A stretch of DNA of 64,000 bases, taken from positions 310,001 to 374,000 of the forward strand of contig NZ_JAJQQZ010000003.1 in assembly GCF_021729015.1 (NCBI RefSeq), read 5' to 3'. The notes beneath the pieces were generated by a model. It had not been told where the DNA came from, did not search any database, and worked only from the letters and a program-made list of their open reading frames with translations. How positions within the stretch are numbered: the first letter of the stretch is position 1; the number at the start of each line of letters is the position of its first letter. A program made the position numbers and the translations under genes. Below are positions 1-64,000 of the stretch, one piece after another. The stretch is from Halobacterium rubrum. GTDB lineage: Archaea > Halobacteriota > Halobacteria > Halobacteriales > Halobacteriaceae.

Positions 1-175
1 CGAACTGGCGGGCGACGAGGCCGTCCAGCCCGTCGGCGATGGCCGCCAGCAACACGACGCGAGCGGCGAGCGCGACGTCGACGGTGACCGCGACGACCGC
101 CACGAACCCGAGCGCCGCGTTCGCCGTCGTCACGGCGTCCGCCAGTCCCAACCGGCCGACGAAACGGGGCCCCAT
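1..175 (-). CDS. CDP-alcohol phosphatidyltransferase, N-terminal part (cut by window edge)
   Basis: Reverse-strand reading from the ATG at 175 gives 58 residues before the window ends. The N-terminus is hydrophobic, and the segment DGLDGLVAR near residues 49-57 matches the start of the CDP-alcohol phosphatidyltransferase signature (D-G-x2-x-G-x2-A-R, followed in the family by G-x3-D-x3-D, which lies outside the window). Such membrane enzymes replace the CMP of a CDP-activated lipid with an alcohol; in archaea, archaetidylserine or archaetidylinositol-phosphate synthases belong here. The exact substrate cannot be told from this fragment. Confidence 0.7.
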   Translation of the reverse strand, partial: MGPRFVGRLGLADAVTTANAALGFVAVVAVTVDVALAARVVLLAAIADGLDGLVARQF

Positions 176-250
176 ACGACTCGGCCAAGACGAGGGGCGT
201 CCTTACGTGTTTACATCCGCCGTTCCCGGCGCCCGAAAACGGACCGCGCC

Positions 251-258
251 AAATAAAT
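251..258 (+). promoter_or_regulatory. TATA box of the halocyanin gene at 282
   Basis: AT-rich octamer AAATAAAT in very GC-rich DNA, 23-30 nt upstream of the ATG at 282. The spacing fits an archaeal TATA box driving a leaderless transcript. Confidence 0.6.
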
Positions 259-281
259 GCGGCCCGCCCTGAGCCTGAGAC

Positions 282-731
282 ATGAACCGTCGGGCCTTCC
301 TCGCCGCTGGAAGTGCGCTGGCAGCCACATCGCTGGCGGGCTGTCTCGGACCGTCGCTGGCCGACTCCGACTACGACATCGGCATGGCGTCGAACGCCTT
401 CTCGCCCCAGGAGGGCGTCGAAGGCGCCGACCAGCCGACGTACCCCGCGACCGTCGGCGAGACGGTCACGTGGGCGAACACCGACTCCCGTAAACACACT
501 GTCACGGCCTACGAGAGCGGGCTCCCCGAGGGCGCTGGCTACTGGGCGTCCGGCGGCTTCGACTCCGAGCCCGAAGCCCGAGAGGCCTGGCGCAAGAACC
601 TCCAGGGAGGGGGGAACATCGCGCCCGGCGAGACCTACGAGGTCACCTTCGAGGTCCCCGGCAAGCACTACTACTTCTGCATCCCCCACGAGGGCGCCGG
701 CATGCGCGGGAAGATTCTCGTCGAGGAGTGA
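282..731 (+). CDS. Halocyanin-type blue copper lipoprotein
   Basis: Small blue copper protein expected on the outer face of the membrane, where halocyanins act as one-electron carriers (family knowledge). The 149-residue product starts with a twin-arginine signal (NRRAFLA) and a lipobox ending in Cys21 (LAGC). The plastocyanin-like domain follows; copper ligands are apparent as His72, Cys133, His136 and Met141 in the C-terminal pattern [12 protein letters not shown]. The ATG at 282 is chosen because a TATA box lies 23-30 nt upstream and the signal peptide begins there. It stands alone, facing the convergent ribosomal operon. A second halocyanin lies at 9504. The electron partner is unknown. 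Confidence 0.9.
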
Positions 732-839
732 CCGGGTCGCGTCGACGTCGCCGCTGTCGATAGCACCCGTCGGTAGTGCGGTCGCTGTCGACCGTCGAAA
801 TGTGAGAGAATCGAATCCGCGGTCCGCGGCGAAGGAGCG

Positions 840-1469
840 TTACTCGTCGTCGTCTTCGTCGAAGTCGACGGCCGTCTCCTCCTCCTCGTAGACTTCCTCG
901 GGGTGGGCTTCGAGGGTCGCCTTCTCGACCTCGACACGGCGAAGCGGGTAGATCGTGTTCGCCTCGTCGTAGATAGCCGAGGACATCCGGCCCTCGATGA
1001 TGGAGTCGATGAGCGCCTCGAACGTGCGCTCCTCGCCGGCCTCCTCCACGAGGTCGATCATCGTGCGGCGGATGGCCTGCTGCTGGCTCTGGTCGGCCTG
1101 CTTGGTCGTGTACGCGACCGGCTGGACGCGAACGCGGTAGTCGTCGGTCGTCAGCACCGTGACGGTGACTGCGATCTTCGACGAGCCGCGGCGCACGAGA
1201 CTCCGCTGGTAGTCCCGCGTCAGCTCGGCCTGCACGAAGTCCGTCGACGCGGTGTCGCTCCCGACGTCGGAGACCTGGAAGGTCAGCTTGACGTTGTTCT
1301 CGCCGCCGTCGCGGATCTCGGACAGCACCGTCTGGATGGTTCGGTCGTATACCTGTTCGGGCTCCTCGGCGAGGGTCTCACCGAGCTCCGCCCGGTCGAA
1401 CTCCTCCGGGGCGAGCACGGTGTACCACCGCTTCTCCTGGTCCTGCTTGGAAACTGAACGTTCGCTCAT
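840..1469 (-). CDS. rps3ae: 30S ribosomal protein S3Ae
   Basis: Archaeal and eukaryotic-type small-subunit ribosomal protein (eS1 family). The 209-residue product begins MSERSVSKQDQEKRWY and carries the family's central RRGSSKI and YRVRVQPV segments; the C-terminus is a long acidic tail (EEEETAVDFDEDDDE), a halophilic adaptation. The start at 1469 overlaps the end of the preceding pcc1 gene (stop at 1466-1468), so it is probably translated by coupling. It is the last gene of the rps15 - RecJ-like - pcc1 - rps3ae operon. Confidence 0.95.
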   Translation of the reverse strand: MSERSVSKQDQEKRWYTVLAPEEFDRAELGETLAEEPEQVYDRTIQTVLSEIRDGGENNVKLTFQVSDVGSDTASTDFVQAELTRDYQRSLVRRGSSKIAVTVTVLTTDDYRVRVQPVAYTTKQADQSQQQAIRRTMIDLVEEAGEERTFEALIDSIIEGRMSSAIYDEANTIYPLRRVEVEKATLEAHPEEVYEEEETAVDFDEDDDE

Positions 1470-1729
1470 GATTGGTGTGTGGTGTGTCGGTCTGCTACTG
1501 CTGCTGCTGTTCGTGCTGTCTCTGCCACTTCCGCTGCGACGGTGAGGTTCACGACGTAGTCGTCGACCGTGGACTGGAGGCCGGCGGTGTCCTCGCGCTC
1601 GATGCGCGTCACGACTGCACTGCCGTCCGCCACCTCCGTGGTCATCTCCGTGGTGTTGTCCGGCTGGACGCAGGCCGCGACCAGCTCCGGGTCCGCGACC
1701 TCGGTGCGGACCGTCGCCGTCCGGGTCAC
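1466..1729 (-). CDS. pcc1: KEOPS complex subunit Pcc1
   Basis: Small subunit of the KEOPS complex, which makes the N6-threonylcarbamoyl-adenosine (t6A) modification of tRNAs together with Kae1, Bud32 and Cgi121; Pcc1 mediates dimerisation (family knowledge). The 87-residue reading frame has the expected beta-alpha pattern (TATVRTEVADPELVAACVQPDN and a C-terminal STVDDYVVNLTVAAEV helix region). The GTG start at 1729 overlaps the TGA of the upstream gene as GTGA, which supports that start. It lies between a RecJ-like gene and rps3ae in the same operon. Longer in-frame extensions upstream are Arg-rich antisense-like sequence and were rejected. Confidence 0.85.
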   Translation of the reverse strand: MTRTATVRTEVADPELVAACVQPDNTTEMTTEVADGSAVVTRIEREDTAGLQSTVDDYVVNLTVAAEVAETARTAAAVADRHTTHQS

Positions 1730-2847
1730 AGTGCACCCCGAACGGCCTCGACGACGGCTGCTTCGCCGTCGCCGTCGTCGGTTTCGCTGGTCTCGGTCAC
1801 TGCGAGGCGATGCGTCCCCGCGCTCTCGGGGAGCACGTCGCGGGCGTCCGCGTCGGTGGTGGCGAGCGCTGCGGCGCTGTCGCCGACCGCGAGCGCGGCC
1901 GGCTCGTCCGACCGGTAGTCCCGAACCAGTCGGGCGACGGTCGGGTGCGCGTCTGTCGCGTCTGCGACCACGACGCCGCGGTGGCGCGCCGGCTCGGCGA
2001 CGCGGACTGTCGCGTGCGCGTCCCGAGCGTGGTCTCGCCACGCCGCCAGCGCGTCTGCTCGGTCCGCGGCACCGAGTGCGAGCGCGACACCGAGTCCGGG
2101 TGCGTCCCAGGCCAGCGCCGCGAGCACGTCCGCGTACCCCTCGACAGTCTCGAAGACTGCCTCGGAGGTCTCGTGCGGCCGCACGCCAGCGGCGACGGCG
2201 TCGGCCGCCCGAGCAGGCGCGTCACCGGTCGCATCGAGTGCGACAGTGGACGCCAGTCGGCGGCGTGCGCTCTCGTCGAGCTCGGGCGGCAACTCGAGTT
2301 CGGCGAGCGTCGCGCCCGCCGCCTGCTCGTCGCCCGAGAACGACGCGTGCACGAGCGTCGAGTGCGCCAGCCCCGCAGCGAGGTCCGCCGTCGGCACGGC
2401 GACGCCCGGCCGTCGGTCGAGCCCGGCCGCCTCCCGTACATCGCTTGCCGGCTCGGCGCCATCGGCGACCGCCCCCGCGAACGCCAGCACGGCGTCCGGG
2501 TCGGCGCCGACATCGCGAGCGAGCGCGAACGCCTCGTTCGCCACGTCCCCGGCGAGCGAAGCGTCCGCGTCCTCTACGTCGAGTCCCACGGTGACGTGGG
2601 ACCCAGAAGCAGCGACGTCGTCGTCGTCGTCGGCGGCGGCGGTGAACGTGCTCGTGCCACGAGCCACCCGTACCTGAGACGGCACGGACCGCTCGTCGCA
2701 CGCCCCGGCCAGCATCGCGGCAGCCGCGACGCTCCCGCCGGTCGGTGCCGCCGTCACGCGGACGAACTCCGCGCTCGACACCACCGACGCGGCGTCACCG
2801 GGCTCGCCCGCGACGCCATCGCTGCTACTGCGTCCCGTCGTCGCCAT
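1726..2847 (-). CDS. RecJ-like protein lacking the DHH motif
   Basis: 373 residues, very acidic. It is assigned to the archaeal RecJ/Cdc45-like group mainly from its place between rps15 and pcc1-rps3ae, a gene order I recall from haloarchaea, and from the end of the protein, which looks like a DHHA1-type region (YRSDEPAALAVGDSAAALAT). No DHH or other metal-binding aspartate cluster typical of active RecJ is visible, so it may be catalytically inactive and structural, as Cdc45-like proteins are. Its stop overlaps the pcc1 GTG start and its ATG lies 4 bp past the rps15 stop, so the four genes form one tight operon. Function is inferred; a profile search would settle it. Confidence 0.6.
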   Translation of the reverse strand: MATTGRSSSDGVAGEPGDAASVVSSAEFVRVTAAPTGGSVAAAAMLAGACDERSVPSQVRVARGTSTFTAAADDDDDVAASGSHVTVGLDVEDADASLAGDVANEAFALARDVGADPDAVLAFAGAVADGAEPASDVREAAGLDRRPGVAVPTADLAAGLAHSTLVHASFSGDEQAAGATLAELELPPELDESARRRLASTVALDATGDAPARAADAVAAGVRPHETSEAVFETVEGYADVLAALAWDAPGLGVALALGAADRADALAAWRDHARDAHATVRVAEPARHRGVVVADATDAHPTVARLVRDYRSDEPAALAVGDSAAALATTDADARDVLPESAGTHRLAVTETSETDDGDGEAAVVEAVRGAL

Positions 2848-2851
2848 CGCG

Positions 2852-3319
2852 TTACTCCTCGAGGAGTTCTTTCGCCGTCTCGTGCGAGTACGCGAAGTCC
2901 TCGTCGAGCTCGTCCCCGCGGTAGTAGTCCGCGAGCCGGCGAATCTTCGACTGCGTGTTCTGCAGCGCGCGCTTGTTCTGGTGGTCCTGGCCGTTCTCCT
3001 CGACGTGCTGGTGCAGACGCACGGCCTTCTCCAGGAGGTTCCGGAAGTCCTCGGGGAGCTCGGGTTCGGCGTCGTGCTCCTCGAGAATCTCGGTGACCTT
3101 CTTCCCGGTCGCCAGCTTGACGTCCGGAATCGGCGTGCCCTGCACGCCCTCGTCGCGCAGCTTCAGGCCGATCTGGGACGGGTCGTGGCCCTGCTCGGCG
3201 AGCTCCACGACGCGCTCCTCGATGGCGTCCTCGTCTACGTCACTCCACTCCGGCGGTTCGTCTGCCGTCGGGCGGTCCGAACCGCTCGAACCGCGACGGC
3301 GCGTATGCATTCGTGCCAT
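2852..3319 (-). CDS. rps15: 30S ribosomal protein S15
   Basis: 155 residues, the archaeal long form of uS15. The N-terminal MARMHTRRRGSSGSDRP and the middle LKLRDEGVQGTPIPDVKLATG are characteristic, as is the C-terminal NKRALQNTQSKIRRLADYY, the rRNA-binding helical part. First gene of the operon rps15 - RecJ-like - pcc1 - rps3ae, with only 4 bp before the next gene. Its promoter should lie in 3320-3500; no convincing TATA box was seen there. Confidence 0.95.
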   Translation of the reverse strand: MARMHTRRRGSSGSDRPTADEPPEWSDVDEDAIEERVVELAEQGHDPSQIGLKLRDEGVQGTPIPDVKLATGKKVTEILEEHDAEPELPEDFRNLLEKAVRLHQHVEENGQDHQNKRALQNTQSKIRRLADYYRGDELDEDFAYSHETAKELLEE

Positions 3320-3502
3320 TGTCTACTGTCTGGATTGGAACAACACGAGACGCTGCCGACACCTGATGGTGCCGCGACACTACCGCAGTCCCAAGCCCGC
3401 CAAGCGACGGGCGAGTCGGATCTACGGCCGTGCGTTCCCTACCACCGTCCAGATGGGCCGACTGGTAAAACGTTTCCATCCAGCCCGCTCCCGAATCGCG
3501 GG

Positions 3503-3510
3503 GTTTATCA
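3503..3510 (+). promoter_or_regulatory. TATA box of tRNA-Ala
   Basis: GTTTATCA, 31 nt upstream of the tRNA-Ala 5' end at 3542, the usual archaeal spacing. Confidence 0.6.
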
Positions 3511-3541
3511 ACGACCCCCGGCAACGATTTGTTGCGTTCGA

Positions 3542-3613
3542 GGGCTCGTAGATCAGTGGTAGATCATCCCCCTGGCACGGGGAAGGCCTCGGGTTCAAAT
3601 CCCGACGAGTCCA
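3542..3613 (+). tRNA. tRNA-Ala (anticodon GGC)
   Basis: 72 nt cloverleaf. Acceptor stem GGGCTCG pairs with CGAGTCC (one G-T pair), D stem GATC/GATC, anticodon stem TCCCC/GGGGA with loop CTGGCAC (anticodon GGC, reads GCC), T arm TCGGG-TTCAAAT-CCCGA, discriminator A. No CCA is encoded. The 3' terminal 14 nt (TCCCGACGAGTCCA) recur twice downstream, at 3803 and 3888. Confidence 0.95.
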
Positions 3614-4025
3614 CTTCTCTCGACGTCACCCGCGAGCGACCAGAGTGTCGCTCGCGGTGACTAACTCGTAGTGGTGAGGAGGAATTTGAAGCCCTACCAG
3701 TCGCAGCCCGCGAGCGCAGCGAGCAGGAACGTCTGGTTCTGGGTTCAAATCCCGGCAGACCTCCGGTCTGCCGACCTTCGCGAAGCCTTCGGCTTCGCTC
3801 AGTCCCGACGAGTCCATCTTCTTTCACTCACTTCGTTCGTTCAGTCGATAGACTCGTCGACGTCTCGTTCGCTGCGCTCACGAGACTCCCGACGAGTCCA
3901 TCTTTCTCGACCAGTCCAGCTTCCAGCCGCTCACCACGCTCGCGCAGCCGGCCGGCTCTTCGTCCTTCGCGAGGGTGTGATGCGTCGAAGCGACAGATTC
4001 GGCCCCCATCACTCTGGATACACCG
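3614..4025. repeat. Gene-free tract of tRNA-end copies and hairpins
   Basis: No credible gene in 412 bp. It holds two extra copies of the tRNA-Ala 3' end (TCCCGACGAGTCCA at 3803-3816 and 3888-3901) and several inverted repeats: about 15 bp with one bulge at 3625-3661; a perfect 9-bp stem with 3-nt loop at 3753-3773; a perfect 8-bp stem with 3-nt loop at 3780-3798; and a 7-bp stem at 3863-3887. It also holds a T-arm-like TGGGTTCAAATCCCGG at 3740-3755. This looks like the scar of repeated recombination or integration at the tRNA 3' end. Confidence 0.7.
3681..3755 (+). repeat. tRNA-associated dispersed repeat, copy A
   Basis: About 75 bp bounded by T-arm-like inverted ends (ATTTGAAGCCC and GGGTTCAAAT). 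Its core words AGTCGCAGCCCGCGA and CGAGCAGGAACGTCT occur in the same order on the opposite strand at 36421-36492 (copy B), beside tRNA-Gly. Neither copy codes for a protein. Confidence 0.7.
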
Positions 4026-4493
4026 TCAGGAACCGAACTGGTCGTCGATGGCCGACCGGGTGTCGGTGACGACGTGCTGTTCGGCCCGGACCATCGCCCG
4101 GAGCGCCTCGTCGGTGTAGTCGATGGAGACGCTCGGGAGGCCGGCGGAGAGCACACCGCCGAGGACGTCGGCGGGGTAGATATCGACGGTGAACGCGAAC
4201 GCCCGCCGGTGACGCCAGAGGGGGTCGGTAAACGGGAAAGTATCCTCGACGAGGTGGTGGGCTTCGGCGCGGTCGAAGGCGCCCGTGACGGCGACCCAGA
4301 AGTCGTCGCCGGGGTGGTCGACGACCGGTTCCACGGCATCGCCGAGGGGTTCCAGCCGTCCGACGACGTCGTCCTCGACGGCCTGCCGGGTCGCAGCAGA
4401 CGCAGCGGGGTCCAGTGATTCGAGGTAGCTGTCGGTCTCGACGAACTGCCGGCTTCGCGGGTCGACGCTAACGCGTTCGGGCCCGAGCTTTTC
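4026..4493 (-). CDS. Hypothetical protein, start codon unclear
   Basis: An open frame with plausible haloarchaeal coding character runs from the TGA at 4026 up to about 4493, giving roughly 155 residues such as FVETDSYLESLDPAASA and ending RSAIDDQFGS. I do not recognise the family. No in-frame ATG, GTG or TTG exists between 4335 and 4519; the only in-frame conventional start is a GTG at 4334, which would give 102 residues and drop an apparently coding N-terminus. An ATG at 4519 lies in another frame. So it uses a non-standard start, has a frameshift near its start, or is the shorter form. The neighbour at 4518 is divergent. Confidence 0.5.
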   Translation of the reverse strand, partial: EKLGPERVSVDPRSRQFVETDSYLESLDPAASAATRQAVEDDVVGRLEPLGDAVEPVVDHPGDDFWVAVTGAFDRAEAHHLVEDTFPFTDPLWRHRRAFAFTVDIYPADVLGGVLSAGLPSVSIDYTDEALRAMVRAEQHVVTDTRSAIDDQFGS

Positions 4494-4517
4494 GCCGTGC
4501 GGCGACGAGCCGTCTGC

Positions 4518-4901
4518 ATGGCAGCCGAGACCGACTACGACGAGTTGCCGCTGGTGTACTCGTGTTCCGGGTGTTCGAGCGCAGCGCAGATGGCCAACGA
4601 CATCGCCGTGTCGCTGGACCGCAACCGAGTGGCAGAGATGTCCTGTATCGCGGGCGTCGGCGGGGACGTCGGGCCGCTCGTGGACACCGCGACCTCGGAC
4701 CGCCCCGTGCTCGTCGTCGACGGCTGTCCGCTGGAGTGCGCGAAGGCGTGTCTCGCCGACCACGACGTCGAGCCCGACGAGCACGTGAATCTCGCGGCGG
4801 CGGGCGTCCCGAAGGAGTACCACACCGACTACGACGACGAGCAGGCCGACGAACTGCGGGCGGAGGTCGCGGCGCTCGCCGAGGACCTGACAGCAGCGTA
4901 A
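4518..4901 (+). CDS. DGC-type putative zinc-binding protein
   Basis: 127 residues with many conserved cysteines: SCSGCSSAAQMAND near the N-terminus, MSCIAGVGGDVG in the middle, and DGCPLECAKACL near residues 72-83. This cysteine pattern and order match the DGC-domain family of putative metal (zinc) binding proteins, whose function is not well known. The ATG at 4518 is preferred over an upstream GTG at 4497 because the conserved region begins soon after it. It is followed by an unrelated lipoprotein gene 44 bp downstream. Confidence 0.75.
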   Translation: MAAETDYDELPLVYSCSGCSSAAQMANDIAVSLDRNRVAEMSCIAGVGGDVGPLVDTATSDRPVLVVDGCPLECAKACLADHDVEPDEHVNLAAAGVPKEYHTDYDDEQADELRAEVAALAEDLTAA

Positions 4902-4945
4902 CGCCCGGAGTCGGATTTTTGACCGTTCGCACCGAACCAGGTCCC

Positions 4946-5542
4946 GTGTCTCCCAGTCACCCGTCTCGCCGCTCGTACCTCGCCGGGGCCGCCGCCGTGG
5001 TCGCAGCCGGGCTCGCAGGCTGCGGTGGGTCGCCCGGAGCGAGCGACGAGCCGGACGACGGAGCCGACGAGGACGGCGCAGACGGAACGACTGCGGCCGA
5101 TTCACCACCGGCCGAGACGACCGTCGACGACGACGAAGACGACGGGGACGGCAGCGACGACGGCGACGACCTCGACTTGCGGGAGGCGAACGTGGTCGGC
5201 GTGGCTGTCGAACCCGACGAGAGTGGCGACGCCGGCGTCCAGTTCGACGTCACGCTGCTGCACGACGACGACGGGGAAGACGGCTACGCGAACTGGTGGC
5301 AGGTGGAGACGGTCGACGGCGACCGGCTGGGCCGCCGGGACCTATCGCACGCGCACGGGACGCAGGAGTTCACGCGCTCGAAGACGGTCGACGTACCGGA
5401 CGGCGTCTCGACGGTCGCGGTGCGCGGCCACGACCAGACGCACGGCTACGGCGGCCAGGCAGCGCTCGTCGACGTGGAGCGTGGCGACGTCGAGTTCGTC
5501 CAGCAGGGGCCACAGCGGCAGTCGATCGGCCACAGCGACTGA
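4946..5542 (+). CDS. Tat-exported lipoprotein of unknown function
   Basis: 198 residues from the GTG at 4946. A twin-arginine motif (SRRSYLAG) and a lipobox ending in Cys26 (GLAGC) mark it for export by Tat and lipid anchoring. A long acidic linker of Asp, Glu, Ser and Thr (about residues 30-75) follows, then a compact beta-rich domain of about 120 residues with NWWQVETVDGDRLGRRDLSHAHG, EFTRSKTVDVPDG and DQTHGYGGQ. Several His residues lie in that domain, but I do not recognise the family. It is convergent with the transducer gene at 5573. Confidence 0.7.
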   Translation: MSPSHPSRRSYLAGAAAVVAAGLAGCGGSPGASDEPDDGADEDGADGTTAADSPPAETTVDDDEDDGDGSDDGDDLDLREANVVGVAVEPDESGDAGVQFDVTLLHDDDGEDGYANWWQVETVDGDRLGRRDLSHAHGTQEFTRSKTVDVPDGVSTVAVRGHDQTHGYGGQAALVDVERGDVEFVQQGPQRQSIGHSD

Positions 5543-5572
5543 CAGGACCGCTCGCTCCGACCGCCAGTGCCG

Positions 5573-7975
5573 TCAGTCGCCGGAGCCGTCGGTGAAGGCG
5601 CCCGTAGCGCGGTCATCGGCGGCGTCACCGGCCTCGGCACCGCTCCGGTGGTCGTCGCCTCGCTCGCGTGCGTCGAACTGGTCGACGGTCGCGGCCAGCG
5701 AGTCGGCGCGCTCCCGGAGTTCGTCGGCGCTGCGCGCGATCTCCGCGACAGACGCGGACTGCTCCTCGGCGGCCGCCGACACCTGCTCGGCGTCCTCCGT
5801 GACGTTCTGGCTGATGTCGGCGACCTCGTCGACGCGCCGAACGACGCTCTGCGTGGCTTCGGCCTGGTCGTCGGTGGCGTCCGCGATCTCCTGGATGCCG
5901 TGGTTGGCATCCTCGATGGCGTCGACGGTGTCCTCGATGGCGTCGGCGGCCTCGCGAACAGTCTCGACGCCGGTGTCGATGTGGTCGCTGGTCGCGCGGA
6001 TGTCCGCGACCGTCTCGTCCGTCTCCGACTGGACGGTCGCGATCTCGGCCTCGATCTCGGCCGCCGCCTCCTTCGTCTCCTCGGCGAGGTCCTTGACCTC
6101 GTCGGCGACCACGGCGAACCCGTCGCCGTCCTCGTCGGCGCGGGCGGCCTCGATGTTCGCGTTCAGCGCGAGCATGTTCGTCTGCTCGGCGATGTCCGTG
6201 ATGAAGTCGACAATCTCGCCGATGTCGGCCATGCGCTCCTGGAGTTCCAGAATCTGGTCGACGGCGTCCGCCGACAGCGACTCGATCTCCGCCATGTCCT
6301 CGATGGCCGACTCGGCGGCCTCACGGCCGCTCTCGCCGCGCTCGACGGCCTCCTCCGCCGTCTCCGCGACCGTCGTGGAGGACGCCGCGACCTCCTCGAT
6401 GCTCGCGGACAGCTGGTCCATCTCGCCGGCGGCGTTCTCGAGGTCGTCGTGCTGCCTGATGGCGCCGTCGGCGATCTCCTGGATGCGCTCGCTGACCGTC
6501 TGGCTCGTGGTCTCGATCTCCTCGGCGCCGGTCGCCACCTCGAGGGTGGCGCTGGCGACCTCGTCGGCGAACGCCGCGACCTCGCCGACGGTCGCCTCGA
6601 GGCCGTCGAGCATCGCGTTGAACTCCGTAGCGACCTCCCGCATCGCGGCCTCCTCTGCGTCCTCGTCGAGGCGCTTCGTGAGGTCGCCGGCGGCGACCTC
6701 CTGCATCACCGCACTGTACTCGCCGGCGCGCTCCTGGAGGCGGCGGCTCGCCGCCTCGGCCTCCTCTTTCGCGCGTTCGGCTTCGGCTTGCGCGGACTCC
6801 GCCTCGGTGCGCAGCTCTTCGGCTTCCGCCCGCGCGGTCTCGGCCTCCTCGACGGCCTCTTCGGCTTCCTGGATGCGGTCCTGGAGCGAGACCCGCATGT
6901 CGTCGAAGCTCTCGTACAGCCGACCGATCTCGTCGGCCCGGGTCGTCGAGAGGTCGACGTCGAAGTCGCCGGCTTCGATGCGCTCGGCGCGGTCCCGCAG
7001 CTGCTTCAGCGGGTCGACCGTGCGTTTGCCGAGCACGACGCCGACGACCGACAGGGAGACGAGCGCGAGCAACACGAGCAGCCCGACCGTCTCCCCGACG
7101 GTGTCACTGACGCTGAACGCCTGTCTCGTGTCCAGACTCGTCACCGTCACCCAGTCCGTGTTCGGCACGGGCGCGAACGCATAGACACGACCGTCCAGGA
7201 CGGTCGTGACCGGCGCCGCACTGCCGTTCGCGTCACGAATCGCTGCGAGGCTCCCCCCGTGGGTGTCGGCGTCGAACTCGCGGTCGATGTTCAGCACCGT
7301 CTCGTCGTCCGTGTTCAGGATGGTGGTCTGCTTCGTGGAGTTCGCGTCGGCGAGCCGGTCGACCTGGCTCTGGATGCGCGTGACGACGACGAGGTGCGAC
7401 CCCTCGCGCTTCGGGACGGAGGACGCGAACGCCATCACGGGCTCGTCGTTGAGAACGGGCGAGCGGTACGACCGGCTGCTCGACCACACCTCGCTGTTGT
7501 TGCCGGGGCCCTCCGGCACCTCGGCGGTCGTCCACGGCGCGTCGAGTTCGGACAGCGACCGCCCCTCGAGTGGGAGCTCCGTGCTGGCCACGACCTCGCC
7601 GCGCGTGTCGTTGACGAGGTGCATGCTCACTACGTCCTCTGGCAGCAACTGGTCCTGCAGGAGGATGTACGCCGCCGCGCGCCGGTCGCTCTGCAGGGGC
7701 TCGCCCTGCGAGACGGAGCGTGTGTGGGTTCGCTGCTGTTGCACCCAGGACCCGATGGCGTCGCCCTCCAGCTGGCTGGTCTCGGCGAGCTGTTCGGTGG
7801 TCTGGCGTTCGACCGCCGCGGACGTCGCCTGGAACGTGAACGCGCCGGCGCCCGCGATGACGAGCAACACGGCGAGGAACGCGACGGCGAACTTCGCGGC
7901 GAACCGCCGACGCACGAACTCGGGAGCGATGCGGTCGAGGGCGCTCGCCAGACTGTCGAGGAGGCCGCCCGCCAT
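5573..7975 (-). CDS. Methyl-accepting chemotaxis transducer (Htr-type) paired with a BMP binding protein
   Basis: 800-residue halobacterial transducer. TM1 at about residues 28-49, an extracellular sensor of about 240 residues (Cache-like by size and layout), TM2 at about 290-315, HAMP, a long Ala/Glu-rich coiled coil, then the cytoplasmic signalling hairpin with [18 protein letters not shown] and [13 protein letters not shown], the contact region for CheW and CheA. The start ATG overlaps the stop of the BMP lipoprotein gene as TGATG, so the two are translated together. By analogy with the BasB-BasT and CosB-CosT pairs of Halobacterium salinarum, the lipoprotein probably binds a ligand and presents it to this transducer. 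Ligand type is inferred from the BMP family (nucleosides). Confidence 0.9.
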
Positions 7976-9126
7976 CAGGCACCACCCGTGTCGGAGCGCT
8001 CCGACGGCACGTCGATGTCACCGGACGCGATCCGCTCGCGGGACGCCGACAGCGCGCCCCTGACGTCGTCGGGAATCGCGGGCTCCAGCGAGGTCCCGTA
8101 GACGACGCCGACGCCGTCGCTCTCGAGGCCGAGGGAGACCACCTCCCCCGCCGGAAGGTCGTCTGTGACGGTCGCCGTGGCTGCGTCGTAGACGGCGACG
8201 TTGACGCGCTTGACCATGCTCGCGAGCACGACGTCGGCGTACCGCGGGTTGCTGCGGGACTGGTCGGAGTCCACGCCGATGGCGTACCGGCCGCTGGCCT
8301 GTGCGGCCTGGAAGACGCCGACGCCGGCGCCACCAGCGGCGTGGTAGACGATGTCCGCGCCGTCGTCGTACATGCCGGCGGCGATGTCGCGGGCGCCCTG
8401 TACGTCGCCGAAGTTCCCGAGGTACTCCGTGAGGACCTCGACGTCCTCGTCGGCGTGTGCGACACCGGCTTCGAAACCGACCTCGAACTTGTGGATGAGC
8501 GGCATGTCGACGCCGCCCACGAAGCCAACTGTCGTCTCTTCGGGGTTCGTCGCACCCGCTCCGAGGTTCACGTCGCTGGACGTGAGCAGCCCGGCGAGGT
8601 GGCCGGCCTGGAACGACCCCTCGTGTTCGCGGAAGACGTAGCTGGCGACGTTGTCGGCGTCGACGACGGAGTCGACGATCATGAACTGCTGGTCGGGGTA
8701 CTCCGGCGCCGTGGCGGACAGCCCCTCCGCCTGCAGGAACCCGACACAGCAGACGAGGTCGTAGTCGGGGTTCGTCGAGGCGGCGAGCTCCGCCTGCACC
8801 TCGGCGAACTCGGGGACGCTTTCCGGCTCGTGGTTCGTGTACTCGACGCCGTCGTCGAGCCGGGCGCGCTGGATGCCCCGGTTCGCGGCGTCGTTGAACG
8901 ACCGGTCGTCCAGCCCGCCGAGCGCGTACACCATGCCGACAGTCGCCGCTGCGTCGTCCTCGTCGACGCCGGCCGTGGTCGTCTGCGGGCCGTCGCCGGT
9001 GTCGTCGTCTCCCCCTCCGTTCTCCCCGAGTACTCCGAGACGGCCCGTGCAGCCGGCGAGTGCGGTGGCTGCAACAGCACTGCTCCCGGCGAGGAGCCGT
9101 CTCCTGGTAGTCGTTTTGTCGTGCAC
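7975..9126 (-). CDS. BMP-family (PnrA-like) ligand-binding lipoprotein
   Basis: 383 residues from a GTG start. It has a twin-arginine motif (TRRRLLAG), a lipobox ending in Cys26 (LAGC), an acidic linker, and a full BMP domain ([96 protein letters not shown]). Known BMP/PnrA proteins bind purine and other nucleosides. It resembles the importer lipoprotein at 55192 along the whole domain, but no permease or ATPase gene is nearby; instead its stop overlaps the start of a chemotaxis transducer. A sensing rather than import role is therefore likely. Confidence 0.9.
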
Positions 9127-9470
9127 GGTCGCTCTCCTGCGACGACACTGGCTCCGTACGCAAAAACTACCGCCCGTGCTTTTCGCGAATGATAACGGTA
9201 GCGGCGCTCTTTCGTTAGTCTAGTGAAATATCTGCGTGCAGTTGGCGGAGGAGACCACCGTGGGCCAGCTATCGGTGGGGCGAGTCAGTTCCCGTCGGAC
9301 TTCACCGTGACGGTTCTCGTCAGATTTTGCGCCGAACTGGCGGTATTCAGGAGGGCGTCACGCCCCTGACTGGGCCGCCTGCACGAGCCGTCTCGCTGGA
9401 ACTGCCGACTACCGCTTAAAAATGGGGTATGTATGTACGGGGTACTCCCAGTTTCCCGCAGCAGTGCCGT
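9127..9470. other. Intergenic region with divergent promoters
   Basis: About 340 bp without a credible gene, between the divergent BMP lipoprotein (9126) and halocyanin (9504) genes. It is less GC-rich than the coding DNA. AT-rich patches at 9160-9235 probably hold the promoter of the BMP-transducer operon, and TTAAAAATG at about 9417-9425 is a second TATA-like tract. No clear repeat or RNA structure was seen. Confidence 0.5.
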
Positions 9471-9478
9471 TACTTAAG
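9471..9478 (+). promoter_or_regulatory. TATA box of halocyanin at 9504
   Basis: TACTTAAG, 26-33 nt upstream of the ATG at 9504, consistent with a leaderless transcript; this also favours that ATG over the upstream in-frame ATG at 9429. Confidence 0.7.
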
Positions 9479-9503
9479 CGTACGTGGCCCCGAGTCTCGG
9501 GTG

Positions 9504-10016
9504 ATGACTCGCGACACTCGACTCGACCGTCGGACGATGCTGAAATCTACGGGCGCAGCGGTAGCAGCGACACTCCTCGCCGGCTGTTCCGGTGGCGGGG
9601 GCGGCGACGGCGGTGACGACGGTGGCGACGAGGGCGGCGACGAGACGACGGCCACCGAGGAGGACAGCGGGTCCGGCGACGGCGGGTCCGGCGGCGACAA
9701 CACCGTCGCCGTCTCGCCGGACGGCGGCCTGAACTTCGCACCCGAGGAGCTCACTGTCTCCGTCGGTGACACGGTCACCTGGGACTTCCAGGCGCCCACG
9801 CACAACGTCGCTGCGTGGCCGGACATGCACGACAAGATCTCCATCCCGGACGGCGCCGAGGGCTTCGGCACCATGGAGAAAGGCGGCGACGCCTACGCTA
9901 CCGTCGGGGAAGGCGAGACCTTCGAGCACACCTTCGAGACGGCGGGCGAGTACACGTACGTCTGCACGCCGCACGCCGCCTCCGGCATGGTCGCTACCAT
10001 CGTCGTCGAAGAGTAA
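9504..10016 (+). CDS. Halocyanin-type blue copper lipoprotein
   Basis: 170 residues. Twin-arginine motif (DRRTMLKS), lipobox ending in Cys28 (LLAGC), then a low-complexity Gly/Asp/Glu/Thr spacer to about residue 66 and one plastocyanin-like domain. Copper ligands are visible as His100 (APTHNVAAW), Cys154, His157 and Met162 (YVCTPHAASGM). Expected to carry electrons on the cell surface, like the 282 paralogue, from which it differs in the long Gly-rich linker. An upstream in-frame ATG at 9429 was not used because the TATA box lies between it and 9504. Confidence 0.9.
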   Translation: MTRDTRLDRRTMLKSTGAAVAATLLAGCSGGGGGDGGDDGGDEGGDETTATEEDSGSGDGGSGGDNTVAVSPDGGLNFAPEELTVSVGDTVTWDFQAPTHNVAAWPDMHDKISIPDGAEGFGTMEKGGDAYATVGEGETFEHTFETAGEYTYVCTPHAASGMVATIVVEE

Positions 10017-10104
10017 CGCCGTCGAACAGCGCTGCTGTCCGGAACAATCCGCTGTTTTTCGGTGACGTCGAAGCGGAGAAGACGACCGGAGAGTGCCGGC
10101 GCCG

Positions 10105-10512
10105 TCAGGCGGGGCTGGGCGTCTGGACCGTCGAGATGTACGCCGTCAGGTCCGTCGTGGAGATGAGGCCGACGACGGTGTCGTCCTCGTCGTCGACGAC
10201 GGGCATGTGGTGGAAGCCGTGTTCGACCATCGCGTCGGCGACGTCTTGGATGGAGTCGCCGACGGCTGCGGTGCGAACGTCCGTCGTCATGTAGCGCTCG
10301 ACGGTCGTCTCGGCTTTCGGCTTGCTCCTGGCGACGATGTCGACGAAGTCTGTCGTCGTGAGGATACCCTCGAGGTGGTCGTCTTCGTCGACGACGACGA
10401 GCGAGCTGATGCCGTTCGAGAGCATTGTCTCGGCGGCGTCTTCGACGAGCGTGTCCTTCGTGGCCGTGAAGAGGTCGTCGGACATGAGCTGTCCGACGAA
10501 GATGTCGTCCAT
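10105..10512 (-). CDS. CBS-domain pair protein
   Basis: 135 residues made almost entirely of two CBS motifs: residues about 8-62 (MSDDLFTATKDTLVEDAAETM, then GILTTTDFVD) and 72-128 (MTTDVRTAAVGDSIQDVADAM, then GLISTTDLT). CBS pairs (Bateman modules) bind adenine nucleotides or S-adenosyl compounds and regulate partner proteins; here no catalytic domain is attached. It is divergent from the trans-sulfuration gene at 10648, and a sulfur amino acid or SAM-sensing role is possible but is only a guess from that placement. Confidence 0.85.
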   Translation of the reverse strand: MDDIFVGQLMSDDLFTATKDTLVEDAAETMLSNGISSLVVVDEDDHLEGILTTTDFVDIVARSKPKAETTVERYMTTDVRTAAVGDSIQDVADAMVEHGFHHMPVVDDEDDTVVGLISTTDLTAYISTVQTPSPA

Positions 10513-10535
10513 GTGTGTACGTCTCGCCGGTGGTT

Positions 10536-10543
10536 CCTTAAGC
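10536..10543 (-). promoter_or_regulatory. TATA box of the CBS-domain gene
   Basis: Reads GCTTAAGG on the reverse strand, 24-31 nt upstream of the ATG at 10512. Confidence 0.6.
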
Positions 10544-10647
10544 GTTGCCTGCCCCGCCCCCGGCGATATTCGCCGAAATAATCTCTGCCGACAGAATAAT
10601 TATCAGATACTCGAAACATACTTGGTCGCCAGCATCGACTCTCCGAT

Positions 10648-11865
10648 ATGGACCACGACCGCCAGTTCGAGACGCTCGCCGTCGGCCACGGCGAAGACCC
10701 CAGTGAAACGCAACGAGGCGACGTGGTCTCCCCAATCCACCTCGCCTCCACGTTCGCCGTCCCCGAGCTCGACACGGACATGAGCCTCGAGGCGGTGGAC
10801 CCCGACGAGGGTCAGTTCGTCTACTCTCGCCTCAACAATCCGACACGGCACGCACTGGAACGCCGCCTCGCTGCGCTCGAGGGCGGCGACCACGGCTTCG
10901 CGTTCGGCTCCGGCACTGCCGCAATCGCCACCGCCGTCTTCGCCGCCGTCGAACCCGGCGACCACGTCGTCGCCTTCGACGACCTCTACGCCGGCACCCG
11001 CCGCATGCTCGAGACGCTGTTCCGGGACAAACTCGGCGTGGACGTCTCCTTCGTCGACGCCACCGACCCGGACAACGTCGCCGACGCCGTGCGGCCCGAG
11101 ACCACGTTCGTCTGGATGGAGACCCCCACGAACCCCCGGATGAAGCTCTGCGACATCGAGGCAATCGCGGACATCGCCGACGACGCCGGCGTCCTGTTCG
11201 GCGTCGACAACACCTTCCTCAGCCCGTACTTCCAGCAGCCCCTCGAACTCGGCGCGGACGTCGTCGCCCACTCCACGACCAAGTACCTCAACGGCCACAG
11301 CGACTCCGTCGGCGGCGCGCTCGTCACCAGCGACGACGACTTCGCCGACAGTGTCGAGTTCCTCCAGCAGGTCGGCCTCGGGAACGTGCTCGCGCCCTTC
11401 GACGCCTACCTCGTCCTGCGCGGGACGAAGACGCTGGCACCCCGGATGCGGGACCACGAGGCCAACGCGCTAGCCATCGCCGAGTATCTCGACGACCACG
11501 ACCTCGTCACGGACGTCCACTACCCCGGCCTCGACACCCACCCCCAGCACGACCTCGCCGACGCCCAGCAGTCCGGCTACGGCGGCATCCTCTCGTTCGA
11601 GCTCGACGGCGACATCGACGACGCCAAGCGCTTCCTCGACGCCCTCGACGACCTCAACCTCGCCGTCAGCGTCGGCGGCGTCGAGTCCCTCGTCGAACTC
11701 CCCGCCGGCATGACTCACGAGCCGATTCCGAAGCCCGAGCGCGAGGCGATGGGCATCACGGACTCCCTGATCCGCGTCTCCGTCGGCATCGAAGCCATCG
11801 ACGACCTCGTCGACGACCTCGACCGCGGGTTCGCCGCGATGCGTGGCGCCCCGGCTACCCAGTAG
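10648..11865 (+). CDS. Trans-sulfuration family PLP enzyme (cystathionine gamma-synthase/lyase-like)
   Basis: 405 residues of the Cys/Met metabolism PLP-dependent family. The N-terminal SPIHLASTFAV and YSRLNNPTRHALERRLAALE, the FGSGTAAIATAVF cofactor region and HSTTKYLNGHSDSVGG carry the family marks; Lys212 in the latter should form the Schiff base with PLP. The C-terminal GGVESLVELPAGMTH and SVGIEAIDDLVDDL are typical. Members interconvert homoserine esters, cystathionine, cysteine and methionine precursors, and direction cannot be read from sequence. AT-rich sequence at 10595-10603 may be its TATA region. Confidence 0.85.
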   Translation: MDHDRQFETLAVGHGEDPSETQRGDVVSPIHLASTFAVPELDTDMSLEAVDPDEGQFVYSRLNNPTRHALERRLAALEGGDHGFAFGSGTAAIATAVFAAVEPGDHVVAFDDLYAGTRRMLETLFRDKLGVDVSFVDATDPDNVADAVRPETTFVWMETPTNPRMKLCDIEAIADIADDAGVLFGVDNTFLSPYFQQPLELGADVVAHSTTKYLNGHSDSVGGALVTSDDDFADSVEFLQQVGLGNVLAPFDAYLVLRGTKTLAPRMRDHEANALAIAEYLDDHDLVTDVHYPGLDTHPQHDLADAQQSGYGGILSFELDGDIDDAKRFLDALDDLNLAVSVGGVESLVELPAGMTHEPIPKPEREAMGITDSLIRVSVGIEAIDDLVDDLDRGFAAMRGAPATQ

Positions 11866-11868
11866 GGG

Positions 11869-12525
11869 CTACTGGTCGACGACGCGCTCCATCACGGTCG
11901 CCTCCGCCCGCCGCAGGTGTTCTGCTGCTGTGCTCGCCGAACACCCGAGCCTGTCGCCGACGTCCTCGGCTGACGCCTCTCGGGTCGCCCGGTAATACCC
12001 GAGGTCCACTGCCGCCTCGACGGCCTCGAACTGGCGGTCGGTGAGGCGACCACCCGCCTCGTCCCCGTGGCGGCCGTACGTCGTCACCGCCTCGACGGAC
12101 ACCGAGACGTCGTCCGCGACGGCCTCCACGACCGACTGGACGTGCTCCGGCGGGCCGACGAACGCGCCAGTGACGCTCCCGTCCGTGTGGAACACCAGAG
12201 GCGGGACGACCACCAGCCCCGGCTCCAGCAGGTCCGCAATCGTGTACCCGGGGGTGTACTCCTGCGTGTCCCGGACGTACACGTAGACGGCGTCGCCCGC
12301 TCCGGCAGAGACGTGGTAGTCAACCACAGACGCCACGTCGCCGAGCGCCGCCCGGTAGGCGTCGGCGTCCCCGACGAACCGCAACAGGAGCGTCGCACCG
12401 CCGCTCGGCGTCGGCCACGCGCTCAGCAGCTCGTACTCCGAGACAACGTCGGTCTCCACGGCGAACTGATGCATCGGGTGCCGGCCGTCTGGCGGCATGT
12501 CGAACCGTGCCCGCACGTACTTCAT
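11869..12525 (-). CDS. Bat-type helix-turn-helix regulator (HTH_10)
   Basis: 218 residues from the ATG at 12525. The C-terminal third (LTDRQFEAVEAAVDLGYY, then ASAEDVGDRLGCSASTAAEHLRRAE) is the bacterio-opsin-activator HTH found in many haloarchaeal regulators. The N-terminal part has the all-beta look of the Bat-associated ligand or GAF-like domain, without PAS. The 90-bp intergenic region shared with the divergent nuoCD gene at 12616 makes control of that gene plausible. The upstream in-frame extension is antisense to nuoCD and not real. Confidence 0.8.
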   Translation of the reverse strand: MKYVRARFDMPPDGRHPMHQFAVETDVVSEYELLSAWPTPSGGATLLLRFVGDADAYRAALGDVASVVDYHVSAGAGDAVYVYVRDTQEYTPGYTIADLLEPGLVVVPPLVFHTDGSVTGAFVGPPEHVQSVVEAVADDVSVSVEAVTTYGRHGDEAGGRLTDRQFEAVEAAVDLGYYRATREASAEDVGDRLGCSASTAAEHLRRAEATVMERVVDQ

Positions 12526-12615
12526 TCGGCGGTACGTCTGCGCCCGCTGCACTTCAACCCTCACCACGTGTGAGGCGGAACCGCGAGGGCCGCGCGGACC
12601 CAAATTTCCGGACGG

Positions 12616-14277
12616 ATGCGACTGACATCGAAGGAGACGCCGACGGTACCCGAGGACGTCCCCCGCGACGCCGAGGCCGTGCTCGCCGACCACGCACTCG
12701 ACTGGGAGCGCCACGAGCACGCGCCGGCCGCGGTCGTGCGCGCCGACGACGTGCAGGCGGTGCTGGCCGCCCTGCGGTGCGACGCGGGCTTCGACCACCT
12801 CGCCTGCGTCACCGCACAGGAGTACGAGGACCACTTCGAGAGCATCTACCACCTCCGGCAGTACGACGACCCGACGACCGAGGTCGGCGTGGTCGTCCCG
12901 ACCAGCCGCGAGCGCCCGGTCTCCGAGAGCGCAGCTCCGGTGTTCCAGACCGCTGACTGGCACGAGCGGGAGGCCTACGACCTCGTCGGCGTCGAGTACG
13001 ACGACCACCCGGACCTGCGGCGGATTCTCCTGCCCGAGACGTGGCAGGGCCACCCGCTGGGGCTGGACTACAACCAGGACAAGCCCCAGATTGTCACCTT
13101 CGAGGAGAACAAGAACCCCCTCGCGGGCCACGAGCGCGACGGCGAGGGTGGCGACACGATGTTCCTCAACGTCGGCCCCCACCACCCGGCGACCCACGGC
13201 GTCCTGCACCTCGAGGTCGCACTCGACGGCGAAGTGGTGCGACACGTCGACCCCGACATCGGCTACATCCACCGGTGCGAGGAACAGATGTGCCAGCAGG
13301 GCACCTACCGCCACCAGATCATGCCCTACCCGGACCGCTGGGACTGGTCGGGGGCCGGCCTCCTGAACGAGTGGGCGTACGCTCGCGCGGCCGAGGATCT
13401 CGCGGGCATCGAGGTCCCCGAGTACGCACGGGTGCTGCGCACCATGAGTGGCGAGCTCTCCAGGATGCTGGGCCACCTGCTGGCGGTCGGCACCTACGCG
13501 CTCGACGTCGTCGGCGAGTTCACGGCGACGTTCATGTACGCAATCGAGGACCGGGAGCGGGTCCAGGACCTCCTCGAGGACCTCACCGGCCAGCGGCTGA
13601 TGTTCAACTACTTCCGCCTCGGCGGGGTCGTCTGGGACGTCCCGGAGCCCCGCGAGGAGTTCTTCGAGGACGTCCGGCGGCTCCTCGACGAACTCCCGGA
13701 GCGTCTCGACGAGTACCACTCGTTGCTCACTGACAACGAGATTCTGCAGGCGCGCACGCTCGACACCGGCGTCCTCGACGCCGAGACGGCCAAGAACTAC
13801 GGCGTCACCGGGCCGCCGCTTCGGGGTTCAGGCGTCGACTACGACCTCCGGCGCGACGACCCGTACGGCTACTACGAGGAGCTGGACTGGGACGTCGTCA
13901 CCGAGGACGGCGGCGACAACTACGCTCGACTGCTCGTCCGGATGCGGGAGGTCGAGCAGTCCGCGCGCATCGTCGAGCAGTGCGTCGGCCTGCTCGAGAA
14001 CTGGCCGGAAGACGAGCGCGTCGTGCAAGCGAACGTCCCACGCACGCTCAAGCCCGACGCCGACACCGAGACCTACCGCGCTGTCGAATCCGCGAAGGGC
14101 GAACTCGGCATCTACATCCGCGCCGACGGAACCGAGACGCCCGCTCGCTTCAAGATTCGCGGGCCTTCGTTCTCGAACCTCTCTGCGCTCCCGGAGATGG
14201 CGACCGGCGAGTACGTCGCGGACCTGATTGCGACGCTCGGCAGCCTCGACCCCATCATGGGGGACGTCGACCGGTAG
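12616..14277 (+). CDS. nuoCD: Fused NADH dehydrogenase-like subunit C/D, outside an operon
   Basis: 553 residues. About 30-165 is the NuoC (30 kDa) domain, ending in ADWHEREAYDLVGVEYDDHP; 175-553 is the NuoD (49 kDa) domain with VGPHHPATHGVLH, the IGYIHRCEEQ segment and the usual C-terminal DPIMGDVDR. In haloarchaea the C and D subunits are fused and encoded with nuoA-N; here no other complex I gene is adjacent. The family's R-x-D-Y segment, whose Tyr lies near the quinone in Thermus Nqo4, reads DRWDW, so Trp replaces Tyr. It is divergent from the HTH regulator at 12525. It may be a second, specialised copy. Confidence 0.85.
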   Translation: MRLTSKETPTVPEDVPRDAEAVLADHALDWERHEHAPAAVVRADDVQAVLAALRCDAGFDHLACVTAQEYEDHFESIYHLRQYDDPTTEVGVVVPTSRERPVSESAAPVFQTADWHEREAYDLVGVEYDDHPDLRRILLPETWQGHPLGLDYNQDKPQIVTFEENKNPLAGHERDGEGGDTMFLNVGPHHPATHGVLHLEVALDGEVVRHVDPDIGYIHRCEEQMCQQGTYRHQIMPYPDRWDWSGAGLLNEWAYARAAEDLAGIEVPEYARVLRTMSGELSRMLGHLLAVGTYALDVVGEFTATFMYAIEDRERVQDLLEDLTGQRLMFNYFRLGGVVWDVPEPREEFFEDVRRLLDELPERLDEYHSLLTDNEILQARTLDTGVLDAETAKNYGVTGPPLRGSGVDYDLRRDDPYGYYEELDWDVVTEDGGDNYARLLVRMREVEQSARIVEQCVGLLENWPEDERVVQANVPRTLKPDADTETYRAVESAKGELGIYIRADGTETPARFKIRGPSFSNLSALPEMATGEYVADLIATLGSLDPIMGDVDR

Positions 14278-14295
14278 CCGGGACCGGCGACTCGG

Positions 14296-15444
14296 TTAGA
14301 GCGGGCCGGCATCGACGCTCGCGGCCGACCGACCGCCGCCGGTGGCCCGCAGGATGCTCCCGAGCAACAGGAGCACGCTCGCGGAGAAGAACACGCCCCC
14401 CAGCGGCGACGCCGGGTTCAGGAACGCCCAGTACGCCGGCGTCGCGGCCGCCCCGAAGAACACCGACAGCAGCCCGTAGAACGCCGGCGCGCAGCAACAG
14501 CACGCCGTCGCGCCGGTCGTGGCGACCATCCCGAGCGCGGACGTCGAGGAGTCCGCCTGCCGACCCGCCTGGTACTGCTGGGCCATCGTCCCGACGTTCA
14601 GCGCGACCAGTCCACCGAGCAGCCCGAACAGCAGCAGCGTGCCGACCGACACGAACCCGCCGACGGGCACCGACGGGAACACGAACTCGACGGCCGGCCA
14701 CGCGACCAGCGGGTCCGCGACCGGCAGCACCATCACGAGCGGCTCGGTGGGCGCGCCGACGCCCGAGTCGGGGTTGAACGTCAGCGTACCCGTCGAGACG
14801 GCGAAGAAGGAGACGAACACCGCGCTGCCAGCGAACGCCGCGAGCTTCGGGCCGCGGTCGGCGCGCAGGCTCTGGACGACCGCCCACGCGTCCTGCCGGA
14901 GCACGTACACGACCGCCGCCACGACCGCCAGCACGAGCGCGTGGCCGGCCGGGTTGTAGACGCCGCCGTTCGGCATCGCCACCGGGTAGACGACCCACGC
15001 AGCCAGCAGGACGCCCAGCGCCGCGTACCGGGGCCGCTCGGGGTAGCGCTTCCGCGCGACGACGAGGCTCCCGACGGCCATCACCGCAGCCACCGCGAGG
15101 CTCAGCGGCGGGTAGATTGCCGTGGGTTCGGGGGCGGTGTCCGCGACCACCTGCAGCTCCACGACCCCAATCAGGCCGAACGCCGCCGTCGCGCTCGCGA
15201 GGAGGGCACCGACCGCTGCCCGCGTCCCCGTGACGTACCGTCGGCGGTACGCCGCTGCGACCCCGGCGGTGGCGAGCGTGCCGACAGCGAACAGCACCAC
15301 GAGCAGCCAGTGCGGCGTGCCGGCGTGCGTCGTCCCGGAGTGAGCGGCCGCGACCCCCGGGAGGCCAGCGACGGCCGAGACGGCGCCGACGGCGGTCGCT
15401 GCGACTGTGGCGGCCACCCGCGTGACGGACGCTCGTCGAGTCAT
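14296..15444 (-). CDS. Polytopic membrane protein with a four-cysteine motif
   Basis: 382 residues from the ATG at 15444, with about nine or ten hydrophobic segments. The N-terminal signal-like helix is followed by a His-containing stretch (AHSGTTHAGTPHW), and a late membrane segment contains GATACCCCAPAFYG, four adjacent cysteines that could bind a metal or haem-related cofactor. I do not recognise the family; no FTR1-type R-E-x-x-E motif is present. It is divergent by 100 bp from a DyP-like lipoprotein, P19-like lipoprotein and ABC transporter, so a role in metal (iron or copper) movement is a reasonable inference, no more. Confidence 0.65.
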   Translation of the reverse strand: MTRRASVTRVAATVAATAVGAVSAVAGLPGVAAAHSGTTHAGTPHWLLVVLFAVGTLATAGVAAAYRRRYVTGTRAAVGALLASATAAFGLIGVVELQVVADTAPEPTAIYPPLSLAVAAVMAVGSLVVARKRYPERPRYAALGVLLAAWVVYPVAMPNGGVYNPAGHALVLAVVAAVVYVLRQDAWAVVQSLRADRGPKLAAFAGSAVFVSFFAVSTGTLTFNPDSGVGAPTEPLVMVLPVADPLVAWPAVEFVFPSVPVGGFVSVGTLLLFGLLGGLVALNVGTMAQQYQAGRQADSSTSALGMVATTGATACCCCAPAFYGLLSVFFGAAATPAYWAFLNPASPLGGVFFSASVLLLLGSILRATGGGRSAASVDAGPL

Positions 15445-15544
15445 CGTTGCCGGCCGTACGGAGCACGCCTTCTTTCGGGTTCTGGTTCGCGGTGGCGCCG
15501 TCGGCGACCAGAATCCATTAAATCGGCCGCGCCCAACCGAGGGT

Positions 15545-16825
15545 ATGGACCGCGACACGCGCGGCGTCCCGCGCCGCGAGTTCCTGAAGGCGGCCGTCGC
15601 CATCGGCGGCGCGAGCGCGCTGTCGGCGTGCCTCGACCGCGAGGACGAGGCGGTATCGGTGCCGTCGGGGACCGACGACCCGGCGTCGCTGCCGGAGCGC
15701 CAGCACGCGTGGAACGCGTACGCCGCCCGGGACGACGCAGGGAACGTTCTGCCGCCCCGCCACCACGTCCTCCTCCACCTCGACCTCGACGGCGGCGACC
15801 CGGGCGACGACGCCGACCGGGAGACCCTCGAGACGGCGCTGCGGTCGCTCGAGCGCGCCTACGAGTGGTCGAACGACGGCCTGCTGTTCACGCTCGGCTA
15901 CTCGCCGGCGTACTTCGACGCGCTCGGCGGTCGCCCGCCTGAGGTCGACCTCCCCCGTCCCGAACCGCTGTCGGACATCGAGGACCCGGCGCTGGACGAG
16001 CCGGACGCGATTCTCCACCTCGCCAGCGACCACGCGTCGGTCGTCCTCGAGGCCGGACAGGCGATGCGTGGCGAGCGCGACACCGCCAACGACGAGCCCG
16101 TCGACGCGACGCTCACCGAGGTCTTCTCGGTCGCCGACCGCCGGACGGGGTTCGTCGGGGACGGGCTGCCCGCCGACAACCAGGACGTCGACGGCGTGCC
16201 TGACTCCGAGCCCGTCGACGAGGACGCCCCGCTCTACATGGGGTTCAAGTCGGACTTCGAGGCGAGTCAGGCCACCGAAGAACGGGTGACTATCGACGCC
16301 GGGCCGTTCGCCGGCGGGACGACCCAGCACGTCTCCCACATCGACCTCGGGCTCCGGCAGTGGTACGAGCAGGACGGCCGCGAGGAGCGCGAGGCGAAGA
16401 TGTTCTGTCCGGCGCACGCGAGCGAGGACCGCATCGAGGGCACCGGCGAGAACCTCGGCTCCGACCCCGGACTCGACGATTCGCCGCCGCCCGAGGAGAC
16501 GGCGCGCGACGACGGCATCGTCGGTCACGGCCAGAAGCTCCAGCGGGTGCGGGAAGACGGCCGCCCCATCATCCTCCGGCGGGACTTCGACTCGACGGAC
16601 GGCGGCCGGGCCGGCCTCCACTTCCTCGCGCTCCAGCGCGACATCGCAGACTTCGTGCGGACCAGAGACGCCATGAACGCGGACGACATCTCCAGCGAGA
16701 CGGCTGTGGGACGGCGCACGAACAACGGCATCCGGCAGTACCTCTCGGTCACCCACCGGGGGAACTACCTCCTGCCGCCGCGCGGCCGCCGCGCGCTCCC
16801 CACTCCGGAGGGCGAGGATGCGTAG
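15545..16825 (+). CDS. DyP/EfeB-like Tat lipoprotein with altered haem-site motif
   Basis: 426 residues. Twin-arginine motif (PRREFLKA) and a Cys29 lipobox (LSAC) predict Tat export and lipid anchoring. The two ferredoxin-like halves and the late segment PIILRRDF...AGLHFLALQRDIADFV resemble the DyP peroxidase group to which EfeB belongs (haem-dependent, linked to iron uptake in bacteria). The family's G-x-x-D-G motif appears here as GFKSDF, so the catalytic Asp is shifted or absent, and peroxidase activity is doubtful. Its stop overlaps the start of the P19-like gene at 16818, and an ABC transporter follows, which supports metal acquisition. Confidence 0.7.
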   Translation: MDRDTRGVPRREFLKAAVAIGGASALSACLDREDEAVSVPSGTDDPASLPERQHAWNAYAARDDAGNVLPPRHHVLLHLDLDGGDPGDDADRETLETALRSLERAYEWSNDGLLFTLGYSPAYFDALGGRPPEVDLPRPEPLSDIEDPALDEPDAILHLASDHASVVLEAGQAMRGERDTANDEPVDATLTEVFSVADRRTGFVGDGLPADNQDVDGVPDSEPVDEDAPLYMGFKSDFEASQATEERVTIDAGPFAGGTTQHVSHIDLGLRQWYEQDGREEREAKMFCPAHASEDRIEGTGENLGSDPGLDDSPPPEETARDDGIVGHGQKLQRVREDGRPIILRRDFDSTDGGRAGLHFLALQRDIADFVRTRDAMNADDISSETAVGRRTNNGIRQYLSVTHRGNYLLPPRGRRALPTPEGEDA

Positions 16826-17861
16826 GCGCCAGTACCTCGCTGGCCTCGGGGCGACCGGGCTCGCAGCGAGCGCGGGCTGTCTGGGCTTCCTCGAGACGGA
16901 GCCTGTGAGCCGGGAGCCGCCGCTGCTCGAGAACCGGCCCGAGGCGGCCTACGTCCCGACGCACTTCGAGGCCATGGAGATGGCCGGCACGGCCGAATCG
17001 GGGCGGTATCGAGTTGCGCTGTCCTACACCTTCCCCCACCGGTTCTGGCTCGTGCGGGGCGACGAGACCGAGCGCGTCGACGTCGAGGACGACGAGGACG
17101 CCCACGTGATGGTGTCCGTCTGGGACGCCGAGACCGGTGTCGCGCTGCCCGCGACGACACCTCGCGTGTCGTTCGAGCGGCCGGACGGCGAGACGCGCGA
17201 GGTCAGCCCGTGGCAGATGCTCTCCCAGCGGATGGGCGTCCACTACGGCGACAACGTCGAACTCGGGCCCGACGGCGAGTACGAGGCGACCGTGCAGGTG
17301 GCGCCGGGCGCGACCCGCCGGACCGACGGCGTCGAGGCACCCGACGGCCCCATCGAGCTGTCGGTGTCGTTCCCGTTCTCGCAGGGCCGGCTGGAGGACC
17401 TCGCGTTTACGGACGTCGCCGGCGACCGCGAGGGGTCGACGGGCGCGCTCGACCCGATGGGGACGCCGCCCGTCGCTGCGGGCCGGACGCCGCCGGCCCA
17501 CTCGTTCCCGTTGGACGTTCGCGGCACGGAGACGGCCGCTGGCGCCGAGTTCGTCGCCGCGACCGCCGACGAGCGCGGCCAGTTCGCCACCGGCAGCGAC
17601 GAGACGTACGTCGCGGTGTCGGCGCGCACCGCCCACAACCGCTTCCCGCTGGCGGCGGCGACGCTCGCGGTCGAAACCGGCGGCGAGACCCACCAGCTCG
17701 TGCCGACGCTCGACCCCGACCTCGGCTACCACTACGCCGCCACAGTTTCCGGCTTCTCGGCGGACGACGCGCTGACAGTGCGGCAGCAGGCGCCCAGCCA
17801 GCTCTCCCGCCACGAGGGATACGAGACGGCCTTCTTCGACGTCGACCCGCTGTCGTTCTGA
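16818..17861 (+). CDS. P19/Tp34-like metal-binding lipoprotein
   Basis: 347 residues. Twin-arginine motif (RRRQYLAG) and Cys21 lipobox (SAGC). The N-terminal domain contains PTHFEAMEMAG near residues 51-61 and YTFPHRFWLV, fitting the Fe2+ transport protein P19/Tp34 family, in which Met, His and acidic residues bind iron or copper. The C-terminal half (about 190-347) is a second beta-rich domain (RTPPAHSFPLDVRGTE, SARTAHNRFPLAAATLAVE). The ATG at 16818 overlaps the DyP-like gene by 8 bp, so the two are co-translated. Bacterial p19 genes sit with FTR1 permeases and FtsX-type ABC genes; an FtsX-type ABC transporter follows here 136 bp downstream. Confidence 0.7.
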   Translation: MRRRQYLAGLGATGLAASAGCLGFLETEPVSREPPLLENRPEAAYVPTHFEAMEMAGTAESGRYRVALSYTFPHRFWLVRGDETERVDVEDDEDAHVMVSVWDAETGVALPATTPRVSFERPDGETREVSPWQMLSQRMGVHYGDNVELGPDGEYEATVQVAPGATRRTDGVEAPDGPIELSVSFPFSQGRLEDLAFTDVAGDREGSTGALDPMGTPPVAAGRTPPAHSFPLDVRGTETAAGAEFVAATADERGQFATGSDETYVAVSARTAHNRFPLAAATLAVETGGETHQLVPTLDPDLGYHYAATVSGFSADDALTVRQQAPSQLSRHEGYETAFFDVDPLSF

Positions 17862-17997
17862 CTCCGGGAATGGGGTTGCGAGTGGCCTCGCGGCGGGCGC
17901 CGCGGCGGCGAGCACCGGGAGGCTCCCCCACCGTTACGTCCCTCGACGCCGTATCCCGATACATGTCTGCGACGAGCGCCGCGACCGGGGGGCGACG

Positions 17998-18789
17998 ATG
18001 AGCGACGTCGCCCCGGCGGTCGTGCTCGACGGCGTGCGGAAGACCTACCAGCTGGGCGGCCAGCCGGTGCACGCGCTCCGGGACGTCTCACTGCGGCTGC
18101 CCCGGGGGTCGTACACCGCCGTGATGGGGCCCAGTGGGTCCGGGAAGTCGACGCTGATGAACCTCGTCGGCTGTCTGGACACGCCGACCGACGGCCGCGT
18201 GGTCGTCGACGGCACCGAGGTCGGCGGGCTCTCCGAGGAGGCCCGCACCGAGATCCGCGGCTCGAAGATCGGGTTCGTGTTCCAGACGTTCAACCTGATG
18301 CCGCGGCTCACCGCCGCCGAGAACGTCGCGCTCCCGATGCTCTTCCAGGGGGTGCCGGGTCGGCAGCGCGACCAGCGCGCAGCCGACCTCCTCGACCGCG
18401 TCGGGCTCGGCGACCGCACTGACCACCAGCCGAACGAGCTGTCGGGCGGGCAGCGCCAGCGGGTCGCGGTCGCTCGCGCGCTCGCTAACGACCCCGCGCT
18501 GTTGCTCGCCGACGAGCCGACCGGGAACCTCGACTCGGAGACCGGCCGCGCCATCATGGAGCTGTTCGCCGACCTCCACGAGGCCGGCAACACCGTCCTC
18601 GTGGTGACCCACGAGCGCCACATCGCCGAGCACGCCGACCGCATCGTCCACCTGCTGGACGGCGGCGTGGAGCGCGAAGAGCGGATTGCGGAGCCCCGCC
18701 GCCCGACGGCCGCCGGCGGGCAGAGCGCGGGCGGAAGCGGAGGCAGTAGCGAGCGCAGCGTCGGTAGTGGCGGTGGTGACGGGTCGTGA
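17998..18789 (+). CDS. ABC transporter ATPase, MacB/LolD type
   Basis: 263 residues. Walker A GPSGSGKST (about residues 42-50), Q-loop FVFQTFNLMPRLT, signature LSGGQRQRVAVARAL, Walker B LLLADEPTGNLDSETG and switch His in VVTHERHIAEHAD. These and the length match the MacB/LolD/FtsE-like class that works with FtsX-fold permeases rather than classical importers. A Gly/Ser-rich tail follows residue 235. The stop overlaps the GTG start of the permease as GTGA. Confidence 0.9.
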   Translation: MSDVAPAVVLDGVRKTYQLGGQPVHALRDVSLRLPRGSYTAVMGPSGSGKSTLMNLVGCLDTPTDGRVVVDGTEVGGLSEEARTEIRGSKIGFVFQTFNLMPRLTAAENVALPMLFQGVPGRQRDQRAADLLDRVGLGDRTDHQPNELSGGQRQRVAVARALANDPALLLADEPTGNLDSETGRAIMELFADLHEAGNTVLVVTHERHIAEHADRIVHLLDGGVEREERIAEPRRPTAAGGQSAGGSGGSSERSVGSGGGDGS

Positions 18790-20027
18790 ACCCCTTCGAG
18801 AGCTTCCGGATGAGCGTGCGCGCCATCCGCGGCCACCGGCTGCGGTCTGTGCTGACGACGCTCGGGGTCGCCATCGGCGTGGCGGCCGTCATCACGTTCG
18901 TCACGCTCGGCGCGAGCCTGCAGGCGGACGTCATCGGCGAGGTGTCGGGCGGCCAGTCGCCGTCGATGACCGTCTCGGCCGCCCCCGACCAGAACCAGCC
19001 CGGACCGGCCGGCGACGGACAGGCGGTGTTCACCGAGCACGACGTCGACCAGCTCCGCGAGGTCGAGGACGTCGACGCAGTCGTCCCGAGTGGGAGCGTC
19101 CCCGTGTCGGGGTTGGCAGCGGGCGGCCGGACCCTCGGGTACAACCAGCTCACGGCGACGACGCCCCCCTACTTCGAGTACGTGTCGAGAGCCGACTTCC
19201 AGTCCGGGGGGCCGTTCGAGCAGGGTGCACGCGAGGTCGTTGTCAACGAGCCCGCTGCACGCCTGTTCCCGGGGAACGTCTCCGTCGGCGACACCGTCAC
19301 GGTCGTCCGGCAGGACGGATCCCGGGTGAACGCCACCGTCGCCGGCATCCTCGCGGCCAGCGAGGGCCCGTTCGGGAACACGCCGCTCCCGCAGGTGTTC
19401 GTCCCCACCGACCCGTTCTACGACAACAGCCTGAGCGCGCCGAGCAGCGACAGCCCGCAGCGGGTGTACCCGTCGCTGACGGTCGTCGCGACCAGCTTCG
19501 AGACCATCGAGGCGGTCCAGAGCGACGTGCGAGGCTACCTCGACGACGAGTCCGACGCCCGCACGCTGAAGCCGGAGAGCTACGAGCTCCGCGTGCAGAC
19601 CGTCGAGGACCTCGTCGACCAGATACGCGACCTGCTGGACACCTTCACGGCGTTCGTCACCGGCGTGGCCGTCATCTCGCTGGTCGTCGGCTCCATCGGC
19701 ATCGCGAACATCATGCTGGTGTCGGTCACCGAACGCACCCGCGAAATCGGCATCATGAAGGCCGTCGGCGCGCAGAACACCGACGTCCTCCAGCTGTTCC
19801 TCGTGGAGGCAGTGGTGCTGGGGGTTCTCGGGTCGCTGGCGGGCATCGTGCTCGGCGTGCTTGGCGCGTTCGCCGCGACGGAGTACGTCGGGCTGCCGAT
19901 GACGTTCCCCGTGGAGTGGGGCGGCATCGCCGTGGCGGTCGGCATTCTGGTCGGCGTGGCGGCCGGCCTCTACCCGGCGTGGAGCGCCGCGAAGACCGAC
20001 CCCATCGACGCGCTGCGCTACGAGTAG
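18786..20027 (+). CDS. ABC transporter permease, MacB/FtsX family
   Basis: 413 residues from a GTG that overlaps the ATPase stop. Layout: an N-terminal helix (RLRSVLTTLGVAIGVAAVITF, about residues 18-40), a large extracellular MacB-type domain (about 45-280), and three C-terminal membrane segments with the FtsX-family NIMLVSVTERTREIGIMKAVGAQ. Such permeases drive export or mechanical work on extracytoplasmic proteins. Placed after DyP-like and P19-like lipoproteins, it resembles the FtsX permeases found with p19 in bacterial iron-uptake loci. Confidence 0.9.
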   Translation: MNPFESFRMSVRAIRGHRLRSVLTTLGVAIGVAAVITFVTLGASLQADVIGEVSGGQSPSMTVSAAPDQNQPGPAGDGQAVFTEHDVDQLREVEDVDAVVPSGSVPVSGLAAGGRTLGYNQLTATTPPYFEYVSRADFQSGGPFEQGAREVVVNEPAARLFPGNVSVGDTVTVVRQDGSRVNATVAGILAASEGPFGNTPLPQVFVPTDPFYDNSLSAPSSDSPQRVYPSLTVVATSFETIEAVQSDVRGYLDDESDARTLKPESYELRVQTVEDLVDQIRDLLDTFTAFVTGVAVISLVVGSIGIANIMLVSVTERTREIGIMKAVGAQNTDVLQLFLVEAVVLGVLGSLAGIVLGVLGAFAATEYVGLPMTFPVEWGGIAVAVGILVGVAAGLYPAWSAAKTDPIDALRYE

Positions 20028-20135
20028 GGCCGTGCTACCCGTCGTCGTTGCAGTCTGTGGCCAGTCATTTCGCCTCGCCAACGTCTTGCGAAATCGTCGC
20101 AAGGGTTTTTCCGGCTCGGCTGCCAGAACCAGCCA

Positions 20136-23100
20136 ATGCCAGGGGACGACGCCGAGACGGACGGGGGGCCCGTCGACGGCGGCGAGCAGCGCGAGCCGGG
20201 GGCCGAGAGTGAGCCCGACCGGTCGCTGGAGCCGGCAGTTCGGCGCGTGACCGACGACGACAGCGAAGGCGGAGCGGCCAGTGGCGAGGGAGCCGAGACC
20301 ACGGACGAGACGCCGGGCGTGGACGCGACCGCCCTCGAGTCGGCAGTCGAGCGCGTCGGCGTCGGCGGCGACGCGGCCACCGGAGACGACGACCGAACGG
20401 GAGCCCCGGAGGCACGCGACCGGCCGAAGGCGTTCGCTGCCACCGAGCTCGAACCGGCGGTCGAGCGCGTCGAGTCGGACCCCGGCGCTACCGTCGGCGA
20501 CTACACGTGGGTTGACTACCTCGACGAGTACGGCCCAGAGGGCGCCGCGGACAGCGTCCGGGAGCGGCGCGAGCGGGCACGCGCCCACCTCGCGCAACGC
20601 GAGGCGGAAGCCGAAGCCGAGCAGGACGACGACGACGCCGAGCCCGTCGAGGCCCGTCCGCCGTACCCGGACTGGGACGACCTCGGCGCGTCGCCGCCGA
20701 GGCCCGACTGGGCGAACATGGACGCCGACCCGACGCCGGACCTCGGGTTCGAGCCGAAAGCGCGGGACGCCGTCGTCGACGAGGCAGGACGGCGCGCGAA
20801 GCGCCTCCACGCGTTCTTCGACGAGTACACGAACCCGGAGACGACGCCGGTCCTGAAAGACGACTGGCTCTGGGAGCACTACAAGCGCGAGTACTACTAC
20901 GTCGGCGAGAACGACTGGACGCGCCCCCGCGACGAAGACGGGGTCATCGAGCGGTTCGACCCGACGGCGGCGCTCGGGTTCGACCCCGAGACCATCGAGA
21001 CGTGGCTCTCTATCAAGGAGACAGCCGCCGACGAGATGCTCGACCTCGAGGACGAACGCACCGTCAACGTCCGCGAGGACGTCGACGAGGACGCGTTCTT
21101 CTCGACGCTGGAGGGACACACGACGCTGGCGAACCGCTACGACCTCGAGAAGGCGGTGCCGATGGAGAAGAAGCGTCACTTCAGCGAGGTCGAGCGCTAC
21201 TGGGTGAACAAGCCCGCGGCGTTCGTCGTCATCTTCCACAGCGACCGCGAGAACGAGGAGAAGTACTACGTCGTCGAGCCGTACCGCAACGAGATCGAGC
21301 GCGACCTCCAGGAGTTCCTGACGGGGAAGCTACGCACCGCCATCAAGTACGCCAGCGACGACGTGGCGGCGGCCGCCGACGCCGACCAGCGCCGGGCGGT
21401 CATCGAGCGCGAGACCCGGAAGCTGCTGGACCGCTACGACCTCTTCGAGGACCCCGACGCCGGCGACTCGTACGTCGACCAGTTGCTCGGCGCGCTCGGG
21501 CTCCGGGAACTCCACGGCGAGGACGAGGCGGACGACGGCCCGCACCTCGACGGCATCACCGCGCGCCCGGAGCCCGCCGTGCTCGCCGAGGACCCGGACG
21601 AGCTCACCGAGTACCAGGTGGAGACGCTGCTGTACACGCTCCAGCGGGACTTCGTCGGGTACGAGCGCATCGACCCCGTCAAACACGACATCAACGTCGA
21701 GGACATCTCCGTCGACGGCTGGAACTCGCCGGCGTTCGTCTACCACACGGACTACGAGAACCTCATCACGAACGTCCACCACGGCGAGGAGAGCCTCGAC
21801 GACTTCGTCGTGAAGCTCGCGCAGCGCTCCGGGAAGGGCATCTCGAAGCGCCAGCCGCAGGTCGACGCGACGCTGCCGGACGGCTCGCGCGCCCAGCTCA
21901 CCCTCGGGCAGGAAGTCAGCGACCACGGCACGAACTACACCATCCGCCAGTTCAAGGACGTGCCGTTCACGCCCATCGACCTCGTGAACTGGCAGACGTT
22001 CTCGCTGGACGAGATGGCGTTCCTCTGGCTGTGCATCGAGAACGACAAGTCCATCGTGTTCGCGGGCGGCACCGCGTCCGGGAAGACCACGAGCCTGAAC
22101 GCCGTCTCGCTGTTCATCCCGAGCAACGCGAAGATCGTCTCCATCGAGGACACCCGGGAGGTCGAGCTGCCGCAGCGCAACTGGATCGCCTCCGTCACCC
22201 GGCCGAGCTTCGGAGAGGACGAATCCGGGGACATCGACGAGTTCGACCTGCTGGAGGCCGCGCTCCGCCAGCGCCCCGACTACATCGTGATGGGGGAGGT
22301 GCGCGGCGAGGAGGGCCGCACCCTCTTCCAGGTCATGTCGACGGGCCACACGACGTACACGACGTTCCACGCCGACAACGTCGGCGAGGTCCTCAAGCGG
22401 TTCACGACCGAACCCATCAGCGTCTCGAAGACGCTGTTCACCGCCCTCGACCTGGTCTCCATCCAGTCCCAGACCCGGGTCGCCGGCAAGAAGGTCCGCC
22501 GCAACCGCTCCATCACCGAGATCAACCGCTACGACCCGGAGAACGACGAGATCAACGTCAACGACGTGTTCCAGTGGGAGCCCGAGGGTGACGAGTACCG
22601 ACAGACCGCGGACTCCTCGACGCTGGAGGAGATCCGCTTCGACCGCGGGTGGACCCAGATGGAGCTGGACCGCCACCTCCAGGAGCGCCGCGTGCTGCTG
22701 GCCTACCTCATCACGGAGGACCTCAACGAGTACGCGCAGGTCGCAGCGACCGCGCAGGCGTACATCAACGACCCGGAGACGATTCTCGGGCTCGTCGCGA
22801 ACGACCAGCTCGAGGAGGCGCTGGAAGACCTCCGGGGGATGGAGAGCGTGCTCATCGACGTCGACCCGGACAAGGAGGAGATGGTGCCGCGGCCGGACCC
22901 CAGTGAGTCGGTGCTCGCGGAGGCCGAGGCCGTCGTCGCCGAGTCGCGCGAGGAGGGCGGCGTGCTCGCCGAGCACGAGGACACCGAACCCGACTCGCTG
23001 GCTGCAGCGCTGGCGCCCGAACACGCCGCCGAAACCGACGTCGTCGCCGACACCCGGGGACTGGACGCCGACGACCTCGAGGGTGCGATCGAGCGGGTGA

Positions 23101-23480
23101 CGGACAGCGACCTCGACGACCTCCGCACGGCACCCGACTCGTCGGAGAGGTTCGGCGACTTCGAGCCCGACGACGACGACGCCGACAGCGCGGGCGAGGC
23201 GGCCGACGGCGGCCAGCCCGCGGCCGACAGCGCCGGGGACAGCCACTCGGTCGACGAGACCAGCGGCGGCGCCGCCAGCCCGACCGAGGTCACTGACGGC
23301 GACCGTCCGTCCGAAGTGGCCGACGGCGAGCAGAGCGACGCGGGCGACGAGGACGGTGACCAGCCCGTCGACCCACGGGACCTCGTCGACGACCGTACCG
23401 AACCCACCGACGAGCGCGGCGGGGGCGAGGGTGACGGTGACGCCCTCGGGCCGGATGGAGCGGAGGCCGACGGCGAATGA
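20136..23480 (+). CDS. Type IV pilus assembly ATPase PilB with long acidic extensions
   Basis: 1114 residues, about twice the 552 of the second copy at 39606. The secretion ATPase core (about residues 230-910) has Walker A GGTASGKTT near 643-651, the Asp box SIEDTREVELPQRNW, Walker B DYIVMGEVRGEEGRT near 714-728 and the His box STGHTTYTTFHADN. It powers pilin insertion with PilC at the membrane. The first about 150 and last about 200 residues are low-complexity and acidic. A short motif L-E-x-A-(V/I)-x-R-V occurs at about 31-38, 67-74, 105-112 and again at 981-988. The stop overlaps the pilC start. The two genes plus five pilin-like genes make a complete pilus locus. Confidence 0.9.
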   Translation: MPGDDAETDGGPVDGGEQREPGAESEPDRSLEPAVRRVTDDDSEGGAASGEGAETTDETPGVDATALESAVERVGVGGDAATGDDDRTGAPEARDRPKAFAATELEPAVERVESDPGATVGDYTWVDYLDEYGPEGAADSVRERRERARAHLAQREAEAEAEQDDDDAEPVEARPPYPDWDDLGASPPRPDWANMDADPTPDLGFEPKARDAVVDEAGRRAKRLHAFFDEYTNPETTPVLKDDWLWEHYKREYYYVGENDWTRPRDEDGVIERFDPTAALGFDPETIETWLSIKETAADEMLDLEDERTVNVREDVDEDAFFSTLEGHTTLANRYDLEKAVPMEKKRHFSEVERYWVNKPAAFVVIFHSDRENEEKYYVVEPYRNEIERDLQEFLTGKLRTAIKYASDDVAAAADADQRRAVIERETRKLLDRYDLFEDPDAGDSYVDQLLGALGLRELHGEDEADDGPHLDGITARPEPAVLAEDPDELTEYQVETLLYTLQRDFVGYERIDPVKHDINVEDISVDGWNSPAFVYHTDYENLITNVHHGEESLDDFVVKLAQRSGKGISKRQPQVDATLPDGSRAQLTLGQEVSDHGTNYTIRQFKDVPFTPIDLVNWQTFSLDEMAFLWLCIENDKSIVFAGGTASGKTTSLNAVSLFIPSNAKIVSIEDTREVELPQRNWIASVTRPSFGEDESGDIDEFDLLEAALRQRPDYIVMGEVRGEEGRTLFQVMSTGHTTYTTFHADNVGEVLKRFTTEPISVSKTLFTALDLVSIQSQTRVAGKKVRRNRSITEINRYDPENDEINVNDVFQWEPEGDEYRQTADSSTLEEIRFDRGWTQMELDRHLQERRVLLAYLITEDLNEYAQVAATAQAYINDPETILGLVANDQLEEALEDLRGMESVLIDVDPDKEEMVPRPDPSESVLAEAEAVVAESREEGGVLAEHEDTEPDSLAAALAPEHAAETDVVADTRGLDADDLEGAIERVTDSDLDDLRTAPDSSERFGDFEPDDDDADSAGEAADGGQPAADSAGDSHSVDETSGGAASPTEVTDGDRPSEVADGEQSDAGDEDGDQPVDPRDLVDDRTEPTDERGGGEGDGDALGPDGAEADGE

Positions 23481-25501
23481 GTACTGGCTCCCGCAGCTTC
23501 GGACAGGGCGCGGACGCGCTCGCCGACGCCTTCTACCCGCTGTACCTGCGGGTGTTCGACGAGCGCAGCGACTTCGTCGCCGACATGGAGACGAAACTCG
23601 CGGAAGCCCGGATGGACGACCCCGTGGAGCTGTTCGTGTCGCGGGCGCTCGGCGTCGGTGCGCTGGTCGGCGGCCTGCTGTGGGTACTCGGGCTCGGCCT
23701 CGGGTACGTTCTGTTCTACCTCGGACTCGTCGGGACGGAGTCACTCATCGGCGTCCCCGTCCCGAACGAGACGCTGCTGGCGATCATTCGCGCCCTGAAA
23801 GTCCCCGCGCTGGTCGTCACCACCGGGCTCGTGTTCGGGTTCATGGGGTTCACGCTCGGTTTCGGCGGCATCATCGCGGTCCCCTACATGCGGTCGAGCA
23901 GCCGGGAGCGCGAGATCAACATGCTGCTGGCGGACTCCGTCTCGTTCATGTACGCCCTCTCCATCGGCGGCATGAACCAGCTCGAGATTCTGGAGTCGAT
24001 GGCGAAGGCCGACGACACGTACGGCGAGGTCGCCATGGAGTTCCGGGCCATCGTCCAGGAGACCGAGTACTTCGACACCGACTACCGGACGGCGGTCCGG
24101 AACCGCGCGATGGAGACGCCGAGCGACGAACTCAGCCAGTTCCTGACGGACATGCTCTCCATCATCAACTCCGGCGGGGACATGACGGAGTTCCTCGCGG
24201 ACAAGAAGGACAAACACATGCGGACCGCCAAACAGGAACAGGAGCTCACCCTCGAGACCCTCGAGCTGTTCGGCGAGATGTACATGACGCTGTCGCTGTT
24301 CCCGCTGTTGCTCATCATCATCCTCGTCATCATGAGCATGCTCGGGCAGGCCCAGATGTTCCTGCTGTACGCGACCGTCTACGTCCTCACGCCCATCATC
24401 GGCGTGGGATTCCTCGTGCTCGTCGCGACGGTCAAACAGGACGAGCCGGGCGACGGCTACCTCGCGCTCGGCGACGACGGCGAAGTGACAAACCGGGAGC
24501 CCGGCCTGCGCGACCTCGGGCTCGTCGAGCGGTTCGTCGGCGAGCACGGCATCTTCGACCGCATCCGGAGCCGCGAGGGCACCCACGAGACGCTGCGGTT
24601 GCTCACGCACCCGGCCGGCTTCTTCCGCGACCAGCCGCTGTTCACGCTCGCGTTCACCGTCCCGGTCACGCTCGTCGTCATCACGTTCGCGGTGCTCGGT
24701 GGCGTCGCGCCGACGACCTACGACGGCCTCGTCGCCCAGCCGATCTGGGGGACGTTCGTCTACGTCTACGTGCCGCTGTACGCCGTCGGCGTGCCGCTGG
24801 CGGTGTTCCGCGAGTGGAACGTCCGCTCCCGGCACCGCATCACGAACAAGCTCTCTGACAACCTCCGGAAGCTCTCCTCGGCGAACGACACCGGCATGAC
24901 GCTGCTGGAGTCCGTGAAGACGGTCGCCGACACCACCAGCGGGAAGCTCGGCGAGGAGTTCGAGGTGATGTACGCGAAGGTGAACTACGGCACGAGCCTG
25001 CGGCGCGCGCTCGTCGAGTTCAACAACAAGTACCACCTCCCCCGGCTGGCTCGGACGGTCAAACTCGTCGCGAAAGCACAGGAGGCCTCCAGCCAGATTA
25101 CGGCCGTGCTCACGACGGCCGCACAGGCCAGCGAGAACCAGGACGACATCCAGCGCGAACGCCGGTCGCGGGCGCGCATGCAGGTCGTCATCATCCTGAT
25201 GACGTACCTGACGCTGCTGGCAGTGATGATCATCCTCGAGGTGAAGTTCCTCGGGACGATGGCGGGCCTGTCGGCGTCCGGTGGCGGCGGTGAGGCGGCG
25301 CAGGCCGGCGCAGAGCAGATGGACTTCGGCGGCGACATCGACACCGACGTGCTCGGCCTGCTGTTCTTCCACGCCGTCACGATTCAGGGGCTCGTCTCCG
25401 GGTTCATCGCGGGCTACATCCGGGACGCGTCGCTGCTGGCGGGCGTGAAGTTCGCAGTCGTGTTGCCGACCATCGCGCTCGTCGCGTTCTCGTTCACGTG
25501 A
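23477..25501 (+). CDS. Type IV pilus membrane platform protein PilC (TadC-like)
   Basis: 674 residues, two type II secretion F domains in tandem with hydrophobic segments near residues 57-80, 97-125, 275-325, 393-440 and 570-674. The cytoplasmic segments MYALSIGGMNQLEILESMAKADDTYGE and NDTGMTLLESVKTVADTTSGKLGEEFE are the characteristic repeats. It anchors the PilB ATPase and recruits pilins. Start ATG overlaps pilB by 4 bp, and its end meets the first pilin-like gene. Confidence 0.9.
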   Translation: MSTGSRSFGQGADALADAFYPLYLRVFDERSDFVADMETKLAEARMDDPVELFVSRALGVGALVGGLLWVLGLGLGYVLFYLGLVGTESLIGVPVPNETLLAIIRALKVPALVVTTGLVFGFMGFTLGFGGIIAVPYMRSSSREREINMLLADSVSFMYALSIGGMNQLEILESMAKADDTYGEVAMEFRAIVQETEYFDTDYRTAVRNRAMETPSDELSQFLTDMLSIINSGGDMTEFLADKKDKHMRTAKQEQELTLETLELFGEMYMTLSLFPLLLIIILVIMSMLGQAQMFLLYATVYVLTPIIGVGFLVLVATVKQDEPGDGYLALGDDGEVTNREPGLRDLGLVERFVGEHGIFDRIRSREGTHETLRLLTHPAGFFRDQPLFTLAFTVPVTLVVITFAVLGGVAPTTYDGLVAQPIWGTFVYVYVPLYAVGVPLAVFREWNVRSRHRITNKLSDNLRKLSSANDTGMTLLESVKTVADTTSGKLGEEFEVMYAKVNYGTSLRRALVEFNNKYHLPRLARTVKLVAKAQEASSQITAVLTTAAQASENQDDIQRERRSRARMQVVIILMTYLTLLAVMIILEVKFLGTMAGLSASGGGGEAAQAGAEQMDFGGDIDTDVLGLLFFHAVTIQGLVSGFIAGYIRDASLLAGVKFAVVLPTIALVAFSFT

Positions 25502-25506
25502 TTCCC

Positions 25507-25950
25507 ATGCGAGGCCAGACAACGATGGACTTCGCGGTCGGCGTCAGCGTCTTCCTGGTGACGGCCGCGTTCGCGTTCGCGTTCGTGCCCGGCATCATCG
25601 CACCGTTCGCCGACCCGGGGACCGCCGACCCGGTGACCGCGAACCGGATCGCCGACGACCTCGCGGCGGACCGCCTGACCGCGGCCGGCGACGAGTACGT
25701 GCTGGACGCCGACCGGACCGCCGACTTCTTCGGCGACCCGGACCCGGTCGGGGCGCTCGCAGTCCCGCAGTTCCGGACCGTGAACGTGACCGTCGAGAAC
25801 GCCAGCGGCAACACCTCCAGCCCGGTGACCGTCGGCGGCGAGCGCGCAGCCGCCGGCCCGGAGACGCCGTCGAACGCCGACGTGACGACGGCGTGGCGGC
25901 CCGTCACCGTCCACGACCGGCGCCTCGAACTGATTGTGAGGGTGTGGTAG
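25507..25950 (+). CDS. Pilin-like protein 1 with class III signal motif
   Basis: 147 residues. The N-terminus RGQTTMDFAVGVSVFLV is a class III signal peptide, cut by prepilin peptidase PibD before Gln in the family, followed by a hydrophobic assembly helix; the rest is a soluble domain ending RRLELIVRVW. The ATG at 25507 is used; a GTG at 25498 that overlaps the pilC stop is an alternative adding MIP. Likely a minor pilin or pseudopilin of the adjacent PilB/PilC machine. Four more genes of this type follow. Confidence 0.7.
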   Translation: MRGQTTMDFAVGVSVFLVTAAFAFAFVPGIIAPFADPGTADPVTANRIADDLAADRLTAAGDEYVLDADRTADFFGDPDPVGALAVPQFRTVNVTVENASGNTSSPVTVGGERAAAGPETPSNADVTTAWRPVTVHDRRLELIVRVW

Positions 25951-25953
25951 CGG

Positions 25954-26532
25954 ATGCGCGCACAGGCTCACACCCTCGAAGGCGTCGCCGCCGCAATCGT
26001 CGTCGTGGCGGCCGTGGCGTTCACGCTCCAGGGGACGGCAGTGACGCCGCTGACGGCGAGTACAGCCAGCCAGCACATCGAGACACAGCACGAACGAGCG
26101 GCCGCAAGCGTCCTCGAAACGTCGCGCGGCGACGGTACGCTCTCCGGGACGCTCCGGCACTGGAACGCCTCTGGCGGCGAGTTCGCGAACGCCAGCGAGG
26201 AGGGCTACTACGTGGGTGCACCGCCGAACACGAGGTTCGGGGACGCGCTCAGGGAGACGTTCGGCGACCGCGCGGTCGCGTACAACGTCAACGTCTACTA
26301 CGTCACCGACGACGGGGAGCGCCGCCAGCGCCGCGTCGTCTACACGGGCGAACCGAGCGCCGACTCCGTCGCCGCCACGCGCACGGTCACCGTCTACGAC
26401 CACCAGCAGGTCGTGGCCGCCGACGGCGACCCGGTCGGCACCACGGTCGAGAACGGGACGTACCTCGGACCCGACTCCCCGGGTACGGTGTACGGCGTCT
26501 ACGTGGTGGAGGTGGTCGCGTGGCGGACGTGA
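25954..26532 (+). CDS. Pilin-like protein 2 with class III signal motif
   Basis: 192 residues. MRAQAHTLEGVAAAIVVVAAV is a short class III-type leader (R-A-Q, then hydrophobic helix), followed by a soluble domain containing YYVGAPPNTRFGDALRETFGDR and YNVNVYYVTDDGER. It lies 3 bp after pilin-like gene 1 and overlaps the next gene. Family not recognised beyond haloarchaeal pilus clusters. Confidence 0.7.
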   Translation: MRAQAHTLEGVAAAIVVVAAVAFTLQGTAVTPLTASTASQHIETQHERAAASVLETSRGDGTLSGTLRHWNASGGEFANASEEGYYVGAPPNTRFGDALRETFGDRAVAYNVNVYYVTDDGERRQRRVVYTGEPSADSVAATRTVTVYDHQQVVAADGDPVGTTVENGTYLGPDSPGTVYGVYVVEVVAWRT

Positions 26533-26969
26533 GCCGCGGCGTCTCCACGGCGCTGGGATACGTGCTCAACCTGGGCGTGGCGACGCTGCTGATCACGATT
26601 CTCCTGCTGTCCGCCGGGACGCTCGTCGACGACCAGCGCCAGCGCGCCGCCCAGACCGAACTGGAGGTCGTCGGCGAGCGCGTGAACGCCGACCTCGCGG
26701 CGGCCGACCGGCTCGCCCGCACGAACGACCCGACGACGGTCCGCATCGAGGCCGACGTGCCGCGCCGGGTCGCGGGCAGCCCATACGACGTCGCCGTCAA
26801 CGAGAGCGGCAGCGACGAACTCGTGCTCGTCGCCGAGCAGACGGACGTGGACGTGACAATCCCGTTCGACACGACGACCGAGGTGGCTGCCTCGACCGTC
26901 GACAGCGGCGACCTCGCGGTCGTCTACGACCCGGGCAACGACACGCTGGTGGTGACCGACGGTGACTAG
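26529..26969 (+). CDS. Pilin-like protein 3 with class III signal motif
   Basis: 146 residues from the GTG at 26529, which overlaps the previous stop as GTGA; a second GTG at 26520 would add three residues. The start MSRGVSTALGYVLNLGVATLLI has the class III pattern (R-G, then V-S-T-A-L-G and a hydrophobic helix). The soluble part (QTELEVVGERVNADLAAADRLA and DVTIPFDTTTEVAAS) resembles a small pilin-like head. It overlaps the next gene start by several bases. Confidence 0.7.
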   Translation: MSRGVSTALGYVLNLGVATLLITILLLSAGTLVDDQRQRAAQTELEVVGERVNADLAAADRLARTNDPTTVRIEADVPRRVAGSPYDVAVNESGSDELVLVAEQTDVDVTIPFDTTTEVAASTVDSGDLAVVYDPGNDTLVVTDGD

Positions 26970-27756
26970 CCCCGGCGACAGCCCGTCAGTCCGAGGTGAC
27001 GACTACGACGAGGACGACGCCGACGCTCCCGGAATCGGCGCGGGCCGCGGGATCAGTGACGTCGTCGGATTCGTGCTCGTGTTCGGCCTCGTCGTGACGG
27101 CCGTCGGCGTCGTCACGGTCGGCGGCTTCCAGGTGCTCGACGACGCCCGCGACAGCCAGCAGGCCACCAACGCCGAACAGGCCCTAGACGTCCTCGACGG
27201 CAACGTCGAAGACCTCGCCGTCCGCGGCGCGCCGCGCCGCAGCACCGAGATACTGCTGTCCGACGCCGAACTCACGTTCGGCGAGCCGGTGACGTTCAAC
27301 GTCACCGCCGGCGGCACAGACTACTACGCGACGAACGTCACTCCGCTCGTGTACGAGGTCGAGGGTGGCGCCGAACTCGTGTACGTCAACGGCGCCGTCA
27401 TCCGGCAGTACGACCAGGGTGCGTACCTCTCGAACGAACCCCGGATGTCGGGCGGTGACCGGACGTTCGTGCCGTTCGTCATCACGCAGGCCAGCTCCGG
27501 TGGCGTGTCGGCCACGAACTCCAGACGGGTTCTGGTCCGCACGGTCGTGGACGGCCGGGACGTCCGCATCTTCGACGACCCCGACACGCGACTGAACGTC
27601 ACGACGCCCCGAGCCACTGCCTGGCAGCGCTACCTCGAAGGCGAACTCGGCGTCGACTGCACTGGCCCCGCGGACGGCCTCGACGGGCGAGTGTCCTGTC
27701 CGCTGCCCGGCGACGAGGTGTACGTCCAGGCGGTCGCCGTCGACGTCTCCGTCTAG
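26962..27756 (+). CDS. Pilin-like protein 4 with long acidic leader
   Basis: 264 residues. The class III motif GRGISDVVGFVLVFGLVVTAVG is present, but it is preceded by an acidic leader of about 30 residues (GDDYDEDDADAP) that is long for a prepilin leader; no nearer in-frame start exists. The rest is a soluble domain with RSTEILLSDAELTFGEPVTFNV and YDQGAYLSNEPRMSGGDRTFV, plus a Cys-containing C-terminus. The GTG at 26962 overlaps the previous gene. Its TAG stop overlaps the stop of the opposite-strand pilin-like gene as CTAG. Confidence 0.7.
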   Translation: MTSPGDSPSVRGDDYDEDDADAPGIGAGRGISDVVGFVLVFGLVVTAVGVVTVGGFQVLDDARDSQQATNAEQALDVLDGNVEDLAVRGAPRRSTEILLSDAELTFGEPVTFNVTAGGTDYYATNVTPLVYEVEGGAELVYVNGAVIRQYDQGAYLSNEPRMSGGDRTFVPFVITQASSGGVSATNSRRVLVRTVVDGRDVRIFDDPDTRLNVTTPRATAWQRYLEGELGVDCTGPADGLDGRVSCPLPGDEVYVQAVAVDVSV

Positions 27757-29099
27757 GAGAGCGTGACGTTCACCGAGTTCTCGGTGACGTGCAGGAACGT
27801 GAGCACGCGGCCGCTCGACGAGTTGTACTCGACGTCCACCGTCGACGCGTCGAGATCGGTGCTGGCGGACTTCCCCGGCGGACTGTTCTTCCCCTTCGAC
27901 GTCACCTCGAGGTCGACGTTGGGCCCCATCTCCGCGAGGTACGTGTTCACCACGTGGCCGACGGAGTCGTTCGACAGCGGCGACGTCCCGTCCTGGTAGG
28001 TCAGGTTCGTTTCACCAGCGAGGTCGAAGTACAGCGACGGCGTCTTCTCGTCTGCGCCGTCGCACTCGTAGGTGAACGACGACGACGAGTTCTGTCCCTC
28101 GGTCCACGCCGTGTCGTTTTGCCACTCGTGGACCGTGCCGCCGTCCTCGTACGTGGCGAGGACTGTCGGACCGTCGCCCTTGCAGGGGTTGCCGCCGTCC
28201 AGTTCCACCTCGAAGCGGTCCGTCCCGCCGTCGTCGGCGATCAGCGCCCAGTGCAGGTCGTTGAACGACGACGCCTTGTCCGGGTACATCGCGAACGCCA
28301 GGTTCTCGATGGGTTCGTCGTCGCCGAGACCGCGGAGTTCGATTGGCGTCTCCCGCAGCGTGTAGCTCCCGCCGTCACCGCGCGCGACCAGCTCCAGTTC
28401 GACCTGATTCGTCGACTCGTTCACCGTTACGTTGCCCGTCGAGCGTTCCCGGAAGAACTGCTCCCAGCCCCGGTAGTAGTCGGAGTCCACCCGGACGACG
28501 ACAGTGCCCCCGGACAGCGGATTCGACCGGTTCTCGGTCGGGAACTTCGACACGTCGACCTCGTCGGTCGTCACCCGCGCTCGCGGCGCTCCAGCGAACG
28601 TCGACGCCTCCCCACCGACGCGAATCACGGGCAGCGTCAGTGTCGCGCCCTGGTAGTTGAACTCCGGCGGCGACAGCATCTCGGAGCCAGCGCCGCGCGT
28701 CCGCCAGACGCCGCCGCCCTGGAACGCCACCGTCGTCTCCCCGCGCTCGTACAGCAACGCGCCCATCGTCGTGTTCACGATGGGGTCGCCGACCTCGCTG
28801 CCGTTCTCGTCGAGCCGCACCACCGAGATGCGGCCGGCGTCGGGGTCGACGCGGTACTGGCCGTTCCGCGAGTTCGACAGCGATACCGACTGGCTGTCGG
28901 TCTGTCCGAGCGCCACTACCGCAGCCCGGCTGTCCAGCTGGCTGAGGGACTGCTCGACGCGCTGCGTGTTCGTCGCCTCCTGTGCGCTGTCGAGCGCGGG
29001 TCCCGCGAGCGCGACGATGGCCGTCACTCCGAGAGCGGTGATGCCCAGCAGCAACACTAGGCCGATGGTCTCGGCCTGCCCCCGACCCCCGCGTGTCAT
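27753..29099 (-). CDS. Pilin-like protein 5 (large), reverse strand
   Basis: 448 residues. The N-terminus TRGGRGQAETIGLVLLLGITALG is a class III-type leader and helix as in archaeal pilins. The remainder is a large surface domain with many N-x-S/T sites and a few cysteines (NPCKGDGP, FTYECDGADEK). It is convergent with pilin-like gene 4, sharing CTAG at the stops, so it belongs to the cluster although transcribed separately. Probably a minor pilin or tip-like subunit. Confidence 0.7.
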   Translation of the reverse strand: MTRGGRGQAETIGLVLLLGITALGVTAIVALAGPALDSAQEATNTQRVEQSLSQLDSRAAVVALGQTDSQSVSLSNSRNGQYRVDPDAGRISVVRLDENGSEVGDPIVNTTMGALLYERGETTVAFQGGGVWRTRGAGSEMLSPPEFNYQGATLTLPVIRVGGEASTFAGAPRARVTTDEVDVSKFPTENRSNPLSGGTVVVRVDSDYYRGWEQFFRERSTGNVTVNESTNQVELELVARGDGGSYTLRETPIELRGLGDDEPIENLAFAMYPDKASSFNDLHWALIADDGGTDRFEVELDGGNPCKGDGPTVLATYEDGGTVHEWQNDTAWTEGQNSSSSFTYECDGADEKTPSLYFDLAGETNLTYQDGTSPLSNDSVGHVVNTYLAEMGPNVDLEVTSKGKNSPPGKSASTDLDASTVDVEYNSSSGRVLTFLHVTENSVNVTLS

Positions 29100-29263
29100 G
29101 GCGCCCCGTAGCCACCCCGCGTGCAAGAAGTTGGCGGGCAACCGGAAGCGAACTGACAGGAACGGCCGAAAGAACCCGGAAGCGGCCACAGCGGCGCCGA
29201 ACGAGCGGCGAGTGAACGGCCGTGCCGGGTCACTTCTCACACGCGACACTCACTCGTCGCTGC

Positions 29264-29301
29264 GCGGGCGTGACGGGACTGAGCGAACGCTACGCGTTCG
29301 C
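29264..29301. repeat. Copy of tRNA-Arg 3' end plus hairpin
   Basis: The 17-nt GCGGGCGTGACGGGACT at 29264-29280 exactly repeats 29339-29355, which covers the tRNA-Arg 3' end and its boundary. A perfect 8-bp stem with 3-nt loop (GCGAACGC-TAC-GCGTTCGC) follows at 29283-29301. The copy lies downstream of the tRNA 3' end, where integrase attachment sites usually form. Confidence 0.7.
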
Positions 29302-29339
29302 GAAGGTCGTCACGGCCGCGAGTGAACGCCGTGAACGAG

Positions 29340-29412
29340 CGGGCGTGACGGGACTCGAACCCGCGATCTAGAGGTTAGGAACCTCTCGCCGTGTCCGCTT
29401 GGCCACACGCCC
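29340..29412 (-). tRNA. tRNA-Arg (anticodon CCT)
   Basis: Read on the reverse strand: acceptor GGGCGTG/CACGCCC, anticodon stem AGAGG/CCTCT with loop TTCCTAA (anticodon CCT, reads AGG), T arm GCGGG-TTCGAGT-CCCGT, discriminator G. No CCA is encoded. Its promoter lies in the end of the tatA gene. Confidence 0.93.
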
Positions 29413-29439
29413 TCCTGCGAGGAGGGATGGTGTGGCGGA

Positions 29440-29447
29440 GAAAAACG
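29440..29447 (-). promoter_or_regulatory. TATA box of tRNA-Arg
   Basis: Reads CGTTTTTC on the reverse strand, 28-35 nt upstream of the tRNA 5' end at 29412. Confidence 0.5.
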
Positions 29448-29453
29448 GTTACG

Positions 29454-29756
29454 CTAGTTGGCGGCGGTGTCGTCGGCGTCCGTACTGGAGCTCGTCGTGG
29501 TGTCCGTGTCGACGTCCGTGGCGTCCACGTCGGAGTCCTCGGCGTCCGAAGTCGGGTCGGAGCCGTCTTTCATCTCCTGGAGCTCCTGCTCGACTTCCTC
29601 GCGGCCTTTCTGGAACTCGCCGATTGCCTCGCCGCTCGAGCGGGCGAGCTTCGGGATCTTGTTCGCACCGAACAGGAGGACGGCAATGAGCAGGATGACT
29701 GCCCACTCCATGCCGCCCGGCAGCCCGCCGACGAACAGTGGGGTACTGGTGAACAT
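29454..29756 (-). CDS. tatA: Sec-independent protein translocase TatA
   Basis: 100 residues. One membrane helix (EWAVILLIAVLLFGANKIP) with the TatA-type FG, followed by the amphipathic helix KLARSSGEAIGEFQKGREE and an acidic Asp/Ser/Thr tail. It forms part of the twin-arginine translocase, the main export route in haloarchaea; seven predicted Tat substrates lie in this window. The ATG at 29756 is preferred because a TATA box sits 26-33 nt upstream; an upstream in-frame ATG at 29783 overlaps that TATA. Confidence 0.92.
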   Translation of the reverse strand: MFTSTPLFVGGLPGGMEWAVILLIAVLLFGANKIPKLARSSGEAIGEFQKGREEVEQELQEMKDGSDPTSDAEDSDVDATDVDTDTTTSSSTDADDTAAN

Positions 29757-29781
29757 CGCTATCTTGGGGTAGCCTTCTCGC

Positions 29782-29789
29782 AATTATAG
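29782..29789 (-). promoter_or_regulatory. TATA box of tatA
   Basis: CTATAATT on the reverse strand, 26-33 nt upstream of the ATG at 29756; leaderless spacing. Confidence 0.65.
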
Positions 29790-29976
29790 GCTTTATGCTC
29801 CTTCCAGCGATGGTGAAACGACTGCTATCTGGGTTCTCGCGGGCGATACAGCCGCCGTTTGTGTAATTGACACACAGTCGACCAATGCCGGTGGTTCCAG
29901 GTCTGGGCACGCGTGGCGTCCCCGCCGTCGAGTGACCCGCGGACTTTTCCGCCCCTGAACCCAATCCTGTGGCGGT

Positions 29977-30789
29977 ATGACCGACACGAAACAGTCGAAC
30001 TCGACGCGCGAGTACGCCCCCGACCGGGAGCACTCGTTCCCCGACGGCCGCCTGAACGACGTCCTCGAGTACGTGCTGAACGACGAGGAGGTGACCGCGT
30101 ACCTCGAGGCGCAGAACGTCAACCCCGTCAAGCGCAAGGGGTACAACGACCACGGCGCGAAGCACATCGAGATCGTGCGGAATCGCGCGCTACGGCTGTA
30201 CGAGCTGCTGAAGCGCGGCGGCGTCGAGTTCGACGGCGCCGCCGACCAGGGTCTCGACGAGGCCGACGAGTCGGTCATCGTCGCGCTCGCTGCGACCCTC
30301 CACGACATCGGCCACGTGGTCCACCGTGACGAGCACGCCTACTACTCGATTCCGCTGGCCGCCGACATCCTCGACCGCATCCTGCCGGAGTTCTACGACA
30401 CGGCCGACGCCGTCCGCGTCAAGGGCGAGGTGCTGCACGCGATTCTCTGCCACCACACCGAGGAGGACCCGCTGACGACGGAGGCCGGCGTCATCCGGGT
30501 CGCAGACGGCCTCGACATGGAGCACGGCCGGTCGCGGCTGCCCTACGAGCGCGGCGGCCGCGGCATCAACACGCTGTCCAGTCAGGCAATCAAGCGGGTC
30601 ACGCTTCAGGAGGGCGACGAGGCGCCGGTGCTCGTCGAGATCGAGATGCGCAACGCCGCCGGCGTCTACCAGGTGGACAACCTCCTGAAGGAGAAACTCC
30701 ACCGCTCGGGCATCGAGGACGACGTGCGCATCGTCGCGCTGAACTCCACGGGCGAGGGTGACGCACTGGTCGAACGCATCGAACTGTAG
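29977..30789 (+). CDS. HD-domain metal-dependent phosphohydrolase
   Basis: 270 residues. HD-superfamily signature: DHGAKHIEIVRNRAL (first His), ATLHDIGHVVHRDEH (HD), HAILCHHTEEDP and RVADGLDMEHGRS (last Asp). These residues bind two metals and hydrolyse phosphate esters, often of nucleotides; the substrate cannot be told. The C-terminal about 70 residues (APVLVEIEMRNAAGVYQVDNLL) form a separate small domain seen in archaeal members. A single gene, with a membrane protein convergent to it. Confidence 0.85.
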   Translation: MTDTKQSNSTREYAPDREHSFPDGRLNDVLEYVLNDEEVTAYLEAQNVNPVKRKGYNDHGAKHIEIVRNRALRLYELLKRGGVEFDGAADQGLDEADESVIVALAATLHDIGHVVHRDEHAYYSIPLAADILDRILPEFYDTADAVRVKGEVLHAILCHHTEEDPLTTEAGVIRVADGLDMEHGRSRLPYERGGRGINTLSSQAIKRVTLQEGDEAPVLVEIEMRNAAGVYQVDNLLKEKLHRSGIEDDVRIVALNSTGEGDALVERIEL

Positions 30790-30805
30790 CTGGCCGTACC
30801 GGGCG

Positions 30806-31213
30806 TTACGCCGAGACCGACGCCTCGGGGCCGCGCTGCCAGACGTAGACCAGCGACGCGACGGGCGGTCCGGCGAGGATGCCGAGCAAACCGACGATGG
30901 GAATCTCGAGCATGCCGGGCCCGACGAGCGCGGTCACGACGATCGAGACGGGTGCGAGCAGCGCGTACGACCACGCCAGTTCGACGCGGGTTCCGTGTTC
31001 GGCGAGCGTCTCGCTGTCTAACTGGAACAGTACGGCGAGCGTGGTCGTCATCACGGTGACGCCGATGAAAAACGACCCACCGGGAATGCCCCCGGGGACG
31101 AGGTCGAAACTGTACGAGAGCGCCGGGGCAGCGCCCCAGAGGGCGCCCGCCAGCAGTATCAGTCGGCGGTAGCCGACATCGTGGAGGGAGGGCTGGGCGG
31201 ACTCTGTCGCCAT
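30806..31213 (-). CDS. Small membrane protein, four TM segments
   Basis: 135 residues with four hydrophobic segments (LILLAGALWGAAPALSYSF, FFIGVTVMTTTLAVLF, WSYALLAPVSIVVTALVG, IPIVGLLGILAGPPVASLVYV). No motif recognised. It is convergent with the HD-domain gene, 16 bp apart. Confidence 0.7.
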   Translation of the reverse strand: MATESAQPSLHDVGYRRLILLAGALWGAAPALSYSFDLVPGGIPGGSFFIGVTVMTTTLAVLFQLDSETLAEHGTRVELAWSYALLAPVSIVVTALVGPGMLEIPIVGLLGILAGPPVASLVYVWQRGPEASVSA

Positions 31214-31265
31214 ACGGTGTCTGGCTACCGGGGCAGCATAAGCGCAGCGACACCGTCCGCGAGGT

Positions 31266-32390
31266 CTACGCCGTCGCTTCCTGCTCGGGGAGGTCGCTCT
31301 CGTCTTCGAAGCCGTCCTCGAAGACGAACGTCCCGTCGCGCTGGACGACTTCTCCGTCGACCTCGATGAACGAGTCCTCGCTCATGTCGGTGATGAGGTC
31401 CACGTGGATGCCGGAGTCGTTGCGCTCGCGGTCCTCGCCGACGTTCTCCTCGTAAGCGCGGCCCAGCGCCATGTGGACGGTGTCGCCCATCTTCTCGTCG
31501 AACAGCATGTTGTACGTGAACTGGTCGATGCCGCGGTTCATGCCGATGCCCAGCTCGCCCAGCCGTCGGGCGCCCTCGTCGGTCTCCAGAATCTCGTCGA
31601 GAGCTTCTTCGTGCTGGCTCGCCGAGTAGTCGACGACCTCGCCGTCCTCGAACGTGAGCCGGGCGTCCAGAATCTCCTCGCCGCGCCACATCCGCGGCAG
31701 GTCGAAGTGGACGGTTCCCTCCACGCTGTCGGGGACGGGCGCCGTGAACACCTCCCCACCGGGCATGTTGGCGTCGTCGGCGTCGTTCTCGGGAATCATG
31801 CCGTCGACGGACATCGTCAGGTCGGTGTCCTCGCCGGAGACGACGCGCACTTCGCTCGCGCCGTCGAGAATCTCGACCATCTGGGCCTGGAACGCGCGCT
31901 GCTCGTCCCAGTCGCGGTCGACGGCCCGGTAGACGAAGTCCTCGTAGGCCTCGGTGCTCATCTCGGCCTTCTGGGCGTTTCCGGCGGCCGGATACTGGGT
32001 ACCGACCCAGCGCGTCTCCGCGAGTTGCTCCTGGATCTCCGTGTTCGCGCGGCGCGCCGCCGTCTGGTTCTCCGGCGGGACGTCGCTCGTCTCGGCGACG
32101 TTCTCCGAGCCCCGGATGCCGATGTAGGCGTCCGTCTCCTCGAGAGACGCCAGCCGGTGGTCCAGCAGCGTGTAGTCGTCCTCGTCCATCGCTCGCGAGT
32201 ACGCCCGGCTCGCCCGGCTGTTGCGCCACGTCAGCGACGGCCGGGCCCCGATCTCCCCGAGCTTCTCGTACACCGCGACCACGAGGTCCTCGGCCACGGC
32301 CGGGGCGCTGACCTGTACCATGTCCCCGGGTTCGACTTCGACGCAGTCTTCGACGAGAATCTCGGCGTGCCGCCGCACTCTGTCGTCCAT
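31266..32390 (-). CDS. M29-family aminopeptidase (AmpS-like)
   Basis: 374 residues from the ATG at 32390, the usual length of this family of two-metal aminopeptidases. Recognisable parts are the N-terminal VEPGDMVQVSAPAVAEDLV, PAAGNAQKAEMSTEAYEDF in the middle, and the C-terminal active-site block with MNRGIDQFTYNMLFDEKMGDTVHMALG and DSGIHVDLITDMS, which supply Glu, His and Asp metal ligands. It removes N-terminal residues from peptides in the cytoplasm. The MFS gene is divergent. Confidence 0.85.
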   Translation of the reverse strand: MDDRVRRHAEILVEDCVEVEPGDMVQVSAPAVAEDLVVAVYEKLGEIGARPSLTWRNSRASRAYSRAMDEDDYTLLDHRLASLEETDAYIGIRGSENVAETSDVPPENQTAARRANTEIQEQLAETRWVGTQYPAAGNAQKAEMSTEAYEDFVYRAVDRDWDEQRAFQAQMVEILDGASEVRVVSGEDTDLTMSVDGMIPENDADDANMPGGEVFTAPVPDSVEGTVHFDLPRMWRGEEILDARLTFEDGEVVDYSASQHEEALDEILETDEGARRLGELGIGMNRGIDQFTYNMLFDEKMGDTVHMALGRAYEENVGEDRERNDSGIHVDLITDMSEDSFIEVDGEVVQRDGTFVFEDGFEDESDLPEQEATA

Positions 32391-32501
32391 ACATCCACCC
32401 GACTGCGCGCCGACTAAGCCCTGTGGGTAGCGGTCATCCGGCAAGCCAGGTCGCAGTTCGATTCTTTCAAACACCCCGGTGTAGTATTTCGGTTCGTAAC
32501 A

Positions 32502-33791
32502 GTGGCCGAGTCAGGAAGCCCTCTCGCCCTGCTCCGGAACACCGAGTTCGCCGCCCTCGCCGGGACGGCGTTCGCGCGAGCGCAAGCCTACTCCACCATC
32601 CTCATCGCGCTCGCGCTGTACGCCGACGCCTTCGGCACCACCGGGGTCGTCGAGGGGCTCTGGGTCACGGGGTTCGCCGTCGTGCAGGCGTTCATCGTCC
32701 TGCCGCTGGGCCGCGCCGTCGACACCGGCAACGCCAAACGCTGGCTGCTCGCCGGCCTCGCCATCAACGTCGCCGTCTTCGTCGCGTTCGTGTTCGTCTC
32801 CAGCCCCGTCCACGTCCTGCTCGTGCGCGTCGTGCAGGGACTCGGCGCCAGCATCCTCTGGATCACGGGGTCGACGGTCGTCGGCGAAATCGCCACGAAG
32901 GGCGCCCGAGGCCGGTGGCTCGGTGTCTACAATCAGGTGGGCGCCACGTCGTCGTTCCTCGGCGACCTCGTCGGCGGCTACCTCCTCTACGCCTACGGTT
33001 TCACCGAGACGTACGCCTTCCTCGCAGCCATCACTGTCGCCGCAACCGTTCTCGTGTTCGTCGCGCTCCGCGACAACCCCGGCGGGCAGGCCGACGAGGA
33101 CGAACGAACGGGCGTCGAGACGCTCGTCGGCCTGCTGGACATCCCGATGGTGCGGGCACTCGTGGCGTTCCGCACGGCGTTCAGCGTCGGGAAGATGTCC
33201 ATCATCATCTTCCTCCCTATCTACGCTCGCACCCAGTTCGGCGTCGGCGCGTTCGCCATCGGCGCCATCCACGGCGGCGGCAAGCTCGCGAAAGCCCTCC
33301 TCCAGGGGTACATGGGCGACCTCACCGACCGCGTCGGGAAGAAACACTACTTCGTGCTCGTCGGCGCGCTCCTCTACGGCGTCGGCATCGCGATGGTGCC
33401 GCTGGCGCCCCACGCCCAGCGCGCCTTCGAGGCCGTCACCGTCGCCGGTGTGGGGTTCGCGTACACCGTCACACCTGCCGTCGCCACCCTGTTCTCGGCG
33501 TACCTCGTGCTCGGCGTCGCCGACTCCATCCGGCTGCCCGCGAGTATGGCGCTGTTCGTCTCCGAGGGCGAACGCATCGACTCACCCGCCTCGGCGATGA
33601 GCCTGCGCTCCATCTCCTGGAAGGTGGGTCAGGTCGCCGGCCCGCTCTCGGTCGGCCTCATCAAGGACGTGTTCGGGCCGACGACGGCGTTCCTCACCGC
33701 AGCCGCGTTCATCGCCGCCTCGGCCGGCGTGTTCGTCGTCGTCAGGGCTCGCACCCAGATGCCCGACGCGAGGGCCGCGCCGAGCGACTGA
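32502..33791 (+). CDS. MFS transporter
   Basis: 429 residues from a GTG, with about 12 hydrophobic segments. The loop between TM2 and TM3 (LPLGRAVDTGNAKRWL) and the corresponding later loop (GYMGDLTDRVGKKHYF) carry the major facilitator G-x-x-x-D-R-x-G-type signature. The substrate is unknown; the layout resembles drug/H+ antiporters. Convergent with the transducer gene at 33810. Confidence 0.85.
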   Translation: MAESGSPLALLRNTEFAALAGTAFARAQAYSTILIALALYADAFGTTGVVEGLWVTGFAVVQAFIVLPLGRAVDTGNAKRWLLAGLAINVAVFVAFVFVSSPVHVLLVRVVQGLGASILWITGSTVVGEIATKGARGRWLGVYNQVGATSSFLGDLVGGYLLYAYGFTETYAFLAAITVAATVLVFVALRDNPGGQADEDERTGVETLVGLLDIPMVRALVAFRTAFSVGKMSIIIFLPIYARTQFGVGAFAIGAIHGGGKLAKALLQGYMGDLTDRVGKKHYFVLVGALLYGVGIAMVPLAPHAQRAFEAVTVAGVGFAYTVTPAVATLFSAYLVLGVADSIRLPASMALFVSEGERIDSPASAMSLRSISWKVGQVAGPLSVGLIKDVFGPTTAFLTAAAFIAASAGVFVVVRARTQMPDARAAPSD

Positions 33792-33809
33792 CCGACAGGC
33801 GCAGTCCGC

Positions 33810-36242
33810 TCACTGCTCCCAGTCGAAGCCGTCTGTCCGTGCCTCCTCGACAGATGGCCCGTCGGCCGGCTCGGGCCCGTCCCCGCCGCCCAGCCCGCCA
33901 GCGCCGCCCTCGTCACTGACTGCGCCGGCGTCGACCTCGAACTGGTCGACCCGATCGCGCAGCGCCGCGGCGCGGTCCGAGAGCGTCCGCGTCTGCTCGG
34001 CGACCTCCGACAGCGTCTCCGCCTGCTCGCCGGCCGCCTCGGCCGCCTGTCCCGCCTCCTCGGCGGTCTCCTCGCCGAGGCGCACCACGTCGTCGACGGC
34101 CGCCGAGACGTCAGTCACCGACGACGCCTGGTCGTCCATCGCTCGCGAGATCTCCTGGACGCCGGTGTCGGCCTCCTCGATTCGCGCCACGATGTCCGAC
34201 AGCGTGTCCTCGGTCGCCTCTACCGTCTCGACGCCGTCGCCCACCCGGTCCCGGATAGCGTCCATCGCGGTGACGCTCTCGTCGGTCTGCTCGCGCACCT
34301 CCGCGACGAGTGCCTCGATCTCCTCGGCGGACTCCTTGGTCTCGTCGGCGAGGTCCTTGACCTCGTCGGCGACCACGGCGAAGCCGTCGCCGCTCTGGTC
34401 GGCACGCGCGGCCTCGATGTTCGCGTTCAGCGCCAGCATGTTCGTCTGCTCGGCGATGTCCGTGATGACGTCGACGATATCCTCGATCTCCGCCATCCGG
34501 GACTCCAGTTCGCCGACGGCCTCGGCCGTCCGCTCGGTCTCCGTCTCGATGTCCCGGAGCTCCGCGACGGCCTTGCTGGCCGCCTCCCGGCCGTCGTCGC
34601 CCAGCGCCGCCGCGCTCTGGGAGGTCTCGGCCACCTCGTCGGCGCTGGCCGCGACCTCCTCGATGGTCGCCGACATCTCGTCGGTCTCCCCCGCCACGCC
34701 CTCCAGTTCGTCGCGCTGCTCGTCCGTCCGCTCGCTGATGCGGCCGACGGCGTCCGAGACCTCGCGGCCCGTCTGTTCGACCGTCTCGGCGCGCGCCGAC
34801 GCCTCGTCGCTCGCCGCCGCCACCTCGTCGGCGAACGACACCACTTCGGCGACGGTCGACTCCATGTCCGCAGCCATCTCGTTGAACGACGCCGCCACGT
34901 CCGCCATCGCCGCCTGGTCGACGTCCTCGTCGAGGCGCACCGTCAGGTCGCCGCCGGCGTACGCGGCCATCGTCTCCGAGAACTCGGCTGCCGTCTCCTC
35001 CAGCTGGCGCGCCTGCTGCTCGGACTCCTGGCGCGCCGCCTCTGCGCGCTCGCGGGCCGCCTCGGCCTCCGACTGCGCCTCCTCGGCGTCCGAGCGCGCC
35101 GCCTCCGCAGCCTCCTGCTGAGCCTCGGCCTCCCGGATGCGCTCCTGGACGGTGTCCCGCAGACTCGCGAACGACGCGAACAGCCGCCCGAGCTCGTCCT
35201 CGCGACCGACCTGCAGGTCCGTGTCGTACTCCCCGCGCTCCAGCGCCTCCGCCTTCCGCTCGAGGACGTTCAGCGCACTCACGGTCCCCCGGCCGAGCGT
35301 CAGCCCGATGAACCCGAGTCCCGCCAGCGCCACCCCCAGCATCAACAGGACGTTCTCGCTGACGGTCGACTGCAGCGCGTACGCCTCGCTCGTCGGCACG
35401 TGCAACGCCACCACCCACGGCGTCCCCTCGACGGGAGCGTACGCGACGACGTGGTCGGACTCCATCTCCTTCGCCACCGAACCCGCAGACACGAACCCGG
35501 GCTCCGTCGCACCCACGACAGACGAACTCCCGTTCGCCACGTACGGCCCGAGTGTCGCAACCTGACTGCCGTCTGCAAGGACCGCGCCTTCACCGCCGAC
35601 CAGCTGTGTGAAACTGCCTTCGGTCGGCTTCCGGAAGTTCGTCGTCACCGCTGTCATGCTCGTCGTCATCACCACCGCCGCCCGTCGGCCCAAATCCGTC
35701 TCGATGTGCGCCACGTACGCCACCCGCGTCGCCCCGTCTTTGACGTACGGCTTCGAGACGAACACCCCGTTCGATCCGTACACGACGCCCTGCTCGCTCC
35801 ACGGCGTCTCATCGGCGTTCAACCGCTCGCCCTGCAGCTTGTCGTCGGTGCTCGCGACGACCTCCTGGTTCGCGAAGTTCACGTAGTGGAGGTTCCGGAC
35901 GTCTGCCGGCAGACTGTCCAGCTCTCCCTCGAGGAACTCCCGCACCTCCGCGTACTTCCCGCTCTCGAGGATGCCGTACTGCGCGAGCATCCGGGCGTTG
36001 TTCGTTCGCTCTTCACGCCACTCGGTGACCGACGTCGAACTCAACTCGGCCGCCGTCGTGAACTCGGCTTCCGAACTCTGCCTGAGCTGGCTCGACGTGT
36101 CGGTGTACGTCACTGCCCCGACAGCGCCGATACAGACCACCACTACCAGGAGCGCAGCCCCGAACTTCGCGAGGTAGCTGCGCCGCACGAACCCCGGCAG
36201 CAGGCGCCCCCCGACGCTGCTGACCAACGAGCGTAGCGACAT
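33810..36242 (-). CDS. Methyl-accepting chemotaxis transducer (Htr-type) with extracellular sensor
   Basis: 810 residues. TM1 at about 25-47, an extracellular sensor of about 240 residues whose pattern ([57 protein letters not shown]) fits a double Cache domain, TM2 at about 292-315, HAMP, a coiled coil, and the signalling tip with [18 protein letters not shown]. Unlike the 5573 copy, no binding-protein gene is next to it, so it may bind its ligand directly. A TATA box lies 26-33 nt upstream of the ATG. Confidence 0.9.
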
Positions 36243-36267
36243 TCGTCCCGAAACCGACAGTTCTCCC

Positions 36268-36275
36268 GTATAAAG
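36268..36275 (-). promoter_or_regulatory. TATA box of the transducer at 36242
   Basis: CTTTATAC on the reverse strand, 26-33 nt upstream of the ATG; leaderless spacing. Confidence 0.75.
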
Positions 36276-36420
36276 ATACTCCTGGCGCTCTCACGTGTGA
36301 AAACGACCGACACCCGGCCACGGCTGTCGAAACGTGAACCGACAGACCGCAGCGAGTGCGCCGGCCGGGAGTGAGCAGCCCGGCAGACTGCTCACGTCGG
36401 ATGCCGCTCTGCGACATCCG

Positions 36421-36492
36421 AAATTTGAACCGATGCGAGACGTTCCTGCTCGCGACGCTTCGCGGGCTGCGACTCGCAGGGTTCAGAATCCC
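36421..36492 (-). repeat. tRNA-associated dispersed repeat, copy B
   Basis: Reverse-strand homologue of copy A at 3681-3755, sharing AGTCGCAGCCCGCGA and CGAGCAGGAACGTCT in the same order and similar spacing, and bounded by GATTCTGAACCCT and GGTTCAAAT. It lies about 30 bp past the 3' end of tRNA-Gly. The rest of 36243-36524 holds only the transducer promoter. Confidence 0.7.
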
Positions 36493-36524
36493 TGCGTATT
36501 TCGTCTCACTTCCTTTGGCAGAAA

Positions 36525-36595
36525 TGCGCCGGCCGGGATTTGAACCCGGGCCATGAGCTTGGAAGGCTCAGGTCCTGCCACTAGACCACCGGCGC
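36525..36595 (-). tRNA. tRNA-Gly (anticodon TCC)
   Basis: Reverse strand, 71 nt: acceptor GCGCCGG/CCGGCGC, anticodon loop CTTCCAA (anticodon TCC, reads GGA), T arm CCGGG-TTCAAAT-CCCGG, discriminator A. No CCA is encoded. No TATA box lies at the normal distance upstream; the best one is 137 nt away, at 36732. Confidence 0.95.
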
Positions 36596-36731
36596 TCACT
36601 TCCTTCGCGCCGCGCATCGGCGACCTCCGGCCGCCTCAACACCGGCGCGCTTCGCTTCGCTCGCGCCCCGTGGCTCGCAAACCCTGCGGGTTTGCTCACC
36701 ACCGGCGCTCACCCAGTGCTTTCCTGCCGTC
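36596..36731. repeat. Insertion-like tract with copies of the tRNA-Gly 5' end
   Basis: The 14-nt CCACCGGCGCTCAC at 36586-36599 (tRNA 5' end plus flank) recurs at 36699-36712, and a 9-nt part (CACCGGCGC) near 36640-36648. Between them are inverted repeats: GGCGCG/CGCGCC at 36644-36667, and a perfect 8-bp stem with 3-nt loop GCAAACCC-TGC-GGGTTTGC at 36677-36695. No gene is seen. Confidence 0.7.
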
Positions 36732-36739
36732 GTTTATGG
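36732..36739 (-). promoter_or_regulatory. TATA box, probably the displaced tRNA-Gly promoter
   Basis: CCATAAAC on the reverse strand. It lies 24-31 nt upstream of the outer copy of the tRNA 5' end (which would begin at 36708), the correct distance for that copy, but 137 nt from the intact tRNA. Confidence 0.5.
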
Positions 36740-36875
36740 GCGTTTCCCTTCGGACGAACGTTCAAGTGCGAGATCGGGACCACCACCCCTGTGGCCTGAC
36801 AGTCGCCGTCGCGCGGCCGAGCGAAACCGGCGGACGCGCCGCGCGACGGCACGCAGAGCGTCCGCCTGTTCGCCC

Positions 36876-37505
36876 TCAGTCCGTCTCGGGAGTGACGACT
36901 GCGTAACAGTTGCCGCTGGAGACGAACGACTCCACGACCGCGAAGTCGCTGTCGGCGAGATCCGCGTCGAACTCTTCGGGGTCGTAGACGTGGTAGAACC
37001 GGGGGACGGTCTCGCCGCCCGGGAGTGTCCAGTCGACGGTCGTGTCGAACCCCTCGCGTTCGTCGAAGCGGTCGTGCTCCGTGCTCCAGACCGAGACGAC
37101 GGCAGCGCCGCCCGGGTCGAGCACGCGCGCCAGTTCGTCGAGGCTCGCGACTCTCGCCGCCCTGTCGGGGAGGTGGTGGAGCGTCGCGACGTACACCGCG
37201 AGGTCCACGGCGTCCGCCCGGAGCGGGACGCGGGCGGCGTCGCCGGCAACCAGCGCCGCCGCGAAGTCGCGCTCGACCGACCGGCTCCGGGCTTCCCGCA
37301 GGAGGCCGGTGCTGGCGTCGACGCAGACCACCTGGTCCGCGCACTCTGCCAGCACCTCGGCGTGTCGGCCGTTCCCGCAGCCGAGGTCGAGAGCTACCTC
37401 CGCGGTCCGGCCGTCGAGGAACGCCTCGACCTCCGGCCACGGGTACTCGCGGGTCTGTGCGAAGTGGCCCGCGATACGGTCGTAGGTGTGGTGGACGTCC
37501 GTCAT
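36876..37505 (-). CDS. SAM-dependent methyltransferase, Trm9-like
   Basis: 209 residues. Class I methyltransferase: motif I ALDLGCGNGRHAEVLAE (about residues 38-54), VCVDASTGLLREAR, and DLAVYVATLHHLPDRAARV, the last resembling the Trm9/ALKBH8 group that methylates wobble uridines in tRNA; that specificity is tentative. Its ATG at 37505 overlaps the pilC stop as ATGA, so it is co-translated with the second pilus operon, which is unexpected for a tRNA enzyme and leaves a protein-modification role open. Confidence 0.75.
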   Translation of the reverse strand: MTDVHHTYDRIAGHFAQTREYPWPEVEAFLDGRTAEVALDLGCGNGRHAEVLAECADQVVCVDASTGLLREARSRSVERDFAAALVAGDAARVPLRADAVDLAVYVATLHHLPDRAARVASLDELARVLDPGGAAVVSVWSTEHDRFDEREGFDTTVDWTLPGGETVPRFYHVYDPEEFDADLADSDFAVVESFVSSGNCYAVVTPETD

Positions 37506-39604
37506 CCGATGAGGAGGAAGGTCGCGTACGCGATCGTCAACATGATCGTCGCGTGCTTCGCCCCCGCCTTCACGGTGCCTTCGCCCATCTGTCCGGCGAC
37601 CAGCCCCGAGCAGACGGCCTGCACGAGACTCGTGTGGAAGAACACCGTGCTGTAGTCGGCCTTGTCCTCCTCGGTGAGCTGGCCGGCCTGCGAGAACGGC
37701 CCGGAGTCGACGGCTTCGGCGCCCTCCACGGCCGGCGTCACGGACTGGGTCGGGATGTTCGGGATGAAGATGAGGTCCAGTGCCACGACGATGGCGATGA
37801 ACACGAAAAAGGAGACGTAGATGACGACGAGGTAGGTCAGCAGCTCGTTGCGACGGTCGCGCGCCAGCCGCCGGGTCGCTTTCGCTTCGTCGGCGGCAAT
37901 CCGGAGGACGGGGCCGAGATTGCCGCTGGCGGACATCGCGTTCGTGGTCAGCGTCACGACCCGCGAGACCGCCGGCGTGTCGACGCGGTCGCGGAACCGC
38001 TCGAACGCGTTCTCGATACGCGCCCCCCACTGGACGTCGGCCCACGTGCGCTCCAGTTCCTGTGTGAGCGCGCCGAGTTTGCCATCGACGGTCCGGCCGA
38101 AGCTCTCGACGGCAGCCATACCGGCCTCGTTCGTGGACGCGAACCGGTCGAGGAAGTCGGGGACGCCGGCCTCGATGGCGTTTCGGCGCCGCCGGGAGAC
38201 CTCGTAGGCGAGCGAGAACGTGCCGAGCACGAACAGCGCGACGTGCACGAACGCGTCGTCGTAGGCAGTCACGTCGAACACGCGCGAAGTCAGCGGCGCC
38301 CACCACTGGACGCCGAGGTAGAGCAGGGCCAGCGGCACTGTCCCCCAGAAGAGGACCGTCGGGGTCTCGAGCACGACCGTCAGCGGGTTGCGGAGCCGGT
38401 AGAGAACGGGGCGCAGTCGCTCGTACGTGGCGAACCGCTCGCGGTTCGCGGCTCGCGTGGCGTCGACGCTCGTGCCCCCGTCGGGTGTGGCGTCCAGCGC
38501 GGGCCGGGGAATGGACTGGAACCGGAGCCCCTCGTCGATGTCACCGGCGTCGTCGTCCGAGCCGCCCGTGGCGGCGTCGGTGATGGCGTCGAGGTAGACG
38601 ACGAACCCCACCGTCGCCGCCGGGATGAGGAAGAACGCCGTGAGCCGGAGGAAGTCAAGGGTCCCGCCGAGCGTCAGGCCGATGACGACGAGGATGGTGA
38701 TGAGGAACAGCGGCCCGGCGACGAGCACGGTGACGTAGGCCTCGGCGAGCGTCGCGAGCAACTCGAGAAACTGCTCCTGGTTGGCTTCGGCTTCCTCCTC
38801 GTAGTACTCGTACTCCTTCTTGAGAAACGAGGGGAGCTCTTGACCGGACTGCAGGACGCTGCCGAGGTTCTCGGTGAACTCGGCGAGGTCGTCGCTCGGG
38901 GTGCGTTCGGAGAGCCGCTGGAGGGCTTCGATGATGTCCGCGCCGTAGAGGTCGACGTCCTTGACCGCAATCGCCATCTCCCGGGCGGCGTCCCCGTAGA
39001 CGGCCTGGTTGCGCGCGAGGATGCGGAGGACGTCGGTCAGCGTCATGCCACTGCGTGAGAGCGCGTACATGAAGGCGACGGTGCGCTCCATCGAGGTGTC
39101 GATGCGGCGCGCGCGCTCGCCGGCCTCGTAGCTCGGGAGCAGCCACCGGACCTTGTAGGTGGCGTAGGCGGCGACGACGCCGAGCGTGGCGCCGGAGAGC
39201 AGGAACGCGACGAACAGCTCTGGGACGGAGAACGCCGCGACGCTGTCGACGAACAGGCCCTGAGTGATTGCGGGGAACTGCTGGCGGATGCCCTCGCCGG
39301 CGTTGCCGAGGAAGACGAGGACGCCGGCGACGAGGTAGACGCCGAGGAGGCTCGCGGCGAACGCGGCGATGGACGCGAACAGGTACGTCCGGGCGGCGTA
39401 CAGCCGGTAGGTCTGGGCGACGTGCGCGCCCCGGAGGGCGGCGACCTGGTCGGGGTTGGCGGTCTGGCGGTCCCGCGCGAACGCACCGAAGCCGGCGATG
39501 GCGGCGCGGGAGAGCGCGCGGTCGACCGGGTCGACGACCACGGCCAGCAGCACCACGAACACGAGCACGAAGACGGCCACCAGCGGGAGGTAGACCAGAA
39601 CCAT
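37502..39604 (-). CDS. Type IV pilus membrane platform protein PilC, second copy
   Basis: 700 residues with two type II secretion F domains and several membrane segments (near residues 7-30, 70-100, 125-150, 300-345, 415-465, 590-615, 680-700). The cytoplasmic repeats SRSGMTLTDVLRILARNQAVYGDAA and TNEAGMAAVESFGRTVDGKLG match the family. It starts 1 bp after the pilB stop and its end overlaps the methyltransferase start. No pilin gene lies in this operon, so it may use pilins encoded elsewhere. Confidence 0.88.
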   Translation of the reverse strand: MVLVYLPLVAVFVLVFVVLLAVVVDPVDRALSRAAIAGFGAFARDRQTANPDQVAALRGAHVAQTYRLYAARTYLFASIAAFAASLLGVYLVAGVLVFLGNAGEGIRQQFPAITQGLFVDSVAAFSVPELFVAFLLSGATLGVVAAYATYKVRWLLPSYEAGERARRIDTSMERTVAFMYALSRSGMTLTDVLRILARNQAVYGDAAREMAIAVKDVDLYGADIIEALQRLSERTPSDDLAEFTENLGSVLQSGQELPSFLKKEYEYYEEEAEANQEQFLELLATLAEAYVTVLVAGPLFLITILVVIGLTLGGTLDFLRLTAFFLIPAATVGFVVYLDAITDAATGGSDDDAGDIDEGLRFQSIPRPALDATPDGGTSVDATRAANRERFATYERLRPVLYRLRNPLTVVLETPTVLFWGTVPLALLYLGVQWWAPLTSRVFDVTAYDDAFVHVALFVLGTFSLAYEVSRRRRNAIEAGVPDFLDRFASTNEAGMAAVESFGRTVDGKLGALTQELERTWADVQWGARIENAFERFRDRVDTPAVSRVVTLTTNAMSASGNLGPVLRIAADEAKATRRLARDRRNELLTYLVVIYVSFFVFIAIVVALDLIFIPNIPTQSVTPAVEGAEAVDSGPFSQAGQLTEEDKADYSTVFFHTSLVQAVCSGLVAGQMGEGTVKAGAKHATIMLTIAYATFLLIG

Positions 39605-39605
39605 G

Positions 39606-41264
39606 TTACTCGGCGACGCCGGGCGCGTCGACGGTGACGTCGTCCTCGAGGGCCTCCGTGACGCGGTCGACGACGCGCTCGGGCTGTGCGTAGTACTCGT
39701 TGACGAGTGCGGTGAACCGCCGGTAGTCGGTGACGTCCTGTTCGACGAGGTACTGGAGCACGCGCTTGCGGTTCTTGAGCTCCCGGAGGAGGTCGCTGCG
39801 GGACCAGCCGCGCTCGTCCTGAATCTCGTCGAGGACGTTCGAGTCGCGCTGCTCGAAGGTGTCGCTGGTGGGGTTCCACTCGAACGCCGTGGAGTAGTCG
39901 AGGTCGCCGGTGCGCTGGTCGATGCCCTCGATCTCGGCGATGACGCGGTTGCGCCGGACGCGCTCGTCGCCGACGTGCGTGAGCGTCTGCACGCAGAGGA
40001 TGTCGAGGCTCTGAATCATCGCCCGCGGGACGTTGATGGGGTCGTTCTCGAGGCGGTTGATGACCGTCTGCACGCTGTCGGCGTGCATCGTCGAGTACGT
40101 GGTGTGGCCGGTGTTCATCGCCTGAAACAGCGTCATCGCTTCCTCGCCGCGCACCTCGCCGACGACGATGTACTCGGGGCGGTGGCGGAGCGCGGACCGC
40201 AGCAGGTCGTACATCGTGATGTCGTCGCCGTCACCGCCGCCGCCGGATTCGCGGGTGACCGAGGACAGCCAGTTGTCGTGGTAGAGCGTGAGCTCGCGGG
40301 TGTCCTCGATGGTGAGCACCTTCGAGCGCGGCGGCACGAACATGGACACGGCGTTCATCGACGTGGTCTTCCCGGAGGCCGTGCCGCCGGCGAAGATGAG
40401 GCTCTTGTTGGACTCGATGGCGAGCCACAGGTACGCCATCTGGTCGAGGTCGAACGTGTTGTAGTCGACGAGCGTCGCGGGCGTGAACGGCTCCTCGCTG
40501 TACTTCCGGATGGTGAACGCCGACCCGCGCGGGGTGACCTCCTCGCCGAGCGCGAGTTCGGCCCGGGAGCCGTCCGGCAGCGTCGTCTCCGTGACGGGGT
40601 CGCCGATGGAGATGTGGCGGCCGGACTGCTGGGCGAGCCGGACGACGAAGCCGTCGAGCTCCTGTTTGTCGTAGCTGACGTTCGTCTCGATGTCCGTGTA
40701 CTCGGTGTGGTAGACGAACAGCGGGAGGCCGTACCCGTCGCAGGAGATGTCCTCGATGTGGGGGTCCTGCATCAGGGGGTCGAGCTTCTCGAACCCCTCG
40801 AAGGCGCGGTGGAGGTAGTAGAACAGCCGGTAGAAGGCGTTCGGGTCGATTTCGACGCCGTACTCGGAGAGGAGCCGCTGCATCTGGGTCTTCAGGACCG
40901 CCTCGCGGTCCTCGGGGTCGTAGGCGGCGTCGTAGATGAGCGCGTTCCGGATGTCGTCGTACAGCGTGTCCAGTAGCTCGCGCTCGAAGTCGTCGAGGTG
41001 TGGTTCGACGACGTGGTAGCGGTGTTCGTCGGTCTCTGCGTCGAAGCCGACGAAGACGAAGGCGTAGGGTGCGTTCACCCAGTAGCGGTCGACTTCCTCG
41101 AAGCCGTCGAGGCCGTCGAAGGAGACCAGCGGGCCGTGGGCCTGCGGGTCGTACTCGGGAACGTCGACGGCCGACCCGCGCAGCACCTCGACGACGCGTC
41201 TGGCCTGCTGCCGGAGGTCGTCGAGGCTGCCGCCGTCGAGTCCCGCGAGGAAGTCTTCGGCCAT
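39606..41264 (-). CDS. Type IV pilus assembly ATPase PilB, second copy
   Basis: 552 residues from the ATG at 41264. N-terminal domain to about 200, then the ATPase core: Walker A GGTASGKTT near 291-299, the Asp box TIEDTRELTLYHDNW, Walker B YIVVGEVRGEEAMT and the His box NTGHTTYSTMHADS. It lacks the acidic extensions of the 20136 copy. A TATA box sits about 31-38 nt upstream. First gene of pilB-pilC-methyltransferase. The in-frame upstream extension of about 280 residues is antisense to the next gene and was rejected. Confidence 0.9.
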   Translation of the reverse strand: MAEDFLAGLDGGSLDDLRQQARRVVEVLRGSAVDVPEYDPQAHGPLVSFDGLDGFEEVDRYWVNAPYAFVFVGFDAETDEHRYHVVEPHLDDFERELLDTLYDDIRNALIYDAAYDPEDREAVLKTQMQRLLSEYGVEIDPNAFYRLFYYLHRAFEGFEKLDPLMQDPHIEDISCDGYGLPLFVYHTEYTDIETNVSYDKQELDGFVVRLAQQSGRHISIGDPVTETTLPDGSRAELALGEEVTPRGSAFTIRKYSEEPFTPATLVDYNTFDLDQMAYLWLAIESNKSLIFAGGTASGKTTSMNAVSMFVPPRSKVLTIEDTRELTLYHDNWLSSVTRESGGGGDGDDITMYDLLRSALRHRPEYIVVGEVRGEEAMTLFQAMNTGHTTYSTMHADSVQTVINRLENDPINVPRAMIQSLDILCVQTLTHVGDERVRRNRVIAEIEGIDQRTGDLDYSTAFEWNPTSDTFEQRDSNVLDEIQDERGWSRSDLLRELKNRKRVLQYLVEQDVTDYRRFTALVNEYYAQPERVVDRVTEALEDDVTVDAPGVAE

Positions 41265-41294
41265 CGGTGCTACTGAACCCTTCGCCCGCGTGAC

Positions 41295-41302
41295 CTTAAA
41301 AA
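41295..41302 (-). promoter_or_regulatory. TATA box of the second pilB operon
   Basis: TTTTTAAG on the reverse strand, about 31-38 nt upstream of the ATG at 41264. Confidence 0.6.
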
Positions 41303-41362
41303 CTGTCCGGCCCGATGGCGTGACGGCGTCCTCGACCCCCCGGACTGCAACTGGGGTCCCGG

Positions 41363-42289
41363 TCAGACGACGAGGTTCCCGAGGCGGTCGCCGGCGTCGA
41401 GCCGGCGGACGTTCTCGCGGACGACTGCGGCGATGTGGTCGGGATAGTCGCGAGTTGCCGCTGCGGCGTGCGGCGTCACGACGACGTCCTCGAAGTCCCA
41501 GAGCGGCGAGTCCTCGGGGAGCGGCTCCGTCTCGAAGACGTCGAGTGCGGCGCCGGCGAGGTCGTCGTTCCGGAGCGCGTCGACGAGTGCGTCCTGGTCG
41601 ACGACCGGGCCGCGGGCGACGTTCAGGAGGACGGCGTCGTCCCGCATCGCGGCGAGCTCGTCGGCGCCGATCATCCCCTCGGTGTCGTCGGTGAGCGGGA
41701 CGGCGAGCGCGACGAACTTCGACTCCGAGATGGCCTCGTGGAGGTCGCCCGTCGGGTAGACGGTGTCGACGTGGTCGACGGGCGTCGGCGTGCGCTTGAC
41801 ACCGGTGACGTCCATTCCGAGGGCGTCGGCGCGCGCCGCGATGCCCTGCCCGAGCGTCCCGAGGCCGACGACGCAGACCGAGGAGCCGTCGACGGTGAAG
41901 GCGTCCTCGCGGTCGGCCCACGCCCACTCGTTGCGTTCCTGGTTCGAGCGGTACTCGTGGAGCCGCCGCGCGAACGACAGCATGTAGCCAGCGACGGTTT
42001 CGCCGACGCTCGCGCCGTGGAGGCCCGTGCTGTTCGTCACGTGGATGTCCCGCTCGGCGTACTCGTCCAGCGGGAACTTGTCGACTCCCGCCTGCACGGA
42101 GTGGACCCACCGCAGGCCGGCGTCGAGGAAGGCGTCCTCGTGGGCGAACGTGACCAGTGCGTCCACGTCGGAGACGCCTGCCGTGTCGACGACAGAGACC
42201 TCCGCGTCGACGTCGTCGAAGTCGTCGAGCAGTACCTCGGGCGGGAACACGGCCTCGACGGAGTCGTGGATGCCGAGTCTGAGTGTCAT
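41363..42289 (-). CDS. D-2-hydroxyacid dehydrogenase
   Basis: 308 residues from the ATG at 42289, the length of the studied Haloferax mediterranei D-2-hydroxyacid dehydrogenase. NAD(P)-binding VCVVGLGTLGQGIAARA, catalytic Arg in LLNVARGPVVDQDALVDAL, Glu in LDVFETEPLPEDSPL, and catalytic His274 in VVTPHAAAAT. It reduces 2-oxo acids to D-2-hydroxyacids or the reverse. Single gene. Confidence 0.88.
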   Translation of the reverse strand: MTLRLGIHDSVEAVFPPEVLLDDFDDVDAEVSVVDTAGVSDVDALVTFAHEDAFLDAGLRWVHSVQAGVDKFPLDEYAERDIHVTNSTGLHGASVGETVAGYMLSFARRLHEYRSNQERNEWAWADREDAFTVDGSSVCVVGLGTLGQGIAARADALGMDVTGVKRTPTPVDHVDTVYPTGDLHEAISESKFVALAVPLTDDTEGMIGADELAAMRDDAVLLNVARGPVVDQDALVDALRNDDLAGAALDVFETEPLPEDSPLWDFEDVVVTPHAAAATRDYPDHIAAVVRENVRRLDAGDRLGNLVV

Positions 42290-42347
42290 GTCAGGTCGGG
42301 GGTTCCGCGGCGACCCCCTACAGTCTATCGGCACCGGCGATTGCGGT

Positions 42348-42563
42348 TCAGGAGGCGACGGCGTACGAGACGGCGAACAGCAGGATGGCGAGCGTGGCAG
42401 CGTTCACGAGCGTGAACTCCAGCGAGCCGACGAAGTCCAGGCCCCACGTGATGGTGAGCGCGAAGATGGTCGAGAGTACGGCGTTCAGTGCGAGCACGAC
42501 GCGCGTGTCACCGCTCGACCGTTCGGCGCCGGCGCCGAAGCCGTCCGGGTCGGAGTCGTCCAT
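42348..42563 (-). CDS. Small membrane protein, two TM segments
   Basis: 71 residues: an acidic N-terminus (MDDSDPDGFGAGAERSSGD) and two hydrophobic segments (VVLALNAVLSTIFALTI, FTLVNAATLAILLFAVSYAVA). Function unknown. Typical haloarchaeal small membrane protein. Confidence 0.65.
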   Translation of the reverse strand: MDDSDPDGFGAGAERSSGDTRVVLALNAVLSTIFALTITWGLDFVGSLEFTLVNAATLAILLFAVSYAVAS

Positions 42564-42647
42564 GTCTGGACGGGTGTGAGTCCGCCACTTAGCTCTTGGC
42601 GCTGCGAGGTGCCAGACGATAAGACCCCGGGGTGCGAGCGTCCGGAC

Positions 42648-43085
42648 ATGCGCGAGGTCGAACGGACGCGGCGGGTCGGCGGGACGCCCGCGGAGGTGCA
42701 GCGACTGCTCTCGCCCACCACCATCGTGGACTGGGAGGGGAGCTTCGACGTGTTCGACGTGCAGGACGCGGGCTCAGTGGCGGAGACAGCCGAAACGGCG
42801 GGCGACGACGGGACTGTCGTCACCGCCGGCGGGACGGGGGTGAAACTCCGGTTGCTGTTCACGGAGCTGGCGGACGGGTACCGCTACGAGCAACTCGGAA
42901 ACGGCGGCCCCTTCGACGAGATGACGACGCGGCTCACCGTCGAACCGCAGGACGAGGGAGCGCTGGTGACCGCGCGGTCGGTCGTCGAACTGGGAACGCG
43001 GGTGCCGTTTGCCGACCGGATAGCGGCCTGGAAGCGCGGTGGCGAACTCGACCGGCTGCTGGCTAGCATCGACGCAGAGACGTGA
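42648..43085 (+). CDS. SRPBCC-type (START/polyketide cyclase-like) protein
   Basis: 145 residues from the ATG at 42648. The pattern MREVERTRRVGGTPAEVQRLLSP at the start and ADGYRYEQLGNGGPFDEMTTRLTVEPQDEGALVTARSVVE in the middle, with a long C-terminal helix (ADRIAAWKRGGELDRLLASI), fits the lipid- or ligand-binding SRPBCC fold. Ligand unknown. Confidence 0.65.
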   Translation: MREVERTRRVGGTPAEVQRLLSPTTIVDWEGSFDVFDVQDAGSVAETAETAGDDGTVVTAGGTGVKLRLLFTELADGYRYEQLGNGGPFDEMTTRLTVEPQDEGALVTARSVVELGTRVPFADRIAAWKRGGELDRLLASIDAET

Positions 43086-43126
43086 CGCGCCCTCGAAACT
43101 AAGTTCCTCGACCCCCAAGCGTGGGT

Positions 43127-43366
43127 ATGGGACTCATTGACGCGGTATCGTCTGCGTTCGAACCGGACACGGAGAGTGCCGAGCAGCCCGAAAGCGGCGA
43201 GCAGTCGGCTGGCGCGTACTGGTGTGACGACTGCGGCGTCCGCGTGCGAGACGTCGACGTCGAGGACGAGGGGCTGTCGATGGACGCCGACGACACTCCG
43301 GAGTGTCCGGACTGCGGCGAGGCGATGCGGTTCGAGCGCTCGCACGCCGACGGCTGCGCCTGCTGA
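43127..43366 (+). CDS. Small zinc-ribbon protein
   Basis: 79 residues. Two Cys pairs (WCDDCG and CPDCG, about 35 residues apart) and a metal-rich C-terminus HADGCAC. It probably binds one zinc. It is convergent, 6 bp apart, with the CobW-type metallochaperone gene. The ATG at 43127 is preferred to the GTG at 43121. Confidence 0.7.
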   Translation: MGLIDAVSSAFEPDTESAEQPESGEQSAGAYWCDDCGVRVRDVDVEDEGLSMDADDTPECPDCGEAMRFERSHADGCAC

Positions 43367-43372
43367 CAGCGC

Positions 43373-44632
43373 TCACCCCGCGCCGTCGCTCGGCGTCGGC
43401 TCCGCCAGCACCGCCTCGGCCTCGTTCTCGGTGGGGAACGGTCCGGCGTCAAGTTCGTCTGCGCGCTCCCACTCCTCGTCCGTGACCAGCGCGTCCGCCA
43501 GCCGCTCGCGGAGCTCGTCCTCGTCAAAGTCTGTCCCGATGACGACGTACTCGGTGAGCCGGTCGCCGTGCTCGTCGTCCCACTCGAGGTCCGGGCGGTT
43601 CGACCGGTAGAGGTCCTGTTGCACCTCGGGCAGCGACGCGATCCACGGTCCGCGTGCAGTCACGCGCACGGACGGGCCGGCCTGCGCGACAGTCTGGCGG
43701 AACTCCGAGCCCGCCACCCACGTCGTGCCCTTCGAGCGCACCACACCGTCCGGAAGGCTCCGGAGGACGCTCGCGAAGCGCTCCGGGTGGAACGGTCGAC
43801 GCCGACGGAAGGTGAACGACGACACGCCGTACACCTCGTCGGGGTGGTGGTGGTCGTGGTGGCTCCCGTCGGCATCGTGGTCGTCGCCCGCGCCGTGGGC
43901 GTGGCCGGCGTCTCCGAGCGCGCGCTTCCAGCCCGGGAGGTCGCCGAGTTCGGTCTCGTCGAAGGACTCCAGTCCGAACAGCCAGTCCGGGTCGACCGCC
44001 GAAAACTCCGTGCGGCGGGTCTCGGCGTCGGGCTGGAGCGCGGCGACCAGTTCCGCCGCCGTCTCCAGCTCCGCTTCCGTGCAGAGGTCGGCCTTGTTCA
44101 GGAGGACGGCGTTCGACACCTCGATCTGCTCGACGAGCAGGTCCGAGAGCGGCCGGTCCTCCTCGTCGTTGTCACCGGCCTCGACGCGCCGCTCGGGCGT
44201 TCCGTCGCCGCCGAAGGTGTCCACGAGCAGGCGCGCGTCCACGACCGTCACGAGTGCGTTCACGCGGTAGCGGGCGGCGGCACGCGACTCGGCTGTGAAC
44301 AGCCGCGCGACCGGCGCCGGCTCCGAGATGCCGGAGGACTCGACGACGAGGTGGTCGAACTCCCGGTCGTTCGCCAGCCGCACCACTGCGGCCTCCAGGT
44401 CGTCCTGGAGCTCACAGCAGATGCAGCCGTTCGACAGCTCTGTCACACCGCCGGTCACGTCGGTGTCCGAGCCCTCGGCGACGAGCTCGGCGTCCACGTT
44501 GACGTCGCCCATGTCGTTGACGAGCACGGCGACGTCGCGGTCGCCGGCGTTCCGCAGGACGTGGTTCAACAGCGTGGTCTTCCCCGCGCCGAGGCTGCCG
44601 GACAGCACCGTCACGGGAATACGGTCGCTCAT
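43373..44632 (-). CDS. CobW/ZNG1-type metallochaperone GTPase
   Basis: 419 residues. GTPase Walker A SGSLGAGKTT at 11-20, the metal-binding motif GCICC (C70, C72, C73), NKAD for guanine recognition, and a His-rich loop near 243-264 (GDDHDADGSHHDHHHPDE). The C-terminal CobW_C domain follows. Such proteins deliver zinc or cobalt to client enzymes under metal shortage. The ATG at 44632 follows the compact N-terminus. The convergent neighbour is a zinc-ribbon protein that could be a client, by inference. Confidence 0.9.
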   Translation of the reverse strand: MSDRIPVTVLSGSLGAGKTTLLNHVLRNAGDRDVAVLVNDMGDVNVDAELVAEGSDTDVTGGVTELSNGCICCELQDDLEAAVVRLANDREFDHLVVESSGISEPAPVARLFTAESRAAARYRVNALVTVVDARLLVDTFGGDGTPERRVEAGDNDEEDRPLSDLLVEQIEVSNAVLLNKADLCTEAELETAAELVAALQPDAETRRTEFSAVDPDWLFGLESFDETELGDLPGWKRALGDAGHAHGAGDDHDADGSHHDHHHPDEVYGVSSFTFRRRRPFHPERFASVLRSLPDGVVRSKGTTWVAGSEFRQTVAQAGPSVRVTARGPWIASLPEVQQDLYRSNRPDLEWDDEHGDRLTEYVVIGTDFDEDELRERLADALVTDEEWERADELDAGPFPTENEAEAVLAEPTPSDGAG

Positions 44633-44728
44633 ACGCCCCGATACGCGCCTGACACCTTCAGGTTCCCGCTCCCAGCACCCCGCCGGGCCGGACGACACCT
44701 TTTCCCGTGCGAGCGCGTAGCACCGGCT

Positions 44729-45025
44729 ATGTCAGTCGCCGAGCGCATCGAACGCTACCGGGCCACCCTCGAGGAGTGGCTCCGGGGGCTCTACCACGGC
44801 ATGATCACGCACCCGGCCTACGAGAAGATCGAGAAGGAAGCCGAGGACACGGAGGACGTGTTCATGCTCGCGTGCTTCCCGGACGCCTTCGGCATCCCGT
44901 CGCCCGTCTCCTACTACACCGCCGAGTTGCTGCCGTACCTCGAAGACGAGTTCGAGGCGTGGGAGCGCCGGCTCTGGGACCGCGACTCGTACGTCGAACG
45001 CAAGGGCCAGCAGTACCACTTCTGA
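44729..45025 (+). CDS. Small conserved protein upstream of ArsA-like ATPase
   Basis: 98 residues, helical and acidic, with VFMLACFPDAFGIPSPVSYYTAELLPYLEDEFEAWERRLWDR. I do not recognise the family. It precedes the ArsA/Get3-like gene by 47 bp in the same direction, so the two are probably co-transcribed and may act together. Confidence 0.7.
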   Translation: MSVAERIERYRATLEEWLRGLYHGMITHPAYEKIEKEAEDTEDVFMLACFPDAFGIPSPVSYYTAELLPYLEDEFEAWERRLWDRDSYVERKGQQYHF

Positions 45026-45072
45026 TGGCGGGAACTGTCCCCACGAGCGGCAGTCGGCGGGTGGTCGCGTAG

Positions 45073-46047
45073 ATGGAGCCGTTCGTGTTCGTCGGCGGGA
45101 AGGGCGGCGTCGGCAAGACGACCATCTCGTGTGCGTACGGCCTGAAGTGCGCGAACGAGGGTGTGGAGACGCTGGTCGTGTCCACGGACCCGGCGCACTC
45201 CGTCTCCGACGTCTTCGACCAGCAGTTCTCGGACACCCCCGAGCCCGTCGAGGGCGTCGACGGCCTGTCGGCGCTCGAGATCGACCCCGACGAAGAGGTC
45301 ACCGCGCACCTCGACGACATCCGGAACCGGCTCTCGGACCAGGTGTCGGCGGCGATGGTCAACGAGATCAACCAGCAACTGGAGATGGCCCACCAGACGC
45401 CGGGCGCCTACGAGTCCGCGCTGTTCGACCGGTTCGTCGACGTGATGCGGTCGAGTGACCCCTACGACCGGGTCGTCTTCGACACGGCGCCGACCGGCTC
45501 GACGCTCCGTCTGCTCGCGCTCCCGGAGTTCATGGAGGACTGGGTACAGCGGTTGATGCACAAGCGCGAGCAGAGCATCGACCTCTTCGAGAAGGCCGCT
45601 ATCGGCAACAGCGAACCGCGGCGCGTGATGGAGGGCGACCCCGTGCTCGAGCGGCTCCGGGAGCGCAAGGAGTTCTTCGAGTTCGCGGGCGGCGCGCTCC
45701 GGAACGACGCCGCGTTCTTCCTCGTCTTGAACCCGGACACGCTGTCGTTGAACGAGACCGAGCGCGCCATCGCGGACCTGGAGGGCGAGGACCTCGGCGT
45801 CCGGGGCCTCGTCGCGAACAAGCTGACGCCGACGCCCGACGAGGACGAGGACGGCCGGGGGGCCCGCTATCTGCGGGACCGCGTCGAGACGGAGCGCGAG
45901 CGTCTCGACCGCGTCCGGGAGACGTTCGACCCGCCGCTGGTCGCCGAGATCGAGTTCCGCACTCGGGAGGTCCAGGGAGACCTGCTCGCGGACGTCGCGG
46001 ACGAACTGGACGTGGCCGTCGGCGCGGAGCAACCGACGTTCGTCTGA
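45073..46047 (+). CDS. ArsA/Get3-like ATPase
   Basis: 324 residues, one ATPase domain. Deviant Walker A GGKGGVGKTT (about 8-17) with the signature Lys, switch I STDPAHSVSDVF, and VVFDTAPTGSTLRLLALPEF. The family includes arsenite-efflux ArsA and Get3, which targets tail-anchored proteins to membranes; a single domain and no arsenic genes nearby favour the Get3-like role. The CxxC zinc pair of eukaryotic Get3 is not seen. Confidence 0.88.
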   Translation: MEPFVFVGGKGGVGKTTISCAYGLKCANEGVETLVVSTDPAHSVSDVFDQQFSDTPEPVEGVDGLSALEIDPDEEVTAHLDDIRNRLSDQVSAAMVNEINQQLEMAHQTPGAYESALFDRFVDVMRSSDPYDRVVFDTAPTGSTLRLLALPEFMEDWVQRLMHKREQSIDLFEKAAIGNSEPRRVMEGDPVLERLRERKEFFEFAGGALRNDAAFFLVLNPDTLSLNETERAIADLEGEDLGVRGLVANKLTPTPDEDEDGRGARYLRDRVETERERLDRVRETFDPPLVAEIEFRTREVQGDLLADVADELDVAVGAEQPTFV

Positions 46048-46201
46048 GCGCGCGCGCAGCCCGCGACCCCCGTTAAGCTACTCTTTACTACCCCGTAACG
46101 TCCCGTAACGGCGGTCGGAACCCCACGACGGGTACTCGTTACGACACTCTGTGTCTGGAAGGAAGGCCGCGATTTGCGAGGATTTCACTTGGACACAAAC
46201 A

Positions 46202-46209
46202 CATAAATA
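46202..46209 (+). promoter_or_regulatory. TATA box of the CstA-like gene
   Basis: CATAAATA, about 37-44 nt upstream of the ATG at 46246, leaving a short leader that contains a GAGGTGG (about 46232-46238) complementary to the 16S rRNA end. Confidence 0.6.
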
Positions 46210-46245
46210 ATAGTCTGTGAATGACTCGCACGAGGTGGGACTGTC

Positions 46246-48132
46246 ATGACGCAAGTAATCTGGATCGTGGCCGCGGTACTCACCACGTTCACAGTGGGAT
46301 ACGTCGGGTACTCCAAGTACCTCTCCCGCTTCGTGGACCTCGACGACTCGCGTGAGACCCCGGCACACAAGTACGAAGACGGCCAGGAGTACGTACCGGC
46401 AAAGAAACCAGTGCTGCTCGGGCACCACTTCTCGAGCATCGCGGGCGGCGCACCCATCGTCGGCCCCATCACGGCAGGCGCCATCTGGGGCTGGGTACCA
46501 GCCCTCCTGTGGGTCGCCATCGGCAACCCCCTGATGGGCGCCGTCCACGACTTCATCTCGCTGTCCGGGTCGATGCGACACGAGGGGAAGTCCATCGGCT
46601 ACATCATCGGCGAGTACGTCGGCGAGCGCGGGAAGGACATGCTGCTGTGGTTCGCCTTCCTCACCATCATCCTCGTGGTGGCGGTGTTCGCGCTCGTCGT
46701 CGGCATCGTGCTGAACGCGTTCCCGTCGGCGGCGACCGCGAGCCTGGTGTACATCGGGCTCGCGTTCCTGTTCGGCATCTACCTGTACCAGCTCGACGGT
46801 CCGTTCATCCCGGGGACGATCCTGTTCGTCGCCGGCGTGTTCGCGGGCGTCTGGCTCGGCATCCAGTACCCGGTTGCGCTGTTCCCCGCCGTCGAGACGG
46901 GCGCGTACCCCGAGGGGACCATCATCCTCTTCGAGTTCCTCGGCAACGGCGCGTGGCTCCCGGGCGCCGTCGTGGACCCCGCCGCGATTCTCACGCCGAA
47001 CGTCGCCGGCTGGGTACCGGTCATCCTCATCTACGCGACGCTCGCGAGCGCACTCCCGGTCTGGGTGCTGCTCCAGCCGCGTGACTACCTGTCGTCGTTC
47101 CTGCTGTACTCGGGCGTCGGGGGCGCGCTGCTGGCCATCATCGCCGGTACGTTCATCACGACGCCGTCGCAGCCTCTCGTCATCGACTCCTCCATCGGAG
47201 CCTACATGGGCTTCTGGGGGAGCGAACTGGCGGTCGACACGCGCGGCATCACGCCGCTGTTCCCCCTGCTGTTCGTCACCATCGCCTGCGGGACCATCAG
47301 TGGGTTCCATTCGCTGGTGTCCTCCGGCACCACGGCGAAACAGCTGAACAAGGAGAGCGACGCCCGCCTCATCGGCTACGGCGGCATGCTCGGCGAAGGC
47401 CTGCTCGCCTCGGTCGCCATCTCGACGCTCGCCGTCGCCGGCTCGACCACGGCAGCCGCGGGTGGCGGCATCGGTGGCGCACTCCCGAACTTCGCGACGG
47501 GTGGCGGCATCATCCTCACTAGCCTCGGCATCCCGACGAGCTTCGGCGCGCCGTTCATGGCGCTGGTGCTCGTGAGCTTCCTGCTCACGTCCACTGACAC
47601 GGCCGCTCGCCTCGGCCGCTACATGATGGAGGAGATTGTCGGTACCACCGGCAGCGGCACCACGACCGGGCTCTCCGCCGACCCCGAGTCGTTCGCGAAG
47701 GGCCGGTACACGAACCCGGCCATCCAGTCGCTCATCGCGTACGCGCTCGTCATCTCCGGCGAGTGGGTGACGCTGTGGGCCCTGTTCGGTGGCGCAAACC
47801 AGCTGCTGGCGGCGCTCGCGCTGCTGGCCGGCACCATCTGGCTCGCCAACTGGGACGAGTCCAACCAGCTCGTCTCCACCGGCGTCCCGATGGCCATCAT
47901 GGTGACCATCACCGTGCTCGGGCTGTCCTGGGTCGCGCTCTGGGACAACCTCTACCAGAAGCTCATCGAGGGCGGCGTGACGGCGCTCGGCGGCCAGATC
48001 TCGGCCGTCGTCCAGATGGCACTCGCGTTCGTGCTCATCTACCTCGCGCTGTCGCTGGTGCGCATCGGGTACGGCAACATCTCGAGCGTTCGCAGCGGTC
48101 GCGAGCCGGCAGCCGAACCGGGCGACGACTGA
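46246..48132 (+). CDS. CstA-family carbon starvation / peptide or pyruvate transporter
   Basis: 628 residues, polytopic throughout (about 16-18 membrane segments). LGHHFSSIAGGAPIVGPI and DFISLSGSMRHEGKSIGY near the N-terminus, and FHSLVSSGTTAKQLNKESDARLIGYGGMLGEG in the middle, are CstA/BtsT family marks. Members take up pyruvate or peptides. The organism's substrate cannot be told. Confidence 0.88.
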   Translation: MTQVIWIVAAVLTTFTVGYVGYSKYLSRFVDLDDSRETPAHKYEDGQEYVPAKKPVLLGHHFSSIAGGAPIVGPITAGAIWGWVPALLWVAIGNPLMGAVHDFISLSGSMRHEGKSIGYIIGEYVGERGKDMLLWFAFLTIILVVAVFALVVGIVLNAFPSAATASLVYIGLAFLFGIYLYQLDGPFIPGTILFVAGVFAGVWLGIQYPVALFPAVETGAYPEGTIILFEFLGNGAWLPGAVVDPAAILTPNVAGWVPVILIYATLASALPVWVLLQPRDYLSSFLLYSGVGGALLAIIAGTFITTPSQPLVIDSSIGAYMGFWGSELAVDTRGITPLFPLLFVTIACGTISGFHSLVSSGTTAKQLNKESDARLIGYGGMLGEGLLASVAISTLAVAGSTTAAAGGGIGGALPNFATGGGIILTSLGIPTSFGAPFMALVLVSFLLTSTDTAARLGRYMMEEIVGTTGSGTTTGLSADPESFAKGRYTNPAIQSLIAYALVISGEWVTLWALFGGANQLLAALALLAGTIWLANWDESNQLVSTGVPMAIMVTITVLGLSWVALWDNLYQKLIEGGVTALGGQISAVVQMALAFVLIYLALSLVRIGYGNISSVRSGREPAAEPGDD

Positions 48133-48216
48133 GCGACTGAGTGACGAACGCGTCGGTCGACGCAGTCTCCGTTTTCCCCTCCTCCACGCGACCCGCCCGG
48201 ACAGCGCCGGGACCGG

Positions 48217-48840
48217 TCAGGTCCAGAAGCGCTTGGCGAGCCGCGAGAAGAAGCCGTCGTCCGGGGTGTCGACGTCCCCCCAGAGCGCGAACGCCTGCAG
48301 GACGTCGGCCTCCTGACTGGCGACACCGTCCTCGTCGTCGGGCGCGACCACGACGAGGTTCACCTCGTAGCAGCCGTAGTAGCCGTACTTCAGGAGCGTG
48401 CGGTCGCGGAACCCGGAGACGAACGACCGGACGGCGTCCGAGATGGTGTCGGCGACGAGCACGAACGTGAAGTTCGTCTCGTAGTGCTCCTCGTTGGCGT
48501 CCACCCAGTCCTCGGCGAGGTCGTGGCCGAGGTCGACGAGTCGCTCCAGGTCCGCGACTGTCGGTTCGCCGGCGCGCCGCGCGAACAGGTGCTCGCGGGT
48601 CTCGTGGTCGGCGTAGTTGAGCGCGGGGTGCAGGAACTGCTTCTGGTTCTCGATGCGGAGTTCGCCGTACATCGGGAACGAGTGTCCGCGGACCGCGTAG
48701 TCCCGTTCGAGGTCGTAGCTGAACATCAGCCGGTCGCTCACGCGGTCGAGGTACTCGTCGTCCGCCCAGACCGGCACCGCCTCCCGGATCTCCTCGGGGA
48801 GTTCGTCGATTCGGGGTTCCGCCGGCTCACTCTCGGTCAT
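48217..48840 (-). CDS. Conserved hypothetical protein
   Basis: 207 residues, acidic, mostly alpha/beta (YAVRGHSFPMYGELRIENQKQF, FTFVLVADTISDAVRSFVSGFRDR, LLKYGYYGCYEVNLVVVAPDD). I do not recognise the family. Its ATG at 48840 overlaps the cupin stop as ATGA, so it is translated with the cupin gene. Confidence 0.7.
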   Translation of the reverse strand: MTESEPAEPRIDELPEEIREAVPVWADDEYLDRVSDRLMFSYDLERDYAVRGHSFPMYGELRIENQKQFLHPALNYADHETREHLFARRAGEPTVADLERLVDLGHDLAEDWVDANEEHYETNFTFVLVADTISDAVRSFVSGFRDRTLLKYGYYGCYEVNLVVVAPDDEDGVASQEADVLQAFALWGDVDTPDDGFFSRLAKRFWT

Positions 48841-49256
48841 CTGTCGCCGCCTTCGGTGGTCTCGTCTTCGGTTCCCTGTGCGTCCCCGGGCTCGTACGGG
48901 ACGGCGTCGTCGGCGACCGGCGGCGCGCCGACCGCGAGCAGTTCGACCGTCTCGTCGGCGTCCTCGGGGTTGTGCGCCCGGTGGGGGCTCTCCGGGTCGG
49001 CGGCGAACACGCTCCCCTCGGGGACCGTGAGTTCGCCGTCGGGCGTCTCGACGTGCAGCGTCCCGGAGAGCACGTAGAACGCCTCCTGCTGTTGCTCGTG
49101 GTAGTGGTACGCCAGCGGCACCTGTTCGCCGGGTGCCGCTCGGAACACGTTCAGCGCGAACTGGTCCAGTTCGGCCGGGCCGGTCAGCCCGCGGTACTCG
49201 CAGGGCCGGTTCTCGGCCGGCTCGACCGTCTCCGGGTCGACGACGCGGTAGCCCAT
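48837..49256 (-). CDS. Cupin-domain protein
   Basis: 139 residues from the ATG at 49256. Cupin motif 1 AYHYHEQQQEAFYVLSG and motif 2 PESPHRAHNPEDADE supply His and Glu metal ligands. Small cupins act as isomerases, dioxygenases or regulators; the substrate is unknown. A TATA box lies 22-29 nt upstream. Coupled to the 48217 gene. Confidence 0.8.
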   Translation of the reverse strand: MGYRVVDPETVEPAENRPCEYRGLTGPAELDQFALNVFRAAPGEQVPLAYHYHEQQQEAFYVLSGTLHVETPDGELTVPEGSVFAADPESPHRAHNPEDADETVELLAVGAPPVADDAVPYEPGDAQGTEDETTEGGDR

Positions 49257-49277
49257 GTGTAGTGATACCACAGGTGG

Positions 49278-49285
49278 GATAAAAG
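49278..49285 (-). promoter_or_regulatory. TATA box of the cupin operon
   Basis: CTTTTATC on the reverse strand, 22-29 nt upstream of the ATG at 49256. Confidence 0.6.
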
Positions 49286-49305
49286 CCCGTCGCGTCCGGC
49301 AGCCC

Positions 49306-50109
49306 TCACCGGTCGCCGACACTGCGGTCGCCCGCCACGTCGTCCCCGTCGTCGAGCCCGGACTGCATCCCGGCGTGCACGAACCGACCGAGGATGTGGC
49401 CGATGCGGGTCTCGGCTGTCCACATCGCCACCTCGTCGAACGGCTCGTGTCCGTCGTCGTCGGTGGGAACGGACAGCAGGACGGTGTCGTCGTCGACGAG
49501 CAGCGTGCGGCCCGCGTAGCCGTCGTCGCCCGAGGCACTCGAGACCACGACGCCGAGGCCGTCGACGTCGCCGAAGCGTTCCGCGAGTGACTGGTCGTCC
49601 GTCACGACGGTCACCGGGACGCCAGCCGCCGCGCGCTCGGTCAGCGCCTCGGCGAGGTCGTCGCGCAGCGTCGCTGCGTCGGTACCGACGAGAATCACGC
49701 GGTCGTCGGCCTCGGTGACGAGGCCGACGGCGCGGTCCTGAATCGGCTCGTGGCCCCGCAGCGTCGCGACGTCCCCGGCGTCCGTCGTGTCGCCGCGGTC
49801 GCCCGAAACGGTCTCGAGGTTGTCGAACGCGCGCTCGGCCTGCGCCTCCACGCGCTCGCGGAGCTGCGCCCGGGCGCGCTCCAGCGACACCGGCCGGTAG
49901 GTCTTCGGCGAGGACTCCACGACCTCCAGGAGGCCGCGGGCCGCGAGGTCGTCGGCGGCGCCGTAGACCTGCGACCGCGGGACGTCGGAGGTGCTCGCGA
50001 CGTCCTGCGCGGACCCGCTGCCGAGCCGGTGCAGCGCCACGAACACCCGGGCCTCGTAGTTCGAGAGCCCGAGTTCCCGCAGCGCCTCGACTGCCTCGTG
50101 TGCGCTCAT
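49306..50109 (-). CDS. TrmB-family transcriptional regulator
   Basis: 267 residues from the ATG at 50109. The N-terminal winged helix (ELGLSNYEARVFVALHRLGSGSAQDVASTSDVPRSQVY) is the TrmB HTH, followed by a coiled-coil linker and a sensor domain (about 115-250). TrmB proteins respond to sugars or other metabolites. It is divergent from an RND/MMPL exporter; a palindrome lies between them. Probably represses the exporter or itself. Confidence 0.85.
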   Translation of the reverse strand: MSAHEAVEALRELGLSNYEARVFVALHRLGSGSAQDVASTSDVPRSQVYGAADDLAARGLLEVVESSPKTYRPVSLERARAQLRERVEAQAERAFDNLETVSGDRGDTTDAGDVATLRGHEPIQDRAVGLVTEADDRVILVGTDAATLRDDLAEALTERAAAGVPVTVVTDDQSLAERFGDVDGLGVVVSSASGDDGYAGRTLLVDDDTVLLSVPTDDDGHEPFDEVAMWTAETRIGHILGRFVHAGMQSGLDDGDDVAGDRSVGDR

Positions 50110-50184
50110 CGTCGGTGACGCCTCCGAGTCGGCGGCCCGCACTAATGAGCGTTGGCGTCCCACCCGGCTCGCCGCGCAAGGACG

Positions 50185-50206
50185 AATATATTGTACTATC
50201 CTACAA
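50185..50206. promoter_or_regulatory. TATA box and palindromic operator candidate
   Basis: AATATATT at 50185-50192 could serve as TATA for either direction; the palindrome TTGTA-N6-TACAA at 50191-50206 overlaps it by 2 nt. This lies between the divergent TrmB regulator (50109) and the exporter (50241), the natural place for a binding site. Confidence 0.6.
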
Positions 50207-50240
50207 ACAGCTAAGTAGGTGTAGATGCGACCGTCCGGCA

Positions 50241-52799
50241 ATGTCTGATGGACTCGCCGACCGGTACGCGTCGGCGCTCACGCGGTACAGCCGGCCCGTG
50301 CTCGTGGTGCTGCTGGTCGCCACGCTGGTGATGGGCGCCAGCGCGGGCGGCGTCGACGGCGGCCTCTCCATCGCGTCGTTCGGCAGCGACTCCGAGGAGG
50401 CACAGAAGCTCGACTACGTCCGCGAGAACTTCGACACCGGCGACCGCAACACGACGTCGATGCAGGTAGTCGTCAGGAGCGACGACGACAGCGGCGAGAA
50501 CGTCCTCTCGAAGGCGTCGCTGCTGGAGACACTGCGGTTCCAGCGCGCGCTCCGCGACGACGACGCCATCGAAGGCACGCTCGTTGCCGGCCAGCCGACC
50601 GTCGGCGTCGGGAACCTCGTCGCGACGGCCGCCGTCCACGCCGACCACGACGGGGAGGGACCGCCCCCGCAGCCGACGCTCGAGGAGCAGATCGCACAGC
50701 TTGAGTCGATGAGCGACAGCGAGGTCGAACAGACCGTCGCAGCAGTGCTCGACCCGGACCGCGAGACGCCGGGCGGTGCCGACCCCTACCGGCTGCTCTC
50801 GACCGACTACGAGCCCGGCAGCACGACGGCCGCTGCGCGGGTCGTGTTCGTCGTACAGGCGACCGACGGCGCCGACGAGCTGTCCGACACCGTCGTAGAC
50901 GCCCAGCTCGCGACCCGTGACGTCGCCGAGGACACCATCCAGACCGGGGACGCGTTCGTGTTCGGCGCCGGCATCGTCGACGAGGAAGCGACGACCGCGA
51001 CCGGCGAGAGCTTCGCGCTCATCACGCCCGTCGCGCTCCTGCTGATTCTCGGCATCCTCGGGGTCGCCTACCGGGACGTCGTGGACGTCACGCTCGCGCT
51101 CGCCGGCACGCTCGTCACGCTCGTCTGGATGGGCGGCTTCATGGGGTGGGCGGGCATCGGCGTCACCCAGATTCTCATCGCGGTGCCGTTCCTCCTCGTC
51201 GGGCTGTCCATCGACTACGCGCTGCACGTCGTGATGCGGTCCCGGGAGGCCCGTGCCGCCGACTCGTCGCTGTCGGCCCGGGACGCGATGCGCGTCGGGC
51301 TCGGCGGCGTCACCGTCGCGCTCGCCGCGACCACGTTCACGACGGCCGTCGGGTTCCTCTCGAACACCGTCAGTCCCATCCAGTCCATCAGCGAGTTCGG
51401 GCTGGTCAGCGCCGTCGGCATCGTCTCGGCGTTCGTCGTGTTCGCCGGCCTGCTGCCGGCCGCAAAACTCGAGGTCGACGGCCTGCTGGAGCGGTTCGGA
51501 GCCGACCGCCGGAAGGCCGCGTTCGGCTCCAGCGGGGCCGCCGAGCGCATCGTGGGCGTCGGCACGTCGCTCGCTCGGACGGCGCCGGTCGCCGTCGTCG
51601 TCCTCGCGCTCGTCGTCAGCGCCGGCGGCGGGTACGCCGCCACGGACATCGACACGTCCATCGACCAGGTGGACTTCCTCCCCCGGGACTCCCCCGAGTG
51701 GATGGACGCCCTGCCCGGGCCGTTCGCGCCCAGCGACTACGAGATTCGCGAGGGCGCGGTGTTCCTCAACGACAACTTCGCGCAGTCCAGAGACCGGACG
51801 ACAGTCCACGTGCTCGTCGAGGGCCCGGTCACCGACCCCGGCACGCTCGACCGGATTGCCGCCGGCGACGCCGCCGTCGCGAACACGTCCTCGGCGGTGA
51901 CGCTGGCGAACGGTCGGCCGGACCTCGACAGCCCGGTGACCGCGATTCGCGCGACTGCGGCCGAGAACGACACGTTCGCCGCGCTCGTCGCGCGCAACGA
52001 CCCCGACGGCGACGGCGTCCCCGACGAGAACCTCGCGGCGGTCTACGACGGCCTCTACGACGCCGCCCCCGACCGCGCCGGCGCCGTTCTCGCGCGGACC
52101 GACGGCGGCCGGTACCGGGCGCTGGACACGCGAGTCACCGTCTCCGCCAGCAGCGACACCGCGACCATCACCAGCGAGATGCGGTCGGTCGCCGACACCG
52201 TCCGCGGGGACTCCGCGCTCACCGTGACCGCGACCGGGCCACCCATCGTCGACGACGTCGTCCAGTCGGCGCTGCTGCGGACCCTCGTCGAGACGTTCCT
52301 CATCACGCTCGGCGTCATCCTCGCGTTCCTCACGGCGCTGTTCTACCGGCGGTATCGGGCGCCCGCCCTCGGTGCCGTGACGATGGTGCCGGTGGTCGCC
52401 GCGCTCGGCTGGATTCTCGGCGCGATGTACCTGCTGGGCATCCCGTTCACGACGGAGACCGCGGTCATCGCGAGCATCGCCATCGGGCTCGGCGTCGACT
52501 ACGCCATCCACGTCAGCGAGCGGTTCCTCGACGAGCTCGACGACGCCGCCAACCCCTACGCCGCGCTCGACGCCACCGTCACGGGGACGGGCGGCGCGTT
52601 GCTCGCGAGCGCCGCCTCGACCGCTGCCGGGTTCGGTGTGCTGGTGCTCGCGCTCGTCCCGTCCCTGCGGCGGTTCGGCGCCGTGACCAGCACCGCTATC
52701 GCCTTCGCCTTCGTCGCGAGCGTGCTCGTGTTGCCGAGCCTGCTCGCGCTCTGGCACGAGTACGGGAGTCCACCGGAGTCAGTGACAGCCGAGCCCTGA
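50241..52799 (+). CDS. RND/MMPL-family exporter
   Basis: 852 residues with two halves, each with an N-terminal helix, a large extracellular domain and a cluster of membrane segments. VPFLLVGLSIDYALHVVMRSRE and SIAIGLGVDYAIHVSERFLDEL are the conserved RND segments with the proton-relay Asp (G-x-S/G-x-D-Y). Related MMPL and HAE-type proteins export lipids or hopanoids. The ATG at 50241 follows a short leader. Confidence 0.87.
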   Translation: MSDGLADRYASALTRYSRPVLVVLLVATLVMGASAGGVDGGLSIASFGSDSEEAQKLDYVRENFDTGDRNTTSMQVVVRSDDDSGENVLSKASLLETLRFQRALRDDDAIEGTLVAGQPTVGVGNLVATAAVHADHDGEGPPPQPTLEEQIAQLESMSDSEVEQTVAAVLDPDRETPGGADPYRLLSTDYEPGSTTAAARVVFVVQATDGADELSDTVVDAQLATRDVAEDTIQTGDAFVFGAGIVDEEATTATGESFALITPVALLLILGILGVAYRDVVDVTLALAGTLVTLVWMGGFMGWAGIGVTQILIAVPFLLVGLSIDYALHVVMRSREARAADSSLSARDAMRVGLGGVTVALAATTFTTAVGFLSNTVSPIQSISEFGLVSAVGIVSAFVVFAGLLPAAKLEVDGLLERFGADRRKAAFGSSGAAERIVGVGTSLARTAPVAVVVLALVVSAGGGYAATDIDTSIDQVDFLPRDSPEWMDALPGPFAPSDYEIREGAVFLNDNFAQSRDRTTVHVLVEGPVTDPGTLDRIAAGDAAVANTSSAVTLANGRPDLDSPVTAIRATAAENDTFAALVARNDPDGDGVPDENLAAVYDGLYDAAPDRAGAVLARTDGGRYRALDTRVTVSASSDTATITSEMRSVADTVRGDSALTVTATGPPIVDDVVQSALLRTLVETFLITLGVILAFLTALFYRRYRAPALGAVTMVPVVAALGWILGAMYLLGIPFTTETAVIASIAIGLGVDYAIHVSERFLDELDDAANPYAALDATVTGTGGALLASAASTAAGFGVLVLALVPSLRRFGAVTSTAIAFAFVASVLVLPSLLALWHEYGSPPESVTAEP

Positions 52800-52892
52800 G
52801 GGCCGGCCTGCGCGCTCTCCGCCGCGACGCTGCAGACGGTGACGGACCCTGTCGTCGGCAGACCTAAGCGGCTGGGCGTGTGAGTAGTGCAC

Positions 52893-53108
52893 ATGGAAGA
52901 GGACAGCCCGACCGAGGCCTGCGGCCGGTGCTCGATGACGACAGTCGTCGACGCGGCCGTGGACGAGGACCCCGAGCGCGACCCGTTCGGCGACGACCGC
53001 ATCGAGGTGGACGAAGACGCGATGACTCGCGTGAACCCCGTCGCGTGGACGCGCCGCGTCACGGGTCGCCTGAACCGCGCGGTCGAGTCGTTCGTCTACG
53101 GCCGGTGA
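52893..53108 (+). CDS. Small hypothetical protein
   Basis: 71 residues, acidic, with one CGRC pair near the N-terminus (EACGRCSMTTVVDAAV) and a basic C-terminal helix (WTRRVTGRLNRAVESFVYG). I do not recognise it. An ATG at 52893 is preferred to the GTG at 52887. Confidence 0.5.
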   Translation: MEEDSPTEACGRCSMTTVVDAAVDEDPERDPFGDDRIEVDEDAMTRVNPVAWTRRVTGRLNRAVESFVYGR

Positions 53109-53161
53109 CCCACCACGGGCGTTACGTTCATTTCCCCGTCTACCCAACTGGTCCGTAGGGA

Positions 53162-53635
53162 ATGCGCCGGGATTACTTCGAACTGGACGTGTCGAATGTC
53201 GAATGGGTCGACGGCAGCGACAGCCCCGAGAAGCCGAACGTCGTCATCGAGTTCACGGGCGCGACCGCGGACCTCCGGGACCGTCTCAGCGACTCGACCG
53301 GCGACCTACTGGACGCCGAGGAGACGGACGCAGCGTTCCGGCTGACCGACGACGCCGACGACCCGGACGCCAGCGGCGTCGTCTCGGTCACGAACCGCCT
53401 CACGGGCGACTTCCTCCTCGAACTGAACGTCGACGCCGACGACGTCCTCCAGTTCGTCCGGGCCGCTCGCCGCTACGGCGAGTCCACCGACGACGGCGAG
53501 GGCCGCTACCGCGTCGAGATCCGGGTCGACGGCGACGAACTCGTCGTCTACGAGAAAGCTACCTTCCTCGTGTACAGCAGTGACGGCGACCTCTTGCGCG
53601 GGCAGAGTCTCATCCCGAGCGGCGTCGAACTCTGA
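53162..53635 (+). CDS. Conserved haloarchaeal protein of unknown function
   Basis: 157 residues: MRRDYFELDVSNVEWVDG at the start, FLLELNVDADDVLQFVRAARRYG in the middle, YRVEIRVDGDELVVYEKATFLVYSS near the end. It resembles a conserved uncharacterised haloarchaeal family (possibly DUF5793; not verified). Function unknown. Confidence 0.7.
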   Translation: MRRDYFELDVSNVEWVDGSDSPEKPNVVIEFTGATADLRDRLSDSTGDLLDAEETDAAFRLTDDADDPDASGVVSVTNRLTGDFLLELNVDADDVLQFVRAARRYGESTDDGEGRYRVEIRVDGDELVVYEKATFLVYSSDGDLLRGQSLIPSGVEL

Positions 53636-53681
53636 ACCACAGATAGGGATAGCTAAGTGCGCGGGTCCGCTGCCGTCGCGC

Positions 53682-55097
53682 ATGGACGACGCCGACGAGC
53701 TCTTCGGGACGGCAGGCATCAGGGGGGACGCGGTCGAGACCGTCGACCCCGAACTGGCGCTCGCTGTCGGGACCGCCGCCGCCAGCGACGCGCGCCTCGG
53801 CGACGACGACGACGAATCCAGTAGCGGCGGCGACGGTGTCGCCGACCGGGAGTTCGTCGTGTCGCGGGACGGCCGGGAGACGGGGCCGGCGCTCGCGTCG
53901 GCGATGACGGCGGGCCTCGAATCCGCCGGTGCGCGCGTGCTGCGAGCGGGCGTGTTGCCGACGCCGGCGCTGGCGTACGCGAGCCAGGGGCGACGCGGCG
54001 TCCAGGTGACCGCGAGCCACAACCCCCCGGAGGACAACGGCATCAAGCTGTTCGTGGACGGCGAGGAGTACGACCGGGACGCCGAGCGAGCCGTCGAGGC
54101 GGGCGTGGCGGCGGACACCGAGTACGCCACGTGGGACGAGTGGGGCAGCGAGGAGTCCGTCGACGTCCTCCCGGATTACCGGGAGGCCGTCGCGTCGTTC
54201 GCCGGCGAGCACGGCGCACCGCTGGCCGGCATCACGGTCGCCGTCGACTGCGGGAACGGCGTCGCGGCGCTGGCGACGCCACAGGTCCTGCGGGAGCTGG
54301 GCGCGCACGTGGTGACGCTGAACGCGAACGTCGACGGCCACTTCCCGGGGCGCCCGAGCAAGCCGACGCCGGAGACCGTCTCGGACCTCCGGGAGTTCGT
54401 CGCGTCCGGCGACGCCGCGTTCGGCATCGCGCACGACGGCGACGCCGACCGCATCGTCGTCGTCGACGGCGACGGCGAGGTCGTCCACGAGGACACGGTT
54501 CTCGCCATTCTCGCAGAGCACTACACGGAGACCAGCGACGCCGACGACCCCGTGGTCGTGACGACGCCGAACGCCAGCGGCCGCATCGACGAGCGCGTCG
54601 AGGCGGCGGGCGGTCGCGTCGAGCGCGTCCGGCTCGGCGCGCTCCACGAGGGCGTCGCTGCGGCCCGCTCGAACGGCGGCGAGGTCGTGTTCGCAGCGGA
54701 ACCCTGGAAGCACGTCCACACGGCGTTCGGCGGCTGGATCGACGGCGTCGCGTCGGCCGCCGTGCTCTCGCGGCTGGTCGCCGACGCGGGCGGCCTCGCG
54801 CCGCTCCGGGAGCCCGTGACCGAACGCCCGTACCGGAAGGTCAGCGTCGAGTGCCCCGACGACGACAAGCCCGCCGTGATGGCAGCGATGGCGGACGACC
54901 TGCCGTCGGCGTTCCCCGATGCCAGCGACGTCGACACCCAGTACGGCGTCCGGCTGACCTTCCCCGACGCGTCGTGGGTGCTCGTGCGGCCGTCCGGTAC
55001 CGAGCCGTACGTCCGCGTGTACGCCGAGAGTGACGACGTCGACGAGCTCGTCGAGTCAGCTGCGGACGTGGTCCGCCAGGCCGTCGAGGACGCCTGA
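53682..55097 (+). CDS. Phosphohexomutase-superfamily enzyme (GlmM/PMM-like; possible phosphopentomutase)
   Basis: 471 residues of the alpha-D-phosphohexomutase superfamily. FGTAGIRGD at the start, phosphoserine loop VTASHNPPEDNG (Ser112), metal loop DGDADR (from Asp252), and the phosphate loop RPSGTEPYVRVY near the C-terminus. The sugar-specificity loop that reads G-E-x-S-G in hexomutases is AEPWK here (Glu340), so the substrate may differ. It lies upstream of a nucleoside importer, cytidine deaminase and uridine phosphorylase. Phosphorolysis yields pentose 1-phosphates, so a phosphopentomutase role is possible. Sugar nucleotide synthesis is the alternative. Confidence 0.85.
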   Translation: MDDADELFGTAGIRGDAVETVDPELALAVGTAAASDARLGDDDDESSSGGDGVADREFVVSRDGRETGPALASAMTAGLESAGARVLRAGVLPTPALAYASQGRRGVQVTASHNPPEDNGIKLFVDGEEYDRDAERAVEAGVAADTEYATWDEWGSEESVDVLPDYREAVASFAGEHGAPLAGITVAVDCGNGVAALATPQVLRELGAHVVTLNANVDGHFPGRPSKPTPETVSDLREFVASGDAAFGIAHDGDADRIVVVDGDGEVVHEDTVLAILAEHYTETSDADDPVVVTTPNASGRIDERVEAAGGRVERVRLGALHEGVAAARSNGGEVVFAAEPWKHVHTAFGGWIDGVASAAVLSRLVADAGGLAPLREPVTERPYRKVSVECPDDDKPAVMAAMADDLPSAFPDASDVDTQYGVRLTFPDASWVLVRPSGTEPYVRVYAESDDVDELVESAADVVRQAVEDA

Positions 55098-55161
55098 CTG
55101 ACCGCGACGCACTGCTCCGCTCGAACTGTGGTTACGGGCAGAGGGTCCGTGTAACGACGCA

Positions 55162-55169
55162 TTTATGAA
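55162..55169 (+). promoter_or_regulatory. TATA box of the nucleoside importer operon
   Basis: TTTATGAA, 23-30 nt upstream of the ATG at 55192. This spacing rules in that start and rules out the upstream ATG at 55165, which lies inside the TATA box. Confidence 0.7.
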
Positions 55170-55191
55170 TATTCGTGCCGCGCTTCAATCT

Positions 55192-56355
55192 ATGTCAGAG
55201 TTCGACCGGCGGACGTTTCTGAAAACGACCGCGGGCCTCGGCGTCGTGGGCCTCGGCGGAATCGCAGGCTGTACAGGGGGCCCGTCGGGAGACGGCGACG
55301 AGGACACGACGACGGAGAGTACCACGGAGGACACGGGTGGCGGCGACGAGGACACGACTACCGAGTCCGACGGCGGCGACGAGGGCGACGTGACGAACGT
55401 CGGGATGGTGTACGCCACTGGCGGTCTCGGCGACGGTTCGTTCAACGACCAGGCCCAGCAGGGCCTCCTCGCGGCGGCCGACGACTTCAACGTCGAGTAC
55501 CAGGAGACCCAGCCCGACGAGGCGGCGCAGTTCGGTAACTTCCAGCAGCAGCTGGCCGGTTCCACGGACCCCGACTACGACCTCGTGTCCTGTATCGGGT
55601 TCCTCCAGCAGGACTCACTCTCCCAGACGGCGCCCCAGTACCCCGACCAGGACTTCCAGATCGTCGACCAGACCGTCGACGAGCCGAACGTCGCGAGCTA
55701 CACGTTCCGCGAGCACGAGGGGTCGTTCCTCGCGGGCGTGCTCGCCACCGAGCTCTCCTCGATGGACTTCAGCGCCGCGGAGAGCTCCACGGCATCGGAC
55801 TCGACGAACCTCGGGTTCGTCGGCGGCATCGAGAGCGCGCTCATCAAGAAGTTCGAGGCCGGGTTCAAGGCCGGCGTGAAGTACACCAACGAGAACTTCG
55901 ACGTCTCGACGTCCTACACCGGCAGCTTCAACGACCCGACGGCGGGCCAGGAGGCCGCGCTCTCGATGTACTCCTCCGGCGCGGACATCGTCTACCACGC
56001 CTCCGGGAACACCGGCACCGGCGTCTTCCAGGCGGCACAGGAGAAGGGCCGGTTCGCCATCGGCGTCGACCGCGACCAGTCCGTGACGAAAGAGAGTTAC
56101 GCCGACGTCATCCTCGCCAGCATGGTCAAGCGCGTCGACACCGCCGTCTACAACGCCATCGAGGCGAAGGTCAACGGCGAGTACCCCGGCGGGAGCCAGG
56201 AGACGCTGGGCCTCCCCGAGGAGGGTGTCGCGCTGGTGTACGGCCAGCAGCTCGGCTCCGAGGTGCCCGACGATGTCCAGAGCACGGTCGCCGACGCACG
56301 CCAGGGCATCATCGACGGGGACATCGAGGTCCCGACCGATCCGTCGAACGTATAG
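55192..56355 (+). CDS. BMP-family nucleoside-binding lipoprotein
   Basis: 387 residues. Twin-arginine motif (DRRTFLKT), lipobox ending in Cys27 (GIAGC), a Thr/Asp/Glu/Gly linker (about 30-65), and a BMP domain ([53 protein letters not shown]). Binding protein of an ABC importer whose ATPase and permeases follow. Closely similar to the transducer-linked BMP protein at 7975. Confidence 0.92.
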   Translation: MSEFDRRTFLKTTAGLGVVGLGGIAGCTGGPSGDGDEDTTTESTTEDTGGGDEDTTTESDGGDEGDVTNVGMVYATGGLGDGSFNDQAQQGLLAAADDFNVEYQETQPDEAAQFGNFQQQLAGSTDPDYDLVSCIGFLQQDSLSQTAPQYPDQDFQIVDQTVDEPNVASYTFREHEGSFLAGVLATELSSMDFSAAESSTASDSTNLGFVGGIESALIKKFEAGFKAGVKYTNENFDVSTSYTGSFNDPTAGQEAALSMYSSGADIVYHASGNTGTGVFQAAQEKGRFAIGVDRDQSVTKESYADVILASMVKRVDTAVYNAIEAKVNGEYPGGSQETLGLPEEGVALVYGQQLGSEVPDDVQSTVADARQGIIDGDIEVPTDPSNV

Positions 56356-56391
56356 CGCGGCTTCTCCACTCTCACAGCTCCCCTGCTCGAA

Positions 56392-57963
56392 ATGACAGAT
56401 ACGGACGCGGCAGTCCGGCTCGAATCGATAACCAAACGCTTCCCGGGAGTCGTCGCCAACGACGACGTCGACCTGACTGTCGAGCGCGGCACCGTCCACG
56501 CGCTGCTCGGCGAGAACGGCGCCGGGAAGACGACGCTGATGAACGTCCTCTACGGGCTCTACCAGCCCACGTCGGGCCGCATCGAGGTCGACGGCGAGAC
56601 GCGCACGTTCGACTCGCCCCGAGACGCCATCGATGCGGGCGTCGGCATGATCCACCAGCACTTCATGCTGGTCGACACGATGACGGTCGCGGAGAACATC
56701 GCGCTCGGGAACGAACCCCGGAAGTACGGCGGGCTCGCCGTCGACCAGGACGCGACCCGCGAGGGGGTCGTGGAACTCAGCGAGCGCTACGGGTTCGACG
56801 TCGACCCCGACCAGCTCATCGAGGAGACGAGCGTCGGCGTCCAGCAGCGCGTCGAGATTCTGAAGGCGCTGTACCGTGGCGCGGACGTGCTCATCCTCGA
56901 CGAGCCGACGGCCGTGCTCACGCCACAGGAGGTCGAGGACCTGTTCGCGGTGCTCGAAGAGCTCACCGACCAGGGGAAGACGATCATCTTCATCACGCAC
57001 AAGCTCGGCGAAGCGATGCACGCCGCCGACGACATCACGGTGCTCCGTGACGGCAAGCACGTCGGCAGCGTCGCCGCCGACGAGACCTCCCGCGAGGAGC
57101 TCGCGGAGCTGATGGTCGGTCGGGAGGTCGTCCTCGAGATCGAGAAGCCGGACGTCGACGTCGGCGAGGAGGTGCTGTCCGTCGACTCCCTCAGCGTCAC
57201 CGACGACCGGGACGTCGAGGCCGTCTCGGACCTCTCGTTCTCGGTCCGCGAGGGCGAAGTGTTCGGCATCGCGGGCGTCGACGGGAACGGCCAGTCCGAG
57301 CTCGTCGAGGCGATCACCGGGCTCCGGAACCCCGAATCCGGGTCTGTCGCCTTCGACGGGGAGTCCATCACGTGGGACTCCCGCCGCGAACGCATCGACG
57401 CCGGGATGGCGTACGTCCCAGAGGACCGCCAGGAGCGCGGGCTCGTGATGGAGTTCGACCTCGTGGAGAACGGCATCCTCGGCAGCCAGCACGCCGACCC
57501 GTTCGCGTCTGGCGGCCGCATCGACTGGGGCGAGTCCCGGGTGCACGCCGAGCGCGTCGTCGAGGAGTACGACGTCCGACCGCCGGACGCCGACGCCGAC
57601 GCAGTGTCGCTGTCCGGCGGCAACCAGCAGAAGTTCGTCGTCGGCCGCGAGCTGGAGCGCGACCCCCGGCTGGTCGTCGCCACGCACCCGACGCGGGGCG
57701 TCGACGTCGGCAGCCAGGAGTTCATCCACGACCGGCTGCTGGACCTGCGGGCCGACGGCCGCGGTGTGTTGCTCGTGTCCTCGAAGCTCGACGAGGTCCG
57801 CGGGCTCTCCGACCGCCTCGCCGTGATGCACGACGGGGACGTGATGGCGGTCGTCGACCCCGACGAGGTCACGGAGGAACAGCTCGGGCTCCTGATGGCG
57901 GGCGAGCGCCCCGAGGAGATTCCGCACGCCGACAGCGCCGCGCCCGAGGGGGTGGAGCCGTGA
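56392..57963 (+). CDS. Nucleoside ABC importer ATPase (two ABC domains)
   Basis: 523 residues, tandem ATPase domains. First: Walker A GENGAGKTT at about 40-48, signature-like SVGVQQRVEILKAL, Walker B VLILDEPTAVLTP. Second: SGGNQQKFVVGRELERDP with VVATHPTRGVDV, where the Walker B acidic residues are replaced, as is usual for the sugar and nucleoside ATPases of this class. It lies 36 bp after the BMP gene and overlaps the permease start. Powers import in the operon. Confidence 0.92.
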   Translation: MTDTDAAVRLESITKRFPGVVANDDVDLTVERGTVHALLGENGAGKTTLMNVLYGLYQPTSGRIEVDGETRTFDSPRDAIDAGVGMIHQHFMLVDTMTVAENIALGNEPRKYGGLAVDQDATREGVVELSERYGFDVDPDQLIEETSVGVQQRVEILKALYRGADVLILDEPTAVLTPQEVEDLFAVLEELTDQGKTIIFITHKLGEAMHAADDITVLRDGKHVGSVAADETSREELAELMVGREVVLEIEKPDVDVGEEVLSVDSLSVTDDRDVEAVSDLSFSVREGEVFGIAGVDGNGQSELVEAITGLRNPESGSVAFDGESITWDSRRERIDAGMAYVPEDRQERGLVMEFDLVENGILGSQHADPFASGGRIDWGESRVHAERVVEEYDVRPPDADADAVSLSGGNQQKFVVGRELERDPRLVVATHPTRGVDVGSQEFIHDRLLDLRADGRGVLLVSSKLDEVRGLSDRLAVMHDGDVMAVVDPDEVTEEQLGLLMAGERPEEIPHADSAAPEGVEP

Positions 57964-59249
57964 GCGCGTCCGACCGAGCGCGCTCGGCGTTCGAGCGAAT
58001 CGTCACGGCGTCGGGCGTCGAACGCCTCCTCATCAGCGTCTCCGCGCTCGTGCTCTCGATTCTCATCGGGGGCGTCATCGTGCTCGCCGCCGGCCGGATG
58101 GCGGACTGCGGGACCGCGGCCTACCGGCTGGCGCTCCCCGGCAGCTTCGTCACGCAGTTCACGGGCGGCAGCGCGGTCGTCGCGATGGGGTTCTGTTACG
58201 ACCCGATAGCGGTGTACGACCTGCTGTTCCTCGGCGCGTTCGGCGACGTGCTGGGCGACCCGACGAACGGCCAGTTCGCCACGACGCTCGCCGAGACCAC
58301 CGTGCTCGCGTTCGCGGGCGTGGCGGTCGCCGTGGCGTTCCGCGCCGGCGTGTTCAACATCGGGGCGCAGGGCCAGCTCGTCGTCGGCGCGCTCACCACC
58401 GCCGTCACGCTGCTGTTCGTCGCGCCGCTGTTCGGTGGACTCGGCGTGCTCGGCACCGTCGTCGTGCTCCCGCTGGGCCTCCTGCTCGGTGCGCTCGGCG
58501 GCGGCCTCTACGGCGCGCTCCCCGGCGCGCTGAAGGCGTACGCCGACGCCAACGAGGTCATCACCACCATCATGTTGAACTTCGTCGCCACGTCGGTCGC
58601 GCTCTGGCTCGTCAACGACTCGAGCCGGTTCAAAGACCCCGACAGTTTCTCCAACCAGACCGTGCCGCTGCCGGAGTTCTCGCAGTTCCCGTCCGTCTTC
58701 TTCCGTGCCCGCGACGACTTCTCGGTCGTCGCGCTCGCCGTCGGCGTCCTCACGCTCGTCGGCGTCTGGTACCTGCTCACGCGGACGTCGTTCGGCTACG
58801 ACCTCCGCACGAGCGGCATCCAGCCCGACGCCGCCGAGTACGGTGGCGTCGACGCCGACCGCACCGTCGTCGCCAGCATGGCGCTGTCCGGCGCACTCGC
58901 GGGCATCGGCGGCGCCGTCTACGTGCTGATGATGCTCGGGAACTTCCAGACCGGCGTGCCGACGTACGGCTTCGACGGCATCACGGTCTCCATTCTCGCG
59001 GGCAACAACCCACTGGGCGTCGGGTTCGCGGCGCTGCTGTTCGGCGTGCTGAAGTCCGGCAGCATCGTCGTCCAGGTCGGCAGCGACGTGCCGCCGGAGC
59101 TTGTGGGCGTGCTCCGCGGGCTCATCATCCTGTTCGTCGCGATGCCGGAGTTCTTCCGGATGGCCGGGCGGCGCTTCGACTCGCTGCTGCCGGAGCGCGA
59201 GGAGCCACAGGGTGCCGTCGCGACCGACGGAGGTGTCAGCGATGAGTAG
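57960..59249 (+). CDS. Nucleoside ABC importer permease 1
   Basis: 429 residues from a GTG that overlaps the ATPase stop (GTGA). It has about eight to ten membrane segments with FRAGVFNIGAQGQLVVGAL and LKAYADANEVITTIMLNFVAT, the EAA-like coupling region of the branched-chain/nucleoside (RbsC/BMP-type) permease family. Pairs with the next gene. Confidence 0.9.
   Translation: MSASDRARSAFERIVTASGVERLLISVSALVLSILIGGVIVLAAGRMADCGTAAYRLALPGSFVTQFTGGSAVVAMGFCYDPIAVYDLLFLGAFGDVLGDPTNGQFATTLAETTVLAFAGVAVAVAFRAGVFNIGAQGQLVVGALTTAVTLLFVAPLFGGLGVLGTVVVLPLGLLLGALGGGLYGALPGALKAYADANEVITTIMLNFVATSVALWLVNDSSRFKDPDSFSNQTVPLPEFSQFPSVFFRARDDFSVVALAVGVLTLVGVWYLLTRTSFGYDLRTSGIQPDAAEYGGVDADRTVVASMALSGALAGIGGAVYVLMMLGNFQTGVPTYGFDGITVSILAGNNPLGVGFAALLFGVLKSGSIVVQVGSDVPPELVGVLRGLIILFVAMPEFFRMAGRRFDSLLPEREEPQGAVATDGGVSDE
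59229..59235 (+). promoter_or_regulatory. Strong ribosome binding site for permease 2
   Basis: GGAGGTG, 6 nt before the ATG at 59242, inside the end of permease 1. It supports internal initiation and fixes that start; most first genes in the window lack such a site. Confidence 0.7.
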
Positions 59250-60429
59250 CGCGACCGAGACTGCGTCCCGCAGCCTCTCGCGGACGTACGACTACCTGTT
59301 CGTGGGCCGCAGCCGCCTCCAGCAGGTCGTCGTCGCCGCCGGCCTCGTCGCACTCCTGGGGCTGGTCGGCGCCGCCGTCTTCTTCCCGGAGACGGCAGCG
59401 GCGGACCTCGTCGCCGTGCTCACGGATAGTTCGACGCTCGCGGCCACGCTCCGGCTGTCGGTTCCCATCGCGTTCGCCGCGCTCGGCGGCATCTTCGCCG
59501 AGAAGTCCGGCGTCATCAACATCGGCCTCGAGGGCCTGCTCATCATCGCCGCGTTCACCGGCATCTACGCGACCGACGTCACGGGAAGCGTCTGGTTCGG
59601 GCTGTTCGGTGGCGTCGTCGCGTCGACGCTGCTCGCGGCCCTGTTCGCCGTCGTCTGCATCGAGTTCAAGGCCGACCAGATTATCGCGGGGCTGGCGGTG
59701 TGGCTCATCGCGCTCGGGCTCGCGCCGTTCGCGTCCACCGTCGTCTACGGCGGCAAGACGTCCGCCAGCGTCGCCACCCTCCCGACAGTCACCGACATGG
59801 GGCTTCCGTTCGTCTCCGCCTTCGTCACGACCGAACTCGGGTTCGTCGTCGACCTCCCCGTCTTCGGGGTGCTCGACCTGCAGTCGTCGCTGGTCGGGCT
59901 GCCCTTCTTCGGCGCGCTGTTCGACGCGGGCCCCGCCGTCTACCTGATGTTCGTCGCAGTCGCGCTGTCGTGGTACACGCTGAACCGCACGGCGTTCGGC
60001 CGCTGGGTGCGCGCCAGCGGGGAGAACCCGAAGGCGCTGGACACTGCGGGTGTGAACGTTCACCGCGTCCGGTACGCCGCCGTGTTGCTGTCCGGCGTGC
60101 TCGCGGGAGTCGGTGGCGCCGCGCTCGCGCTCGGCATCGGCCAGTTCACGGGCAGCGGCCCGACGATGGTCAACGGCAAGGGGTTCATCGCCATCGTCGC
60201 GTACCTCTTCGGGAACTACAACCCGATCGGGGCGTTCTTCTCGACGATTCTGTTCGCGGGCCTCGACGCCACCCAGTTGACCCTGCAGGCCCGGGACGTC
60301 TTCCAGGTGCCGCGGCCTCTCGTCCGCACGATTCCGTACGTAGCGGTCATCGTCGTGCTGGCGCTGTTCGGCCGCACGCGACTGCCGAGCGCGGCCGGCG
60401 ACTCCTACGACTCCGGCGAGGGCGAGTGA
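59242..60429 (+). CDS. Nucleoside ABC importer permease 2
   Basis: 395 residues, polytopic. IFAEKSGVINIGLEGLLIIAA and FKADQIIAGLAVWLIALGLAPF are marks of the partner permease, and the C-terminal LFGNYNPIGAFFSTILFAGLDATQL is typical. It overlaps permease 1 by 8 bp. Confidence 0.9.
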   Translation: MSSATETASRSLSRTYDYLFVGRSRLQQVVVAAGLVALLGLVGAAVFFPETAAADLVAVLTDSSTLAATLRLSVPIAFAALGGIFAEKSGVINIGLEGLLIIAAFTGIYATDVTGSVWFGLFGGVVASTLLAALFAVVCIEFKADQIIAGLAVWLIALGLAPFASTVVYGGKTSASVATLPTVTDMGLPFVSAFVTTELGFVVDLPVFGVLDLQSSLVGLPFFGALFDAGPAVYLMFVAVALSWYTLNRTAFGRWVRASGENPKALDTAGVNVHRVRYAAVLLSGVLAGVGGAALALGIGQFTGSGPTMVNGKGFIAIVAYLFGNYNPIGAFFSTILFAGLDATQLTLQARDVFQVPRPLVRTIPYVAVIVVLALFGRTRLPSAAGDSYDSGEGE

Positions 60430-60478
60430 CAGCGAGGAGGACGGCGGCTTTTTGGCGGCGCGGCCGATAGCTGGCTGC

Positions 60479-60877
60479 ATGGACGACTCGGAGCTGCTCG
60501 CAGCCGCTCGCGACGCCACTGAGAACGCCTACGTGCCGTACTCGGAGTACGAGGTCGGCGCCGCGCTGCTGACCGCCAGCGGCGAGGTGTACACGGGCTG
60601 CAACGTGGAGAACGCCAACTACTCGAACAGCCTGCACGCCGAGGAGGTCGCCGTCGGGAAGGCGGTCAGCGCGGGCGACACCGAGTTCGAGGTGCTGGTC
60701 GTGACGTCGAGCGAGCGGGACGCGGTGACGCCGTGCGGGATGTGTCGACAGACGCTCGCGGAGTTCGGGGAGGACGACCTGCCGGTGCTCTGCGACGGTG
60801 GCGAGGACGGGTTCGTGCGATACACGCTCGGCGAGCTCGTGCCGGACACCATCTCGCCCGCGACACTGGGCAAGTAG
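60479..60877 (+). CDS. cdd: Cytidine deaminase
   Basis: 132 residues, the normal size of the homotetrameric form. Zinc site: LHAEEVAVGKA (His53, Glu55 as proton shuttle) and TPCGMCRQ (Cys86, Cys89). It deaminates cytidine and deoxycytidine to uridine compounds. 49 bp after the permease, in the salvage cluster, feeding uridine to the phosphorylase at 61620. Confidence 0.92.
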   Translation: MDDSELLAAARDATENAYVPYSEYEVGAALLTASGEVYTGCNVENANYSNSLHAEEVAVGKAVSAGDTEFEVLVVTSSERDAVTPCGMCRQTLAEFGEDDLPVLCDGGEDGFVRYTLGELVPDTISPATLGK

Positions 60878-60914
60878 TTCACACCCACGACACCCATCAA
60901 CTGTCACTGCAACA

Positions 60915-60922
60915 ACTATATC
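60915..60922 (+). promoter_or_regulatory. TATA box candidate for the small gene at 60946
   Basis: ACTATATC, 24-31 nt upstream of the ATG at 60946; leaderless spacing. Confidence 0.45.
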
Positions 60923-60945
60923 TAGCCGGCGTTCCTGGCTGGACT

Positions 60946-61167
60946 ATGAGCCGCATCTCGGAGGTGTCCCTCTCGCCTCTCCTCATCCCCTTCGAGGACA
61001 CCTTCGAGCGGGAGCCCGGGACGGTCTGGACGCTCGAGGAGCAACACCACACCACGGACGACGCCAGCAACACCCCGTCGACGCGACCACGCTACCCCCA
61101 CTTCAAGACCCTTCTCCGTAAGCGCCACCACAGAACACTCCGGACGAGCAGGGTGGAACTGCAGTGA
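60946..61167 (+). CDS. Small hypothetical protein
   Basis: 73 residues (MSRISEVSLSPLLIPFEDTF at the start, basic C-terminus). No family recognised. Support comes from the TATA box at leaderless distance and GC-rich third positions in its first half. It may be non-coding or a short peptide. Confidence 0.4.
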   Translation: MSRISEVSLSPLLIPFEDTFEREPGTVWTLEEQHHTTDDASNTPSTRPRYPHFKTLLRKRHHRTLRTSRVELQ

Positions 61168-61243
61168 CAGGGAGTACGCGCAGTACAGGTGACGGGAACG
61201 ACCGACGGACCGAGCGGCGACGCGAACGGAGGCGGTATTCGAC

Positions 61244-61549
61244 GTGAGAGAGACCAGCCCACTCGACCGTTCGATGGACGCGCTCGCCGCCAGCACCCGC
61301 CGTCAGCTCCTGGCGACCCTCCACGACTCCGCGCCACCGGTCGGAATCGCCGTCGCGGAGGTCGTCGAAGAGTCCGCGCAGTCAAATGAACTCCACCACG
61401 TCCACATCCCGAAACTCGAACGCTACGGGTACGTGGAAGTCACACACGGCGAGGAACTGCTCTACCGGGGGCCCCGCTTCGACGAGGTCGCCGACGTGAT
61501 GCGCGTGGTCGAGGCGAACGCGTCCAAACTACCGGGAGGGTGGCCGTAG
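61244..61549 (+). CDS. Small winged-helix protein
   Basis: 101 residues from a GTG, or 91 from the ATG at 61274. DALAASTRRQLLATLHDSAPPVG is followed by LHHVHIPKLERYGYVEVTHG, the pattern of small ArsR-like HTH proteins common in haloarchaea. It lies between cdd and the uridine phosphorylase gene and could control the salvage genes. A paralogue-like gene is at 62547. Confidence 0.7.
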   Translation: MRETSPLDRSMDALAASTRRQLLATLHDSAPPVGIAVAEVVEESAQSNELHHVHIPKLERYGYVEVTHGEELLYRGPRFDEVADVMRVVEANASKLPGGWP

Positions 61550-61619
61550 CGTCGCCAGCGCCGCACCGCCGGCTGGCGAACGACAAGACACTTTGCGGGT
61601 GCACACCGAAGCAGGGGGC

Positions 61620-62441
61620 ATGCCTGGAACCAGCGAGGACCCGAACGAGGAGGTCCAGTACCACATCGAAGTCTCCGAGGGGGACGTCGCCGACGCGGTC
61701 CTCCTCCCCGGGAACCCCGAGCGCCTCGACAAAATCACGCCGCTGTGGGACGACCACGAAGAGCGGGCCTACCACCGCGAGTACCGCACGGCGACCGGCA
61801 CCTACGAGGGCACCCCCATCTCCGTTACGTCGACGGGCATCGGGTCGCCGTCGGCAGCCATCGCCGTCGAGGAACTTGCACGCGTCGGCGCGGACACCTT
61901 CATCCGCGTCGGTTCCTGTGGCGCGCTCCAGCCCGAGATGGAGCCCGGCGACCTCGTCATCACGCGCGGTGCCGTCCGCCAGGAGGGCACCAGCAACGAG
62001 TACGTCCGCGAGGACTACCCTGCCGTCGCCGACCACGAGGTCGTCGCCGCGCTCGTCGCCGCCGCCGAACGCCTCGGCCACGACTACCACGTCGGCCTCA
62101 CGATGAGCGCCGACTCCTTCTACGCCGGCCAGGGGCGCGACGGCTTCGACGGCTTCCGCGCGCCCGGCGCCGACGAGATGCTGGACGAACTCCGGGACGC
62201 CAACGTCAAGAACATCGAGATGGAGGCCGCCGCCATCTGCACGCTCGCGAACGTCTACGGCCTGCGAGCCGGCGCCATCTGTTCGGTGTTCGCCAACCGG
62301 GAGACCGGCGAGTTCCTCACCGAGGGCGAGTCCGTCGCCGCCGAGACCGCGAGCCTCGCGGTCCACCTGCTGGCGAAGATGGACCAAAAGAAGGCCGAAG
62401 CCGGCGTCGACCAGTGGCACGCAGGCCTCAGCCTCGACTGA
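61620..62441 (+). CDS. udp: Uridine phosphorylase
   Basis: 273 residues from the ATG at 61620; an upstream in-frame ATG at 61593 would add nine residues. NP-1 family: DAVLLPGNPERLDKITPLWD, SVTSTGIGSPSAAIAVEELA and RVGSCGALQPEMEPGDLVI, then NIEMEAAAICTLANVYGLRAG (Glu and Met of the nucleoside site). It cleaves uridine with phosphate to uracil and ribose 1-phosphate. Function fits the importer and cytidine deaminase upstream. Confidence 0.88.
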   Translation: MPGTSEDPNEEVQYHIEVSEGDVADAVLLPGNPERLDKITPLWDDHEERAYHREYRTATGTYEGTPISVTSTGIGSPSAAIAVEELARVGADTFIRVGSCGALQPEMEPGDLVITRGAVRQEGTSNEYVREDYPAVADHEVVAALVAAAERLGHDYHVGLTMSADSFYAGQGRDGFDGFRAPGADEMLDELRDANVKNIEMEAAAICTLANVYGLRAGAICSVFANRETGEFLTEGESVAAETASLAVHLLAKMDQKKAEAGVDQWHAGLSLD

Positions 62442-62511
62442 CCTGCTAACGAACCAGGTACCGGCGATGAGGACTACGCTACCGCGACGGTAGGCCGGCC
62501 TTACGCGAAAC

Positions 62512-62519
62512 ACATATAC
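62512..62519 (+). promoter_or_regulatory. TATA box of the HTH gene at 62547
   Basis: ACATATAC, 28-35 nt upstream of the ATG at 62547. Confidence 0.6.
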
Positions 62520-62546
62520 CGTCCCGAGTTAGCTTGGAAGACAAAC

Positions 62547-62873
62547 ATGTGCGACCTCCAGCACACGTTCCGAGCCCTCCAGCACCCACGGCGCCGCCAC
62601 GCATTCGACTGCGTTCGCACCCACCAGTCGCTGGCGCTCGCCGACCTCGCCGAGCTCGTCCTCGAACGGGAGACCGGGACCCCTGCCAGTGAACACGACC
62701 CCGAGACGGTCCGGGACGTCTACTTCTCGCTGTACCACCGCCACGTCCCGGTGCTCCGCGAGGCGTCGCTCGTCGAGTACGAACAGGACGCCGACGTGGT
62801 CGGCGTCCGCGACGAGGCCACGCAGTCGCTGTCCGCGGCCCGCGACACCGTCGACTCGCTGCTGTCGGCGTAA
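62547..62873 (+). CDS. Small HTH-type protein, haloarchaeal ArsR-like
   Basis: 108 residues. TFRALQHPRRRHAFDCVRTHQ is followed by a helical DNA-binding-like region and SLYHRHVPVLREASLVEYEQDADVVGV, corresponding to H-x-H-x-P-x-L in the 61244 protein. Probably a transcription regulator; target unknown. Confidence 0.7.
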   Translation: MCDLQHTFRALQHPRRRHAFDCVRTHQSLALADLAELVLERETGTPASEHDPETVRDVYFSLYHRHVPVLREASLVEYEQDADVVGVRDEATQSLSAARDTVDSLLSA

Positions 62874-62957
62874 CCGAAGCTCGGAGTCACGGCGACCGGC
62901 CGGCCCCGACGATAGGGAGAGAATAACGTTCGGGCCGGGCCACGTCGCTCCGGGACG

Positions 62958-63374
62958 ATGAACTTCGACGAGTTCACCGGCGCAGTACAGCACCGACTCG
63001 AACTCTCCGGGACGGGGGAAGCGGTGCGAGCGACCCGCGCGGCGCTGACCGCGCTCGGCAGCCGTATCCCGGAGGGTGACGCCACCGACCTCGCGAGCGC
63101 GCTCCCGATGGAGATCGACTGGTACCTCACGGGCGCAGTCCACGACCATGGTCAGCACTTCGACTGGCAGACGTTCCTCGACCGCGTCGCCGAGACCGAG
63201 GGCGTCGACCGCAGCGACGCCGCGTACCACGCACAGGTCGTCGTCGACCTCGTCGCCGACCTCGTCCCGGAGGCGGACGTCCGCCAGCTCCGCGACCAGC
63301 TCCCTGCCGACGAGGACTGGGAGCACCTGTTCGGCGTCCTCGACGCCGGCGGCTGGGAAGAACACGACCGCTAG
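62958..63374 (+). CDS. DUF2267-domain protein
   Basis: 138 residues, helical, made of two similar halves (MNFDEFTGAVQHRLELSGTGEAV and HFDWQTFLDRVAETEGVDRSDA), the DUF2267 pattern with DLASALPMEIDWYL. Function unknown; widely found in stress-linked gene groups. Confidence 0.8.
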   Translation: MNFDEFTGAVQHRLELSGTGEAVRATRAALTALGSRIPEGDATDLASALPMEIDWYLTGAVHDHGQHFDWQTFLDRVAETEGVDRSDAAYHAQVVVDLVADLVPEADVRQLRDQLPADEDWEHLFGVLDAGGWEEHDR

Positions 63375-63399
63375 CTACAGAAACGAGTTTCTCGCCGAC

Positions 63400-64000
63400 T
63401 TACAGCGCGTCCCAGGCCTGCATCGCGCGCTGCCACGACGTCAGCTTCGCGATCCACCGCGCCGCCGCGCCCTTCTTCAGGACCTTCGCCGGCAGGCTGT
63501 TGAACGTCCGCACCGGCGCCGAGACGCCGCTCATCTCCACGTCGTGAGCGATGGCCGTCTCGCCGACCGAGACGAGCGTCCCCTGATCGTCGTACGTCCA
63601 CGTCTCCAGTGGCCGACCGTCCATCGCACGCTTCACGTTCTCCGCGGCGACGTCGGCGGCCTGCCAGGCGGCCTGCGCCGTCGGCGGCGCCGCCTCGTCG
63701 GTGCCCTGCGAGATCATCGAACAGTCGCCGACTGCGAACACGCGCTCGTCGTTGGTCTGGAGCGTGGACTCCGCCTGCAGGCGGTTGTGTTCGGCGTCGA
63801 TGTCGACCTCGGCGAGTTCGCTCGGGCCCGTCACACCGCCCGTCCAGAGGAAGACGTCGTAGTCGATGCTGTCCCGCTCGTCGAACTCCAGGCTGTCCTC
63901 GGTCGCCGCCGTAATCGGGTCGTCGGTGAGGATGTTCACGTCGGCGTCCTCCAGCCGGTGGCGGAGCGCGCCCTGAATCTCGCTGTCGCCCGGCGGGAAG
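63400..64000 (-). CDS. NDH-2-like NAD(P)/FAD oxidoreductase, C-terminal part (cut by window edge)
   Basis: About 200 residues visible. VFLWTGGVTGPSELAEVDID and VFAVGDCSMISQGTDEAAPPTAQAAWQAADV are the C-terminal FAD-binding motifs of type II NADH dehydrogenases and sulfide-quinone relatives. The end WIAKLTSWQRAMQAWDAL is the membrane-association region. The N-terminal FAD and NAD folds lie beyond the window. Confidence 0.8.
   Translation of the reverse strand, partial: FPPGDSEIQGALRHRLEDADVNILTDDPITAATEDSLEFDERDSIDYDVFLWTGGVTGPSELAEVDIDAEHNRLQAESTLQTNDERVFAVGDCSMISQGTDEAAPPTAQAAWQAADVAAENVKRAMDGRPLETWTYDDQGTLVSVGETAIAHDVEMSGVSAPVRTFNSLPAKVLKKGAAARWIAKLTSWQRAMQAWDAL

Follow-up and report, generated by a model that had tools for sequence, protein, structure and literature searches.

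The systems closest to the locus analysed here were described in Halobacterium salinarum, in which OE2170R was co-purified in 2012 with the transducer Htr6 and the core signalling proteins and was termed a putative BasB/CosB-like binding protein (PMC3579733). OE2196F, which co-purified with Htr18, represents a second such pair in this species (PMC3579733), and strain NRC-1 has been noted to carry a yufN (BMP) homologue, vng795 (PMC4176423). Among archaea, Thermococcus has a known nucleoside importer of the BMP type (PMC12628685). In nucleoside-bound BMP relatives, two phenylalanines stack on the base and further contacts are provided by Asp and Lys residues (PMC13325309, PMC7093131); the base contact made by Asp27 of PnrA is not common to the whole BMP/PnrA family, and its loop varies (PMC13325309). 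Further reports of haloarchaeal nucleoside taxis, or of a named BMP-Htr pair, could not be found in the open-licence literature.

The window analysed here is a stretch of 64,000 nucleotides from Halobacterium rubrum. A BMP lipoprotein ORF (9126..7975) is followed on the minus strand by a halobacterial transducer (Htr) ORF (7975..5573), with one base common to both CCTGATGGC. The features of the pair are as follows.

7975..9126, minus strand: BMP/PnrA-family lipoprotein, proposed nucleoside-binding receptor, 383 aa, GTG start, Bmp domain at residues 62-374 (PF02608, E=1.2e-61; AF2 model)
9049..9060, minus strand: lipobox LAGC (residues 23-26), downstream of an RRR Tat-type signal (sequence)
7973..7977, minus strand: TGATG stop/start overlap, lipoprotein TGA and Htr ATG sharing base 7975 (sequence)
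5573..7975, minus strand: halobacterial transducer Htr, 800 aa, ATG start, very probable orthologue of H. salinarum Htr6 (HAMP and MCPsignal; synteny)
7139..7816, minus strand: extracellular Htr sensor, aa 54-279, divergent dCache, between membrane helices aa 23-52 and 288-320 (dCache_1, 6pxy profile match, hydropathy)
6881..7036, minus strand: HAMP domain, aa 314-365 (Pfam)
5816..6322, minus strand: MCP signalling domain, aa 552-720 (Pfam)

An earlier note on this DNA had claimed that the two genes overlap as TGATG and that no transporter lies next to them, and both points were borne out by the ORF coordinates and the Pfam assignments of the neighbours. ORF reading and Pfam revealed no transporter gene among these neighbours, which encode a DGC-domain protein, a small lipoprotein, a cupredoxin and a CBS protein. 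The small lipoprotein gene (4902-5542) is convergent with htr and has no Pfam match, while the gene for the cupredoxin (halocyanin-like) lipoprotein (9429-10016) is divergent from the BMP gene. A cupredoxin gene likewise diverges from the BMP gene in H. salinarum (genome G064, locus L096 10944-11522); of the loci inspected, only the two from Halobacterium had this neighbour, and it was not found at the Haloarcula loci. The 3.07-Mb source genome was found to contain two BMP genes, one sensory and one importer-associated, and 15 transducers above the Pfam cut-off.

The Bmp domain of the lipoprotein scored 208.7 bits against a curated cut-off of 24.1; YufN belongs to the same family, PF02608. The AF2 model of the lipoprotein had a pLDDT of 83, with low values confined to the signal and linker. 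Foldseek comparison of this model revealed PnrA, Lbp and BmpD as the best matches, in complex with adenosine, uridine, inosine, thymidine or guanosine, while the riboflavin-binding RfuA (4iil), which has the same fold, gave a clearly lower match; in a further comparison RfuA was likewise much weaker (66 vs 140-149 bits). Alignment to the pocket reference residues (PnrA F36, F186 and the ribose Asp, together with the Phe151-, Asp225- and Lys242-equivalents; PMC13325309, PMC7093131) mapped the pocket of the window lipoprotein to F77, F214, F165, D152, D286 and K306. Among the 37 BMPs that precede an Htr gene (hereafter sensory BMPs), the equivalents of F77, F165, D152, D286 and K306 were kept in 37/37 and that of F214 in 36/37. 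As judged from this alignment, the sensory BMPs retain the PnrA/BmpA nucleoside pocket, from which the exact nucleoside is not predictable. Asp27 of PnrA is replaced by Ala in the sensory BMPs and in the majority of importer BMPs, and the specificity loop positions 28 and 32 are occupied by L and D in sensory BMPs vs T and G in importer BMPs. Since both Asp27 and these loop residues are changed, specificity may have shifted.

The second BMP gene of the window heads an operon with an ABC ATPase, two permeases, a cytidine deaminase and a uridine phosphorylase-like gene. Whole-domain similarity between the two lipoproteins, as proposed earlier, could be confirmed with 49% identity over a 386-column alignment. 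The comparison features are as follows.

55165..56355, plus strand: paralogous importer BMP lipoprotein, outside the pair (Pfam, alignment)
56392..57963, plus strand: importer ABC ATPase (profile searches)
58029..60429, plus strand: importer permease subunits 1 and 2, starts not settled (BPD_transp_2)
60452..60877, plus strand: cytidine deaminase downstream of the importer, over the curated cut-off (TIGR01354, E=6.5e-44)
61593..62441, plus strand: uridine phosphorylase-like nucleoside phosphorylase downstream of the importer, start codon uncertain (TIGR01718, E=4.6e-79, 265 bits against a cut-off of 280; PNP_UDP_1)

The assignment of this BMP branch to nucleosides is independently supported, because the importer neighbours include the cytidine deaminase and uridine phosphorylase-like genes and because the Thermococcus importer is described. 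Tandem duplicate BMP genes ahead of a nucleoside-type importer were also observed at three loci of one family.

Domain analysis of the transducer revealed HAMP (1.7e-17) and MCPsignal (3.7e-41) domains. The match of its sensor to dCache_1 was full-length and weak (E=0.0066; 3e-9 in one homologue), and a profile match to the MCP sensor structure 6pxy could also be obtained (E=3.4e-5). The AF2 prediction of the sensor, made from a six-sequence input, had a pLDDT of 48 and was taken for the rough helix-strand order only. Compared with the H. salinarum transducers beside BasB-/CosB-type genes, the Htr showed 37-38% identity over the whole length and 23-25% in the sensor. In a sensor tree, the BMP-paired Htr sensors formed one clade (96/97), and the sensors just outside it were partnered, where scanned, with Peripla_BP_6 (amino-acid-type) lipoproteins; three sensor labels in this comparison (L104, L107 and L115) were assumed from relatives. 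Because sensor clade and partner family coincide, a sensor family that reads lipoproteins, with one binding-protein family per branch, fits these data better than direct ligand binding.

Conservation was evaluated by searching the Htr sensor alone (aa 1-315) against 392 Halobacteriales genomes. Each of the 30 best matches (44-91% identity) was immediately preceded by a same-strand BMP gene, as were the next six, down to 41%, so that 36/36 of the closest matches were paired; sensor matches without a BMP started at 37-39% identity. The reverse order, Htr directly followed by BMP, occurred in five genomes belonging to a different family. The stop-start distance between BMP and Htr was mostly -1 or -4 bases, with a short gap in some families. 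Chance adjacency of the two genes was considered and ruled out, because 36 genomes carry the BMP upstream and five carry it downstream. A survey of this adjacency had been set as a check in the earlier note, and the arrangement extends well beyond the source genome. All 41 genomes with the pair carried at least one further BMP, compared with 289/392 genomes carrying any BMP, counts that are uncorrected for kinship. A search for a guessed promoter-like DNA pattern at one locus (L076) found none.

Further, a BMP tree of 102 rows was constructed, for which importer BMPs were sampled with a bias towards top-scoring Pfam matches. All 37 sensory BMPs fell into one clade (99/93), which was present in 98% of bootstrap trees and was separate from the BMPs whose neighbour is an ABC ATPase gene; its closest outside rows (83/86) belong to two genomes with the reversed order. 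This phylogeny gives the sensory BMPs a single origin from an importer BMP. The Haloarcula pairs nest within the Halobacterium pairs, and their BMPs are 80-83% identical to that of the window, vs 65% for the H. salinarum pair. The tree thus suggests that the BMP-Htr pair was transferred as a unit between genera.

Genome G064 was taken as H. salinarum on the basis of a bacteriorhodopsin identical at 100% over residues 3-262 to the H. salinarum query sequence; with the same query, the bacteriorhodopsin of the source genome was 92% identical, which places the window in a Halobacterium close to H. salinarum. The gene htr6 is taken here to be VNG0793. In G064, the BMP-Htr pair lies beside two further transducers, in an arrangement of order and strand that matches htr6, htr4 and htr18 in strain R1 (PMC3579733, Table 2). 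Because of this matching neighbourhood, the window pair very probably corresponds to the Htr6 system, with OE2170R as the BMP partner presumed by synteny; the G064 pair is the best match in H. salinarum, its neighbourhood corresponds, and the cupredoxin gene diverges from BMP in both. After the presumed htr18, a lipobox protein gene with an ATGA overlap (L116 2478-3728) could be seen, which had no Pfam match at E 0.001 and is presumably OE2196F. The earlier proposal of a third chemical class after BasB and CosB had overlooked Htr6-OE2170R and Htr18-OE2196F (PMC3579733), the former being, by synteny, the window pair.

As in pairs of the BasB-BasT kind, a lipobox binding protein is encoded together with a two-TM Htr and with no transporter. 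The earlier suggestion of such a pair with a nucleoside-type binding protein gains sequence support from the lipobox, PF02608, the pocket residues and the conservation. Since the pair is conserved, its BMPs form a single clade, the pocket is kept and the next sensors are partnered with amino-acid-type proteins, the best reading is a dedicated two-part nucleoside chemoreceptor, in which the BMP lipoprotein and the Htr would mediate taxis toward nucleosides; we assign this a probability of approximately 0.74. The BMP protein would be exported and lipid-anchored outside the cell, where a nucleoside would be bound between its two lobes. By analogy with BasB/CosB and bacterial systems, the closed form may then dock on the dCache-type sensor of its co-translated partner Htr, and the signal would travel from the sensor along HAMP and coiled coil to reach CheW/CheA. 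The outcome would be taxis, most likely attraction, toward nucleosides that are also taken up by the BMP importer.

The lipoprotein and Htr could instead form a dedicated pair for another small molecule, such as a nucleobase, a compound resembling riboflavin or a vitamin, or a different nucleoside-like metabolite. The fold shared with RfuA, the loss of Asp27 and a specificity loop unlike that of the importer class are consistent with such a ligand; however, the base-sandwich and ribose-holding residues are kept in 36-37 of the 37 sensory BMPs, and the top structural matches are nucleoside complexes, with RfuA much weaker, which makes this alternative unlikely. Less probable still is that the lipoprotein serves mainly as a second, unlinked importer binding protein, its site before htr being incidental or allowing shared use in import and taxis. 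Importer binding proteins of E. coli do serve both import and taxis (PMC12584664), and the identity to the importer lipoprotein fits this idea. The sensory BMPs nevertheless form a separate clade, none of whose members lies beside an ATPase gene in the tree sample, the overlap with htr is kept across several families, adjacency persists despite the flipped gene order, and neither ATPase nor permease genes adjoin the pair.

dCache domains usually bind ligands themselves, and the full-length, if weak, dCache match of the Htr sensor would agree with direct sensing, in which the lipoprotein would be dispensable. Nevertheless, sensors of the same family that adjoin BasB-/CosB-type genes are known to need their lipoproteins, and sensor clade and binding-protein family track together, so that this explanation appears very improbable.

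For Htr6, which like many halobacterial transducers lacks an assigned signal, a dedicated nucleoside receptor would supply a ligand class that can be tested in a strain whose genetics are established. Nucleoside taxis in E. coli has been inferred to act via a binding protein, and BMP-Htr offers a named candidate pair of protein and receptor. The single split from importer BMPs further illustrates how the capture of a binding protein would have opened a new chemical input to an archaeal chemoreceptor. More tentatively, and rather doubtful as a whole, the pair may represent the first archaeal nucleoside chemoreceptor, derived from a single recruitment of an importer protein, with a loop tuned to a set of nucleosides unlike that of the importer, by which haloarchaea would swim toward nucleosides from DNA or RNA breakdown.

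Among known systems, the E. coli Tap response to pyrimidine deoxyribonucleosides resembles the proposed function in that nucleoside chemotaxis is thought to use a binding protein, but receptor and lineage differ and the binding protein there is not identified (PMC12584664). PnrA/TmpC, S. pneumoniae PnrA and Borrelia BmpA and BmpD share the binding-protein family, the fold and the nucleoside pocket residues with the window protein; they are importer components rather than part of a chemoreceptor, and PnrA Asp27 is Ala in the window protein. CosB-CosT of H. salinarum has the same architecture, whereas CosB belongs to OpuAC (compatible solutes). BasB-BasT of the same species likewise combines a lipoprotein, encoded upstream, with an Htr of related sensor, but BasB is a Peripla_BP_6 protein (branched amino acid type) and the sensor is only ~25% identical. 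Htr6 (OE2168R)-OE2170R is orthologous by position, with 75% identity in the Htr and 65% in the BMP, and differs in a 4-base overlap vs one base in the window. The pair itself was thus very probably seen biochemically in 2012, with neither family nor ligand assigned (PMC3579733), and the present analysis adds its family, a ligand prediction, the distribution, the single origin and the variation in gene order.

Follow-up and report, generated by a model that had tools for sequence, protein, structure and literature searches.

Palindromic cassettes anchored at tRNA ends in haloarchaea, read as DNA-level repeats

The 75 bases past the tRNA-Arg(CCT) gene of the window (the whole 64,000-nt stretch of DNA that was analysed) hold a hairpin framed by an inverse and a direct copy of the 3′ end of that tRNA. 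We put the probability at about one half that this feature belongs to a family of palindromic cassettes that haloarchaea carry at the ends of their tRNA genes, in which the DNA hairpin is under selection or turnover, the arms are re-copied from each tRNA, arrays arise by recombination, and the whole is a selfish or neutral repeat. The cassettes are read here as DNA-level palindromes, neither RNA elements nor plain integrase scars; this DNA reading is favoured over an RNA reading, not proved. In general, a cassette consists of an inverse copy of the tRNA 3′ part, a core hairpin and a direct copy. In type 1, the commonest, an inverse T-arm is followed by a hairpin, whose arms are NNNAGTCG..CGTCTNNN, and then by a copy spanning the T-loop to the discriminator. 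In type 2, identified by eye and by script, the copy runs from the T-stem through the acceptor. A covariance model of type 1, called R1, was built from 27 units of the window's own genome, and its E-values are rough.

Cassettes at the tRNA loci of the window

The features of the three tRNA loci are given below. The type-1 cores at Ala(GGC) and Gly(TCC), with their R1 scores, were both among the rows used to build R1.

29339-29412, minus strand: tRNA-Arg(CCT), source of the copied 3′ end (ARAGORN; Rfam tRNA, 62.2 bits)
29264-29338, minus strand: whole type-2 cassette downstream of tRNA-Arg(CCT) (folding; orthologous cassettes in congeners)
29308-29319, plus strand: inverse acceptor/T-stem copy CGTCACGGCCGC (1 mismatch to the direct copy)
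29283-29301, no strand assigned: core hairpin GCGAACGC-TAC-GCGTTCGC (same position in relatives, 12 aligned type-2 rows)
29264-29280, minus strand: direct copy of the last 17 nt of tRNA-Arg(CCT) (exact match)
3542-3614, plus strand: tRNA-Ala(GGC) (ARAGORN)
3680-3755, plus strand: type-1 core downstream of tRNA-Ala(GGC), with inverse T-arm, core hairpin and T-arm copy (R1, 70.6 bits, E 5e-16)
3780-3816, plus strand: type-2 core hairpin GCGAAGCC-TTC-GGCTTCGC (3780-3798, 8 bp, TTC loop) and copy of the tRNA-Ala 3′ end (at 3806) (sequence match)
3851-3900, plus strand: second type-2 cassette at Ala(GGC), with inverse acceptor GACTCGTCG (3851), hairpin (3864-3884) and acceptor copy (3890) (sequence match)
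36525-36595, minus strand: tRNA-Gly(TCC) (ARAGORN)
36418-36492, minus strand: type-1 core downstream of tRNA-Gly(TCC) (R1, 74.4 bits, E 3.9e-17)
36357-36395, minus strand: copy of the tRNA-Gly 3′ end (36357-36370) and hairpin GTGAGCAG..CTGCTCAC (36371-36395) (sequence match)
36677-36708, minus strand: mirror-image cassette upstream of tRNA-Gly(TCC), with a copy of the tRNA 5′ end (36699-36708) and a hairpin (36677-36695)

As the first-pass annotation had noted, GCGGGCGTGACGGGACT occurs exactly at 29264-29280 and 29339-29355, and ARAGORN places the second site at the 3′ end of tRNA-Arg(CCT). The direct copy comprises the 3′ strand of the T-stem, the 3′ strand of the acceptor and the discriminator. 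The hairpin is also present where it had been described, but it had been said to follow the copy. On the tRNA strand it precedes it, the order being a short spacer, the inverse copy, the core hairpin and the direct copy. In the predicted fold of the cassette, the inverse copy, which encloses the hairpin and had been missed, is base-paired to the direct copy. The loop of the hairpin reads GTA on the tRNA strand and is thus a GNA triloop. Folded as RNA, positions 29264-29337 gave a z-score of -2.31, with 4 of 200 shuffles as good; folded as DNA they gave -2.46, with none of 200 as good. At up to two mismatches, the 17-nt sequence has two matches in the window, both exact, against a shuffle average of 0.19, and 1 of 100 shuffles reached two. 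On this shuffle test and the genome-wide copy counts given below, a chance repeat was rejected as the source of the copy. A gene for a TatA-like small protein, called by eye from the translation, lies directly upstream of the tRNA at 29454-29783.

The three tRNA loci of the window had been described as alike. Copies do occur at all three, but the hairpin adjacent to the copy at Gly(TCC) joins its 8-bp stem with a 9-nt loop and so fits the description of a common 3-nt-loop hairpin only loosely. The "three of three" combination holds for the copies of the window and fails for the whole genome, since 19 of its 43 tRNAs are without such a copy. Both type 1 and type 2 are present at Ala(GGC) and Gly(TCC), and type 2 at Arg(CCT). 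In addition, tRNA-Gly(ccc) and tRNA-Thr(cgt), at other places in the genome, are preceded by sequence that by eye resembles the 5′-side cassette of Gly(TCC).

Occurrence in the genome and among haloarchaea

The host genome is haloarchaeal, with 3.07 Mb and 43 tRNA genes (Rfam), and it was sampled as 40 stretches covering all 43 tRNAs plus five control regions. Its genus is probably Halobacterium, since a unit of a congener (L105) and one of Halobacterium sp. CBA1126 (L266) score alike. A copy was defined as the last 16 nt of the tRNA with at most 3 mismatches. By this definition, 24 of the 43 tRNAs have their own 3′ end repeated in the 300 bp that follow the gene (the weak case being Val(tac), whose copy has 3 mismatches), against 0 of 43 upstream and 5 of 860 random windows drawn from the control regions. 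Perfect hairpins with an 8-bp stem and a 3-nt loop were counted in the sampled stretches, where non-coding DNA was defined via ORFs of at least 120 aa and not via annotation. The 12.8 kb downstream of tRNAs hold 16, the 12.9 kb upstream of them 4, the remaining 51.6 kb of non-coding DNA 15 and the 437.6 kb of coding DNA 55. Per kilobase, the DNA downstream of tRNAs has about four times as many of these hairpins as the other non-coding DNA. Equal frequency of copies and hairpins away from tRNA genes, which the first-pass annotation had named as the result that would count against it, was not seen.

The direct copies match the adjacent tRNA, while the cores are common to different tRNAs. Near-identical cores occur at Val(cac) and Leu(tag), and core sequence is common to unrelated tRNAs and genera. 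Of 110 units, which were admitted at up to 3 mismatches and include loci picked for having a unit, 78 have a copy without any mismatch over 19-24 nt. The type-1 inverse arm differs from its own tRNA by a mean of 2.92 mismatches of 13, against 3.92 (sd 0.08) with shuffled tRNAs, none of 300 shuffles being as low. The inverse acceptor part is often decayed, as columns 4 and 98 pair in 10 of the 27 type-1 rows. At tRNA-Arg(gcg), a 134-bp unit stands in exact tandem duplication. A core hairpin without a tRNA lies at G000:C1:608049-608121 (locus L099, 1501-1573), between genes that by eye appear to be purS and purQ/purL. Dispersal of the hairpins off tRNAs was rejected, this gap being the one clear case; because just 150 of 5757 first-look candidates were scored, further off-tRNA hairpins may exist.

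Searched against its own genome, R1 gave 28 matches at E<1e-4, 27 of them at tRNAs; since the model was built from 27 own-genome units, these matches arise largely by construction and mainly show that few units lie elsewhere. Across the order, 35 of 40 genomes (the window's own and 39 relatives), from 18 of 23 genera, were positive, and 5 were without a match. In a phylum sample of 156 genomes, searched with stricter filters than the order, 28 were positive, all within the order. Two order genomes are among those negatives that are named (108 of the 128 negatives are unlisted by name). The copies downstream of tRNAs, the hairpin density and the same structured unit in most genomes of the order, the window's own included, support the common process that had been suggested from the window.

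A pattern scan of named genomes extends this picture. Among the 80 loci listed, 78 are haloarchaeal, from Haloferax, Halorubrum, Natrinema, Haloarcula, Halococcus, Natronomonas and other genera, and 2 are bacterial, with no tRNA within 1 kb upstream of either. Among the 78 haloarchaeal loci listed, 76 lie just downstream of a tRNA or of a visible tRNA 3′ part. The tRNA was found automatically in 66, where the copy departs from it at 0 to 8 positions in 20 and is accordingly poor in some of the loci listed; owing to introns, N gaps or locus ends, the other 10 were assigned by eye and by an intron-tolerant ARAGORN rerun. At one locus of Halorubrum halodurans (L337, ~1015 bp upstream of the unit), a 1-kb insert with a 286-aa ORF separates tRNA-Gly(ccc) from the cassette. 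Just upstream of the unit in Natronomonas gomsonensis (L294), only a remnant of a tRNA-Arg is left; other DNA interrupts it in the T-stem, in the manner of an element boundary. Runs of 10 N fall in the T-arm of the tRNAs adjoining the cassettes at L280 and L332, where repeats may break assemblies.

Congeneric species differ by entire cassettes. By eye, tRNA-Arg(CCT) in relatives is followed by type 2 only, by type 1 and type 2, by three units or by none. At tRNA-Val(CAC), one congener has two cassettes and another a single cassette, the first unit being of the same kind in both, and in further congeners the tRNA has no cassette or is directly followed by unrelated sequence. A stem of the orthologous tRNA-Val cassette reads CAAG/CTTG in G002, CGAG/CTCG in G009 and G008, and CCAG/CTGG in G004, so that one pair is A-T, G-C or C-G by congener. 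In two of the congeners with unrelated sequence after tRNA-Val(CAC), putative integrated elements span G005:C13:15589-21362 (~5.7 kb) and G010:C1:524287-526351 (~2 kb). These inserts run up to longer tRNA copies (35 and 29 nt) that immediately precede an R1 unit, an arrangement that would fit insertion of an element between tRNA and cassette.

Structure, strand signals and competing explanations

The own-genome type-1 alignment was made from 29 automatic core matches, of which 5 were dropped by eye as spurious; from the remaining 24, one duplicate and Leu(caa) were left out, and 5 hand additions brought it to 27 rows. In it, 84.5% of cells are paired (shuffles: 73.6%), and two-sided changes number 63, where shuffles give 20.9. 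RNAalifold alone predicted 4 pairs on this alignment (-1.55 kcal/mol). A second alignment, fitted to R1 and thus to a model derived from the window's own genome, drew on 100 loci of other genomes, namely the 78 named haloarchaeal loci and 22 of 26 loci from the R1 search of relatives. Its 144 rows were reduced to 126 by removing the last 10 (antisense re-hits) and identical rows. The named-loci scan pattern fixes AACCCTG, AGTCGCA and CGTCT and leaves two NN pairs free, so that the T·T mismatch of the core and most inner pairs are biased in the rows from those loci. The two stem pairs free of the search pattern are CG 54, GC 51, TA 7 and AT 2 in one case, and AT 61, CG 38 and GC 19 in the other. 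The core-stem pairs of type 1 thus covary.

For type 2, 12 rows of the Arg(CCT) cassette were hand-chosen from units found in relatives. Here 89% of cells pair against 85.3% in shuffles, and two-sided changes occur at 3 pairs, where shuffles give 1.8 and 104 of 500 were as high. Sliding the structure by +2 gave a covariation score of 0.127 against 0.121. With few two-sided changes and an equally good slide, the covariation of type 2 is weak. Of its 12 aligned units, 11 have a GNA triloop or the complement TNC, on either strand. In the hairpins of the sampled DNA, such loops make up 11 of 17 downstream of tRNAs, 8 of 57 in coding DNA, 4 of 16 in other non-coding DNA and 10.5% in short stems. 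GNA loops closed by C-G form unusually stable DNA mini-hairpins, d(GCGNAGC).

A structured RNA is the alternative that survives best, although we consider it unlikely. The cassette would lie in the tRNA 3′ trailer as an extended acceptor/T-stem minihelix related to the Haloferax t-element, and would be cut by RNase P and tRNase Z or be a small RNA. The position of the cassette downstream of the tRNA and on the same strand fits this, as do the type-1 covariation and the fixed orientation of the type-1 core, whose loop on the tRNA strand is GNA in 70 of 107 cases, TNC in 4 and neither in 33. In the predicted folds of the 110 units, the T-arm copy pairs with a mean probability of 0.86 and the acceptor in part (0.58). 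The t-elements of H. volcanii share with the cassettes the tRNA acceptor-like ends in haloarchaea, and PMC4326828 describes them as RNase P and tRNase Z substrates and places the known t-element upstream of 5S rRNA. Unlike t-elements, the cassettes match their adjacent tRNA, and their T-loop copy is mostly paired away: it is paired (probability >0.5) in 107 of 110 predicted folds, mostly in place of a T-arm, and the canonical acceptor and T-arm fold was not found. An RNA-strand signature is also lacking. A selected RNA of the tRNA strand should show more G·U than A·C, and no such excess was found, with 62 against 56 in the outer helix and 3 against 8 in the inner helix (126 rows), and with 48 against 36 (p 0.23) in an earlier tally of 93 units. 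The type-2 triloops that switch strand, and the mirror-image cassette on the 5′ side of tRNA-Gly, also argue against an RNA. A known RNA family was rejected on the one locus scanned against Rfam (L053, E<=1), where only the tRNA exceeds its cut-off.

Alternatively, the cassettes might be a mutational by-product, in which quasi-palindrome template switching and unequal recombination at tRNA ends make and perfect palindromes with neither an element nor a function. We regard this as distinctly unlikely. It would suit the outer hairpin of the tRNA-Val cassette, whose loop is CAGCGT in G002 and G009 and the reverse complement in G004, as well as the exact duplication at tRNA-Arg(gcg) and the almost purely Watson-Crick core stems (818 of 854 inner-stem cells in the other-genome rows, with 3 G·U). 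It does not sit well with a shared core sequence at unrelated tRNAs and genera, nor with the confinement of all 28 positives of the phylum sample to one order. In addition, a T·T mismatch is retained in the core stem of 17 of the 27 own-genome type-1 rows (A·A in 0), and arm-to-arm correction would erase it.

Attachment-site scars, left by tRNA-integrating viruses or plasmids with tyrosine recombinases after loss of the element, are the least probable of the three. Integrases do leave copies of tRNA 3′ ends, and the direct copy of a cassette resembles the integrase attachment sites attB, attL and attR in repeating the 3′ part of the adjacent tRNA. Haloarchaeal partial tRNAs are also reported, some beside a full copy (PMC7921747) or at prophages (PMC3119063). 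Unlike in such sites, the copy in a cassette begins at the T-loop or T-stem, and with it go an inverse copy and a conserved hairpin, both of which a scar leaves unexplained; moreover, no element stands between the copies, and copies occur at 24 of 43 tRNAs of a single genome. The two tRNA-Val inserts, which sit between tRNA and cassette and end in longer copies, and the attP of HF2, whose copy extends to the D-arm with no R1 match there (the best of the stretch, 14 bits, lies elsewhere), counter a plain integrase scar. A strict cassette pattern had 0 matches in viral contigs, and a loose motif picked out 84 stretches, in 80 of which R1 had no significant match (best E 0.51). A blastn search of limited reach with an 88-nt cassette query had no match in phage and plasmid records. 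The cassette structure was thus not found in viral or plasmid attP, as covered by the 80 motif-chosen viral stretches, HF2 and blastn.

Two other known systems share features with the cassettes. The attC sites of integrons are imperfect palindromes with conserved structure that form unit-wise arrays. The cassettes resemble them as imperfect palindromes in which structure is conserved over sequence, clearly in type 1 and weakly in type 2, but differ in that their arms derive from tRNA. Cargo genes between cassettes were not seen in the named loci listed, where the position of 76 of the 78 haloarchaeal loci just downstream of a tRNA leaves no room for a gene, and cargo-carrying cassettes were rejected on this ground. 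REP/REPIN and PATE elements, related to IS200/IS605, are small intergenic palindromic repeats. Unlike these, the cassettes are tied to tRNA ends and are tRNA-specific, and the window's genome, with 28 repeats, has no match to the Y1 transposase profile (Y1_Tnp, PF01797). PF01797 is likewise absent from G004, G007, G008, G012, G027, G028, G031 and G038, which hold 12 to 30 repeats each (some of these genomes being incomplete), and it was found in G032, G033 and G034, all without a repeat. Since its presence does not track the repeats, mobilisation by an IS200/IS605 Y1 transposase was rejected, and from these sequences the cassettes seem not to need one. PATEs are named in PMC3119063.

A possible copying mechanism and its meaning

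Returning to the DNA-level reading, we infer selection or turnover on a DNA hairpin or cruciform because G·U is not favoured and type-2 GNA triloops occur on either strand. The single orientation of the type-1 core and its T·T mismatch stand against this reading and would suit a transcribed RNA too. A cassette would reach a new tRNA via the conserved T-loop sequence GGTTCAAATC (type 1) or via the T-stem (type 2). These ends of the core might pair with the new tRNA gene and be extended outwards both ways, copying the 3′ end of that tRNA, which would yield tRNA-specific direct and inverse arms. The tRNA would be spared, because its intact 3′ end stays in place. The arrays may then grow and shrink through recombination between the 3′-end copies. 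Most probably, the cassette acts as a repeat that is selfish or neutral. We infer the T-loop priming step from shared cores with tRNA-matched arms; no enzyme, circle or transposition event was seen. In its boldest form, which we offer tentatively, the cassettes would be a new class of retargetable DNA palindromes, in which a T-loop-ended hairpin core invades tRNA genes and re-templates both arms from each host tRNA, so that one family adapts to many tRNAs without a dedicated integration scar.

If our reading is correct, a large share of haloarchaeal tRNA genes is followed by a structured, tRNA-specific repeat, of which we found no description in open-licence papers on tRNA-end repeats and on attC-like sites at tRNAs (weak evidence of absence). 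Such a repeat could account for some of the "partial tRNAs" annotated in haloarchaeal genomes, and it would caution against taking every copy of a tRNA 3′ end for a virus scar. Species of Haloferax, for which genetics is established, are among the named genomes with cassettes. The cassettes would also provide a tractable example of an element whose arms are copied anew from its target.
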